Origin: Stenotrophomonas sp.
GTDB taxonomy: Bacteria > Pseudomonadota > Gammaproteobacteria > Xanthomonadales > Xanthomonadaceae
DNA: 10,696 bases
Assembly: GCA_003484865.1 (NCBI GenBank)
Contig: DMZT01000383.1
Coordinates: 877-11,572 of the forward strand
Direction of reading: 5' to 3'
The notes under the pieces are model-generated. The model was not told where the DNA came from. It saw only the letters and a program-made list of their open reading frames with translations, and ran no database searches. Of the stretch, positions 1 through 10,696 are shown in pieces. Numbering within the stretch: the first letter of the stretch is position 1; each line of letters begins with the position of its first letter. Made by a program: the position numbers and the translations under genes.

Positions 1-1
1 G

Positions 2-1783
2 GGCACGCTGTACGGTGCCAACAGCGAATCCGGCCTGGTGCTGGTGCGCACGCGCGCACCGTCGGCCACCACCGAGGGCGAGGTCAATGTCGGCGTCACC
101 TCGTTCGGCAACGGCCACGGCAGCAGCGTGGATGGTTTCCTCGGCGGCGCGCTGGGCAAGAGCGACCGGTTGTTCGGCTCGGTGGCGTTCATGGCCTCGG
201 ACGAAGACAGCCACCTCAAGAACCTCACGCCGTTCAATGGCGTAAAAGGCAAGGTCAAGGAGACCTATCTGCAGGGCAAACTGCGCTGGGAACCGACCGA
301 TACGCTGGCCATCAATGCGATCGCCTATCACCTGGGCACGCGTGCACCCGGGATGTTCGAGTACGAATATCTGCCGCTGGATGTCGGTCTGTATAACCGC
401 ACCTATGGCGATCTCTACAACGGCCGCCGTGGTACCGGTGACTTCACCTACATCAACGATGCGCCCAAGCGCACCACCAGGAATGAAACCGTCGCCGGCA
501 CCAGCGCGCAATGGCAATTGTCCGGCGGCACTCTGGATGCGGCCCTGTCCTACCGCCAAGAGGAGGACACCTCCGCCGGCTACGACTTCGACATGACCGC
601 CACACCCGCGCTGGCCGGCCGCATCTACGACAAACAGCACAGCTGGAACGGCGAGCTGCGCTTCAGCTCCCCCAGCGATCAGGCCCTGACCTACATCGCC
701 GGCATCTCCACCTACCGGCACCACAAGGACTCCATCCTGGGCACGCTGGTCGGCCCGCCGTTGCGCGGCCTGGGCAGCTATGACCTCGCTCCGCTGCAGG
801 GCTCGGATGGCCAGGACTACAGCGTGTTCGGCACGGCCAGCTACACCCCACCCTCGCTGCCGAAACTGACCGCCAGCGTTGGCCTGCGCCATGAGCAGGC
901 CAAGCGCTCCACCCGCCAGCGCGAAGGCACGCTCGATCTGGGCCCGGGCGGCCTGGTGTTCTATCGCGATGCCGAGCTCGCACACACCTTCACTGCCACG
1001 CTGCCACGCGTGTCACTGCGCTACGACGCCAGCGACACGCTCTCGTTCTACGCCGCATCCGCCAAGGGCTACATTCCGGGCGGCTTCAATCTGGCGGCCG
1101 CGCAGAGCGACGTCGTCAACGACAAAGTGCTGCGCTACGAATCGGAAATGATGTGGAGCCACGAGCTCGGCTTCAAGATGAACGTGCTCGGCGGGCGCGG
1201 GCATATCGGTGGCGCGGTGTTCCACATCACCTCGGACAACTGGCAGGAAATCCAGCTGGCCACCGATGCCAACGGCCGGCCGATCTCCTCCGACTACGTA
1301 GGCTCGGATGCGTCCATCCGCTCGCGCGGTGTGGAGCTGGAAGGCGCGCTGGAGGTGCTGCCAGGCCTGACGCTGACCGCCAACGCGGGCTACGTGGACG
1401 CCGAGTACCGCAAGCTGTTCGTCGGCGCCAATGAAAGCCTGGCCTGCAACGACGTCAAACTCACTCCGCAGTACACGGCGTATCTTGCCGCACGCTACCA
1501 GCACCGCTCCGGGCTGTTCGCGCGCGTGGAATCCTCGTTCAATGGCCGCATGGCGCTGGACGAACGCAATCGCGCCTACCAACCGGCGGTGGCCATCCTC
1601 GGCGTACAGCTCGGCTATGAAGCCGGGCCGTGGAGCACGCGCGTGTACGTCGACAACCTGACCAACAAGCGGCGCATCAACGGGTTGATCTTCGACAATC
1701 TGGCGTTCGGCCGTGACGGCAACTACTACGGTCCCATCGACCGGCCGCGCATCGTCGGTGCGCAAATCGGCTATCGGTTCTGA
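2..1783 (+). CDS. TonB-dependent outer-membrane receptor (5'-truncated by window edge)
   Basis: The gene enters from the left edge in frame 2; 593 residues and the stop are visible. The first residues (GTLYGANSESG) match the end of a TonB plug domain, where LYG is followed by a short strand. The rest alternates polar and hydrophobic residues with long loops, as in a 22-stranded barrel. A SAKGYIPGGFN segment resembles the GY-x-PGG-[FY]-N barrel motif of FyuA/ferric-siderophore-type receptors. The protein ends YRF, and a C-terminal aromatic residue is typical of BAM-inserted barrels. The family takes up ferric siderophores, vitamin B12 or other large ligands, powered by TonB-ExbBD. The ligand cannot be read from sequence. 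Signal peptide, TonB box and most of the plug lie outside the window, so roughly 100-200 residues are missing. It converges on the gene at 1817-2866 with a 33-base gap. Confidence 0.93.
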   Translation, partial: GTLYGANSESGLVLVRTRAPSATTEGEVNVGVTSFGNGHGSSVDGFLGGALGKSDRLFGSVAFMASDEDSHLKNLTPFNGVKGKVKETYLQGKLRWEPTDTLAINAIAYHLGTRAPGMFEYEYLPLDVGLYNRTYGDLYNGRRGTGDFTYINDAPKRTTRNETVAGTSAQWQLSGGTLDAALSYRQEEDTSAGYDFDMTATPALAGRIYDKQHSWNGELRFSSPSDQALTYIAGISTYRHHKDSILGTLVGPPLRGLGSYDLAPLQGSDGQDYSVFGTASYTPPSLPKLTASVGLRHEQAKRSTRQREGTLDLGPGGLVFYRDAELAHTFTATLPRVSLRYDASDTLSFYAASAKGYIPGGFNLAAAQSDVVNDKVLRYESEMMWSHELGFKMNVLGGRGHIGGAVFHITSDNWQEIQLATDANGRPISSDYVGSDASIRSRGVELEGALEVLPGLTLTANAGYVDAEYRKLFVGANESLACNDVKLTPQYTAYLAARYQHRSGLFARVESSFNGRMALDERNRAYQPAVAILGVQLGYEAGPWSTRVYVDNLTNKRRINGLIFDNLAFGRDGNYYGPIDRPRIVGAQIGYRF

Positions 1784-1791
1784 GGCAGCGT

Positions 1792-1817
1792 GGAGGGGGC
1801 CGCGGGCGGTGCCCTCC
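1792..1817. terminator. Possible terminator hairpin between convergent genes
   Basis: GGAGGG (1792-1797) pairs with CCCTCC (1812-1817) around a GC-rich loop, in the short gap between two convergent genes. There is no T-run on either side, so this is only a weak candidate. The right arm touches the stop codon of the minus-strand gene. Confidence 0.3.
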
Positions 1818-2866
1818 TACTCCTTGAGAACGTCCTGTGCATCCACGATATCCACCCCCGAGACCTGCCCCAGCCAGCCATCGAACCACGGCTTGTGAGA
1901 CGCGCCGACGATGGAGAGGACCCGGGAACCGGGGTGGTCACGCACGACCTCGAGAATGTTGGCGACCATGCGCAGATTGCGGATCTCCCAGCCCTGCACC
2001 CAGATCTGGGGGTAGTGCTGCGGTGACACGGCGGCCAGCGTCGAGCGCACGTTGGACTCGGCGAGCACCTGCAGCGCCGCGGGCTCATTGACGCTGCGAT
2101 ACAGCGAGAGCAGATCGTTGGACGCGATGAAGGCCGCTTCGCGTTCCGTCATGGCATCGAACGTGGGGCCATACCCACTCCACGCCTGCTGGAGCGCCGC
2201 GCTGAACGCCTTGCGGTCGGCGATCTGGTGATTGTCACCGGTATGGTCGTCGACGGCGTACACGCGCTGCAGACCGAGCCGCGCGGCCAGGACCGCAGCG
2301 ATCTGGTAGCTCTCGTTCTTGCGCGTTTGAATCTGCTTGAGCAGCTCGACGAGGCTGCCGTCCAGGCCGTCGCCCGCGCGTCGCTCGGCCACGGGCAGCT
2401 GCAGCCACTGCACGTAGGCAGACGCCCGTTCGCCAGCGGCAAGGAACAGGGCGGCCAGTTGGCGACGCTGCGCAGGCGTGGGCGACGCCGGCCAGGTTGC
2501 GAACGTCTTGTTGACCTGCACGATCGCGGCAGGCACATCCAGCCCCGTAGCGGTCTTCGCGGTCTCCGTGCTGGCGCAGTAGTCATCGCCGTAGACCGCA
2601 GCATGGCGCTTGGCCAGGTCACACTGCTCGCCGCTGATGGCTTCGATGGTGATGTAGCCGGGCTTGAAGGCTGCGAGCCTGTCCAGCAGCGGATCCAGTG
2701 CTTTGGGATCGAAGGCCTCGTGCTCGCTGAGGTGGACGCTGCCCAGCACGAGGACGTCGGTGCGTGGGCCGACCATGTCCTTGTCCAGGTTTGCCAGGTC
2801 GATCTGCGCCTGGGCGCAGAACGGGATCAGGGCCATCACGCAGGCCGACAACACGCGTTGCTTCAT
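1817..2866 (-). CDS. Exported DUF5694-family (TraB-like) protein
   Basis: 349 residues. The N-terminus is a cleavable signal peptide (basic start, hydrophobic core to about residue 17, AQA before Gln21), so the mature protein should be periplasmic or secreted. The body starts with VLVLGSVHLSEHE, giving His45 in a G-x-x-H motif, then YITIE with Glu75. Near the C-terminus is a second G-x-x-H-like motif, VGASHKPWFDGWL (His324). Paired G-x-x-H motifs and a conserved Glu are the hallmark of the TraB/TIKI/PrgY fold, and this arrangement is what I associate with DUF5694. Some distant relatives are metal-dependent proteases; no substrate is known to me for this branch. Start: GGGGGTG lies just upstream of ATG 2866. 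It is transcribed away from the gene at 3060 and looks monocistronic. Alternative: another EreA/ChaN-like family with the same motifs. Confidence 0.8.
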   Translation of the reverse strand: MKQRVLSACVMALIPFCAQAQIDLANLDKDMVGPRTDVLVLGSVHLSEHEAFDPKALDPLLDRLAAFKPGYITIEAISGEQCDLAKRHAAVYGDDYCASTETAKTATGLDVPAAIVQVNKTFATWPASPTPAQRRQLAALFLAAGERASAYVQWLQLPVAERRAGDGLDGSLVELLKQIQTRKNESYQIAAVLAARLGLQRVYAVDDHTGDNHQIADRKAFSAALQQAWSGYGPTFDAMTEREAAFIASNDLLSLYRSVNEPAALQVLAESNVRSTLAAVSPQHYPQIWVQGWEIRNLRMVANILEVVRDHPGSRVLSIVGASHKPWFDGWLGQVSGVDIVDAQDVLKE

Positions 2867-3059
2867 GCATCACCCCCGGGGAAGTCCGTGACAGCCTTTC
2901 TAGCAGGCAGATGCGGCGCCGGCCACGTGCCGGATGGCATAGGGGTCCAAAGGCGTTGTGCGAGCGTCCTTTCCGGCTTATGGGCTCCAGCACCCAGTTC
3001 CCGATGCCGCCTACGGACAAAGATAGTAGGATTGAAGCAACCAACGGAAGGTCTTACGC

Positions 3060-3182
3060 ATGGGCAGTTTCAGTATCTACCACTGGATCATCATCGGCGG
3101 CTTGATGCTCATCCCGGTCGCCATCGCAGCGGTGATCGCCATCGTCGTCCTCAGCCTGCGAAAGAAGTCACCCAACCGCTGA
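3060..3182 (+). CDS. 40-residue single-pass membrane protein with TatA-like N-terminus
   Basis: A 40-residue ORF starts at ATG 3060 with GGAAGG about 8 bases upstream. The product opens MGSFSIYHWIII, has one long hydrophobic helix (about residues 9-33) and ends in a basic tail (LRKKSPNR), which predicts N-out/C-in insertion in the inner membrane. The opening closely resembles the start of xanthomonad TatA (MGxFSIWHW), but the amphipathic helix and the acidic tail of TatA are absent. No function is assigned. Support comes from the ribosome site, the membrane-protein composition and the position 68 bases before another membrane-protein gene on the same strand. It could be the first gene of a two-gene operon. 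Confidence 0.6.
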   Translation: MGSFSIYHWIIIGGLMLIPVAIAAVIAIVVLSLRKKSPNR

Positions 3183-3215
3183 CGAGCGCCCCCTGCCGGG
3201 TCAGAATGGCCGGCT

Positions 3216-3232
3216 CCCCGGGTGTTGCGGGG
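3216..3232 (+). other. Short GC hairpin upstream of membrane-protein gene
   Basis: CCCCG (3216-3220) and CGGGG (3228-3232) form a perfect 5-bp stem around a 7-base loop, 18 bases before ATG 3251. It lacks a T-run, so it is not a normal terminator. It may influence ribosome access to the next gene. Confidence 0.25.
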
Positions 3233-3250
3233 TGACTCAAGGGATCCGGC

Positions 3251-3814
3251 ATGGCGACAAGAAACAACACGGTCGAGTGGATCACGGGGGTGATGCTGCT
3301 CATCTTCTTTGCCATGCTGTTCGGTATCCCCAACAGCTCACCGTGGTTCGGGCTGGTGTTCGTGTACCTGATGGCGGCCGCGCTGTTCATCGTGGGCAGC
3401 ATGCTGTGGAGTGCGTTGCGCAGCCGCCGCGCAGCACTGGCATTAGGTCGCATGCCACCCACGCGCGCACTGCACACCCGCGAGGTGAAAGCGCTGGAGT
3501 GGTTCGGCCAACCCGAGCGGATCGTCTGGCGCATGCCGCGCGGCAACGTGATCGACCTGATCAAGGCGGCACGGGCCGCAGGCAGCCGTCCGGTGGTGCG
3601 CACACTGTGCGGGCCGTATCGCGTGATGGTGCGCGCCCGACATCACGAGCGACATGACTTCATCGGCGAGGTGGAGGTACTCATGCTGCCGGGGGCGGAT
3701 CGCTCCCTGCGCGACAACAACGAGGCCGACGTGTTGCTGTGCGGAACGTTCGCGGTGGTGCTTGCGTTGAATGGTGCGTGGCGGATCGACCAGGCGCCAT
3801 CGCTGTTGCGATGA
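3251..3814 (+). CDS. Conserved-type hypothetical protein with two transmembrane helices
   Basis: 187 residues, not recognised as a named family. Two hydrophobic helices (about residues 10-27 and 32-53) form a membrane hairpin. A basic stretch (RSRRAALALGR) follows and should be cytoplasmic by the positive-inside rule. The remaining 125 residues are a soluble mixed alpha/beta domain containing WFGQPERIVWRMPRGNVIDLIKAARAAG. Start: AAGGGA lies about 7 bases upstream of ATG 3251. Codon use matches the GC-rich neighbours. It follows the 40-residue membrane protein on the same strand and converges on the OsmE-like gene. Confidence 0.75.
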   Translation: MATRNNTVEWITGVMLLIFFAMLFGIPNSSPWFGLVFVYLMAAALFIVGSMLWSALRSRRAALALGRMPPTRALHTREVKALEWFGQPERIVWRMPRGNVIDLIKAARAAGSRPVVRTLCGPYRVMVRARHHERHDFIGEVEVLMLPGADRSLRDNNEADVLLCGTFAVVLALNGAWRIDQAPSLLR

Positions 3815-3830
3815 CGCGCGTGCGCATCGC
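3808..3830. terminator. Candidate terminator hairpin between convergent genes
   Basis: GCGATGACGC (3808-3817) pairs with GCGCATCGC (3822-3830): nine base pairs with one bulged A around a GCGT loop. It overlaps the stop codon of the membrane-protein gene and sits in the 28-base gap before the convergent lipoprotein gene. A moderately T-rich GTTGTCGTTC follows on the plus strand; nothing comparable is seen on the minus side. Confidence 0.42.
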
Positions 3831-3842
3831 GTTGTCGTTCAA

Positions 3843-4208
3843 TCAGTAGCGCGGCTTGATCGGCTCACTGGAATCCAGGTACCCGGCAGCGAGAGCCTTC
3901 TCGCAGGCGATATAGCCTGCGTTGACCACGCGCCCCTGCGCGTTGAAGGCCACATAGTAGGGCGAGCTGTTGCCGCGGTTGCGCAGGAGATAGTTGTAAC
4001 AGACGCCGTTGATGCCGGGGAGCACCATTGCGTCCTGCGGCCGTCCCGCGGCGCTCAGGACCGACTCGCGGCTCGCCCCCTGCTGCAGCGAACTCATCAC
4101 GACCGGATTGCCGCGGTCATATTGAAGAACGCTGGGCATGCATGCGGACAGACTCGCGCAGACACCACACGCCAGCAGGATCGCCTGGGTCATGGGGGCG
4201 GCGCTCAC
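3843..4208 (-). CDS. osmE: OsmE-like outer-membrane lipoprotein (SmpA/OmlA fold)
   Basis: 121 residues from GTG 4208. A hydrophobic signal segment ends in the lipobox LSAC with Cys23 as the lipidated residue. The mature part tracks E. coli OsmE: NPVVMSSLQQGASRESVLSAAGRP corresponds to its PVV...G-x-SR-x-x-V...AGKP. The later GVCYNYLL and YVAFNAQGRVVNAGYIAC correspond to G-x-C-x-x-Y and YFVALDDTGHVINSGYQTC. Two internal Cys are in matching places and may form a disulfide. OsmE is an osmotically induced lipoprotein of the BamE/SmpA fold; its biochemical role is not settled. The GTG start overlaps the upstream TGA (GTGA), implying translational coupling. ATG 4193 is the alternative start and keeps the lipobox. 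No clear ribosome site is seen for either start, which favours coupling. Confidence 0.78.
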   Translation of the reverse strand: MSAAPMTQAILLACGVCASLSACMPSVLQYDRGNPVVMSSLQQGASRESVLSAAGRPQDAMVLPGINGVCYNYLLRNRGNSSPYYVAFNAQGRVVNAGYIACEKALAAGYLDSSEPIKPRY

Positions 4209-4387
4209 TGCCGGCGCGCACGTGCTGCCGCCGCGTTGGCATCGCGGAGGCGCCGGTTGCGCGCCTGCTTGTCATAGTCATCCTTTGCCTGCATCACGCC
4301 ACCGGCCGCCTGGATCCAGCTGCTGGTTGTGCAACCGGACACAAGCAATGTCACGGCAAGGGCTGCCGGGATAATGAGAAACTTCAT
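4205..4387 (-). CDS. Small (60 aa) lipoprotein, upstream partner of the OsmE-like gene
   Basis: 60 residues. The signal peptide MKFLIIPAALAVTLLVSGC carries a textbook lipobox (LVSGC, Cys19). The residues after Cys are Thr-Thr, with no Asp at +2, so outer-membrane sorting is expected. The 41-residue mature part is highly polar and Arg/Ala-rich (DDYDKQARNRRLRDANAAAARARR) and probably helical. The ribosome site AGAGAGG is about 6 bases before ATG 4387, much better than that of the following gene. The stop overlaps the GTG start of the OsmE-like gene by four bases, so the two form one operon driven from the region right of 4388. Function unknown; small entericidin-like or peptidoglycan-associated lipoproteins are possible but unproven. 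Confidence 0.72.
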   Translation of the reverse strand: MKFLIIPAALAVTLLVSGCTTSSWIQAAGGVMQAKDDYDKQARNRRLRDANAAAARARRQ

Positions 4388-4623
4388 GAATCAACCTCTC
4401 TGAAAGCCATCGACACAAGGCCGATGGAAAACTGCGCTTCACTATCGCCACGCGCACAGGAAGCGATGCGAAAAACCACATCGCGAAATCGGCAAAGCCA
4501 TTACTGGCGCCGCAAACCGGGGCGGAACGATAGTTGACACACACTTAACAATAACGAAATGTCCTGTGCTTCTATTTTTGTATATTCCTATTCCATGCGA
4601 TTTCATATGCAGTGCGGGACGTC

Positions 4624-4658
4624 GCGGCAGAAGTTTCCGGTGAAACCTTCAATGCCGC
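4624..4658. repeat. Long imperfect hairpin upstream of the Sel1-repeat gene
   Basis: GCGGCA (4624-4629) pairs with TGCCGC (4653-4658). Inside it GAAGTTTC (4630-4637) pairs with GAAACCTTC (4642-4650) with one bulged C and a CGGT loop; AA at 4651-4652 is unpaired. This gives 14 base pairs in total. No T-run follows on either strand, so it is not a standard terminator. It could be a structured 5' leader, part of a small RNA, or a dispersed palindromic repeat. Confidence 0.55.
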
Positions 4659-4682
4659 ACGGCCCACGGGCTCATGGCTGTT

Positions 4683-4758
4683 GGCATCCGATCCTGGCCG
4701 CAGCATGCTGAGAGCAGCAGATGCCTTATGAATCTACGCTCAGCCGACGCTGGGTTTT
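4683..4758 (+). promoter_or_regulatory. Structured leader with terminator-like hairpin before the Sel1 gene
   Basis: GGCATC (4683-4688) pairs with GATGCC (4720-4725), enclosing the palindrome CAGCATGCTG (4701-4710) and a small hairpin TGCTG-AGAG-CAGCA (4706-4719). Next, CTCAGC (4739-4744) pairs with GCTGGG (4749-4754, one G-T pair) around CGAC, followed directly by TTTT (4755-4758). That last element looks like a weak intrinsic terminator or attenuator, and it ends 18 bases before ATG 4777. The pairing is seen directly; regulation is inferred. Confidence 0.38.
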
Positions 4759-4776
4759 CAGGGGACCGGATACACG

Positions 4777-5556
4777 ATGAAACGCAAGGTAGTTGTAGTG
4801 GCGTCTGTCATGGTTGTCGCGTTGTCAGGAACCGCTGGACTATCGCTTATCCGGCAAAATTCCACGCCCTTGCCAAACACTGCTGACGAAGTATCTAAAG
4901 CCTCTGACCCGGCTGCGCGATCAGATCAGGAAGCATCCGGAACGCCGGGCCTGATGGACCAGGCGACCAGGCCTTCGGCGAAGGCAGGCGACGAGCATCC
5001 TGCCGATGCCAGTGCCACGACGACATACGAACTGGTTGAAACAAATCTGCGTTGTCAGATTGATCGCGAGGCCTCCGCCACCACGGGCCACGTCAGGAGT
5101 ACGACCGACGAGCTCTGCAAGGATCTTTGGCTTGAGCCGCTGAGTCGTGAAGAGGTGTTCACCGCGATCACCCATGCCGCCGAGCATGGAAACATCCGCG
5201 CCCAGCTCGATTACGCGCTATACGCTTCGAGGATTTTTGAAGACGAACATAACTCGCTGGATCCGGATCTGATCCGTGACTACAAGCAGAACACCGTCAG
5301 ATTCCTCGAGTCCGCGGGAGCGGCCGGCGAATCAAACGCATATGTGCGTTTGAGCGACATCTACAAGAACGGCACATTGGCCTCGAAAGACCCGGTCATG
5401 GCCTATGCATACGCGGAAGCATACTTCCGCACAGGTTCAAGTCGCTATGGCGCCTCGTTCTTGAACAATGCCGCAGCTGGTCTGGACGGCACCCAATTGC
5501 GCCGCGGCAAGCAACTCGCAAATCACCTTCTCGACAAAAGAAGTGCGTCGCCGTGA
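4777..5556 (+). CDS. Exported or membrane-anchored Sel1-repeat protein
   Basis: 259 residues. MKRK precedes a hydrophobic segment (about residues 5-25) that acts as a signal peptide or uncleaved anchor. A low-complexity Ala/Ser/Asp/Thr-rich linker (about 30-85) leads to a helical domain. AAEHGNIRAQLDYALYASRI and, about 50 residues later, SAGAAGESNAYVRLSDIYKNG...MAYAYAEAYF have the A-x-x-G-x-x-x-A...Y-x-x-G...A-x-x-Y spacing of Sel1-like (TPR-related) repeats. These repeats bind partner proteins; periplasmic members often tune signalling or envelope processes. The substrate is unknown. AGGGGA lies about 10 bases before ATG 4777. Base composition is a little lower in GC than the genes to the left. 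It is the last gene before the tRNA fragment and so probably belongs to the resident chromosome. Confidence 0.72.
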   Translation: MKRKVVVVASVMVVALSGTAGLSLIRQNSTPLPNTADEVSKASDPAARSDQEASGTPGLMDQATRPSAKAGDEHPADASATTTYELVETNLRCQIDREASATTGHVRSTTDELCKDLWLEPLSREEVFTAITHAAEHGNIRAQLDYALYASRIFEDEHNSLDPDLIRDYKQNTVRFLESAGAAGESNAYVRLSDIYKNGTLASKDPVMAYAYAEAYFRTGSSRYGASFLNNAAAGLDGTQLRRGKQLANHLLDKRSASP

Positions 5557-5619
5557 CTATGGAAGAAGCTGCCGCACCTGCGAATCGGCAGTACGGTTGA
5601 TGCTAAGTGCCTGATTCGA

Positions 5620-5664
5620 TGGTGGGCCCAGAAGGATTCGAACCTTCAACCAAAGGATTATGAG
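5620..5664 (-). other. Attachment-site remnant: 3' fragment of a tRNA with CAU anticodon
   Basis: Read on the minus strand this is a tRNA 3' part. It has the anticodon loop CTCATAA (5664-5658, anticodon CAT at 5662-5660), the 3' anticodon strand TCCTT, a 5-base variable loop, and a perfect T-arm GAAGG-TTCGAAT-CCTTC. The acceptor strand TGGGCCC is followed by A and CCA (5622-5620). The 5' half is missing: after 5664 the D-arm and 5' acceptor strand are absent. A tRNA 3' end next to a tyrosine integrase is the classical att core duplicated on integration. The tRNA could be elongator Met or the lysidine-modified Ile2; the fragment does not decide. Confidence 0.85.
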
Positions 5665-5676
5665 GCCTCTACAGGG

Positions 5677-5694
5677 CTTCCATGACCTTCCATG
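5677..5694. repeat. Tandem CTTCCATG repeats beside the att core
   Basis: CTTCCATG occurs at 5677-5684 and again at 5687-5694, a 10-base period (one helical turn), starting 13 bases from the tRNA fragment. Direct repeats in phase beside the core are a typical layout for integrase arm-type or excisionase sites. The binding role is inferred. Confidence 0.45.
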
Positions 5695-5781
5695 GCGGTC
5701 TCGTTTTAAGCTAAGTGGTTGATTTTCTCAGGCTGTGCGACCACCTGCGCCCATCATCGTCCACCTCTTTCCACGGACAAA

Positions 5782-5800
5782 CGGTCACCGAGCGGTCACC
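5782..5800. repeat. Tandem CGGTCACC repeats just upstream of the integrase start
   Basis: CGGTCACC occurs at 5782-5789 and 5793-5800, an 11-base period, ending directly before ATG 5802. It could be an operator for autoregulation of the integrase or another arm-type site. Confidence 0.4.
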
Positions 5801-5801
5801 A

Positions 5802-7133
5802 ATGGGCGCAATGAAGGGAATGCTTACAGCGAAGGGGCTCGCCGCTCTGCCGGCGGGAGAATGGGCCTCCGATCCGGCGCCGCGCGGAGCGGGCTGCCTG
5901 GACGTTCGCAAGCTGGCAGGCGGCCAGCTGCGGTTCTACTACCGATACACCAAGGCGAACGGCCAGCGGGACCGCCTGCTGATCGGCACCGGTCTGGCAC
6001 TGACCGCGGCACGCGAGTCAGCGGCGGCGTTGTCCCGCCGGTATCAAGCCGGCGAACGCGATCTGCGCGACGCGATCGAGGCCGAGGCAGCTGCAGCAGA
6101 ACGCGCGAAGGCCGACGCCTTGGCCGAGTCGACGCGCCGCTCCGGAGCAACCCTGGGCGCGCTGATGATGGCCTACGCCCAGAGCTTGGAGGATGCCGGC
6201 AAGGTCTCCGCCGCAGCCACCCGCGCAGCCATCAGGCGCCACATCGAAGAACCGTGGCCGGCCCTGTGGGCGCGCCCAGCTTCTGAGCTCGAGTTGGATG
6301 ATCTGCTCCCAATCCTGTCCCGCATGGTGCGCGGCAAGAAGCTGCGCGAGGGCGGCAAGATCCGTTCGTACCTGCGCGCGGCCTATGCGGCGGCGATCGC
6401 GGCAAAGCAGGATGCCGCCGCTCCTGACGCACTGCGCGCGCTCAACGTGTCCAGGAATCCTGCGCGCGACCTTGCGACCCTGGACAGCGGACAGCCGCGC
6501 GACCGGGTGCTTTCGGTGGCGGAGCTTCGCGCGTACTGGCGCAGGATCGAGGCCATAACCGGACGGCAGGGCGCGCTCCTGCGCTTCCACCTGCTGACCG
6601 GCGGCCAGCGCATCGCGCAGTTGATCCGGTTGCAGTGGTCAGATCACGCTCACGACGCCGACACCGGTACCGCGTCCGTTCGCCTGCTCGACATCAAAGG
6701 CCGGCGCCGGCTCCCCCGCGTGCATCTGGTGCCCTTGCTCCCACGGATGGCTATGGATCTCGCCACCCTGCGCGGCGATGGTGACGGGCCACACCTGTTC
6801 TCGCTCACAGCCGGGAAGACGCCCGCCACCTATGACGAGCTGCGAGGAATCATGGACCCGGTCGTGGCAAACATGGTGGCCGCAGGTGAGCTGGCATCGC
6901 CGTGCACGCCGGGTGACCTGCGCCGCACGGTAGAGACGCGCCTGGCCGCGCTGGGAATGTCCGAAGAAATCCGTGGCCACCTCCAGTCCCACGGCCTGAG
7001 CGGCGTCCAGAAGCGGCATTACAACTTCTTCGAGTACGCCGCAGAGAAGCGCGCCGCTGTCGAGGCACTGTTCGAACTACTCACCGGTGCAGGTGCAACG
7101 GTGTTGCCGATGCGAAACGGCCTGCGCCGTTAG
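5802..7133 (+). CDS. int: Tyrosine recombinase / integrase (P4-like, DUF4102 N-terminus)
   Basis: 443 residues from ATG 5802; ATG 5811 or 5820 and an upstream in-frame GTG 5715 are alternatives. The N-terminal 90 residues have the DUF4102 arm-binding pattern (LDVRKLAGGQLRFYYRYTKANG...). A helical core-binding domain follows (about 120-225), then the catalytic domain. Visible catalytic residues are Arg270 (TGGQR), a probable Lys299 (DIKGRR), Arg374 (GDLRR), His397 (LQSHG) and Tyr407 (KRHYN). The usual first His of the HxxR box is Gly371 here, a substitution I recall in related xanthomonad integrases. It catalyses site-specific integration and excision by strand exchange at the tRNA core 138 bases upstream. 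The gene overlaps the convergent small gene's stop by four bases. It appears intact. Confidence 0.92.
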   Translation: MGAMKGMLTAKGLAALPAGEWASDPAPRGAGCLDVRKLAGGQLRFYYRYTKANGQRDRLLIGTGLALTAARESAAALSRRYQAGERDLRDAIEAEAAAAERAKADALAESTRRSGATLGALMMAYAQSLEDAGKVSAAATRAAIRRHIEEPWPALWARPASELELDDLLPILSRMVRGKKLREGGKIRSYLRAAYAAAIAAKQDAAAPDALRALNVSRNPARDLATLDSGQPRDRVLSVAELRAYWRRIEAITGRQGALLRFHLLTGGQRIAQLIRLQWSDHAHDADTGTASVRLLDIKGRRRLPRVHLVPLLPRMAMDLATLRGDGDGPHLFSLTAGKTPATYDELRGIMDPVVANMVAAGELASPCTPGDLRRTVETRLAALGMSEEIRGHLQSHGLSGVQKRHYNFFEYAAEKRAAVEALFELLTGAGATVLPMRNGLRR

Positions 7134-7345
7134 AACGGGAGGTCATCCGGCACATCCAGGCCTGCCAGCCGTCTGACGGCGCGCTGATCGCTGCTGGCAT
7201 GCACTCTCAAACGCCGTGCAGCGGCCCGCCGTCTCGACTGGGCCTGCCAATTTCCTGACGTGTCTCCTTCTAGACTCGCAGCACGGTTCAGGCACGCCTC
7301 CGCCCGTGTTGACAGCCACATTTGATAGTTCTCCCATTTACTCAT
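7130..7345 (-). CDS. Small basic protein (71 aa) with SSB-like C-terminal tail
   Basis: 71 residues, not a recognised family. GGAAGG lies 8 bases before ATG 7345, a good ribosome site. The N-terminal half (MSKWENYQMWLSTRAEACLNRAASLEG) looks helical and the middle is Arg-rich (SRRRAAARRLRVHASSDQRAVRR). The end, LDVPDDLPF, resembles the single-stranded DNA-binding protein tip DDDIPF, the peptide that recruits SOS and repair enzymes. It converges on the integrase and is transcribed away from the proteasome-like gene. A DNA- or replication-associated accessory role is possible but inferred only from the tail and charge. Confidence 0.6.
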   Translation of the reverse strand: MSKWENYQMWLSTRAEACLNRAASLEGDTSGNWQAQSRRRAAARRLRVHASSDQRAVRRLAGLDVPDDLPF

Positions 7346-7424
7346 GAATCCATCCTTCCATGAGCGGGTCGCACAGGAGGCGACAGATAGGTCCCCAGTC
7401 CTAGCGAGGGCTTCAACGTGAAGG

Positions 7425-7458
7425 TACTATCCTGACCGAGCCGTTCTACAGGCTCAGG
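7425..7458 (+). promoter_or_regulatory. Possible promoter and inverted repeat before the proteasome-like gene
   Basis: TACTAT (7425-7430) could be a -10 box; the matching -35 (TAGCGA, 7402-7407, 17-base spacer) is poor. Just downstream GAGCC (7438-7442) and GGCTC (7451-7455) form a 5-bp inverted repeat with an 8-base loop, and CCTGA/TCAGG (7431-7435/7454-7458) offers an alternative pairing. This is the only promoter-like material in the gap from 7346 to 7517. Confidence 0.25.
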
Positions 7459-7507
7459 GGGCGGCACAGAAGTTGCATCTTGCCGATGTAGAAATGGTAG
7501 AGCCCAT

Positions 7508-7513
7508 GGAGGG
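7508..7513 (+). promoter_or_regulatory. Ribosome binding site that supports a TTG start
   Basis: GGAGGG sits 4 bases before TTG 7518 and is the only strong Shine-Dalgarno sequence in this leader. The in-frame ATGs at 7494 and 7506 have no comparable site; the ATG at 7506 actually overlaps it. This site decides in favour of a product beginning Met-Thr. Confidence 0.6.
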
Positions 7514-7517
7514 CGCT

Positions 7518-8540
7518 TTGACAATCAATATTGCACTTGCGACTTACGATAGCGTCGTACTCGGATGCGACAGTCTGTCAAGCATGATGGATAGCGTGAT
7601 TTTCCCATTCAACCACGATTTTGCCCTCGATGCAGATGGCAACTTGATCACTGATGCCAACGGCAATTTCACCATTTCTCTCACAGGTGACAAAGTCACT
7701 CAGGTCGCAACCACCGTGTTTGGCGGTGTACGAAAGATGTTCTGCGTTTATGAGACAGAAGATAAAGATGGTATGTCGGTCGCTGCGGTTACCGCAGGAT
7801 TGGCAATCCTGCAAGGCGTGACAATTGCGGAACATGTCAAACGCTTCAAGCACTTGAGCAAGGCTGTCAGCTACGAGTCTGTTGCAGAAGTTGCTGATGC
7901 GTTTTTCCGATATTTCAGGGAAAAATGGGATGCGCAGTTTGCTGGATATCCCGAAGCCCAGCGGCAGTTCATGCCAACCGTACAGTTCATATTGGCTGGG
8001 TATGGTGGAACTCCGGATCGGCTACAGGTGTTTCGAATCGACGTTCAACAAGGGCGCGTCGCTGAGGAATTTGGGGCAGGTGAACACACCGGCATCTGCT
8101 GGGGCGGGATGGCCAATTACGTTGAACGGCTGACCAGGGGTGTTGACGCTAACGTTGTCTATACCGCAACCCGCCAAATTGCTGAGGCCCTTTCCGCCCA
8201 ACGGGACGCAGTGCTTGGGGAGGTCTCAGAAGCCCTTGCGACAGCCGGGGTCACACTGCCCTCCGACCTCAACTTTGACGTAACTGAACAGATTGAACCT
8301 ACGTTGCCTTGGGATGCACACCAGGCTGACATTGATTTTGGGAACCTGTCCACGCAATACGCAGTTGAGTTGGTGGAATTGCTTGTCAATACCCAATCAG
8401 GCATGCAACGATTCGCCCGCGGGATCCCTACCGTTGGTGGCCGAACGCACATTGGGGTCTTGAAGCGAGGTGAAGGCTTTACGCCCCTGAACGAACCCAA
8501 GCTCCAGCACCTCCACACGGGATACAGCCATGATTTCTAG
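7518..8540 (+). CDS. Proteasome-type Ntn hydrolase homologue, divergent and enlarged
   Basis: 340 residues from TTG 7518, preceded by GGAGGG; removal of Met would expose Thr1. Without gaps, TINIALATYDSVVLGCD places Thr1 and Asp17 exactly where HslV has Thr1/Asp17 and archaeal proteasome beta has Thr1/Glu17. After about 25 extra residues, GDKVTQV (Lys58) fits the Lys33 strand (GKKLFQI). Later, FILAGYGGTPDRLQVFRID and GRVAEEFGAGEHTGICWGG...YVERL (157-204) match the proteasome strand-turn-strand and the start of the helix that follows. GGRTHIGVLKRGEGF (306-320) matches the last core strands (GG-x-[IV]-x-[VI]-x-VI). Serine and aspartate equivalents of Ser129/Asp166 are not evident. The family hydrolyses peptides or amides with Thr1; activity here is unproven. 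Alternatively ATG 7506 would add a five-residue propeptide. Lower GC than its neighbours. The stop overlaps the next gene by 11 bases. Confidence 0.7.
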   Translation: MTINIALATYDSVVLGCDSLSSMMDSVIFPFNHDFALDADGNLITDANGNFTISLTGDKVTQVATTVFGGVRKMFCVYETEDKDGMSVAAVTAGLAILQGVTIAEHVKRFKHLSKAVSYESVAEVADAFFRYFREKWDAQFAGYPEAQRQFMPTVQFILAGYGGTPDRLQVFRIDVQQGRVAEEFGAGEHTGICWGGMANYVERLTRGVDANVVYTATRQIAEALSAQRDAVLGEVSEALATAGVTLPSDLNFDVTEQIEPTLPWDAHQADIDFGNLSTQYAVELVELLVNTQSGMQRFARGIPTVGGRTHIGVLKRGEGFTPLNEPKLQHLHTGYSHDF

Positions 8541-8739
8541 TCTTGCAATGAACAGCGGATCTCAAACCTTCAGCGAGAAGAAAGTTCGGTCCGCGCGTGC
8601 GGACGAAAGAACTGGTGCAATCCGTGATAAGGCTTCGGCTAGCGTCTCGACAGGGCGGGTAAAGACCTACGAGATTCAGGTCCGTAACGGTCGCCTAGTT
8701 GTAGCAGGAGCGATCAAGAAGGCTCCTGCCAAGACTTAA
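8530..8739 (+). CDS. Small basic protein (69 aa) coupled to the Ntn hydrolase gene
   Basis: 69 residues from ATG 8530, which overlaps the end of the upstream gene by 11 bases in another frame; ATG 8548 is an alternative. No named family is recognised. The first 45 residues are Ser/Arg/Lys-rich and probably disordered. The last 25 (KTYEIQVRNGRLVVAGAIKKAPAKT) suggest a beta hairpin with a basic tail. Net charge is strongly positive. Overlap and the shared terminator at 8763 make it an operon partner of the proteasome-like gene, so substrate, adaptor or regulator roles are conceivable; none can be chosen from the sequence. Confidence 0.6.
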   Translation: MISSLAMNSGSQTFSEKKVRSARADERTGAIRDKASASVSTGRVKTYEIQVRNGRLVVAGAIKKAPAKT

Positions 8740-8762
8740 GCTGAATCGTTCAAATTTCCAAG

Positions 8763-8787
8763 AGCCCCGTTGAAAGACGGGGCTTTT
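8763..8787 (+). terminator. Rho-independent terminator of the two-gene unit
   Basis: AGCCCCGT (8763-8770) and ACGGGGCT (8777-8784) form a perfect 8-bp GC-rich stem with a TGAAAG loop. With the last T of the stem, four Ts (8784-8787) end the structure. It lies 24 bases after the stop of the small gene and separates this unit from the SOS operon. Confidence 0.85.
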
Positions 8788-8876
8788 GTGCTACTCGGGG
8801 CCTGATTTGCGTTGAACCCGAGCGACGTTTCAGTTGCATCGACGGGTTGCGGCGAGCACTGGTGACCGCGCGATGC

Positions 8877-8904
8877 TTGGGAGTCCTATTAGTAATTGTA
8901 CTAA
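8877..8904 (+). promoter_or_regulatory. LexA box (SOS operator) and overlapping promoter of umuDC
   Basis: TTAGTAATTGTACTAA (8889-8904) is a perfect inverted repeat, TTAGTA-N4-TACTAA. It matches exactly the TTAG-N6-TACTA LexA motif reported for Xylella and Xanthomonas. A plausible promoter overlaps it: -35 TTGGGA (8877-8882), 16-base spacer, -10 TACTAA (8899-8904). LexA binding would cover the -10 box and repress umuDC until DNA damage. Confidence 0.85.
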
Positions 8905-8953
8905 CATGCGGGCCGTCTCGAATTCTGAGACATGTCGCTCGCAGAGTACGCCC

Positions 8954-9436
8954 ATGCAGTCCCTCCCCTACCCCCATACCCTGGCCCTGCTCGTGGGCCC
9001 TGCCCTGATAGACGGCCCGGCCCAGTTCGTGCCGCTGGCTGCAGCGCGCGCCCGACTGGGCTTCCCATCGCCGGCCGACGACTTCATGGACGAGGCCATC
9101 GACCTGCATCGCCTGCTGGTGCGCAACCCGGCCGCCACCTTTCTCTACCGCGCCGATGGCTGGTCCATGAGTGGCGCCGGCGTCAGCGACGGGGACATCC
9201 TGGTGGTGGACCGGTCGGTCACTCCGCAGGCCGGTGACCTGGTCATTGCCATCTGGGACGGGAACCAGCCCACCTGTAAGGTGCTGCAGCTGTTCGAGAA
9301 CCACATGGAGCTGCATTCGGCCAACCCCGATTTCCCTCCGATCGTGCTCGAGCAGCCCACTGAGGTTGAGGTGTTCGCCGTCGTGGGGGTCGTGCGCCAG
9401 ATCAAGCGCCGGAGCGGCCATGTTCGGGCTCGTTGA
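8954..9436 (+). CDS. umuD: UmuD-like S24 peptidase subunit of DNA polymerase V
   Basis: 160 residues, against 139 in E. coli; the extra length is mostly N-terminal. ATG 8954 was chosen because it lies 50 bases after the LexA box; ATG 8906 is too close to the promoter. The S24 domain starts at GFPSPADDFMDEAIDLHRLLV, nearly identical in pattern to E. coli UmuD after its cleavage site. Catalytic Ser71 (GWSMSGAGVSDGD) and Lys109 (TCKVLQL) match Ser60 and Lys97. RecA-filament-stimulated self-cleavage should give UmuD', the active partner of UmuC. The scissile position reads Leu35-Gly36 rather than the usual Cys-Gly or Ala-Gly. It overlaps umuC by 17 bases, so the two are co-translated. Confidence 0.93.
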   Translation: MQSLPYPHTLALLVGPALIDGPAQFVPLAAARARLGFPSPADDFMDEAIDLHRLLVRNPAATFLYRADGWSMSGAGVSDGDILVVDRSVTPQAGDLVIAIWDGNQPTCKVLQLFENHMELHSANPDFPPIVLEQPTEVEVFAVVGVVRQIKRRSGHVRAR

Positions 9437-10670
9437 CGGCAACAACTTCTACGCTAGCTGCGAGCGGGTGTTCCAGCCGGCGCTGCGCGGCGTGCCGCTG
9501 GTGGTACTGAGCAACAACGACGGCTGCGCGATCGCACGCTCGGCCGAAGCCAAAGCCTTGGGCATCAAGATGGGGCAGCCGGCCCACGAGCTGAAGCATC
9601 TGGTCCGGCGGCACGGCCTGCAGATGCGATCGGCGAACTTCGGCCTCTACGGCGACATGAGCGCTCGGGTAGTTTCCATCCTGCGGGAGGCAGCGCCGCG
9701 CGTGGAGGTGTACAGCATCGATGAGAGCTTCATCGACCTCACAGGCGTGCCCCGCCGGGAGGCCTTCGCGCAGGAGCTGCGCACACGGGTGCACAGCTGG
9801 ACGGGCATACCGAACTGCATCGGCATCGGCCCGACGAAGACCCTGGCCAAGCTGGCGAACAAGGCAGCGAAGTCGACAGATGGCGTTGTCGACCTGGCTG
9901 ACCCATTGAAGCGGGACGAGCTGCTACGCCGATTTCCCGTAGAAGATCTGTGGGGCGTCGGGCGGCGCATGGCGCCCAAGCTGATACACATGGGTATAAC
10001 GACCGCCGCGGGCCTGCGCGACGCGCCGCCCGACGACATCCTTGCCACCTTCGGGGTGACCCTCGCGCGGACCCAGCGCGAGCTGCAGGGACATGCATGT
10101 ATGGGGCTGGAGGAAGTAGAACCAGACCGGCAACAGATCATGGTGAGCCGCTCCTTCGCGGATCGGGTTGCCGACCACGAGGCGATTGCCAACGCGCTGG
10201 CCACCTTTGCGATCCGGGCCTGCGAAAAGCTGCGTACCCGTGGGCTGGTGGCATCCGGTCTATGGGTATTTGCCCATTCCGACACCTTCAGGCCCGAGTT
10301 GCCCCAGCACAACGCGACGCGATCGGTAGTGCTGCCGGCGGCGACGTCGGATACAACCCTCGTGCTTGGGACCGTGAGGCAGTTGCTCCGCGGCCTGCTC
10401 AAAGACGGGATCGGCTACAAGAAGGCCGGCGTTGCGTTGCTGGACTTAGCCAAGCCCCACGACCTGCAGTCCGACCTGTTCACTCCGGCCGTTGCTGGAA
10501 ACGATGCGCTGATGGCGACCCTCGACCAGATCAATAGGAAGTTCGGGCGCGGGATGGCCGGGCTCGGCGCGTCTGGATGGAAGACAAAGCCTGTATGGGG
10601 CATGCGGCAGCACATGCTCTCGCCGAACTTCACGACCTCATTGAACGATTTGCCGCGGGTCCGCTGCTGA
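9420..10670 (+). CDS. umuC: UmuC-like catalytic subunit of DNA polymerase V (Y-family)
   Basis: 416 residues, against 422 in E. coli. Start ATG 9420 lies inside the end of umuD. The palm begins MFGLVDGNNFYASCER with Asp6 and steric-gate Tyr11. YSIDESFIDLTG gives Asp101 and Glu102, completing the metal-binding triad at the same numbers as in E. coli. IGIGPTKTLAKLANKAAK lies in the palm, and LWGVGRRMAPKL (about 178-188) is the thumb helix-hairpin-helix. The little-finger domain follows from about 240. QSDLF at 350-354 fits the beta-clamp-binding pentapeptide QL[SD]LF. With UmuD'2 it performs error-prone lesion bypass during the SOS response. All key residues are present, so it should be functional. 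No terminator is visible in the last 26 bases. Confidence 0.96.
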   Translation: MFGLVDGNNFYASCERVFQPALRGVPLVVLSNNDGCAIARSAEAKALGIKMGQPAHELKHLVRRHGLQMRSANFGLYGDMSARVVSILREAAPRVEVYSIDESFIDLTGVPRREAFAQELRTRVHSWTGIPNCIGIGPTKTLAKLANKAAKSTDGVVDLADPLKRDELLRRFPVEDLWGVGRRMAPKLIHMGITTAAGLRDAPPDDILATFGVTLARTQRELQGHACMGLEEVEPDRQQIMVSRSFADRVADHEAIANALATFAIRACEKLRTRGLVASGLWVFAHSDTFRPELPQHNATRSVVLPAATSDTTLVLGTVRQLLRGLLKDGIGYKKAGVALLDLAKPHDLQSDLFTPAVAGNDALMATLDQINRKFGRGMAGLGASGWKTKPVWGMRQHMLSPNFTTSLNDLPRVRC

Positions 10671-10696
10671 TCATGCAAGAGCGGCCCGCAGCGCGG

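Follow-up and report, generated by a model that had tools for sequence, protein, structure and literature searches.

The survey of Fuchs, Alva and Lupas (2021; PMC8665760) added 22 families to the proteasome-like proteins, with limited functional clues and, in the account given there, no suggestive genomic context. Proteasome homologues in phages have already been published (PPH and AAH; PMC8665760), so the kind of protein considered here is known. The closest published description is that of PMI-5 (Proteasome homolog with Multiple Insertions 5; representative WP_179179973.1), a comparison made by description only. PMI-5 has an insertion at the S3/S4 site, predicted to be unstructured, and another at the H3/H4 site, is marked for Proteobacteria only and numbers 19 sequences at nr90 (PMC8665760). 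The hydrolase described here fits both insertion features by our own site assignment and is phage-borne, in contrast to the PMI-5 table row, which carries no phage mark; the paper describes no context that hints at a function (PMC8665760).

The window is a 10,696-nucleotide stretch of a Stenotrophomonas sp. contig. It encodes a threonine hydrolase followed by a small companion. Our best explanation, held tentatively, is that the two form a temperate-phage module of a Thr1 hydrolase and a coupled companion, most likely acting in superinfection exclusion. As far as the literature searched shows, such a module, with its coupled companion and its temperate-phage carriage, is undescribed.

The hydrolase gene runs from TTG 7518 to a stop at 8540 (7518..8540, + strand) and encodes 340 aa, the reading frame that had been proposed, with a Shine-Dalgarno GGAGG (7508..7512, +) five bases ahead of the start. 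A start codon (ATG, GTG or TTG) lies immediately 5′ of the Thr codon in 21/21 loci, so a propeptide seems unnecessary, and removal of the initiator Met would expose Thr1. A Shine-Dalgarno-like motif (4-5 bases, within 18 nt before the start) is present in 15 of these 21 loci. Nothing above chance matched the protein in Pfam, NCBIfam, PHROGs or PADLOC, and PDB sequence searches, with the hydrolase sequence and then with its profile, gave no proteasome match. There are 185 relatives at E<=0.01; the 120 listed carry no Pfam domain and are named 'hypothetical' or 'uncharacterized', and the LESphi2 phage record labels its copy 'proteasome subunit beta'. PF00227 (Proteasome) does not match the window protein and, for 80 homologues, does not figure in the 25 families listed out of 37. 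Searched against the window's own genome, PF00227 detects two other genes only, HslV-like and Anbu-like, which makes the window hydrolase a third proteasome-type protein of that host. The Anbu-like (open frame 247 aa) and HslV-like genes were seen at G000:C353:8117-8671 and G000:C499:5918-6436.

Conservation was read from 133 retrieved homologues, and members lacking a given column begin later in the sequence. With Thr numbered 1, Thr1, Asp17 and Lys72 are codons 2, 18 and 73. Thr1 (7521..7523, +) is T in 126/126 and Asp17 (7569..7571, +) is D in 129/129 of the homologues having the column, as expected from the original prediction, and structure comparison pairs residue 2 of the model with residue 1 of Anbu and beta5 chains. 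The catalytic lysine had been placed at Lys58 (KVTQV, codon 59) as the equivalent of Lys33. We rejected this residue: only 5/133 homologues have Lys there, and Q (25), N (25) and H (24) are commonest. The invariant lysine is Lys72 (RKMF; 7734..7736, +), K in 133/133. Non-conservation of Thr1 and Lys58 had been put forward as evidence against the whole assignment; Thr1 is conserved and Lys58 is variable, the second half of that pair failing because the wrong lysine was named. In profile alignments Lys72 falls on the lysine of Anbu and, in a separate alignment, on that of HslV, with weak overall scores (probability 2.5 for HslV and 8.3 for Anbu; 0.2 and 0.0 in global mode). The HslV and Anbu profiles score only 0.3 when compared with each other, so the comparison is insensitive, and it was used for the lysine register alone. 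Gly93 (7797..7799, +; residue 94 counting Met) is G in 132/133 and is the probable equivalent of the oxyanion-hole Gly47, sitting at the end of strand 87-94, ahead of the helix starting at 103 (DSSP of the model). By alignment, the Asp17, Lys33 and Gly47 equivalents are all present in the hydrolase.

The predicted structure supports the proposed alpha-beta-beta-alpha fold of proteasome-beta/HslV type. Structurally it comes closest to Anbu and 20S beta subunits, and the N-terminal Thr and Asp17 are invariant. The motifs FILAGYGG...VFRID, EEFGAGEH and GGRTHIGV, said to follow this fold in order, are all present; the first and last fall on predicted core strands. BFVD holds phage proteins with the same fold, the best being A0A8S5LJV3 (219 aa, E 1.1e-7). 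The model has helices at 103-116 and 122-140, predicted to be H1 and H2, and no helix beyond residue 299. Asp17 and Lys72 have 54 residues between them, against 15 in proteasome numbering. Ahead of the catalytic Lys lies an insertion of D..GN repeats (residues 29-59; 7602..7694, +; DSSP of the model), which by our own reading would occupy an S3/S4-type site. A second insertion (residues 243-278; 8244..8351, +; DSSP of the model) separates the long helix 211-242 from helix 279-299 and would, again by our reading, be the H3/H4 site of the PMC8665760 scheme. In that scheme connectase, PMI-5 and PMI-6 carry insertions at S3/S4 and PMI-2 to PMI-6 at H3/H4, and its authors state that H3/H4 insertions could block double-ring layering (PMC8665760). 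An insertion ahead of the catalytic lysine and another separating H3 from H4 both speak against the usual ATPase-linked double-ring barrel, and we infer a monomer or open assembly.

The hydrolase shares with HslV (ClpQ) the core fold and the order Thr1/Asp17/Lys, but is about twice as long, has extra insertions and has no HslU found beside it. Anbu, of about 240 residues against 340, ends in a long C-terminal helix H5 that the hydrolase model lacks; the hydrolase is also mobile and unmatched by PF00227. PPH and AAH are likewise proteasome-like proteins carried by phages, but PPH has about 140 residues and no H2, whereas the hydrolase has 340 residues, H1 and H2, and two insertions (PMC8665760). 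Group I proteins are described as compact and without insertions (PMC8665760), unlike the hydrolase. GPH (representative WP_152342571.1) is a less likely family, with 159 published nr90 members against at least 25 NCBI-sourced clusters, by hand count, among the 133 listed here. The 156-aa 'proteasome subunit beta' near the terminase of phage AH14a (PMC4936722) probably belongs to a different, PPH-like family.

A general compartmental protease of HslV or Anbu type, degrading damaged or host proteins with a host unfoldase or with none, is unlikely. Such a protease would suit the best structural matches, and one relative, 39% identical, has an AAA_16 ATPase-domain protein about 2.7 kb upstream (L046, 4133-5338). 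However, the H3/H4 insertion could prevent double-ring layers (PMC8665760). A Pfam scan of 10 window ORFs found no ATPase domain, in line with the absence of an adjacent ATPase noted originally, and PF00227 finds the HslV-like and Anbu-like genome copies but not the window hydrolase. The hydrolase is, moreover, rare and mobile.

The companion ORF (8530-8739, +; 69 aa) overlaps the hydrolase stop by 11 nt. An ATG at the identical 11-nt overlap opens an ORF of 61-69 codons in 40 of 41 locus rows having the hydrolase stop; these rows partly duplicate one another and contain 21 distinct companion proteins. The sole exception is the frameshifted L016. L032, a further family member, has a same-frame ORF with an 8-nt overlap, and L104 duplicates L012. 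Among 20 of the 41 rows, hand-picked with near pairs kept, 20/20 companion ORFs have 58-72 codons against 1.2 expected under a Markov null (3.2 expected at 60 codons or more). Substitutions at codon positions 1/2/3 number 12/3/33 (window-L002), 1/1/13 (L006-L008), 2/5/24 (L046-L047) and 6/3/17 (L048-L049), 18/10/38, 13/8/30, 10/10/22 and 10/9/23 in gapped pairs, and 4/3/7, a weak third-position bias, in L009-L010. The third-position bias in most pairs indicates that the companion is a real coding gene overlapping the hydrolase. No companion is annotated in any of the four phage records opened (LESphi2, LPPA33, BR200a and CF34a).

The companion diverges rapidly, only Met1 and Gly29 being invariant among 19 aligned members, and its profile retrieved 7 proteins from the protein database. 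Companion and hydrolase identities correlate weakly (Spearman 0.21, p 0.028, 105 pairs). The protein is probably largely disordered. A proposal that its C-terminus copies the last hairpin of the hydrolase found no support, with a profile probability of 0.3% and p values of 0.08 to 0.98 for 15 pairs compared with shuffles. We rejected P0097, the Rhodanobacter locus L016, as a natural hydrolase-companion fusion. After GIPTVG, towards the 3′ end of the hydrolase gene, a frameshift carries translation over into the frame of the companion to give a 402-aa product, which is for that reason excluded as interaction evidence; the P0097 cluster comprises 8 listed contigs. Its predicted fold is uninformative on docking: residues 304-368 have pLDDT <50 and the companion end forms a hairpin at 383-395 (block means 82 and 66), a placement that may arise because the C-terminus of the companion was aligned in the columns of the hydrolase C-terminus. 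The C-terminal tail of the hydrolase itself (329-340; 8502-8537) is highly conserved (H331, G335) yet predicted to be unordered (pLDDT <50), and might be a putative binding segment; its last codons also contain the companion start.

The window companion carries the motif DERTGAI (8602..8622, +). The form [DE]R[ST]G occurs in 12 of the 21 distinct companions and [DE]R[STA]G in 13; the Halomonas-type, L046-L049 and L053 companions do not have [DE]R[ST]G in that form. A short motif of this sort raises the prospect of a connectase-like transpeptidase, in which Thr1 would cut the companion at the motif and join the piece to a target, making the companion a tag and not an inhibitor. We regard this as more doubtful than general proteolysis. 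Connectase recognises a short motif, KDPGA, and uses Thr1 (PMC11745163), and the hydrolase shares its N-terminal Thr and an insertion near the active site, in our reading at the S3/S4 site that connectase uses; the substrate would be the small coupled companion, whose short motif contains RSG in many members. But connectase is archaeal, lacks H1 and H2 and has a two-helical S3/S4 insertion, while H1 and H2 are predicted in the hydrolase and its inserted segment is not two helices. The [DE]R[ST]G motif, moreover, is not universal among companions. Connectase is a monomeric enzyme, as the hydrolase may be.

The original prediction also drew attention to the neighbours of the hydrolase, an integrase and an SOS operon. 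Both are present, but the SOS pair does not accompany the hydrolase consistently. UmuD- and UmuC-like frames lie at 8834-10670, downstream of the hydrolase pair, with a LexA-type palindrome, TTAGTAATTGTACTAA, at 8889..8904, close to the start of the umuDC pair. The palindrome is a perfect TTAGTA-N4-TACTAA, which we take to fit the Xanthomonas-type LexA consensus. In a comparison of 20 sequences, the umuC-like cluster was confined to the window, its copy L011 from the same genome and the Stenotrophomonas proviruses L001 and L002, which places the SOS pair outside the module. On sequence evidence, the constant genetic partner of the hydrolase is the companion.

The available records support carriage of the module mainly by temperate phages, and the mobile element first suspected is thus a phage, as seen in phage records, provirus loci and IMG/VR. 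The hydrolase is found in 16 of 50,697 phage records, all from Pseudomonas, in none of 72,556 plasmids and at 22 IMG/VR loci. It is rare in hosts: 2/91 genomes of the window's genus, 2/198 of the family and 1/369 of the class, each count including the window's own genome. Provirus record G001 has an identical hydrolase and a tape-measure gene. The next upstream gene in the window, on the same strand, is a phage-type integrase (5715..7133, +; phrog_1 integrase, E 1.8e-21), and an integrase is also upstream of the hydrolase in L004 and L018. A CI-like repressor gene precedes the hydrolase by 57 nt in L003 and by 21 nt in L047, and lambda rexAB similarly lies after cI. Lambda rex and P22 sie are prophage accessory genes too; the likeness is of position only, and no sequence relation is claimed. 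Tail-fibre genes lie within several kb in L012 and L017. The hydrolase stands between the integrase and convergent tail-side genes in BR200a, and the LESphi2 annotation ends with it, opposite in direction to the tail genes, with the integrase at the other end. The scanned neighbours in L014 and L016 matched no phage or other family.

Phage CF34a lacks the hydrolase. The flanks compared are identical at 100% of 389 nt and 99.7% of 381 nt, other DNA has taken the place of the hydrolase, and the companion survives only as a remnant that lacks a start codon. A swappable accessory gene ('moron') shows this pattern. The replacement, about 1 kb, occupies 2990-4004 of the CF34a locus (L101), with the integrase side on one flank and the tail side on the other. 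A tRNA-like 3′ end was seen by eye in this DNA, which may mark a swap hotspot.

A lytic-cycle phage protein, cutting for example host or capsid proteins during virion production, is as improbable as the transpeptidase. The gene is phage-encoded, and an antirepressor-like gene lies downstream of it in L015 and L018. Against this, the hydrolase opposes the tail genes at the LESphi2 prophage end, lies behind a repressor in two phages, has given way to other DNA in CF34a although the flanks are near-identical, and adjoins defence-type genes in L013. A toxin-antitoxin-like pair, in which the companion would restrain a toxic hydrolase and so stabilise the prophage, would suit the tight coupling and co-occurrence of the two genes and the loss of the companion start codon in CF34a where the hydrolase is gone, but it is just as doubtful, since the hydrolase comes first in gene order and the companion matches no recognised antitoxin family in Pfam, NCBIfam, PHROGs or PADLOC (AbrB-like, sub-threshold, E 0.086).

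The phenotype of LESphi2, which carries the hydrolase-companion module, bears on superinfection exclusion. PAO1 made lysogenic for LESphi2 resists LESphi3 (eop <1e-9), and LESphi4 plates on it at 0.017. In the opposite direction, LESphi2 itself plates at 0.91 on lysogens of LESphi3 and at 1.09 on those of LESphi4 (James et al. 2012, PMC3544612). LESphi3 lysogens also lower LESphi4 plating, to 0.37, and James et al. liken LESphi2 exclusion to genes such as rex and sie (PMC3544612). LESphi3 is present in our phage collection and is not among the 16 hydrolase-positive records. A different gene could account for the exclusion of other phages by LESphi2, as could the repressor in the case of LESphi3. 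Among the literature matches listed, no report of a phage proteasome-type gene as an exclusion factor was found. The overlapping exclusion genes of Fc02 are described as different proteins (PMC9936078).

Neighbours of defence type occur in only 2 of 17 loci, whose neighbours were scanned in part. In the Luteibacter locus L013 (11486-19981), the candidate defence protein PDC-S60 (PADLOC, E 1.6e-51) lies beside the hydrolase pair, together with a ThiF/DUF6791 E1-like gene and an ORF with an HELGH motif. Seven neighbouring ORFs scanned there, two of them with PHROGs, gave no phage-specific family; one PHROGs match came through a kinase domain. In L017 a TIR-domain protein (Pfam) lies about 1 kb downstream of the hydrolase pair and has no PADLOC match. 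Position, defence-type neighbours and the LESphi2 phenotype together favour, without proving, lysogen-expressed exclusion.

The mechanism we infer, from lysogen expression and catalysis to the companion's role, non-ring assembly and exclusion, would run as follows. The module would be expressed from the prophage, in several phages from a position beside the integrase or behind a CI-like repressor. Once the start Met is removed, Thr1, aided by Asp17 and Lys72, would attack a peptide bond, the hydrolase acting as a monomer or open assembly on a specific substrate. Companion translation would begin by translational coupling inside the last codons of the hydrolase, and the companion may be its dedicated inhibitor, adaptor or substrate. 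Phage entry would then free the hydrolase, or direct it, to cleave a protein of the phage or of the host. A narrower form of the exclusion reading, in which the ring- and ATPase-free threonine enzyme acts on its coupled 61-69-residue partner at the RSG-type motif, by cleavage or transfer to a target, and so aborts infection by a competing phage, is the most doubtful of the readings considered here.

The temperate-phage location and dedicated coupled protein of this large proteasome-like family member make function testable by a two-gene experiment. The module is a candidate cause of the one-way exclusion seen with LESphi2, for which PMC3544612 names no gene. If the companion is a substrate, it would add to the ways of obtaining motif-specific Thr1 proteases or ligases. 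Elsewhere in the window, at 1817-2866 (-), a protein matches DUF5694 (E 7.7e-21) and, weakly, the ChaN/Tiki type, and the ORF adjoining it resembles, by eye, a TonB-dependent receptor.
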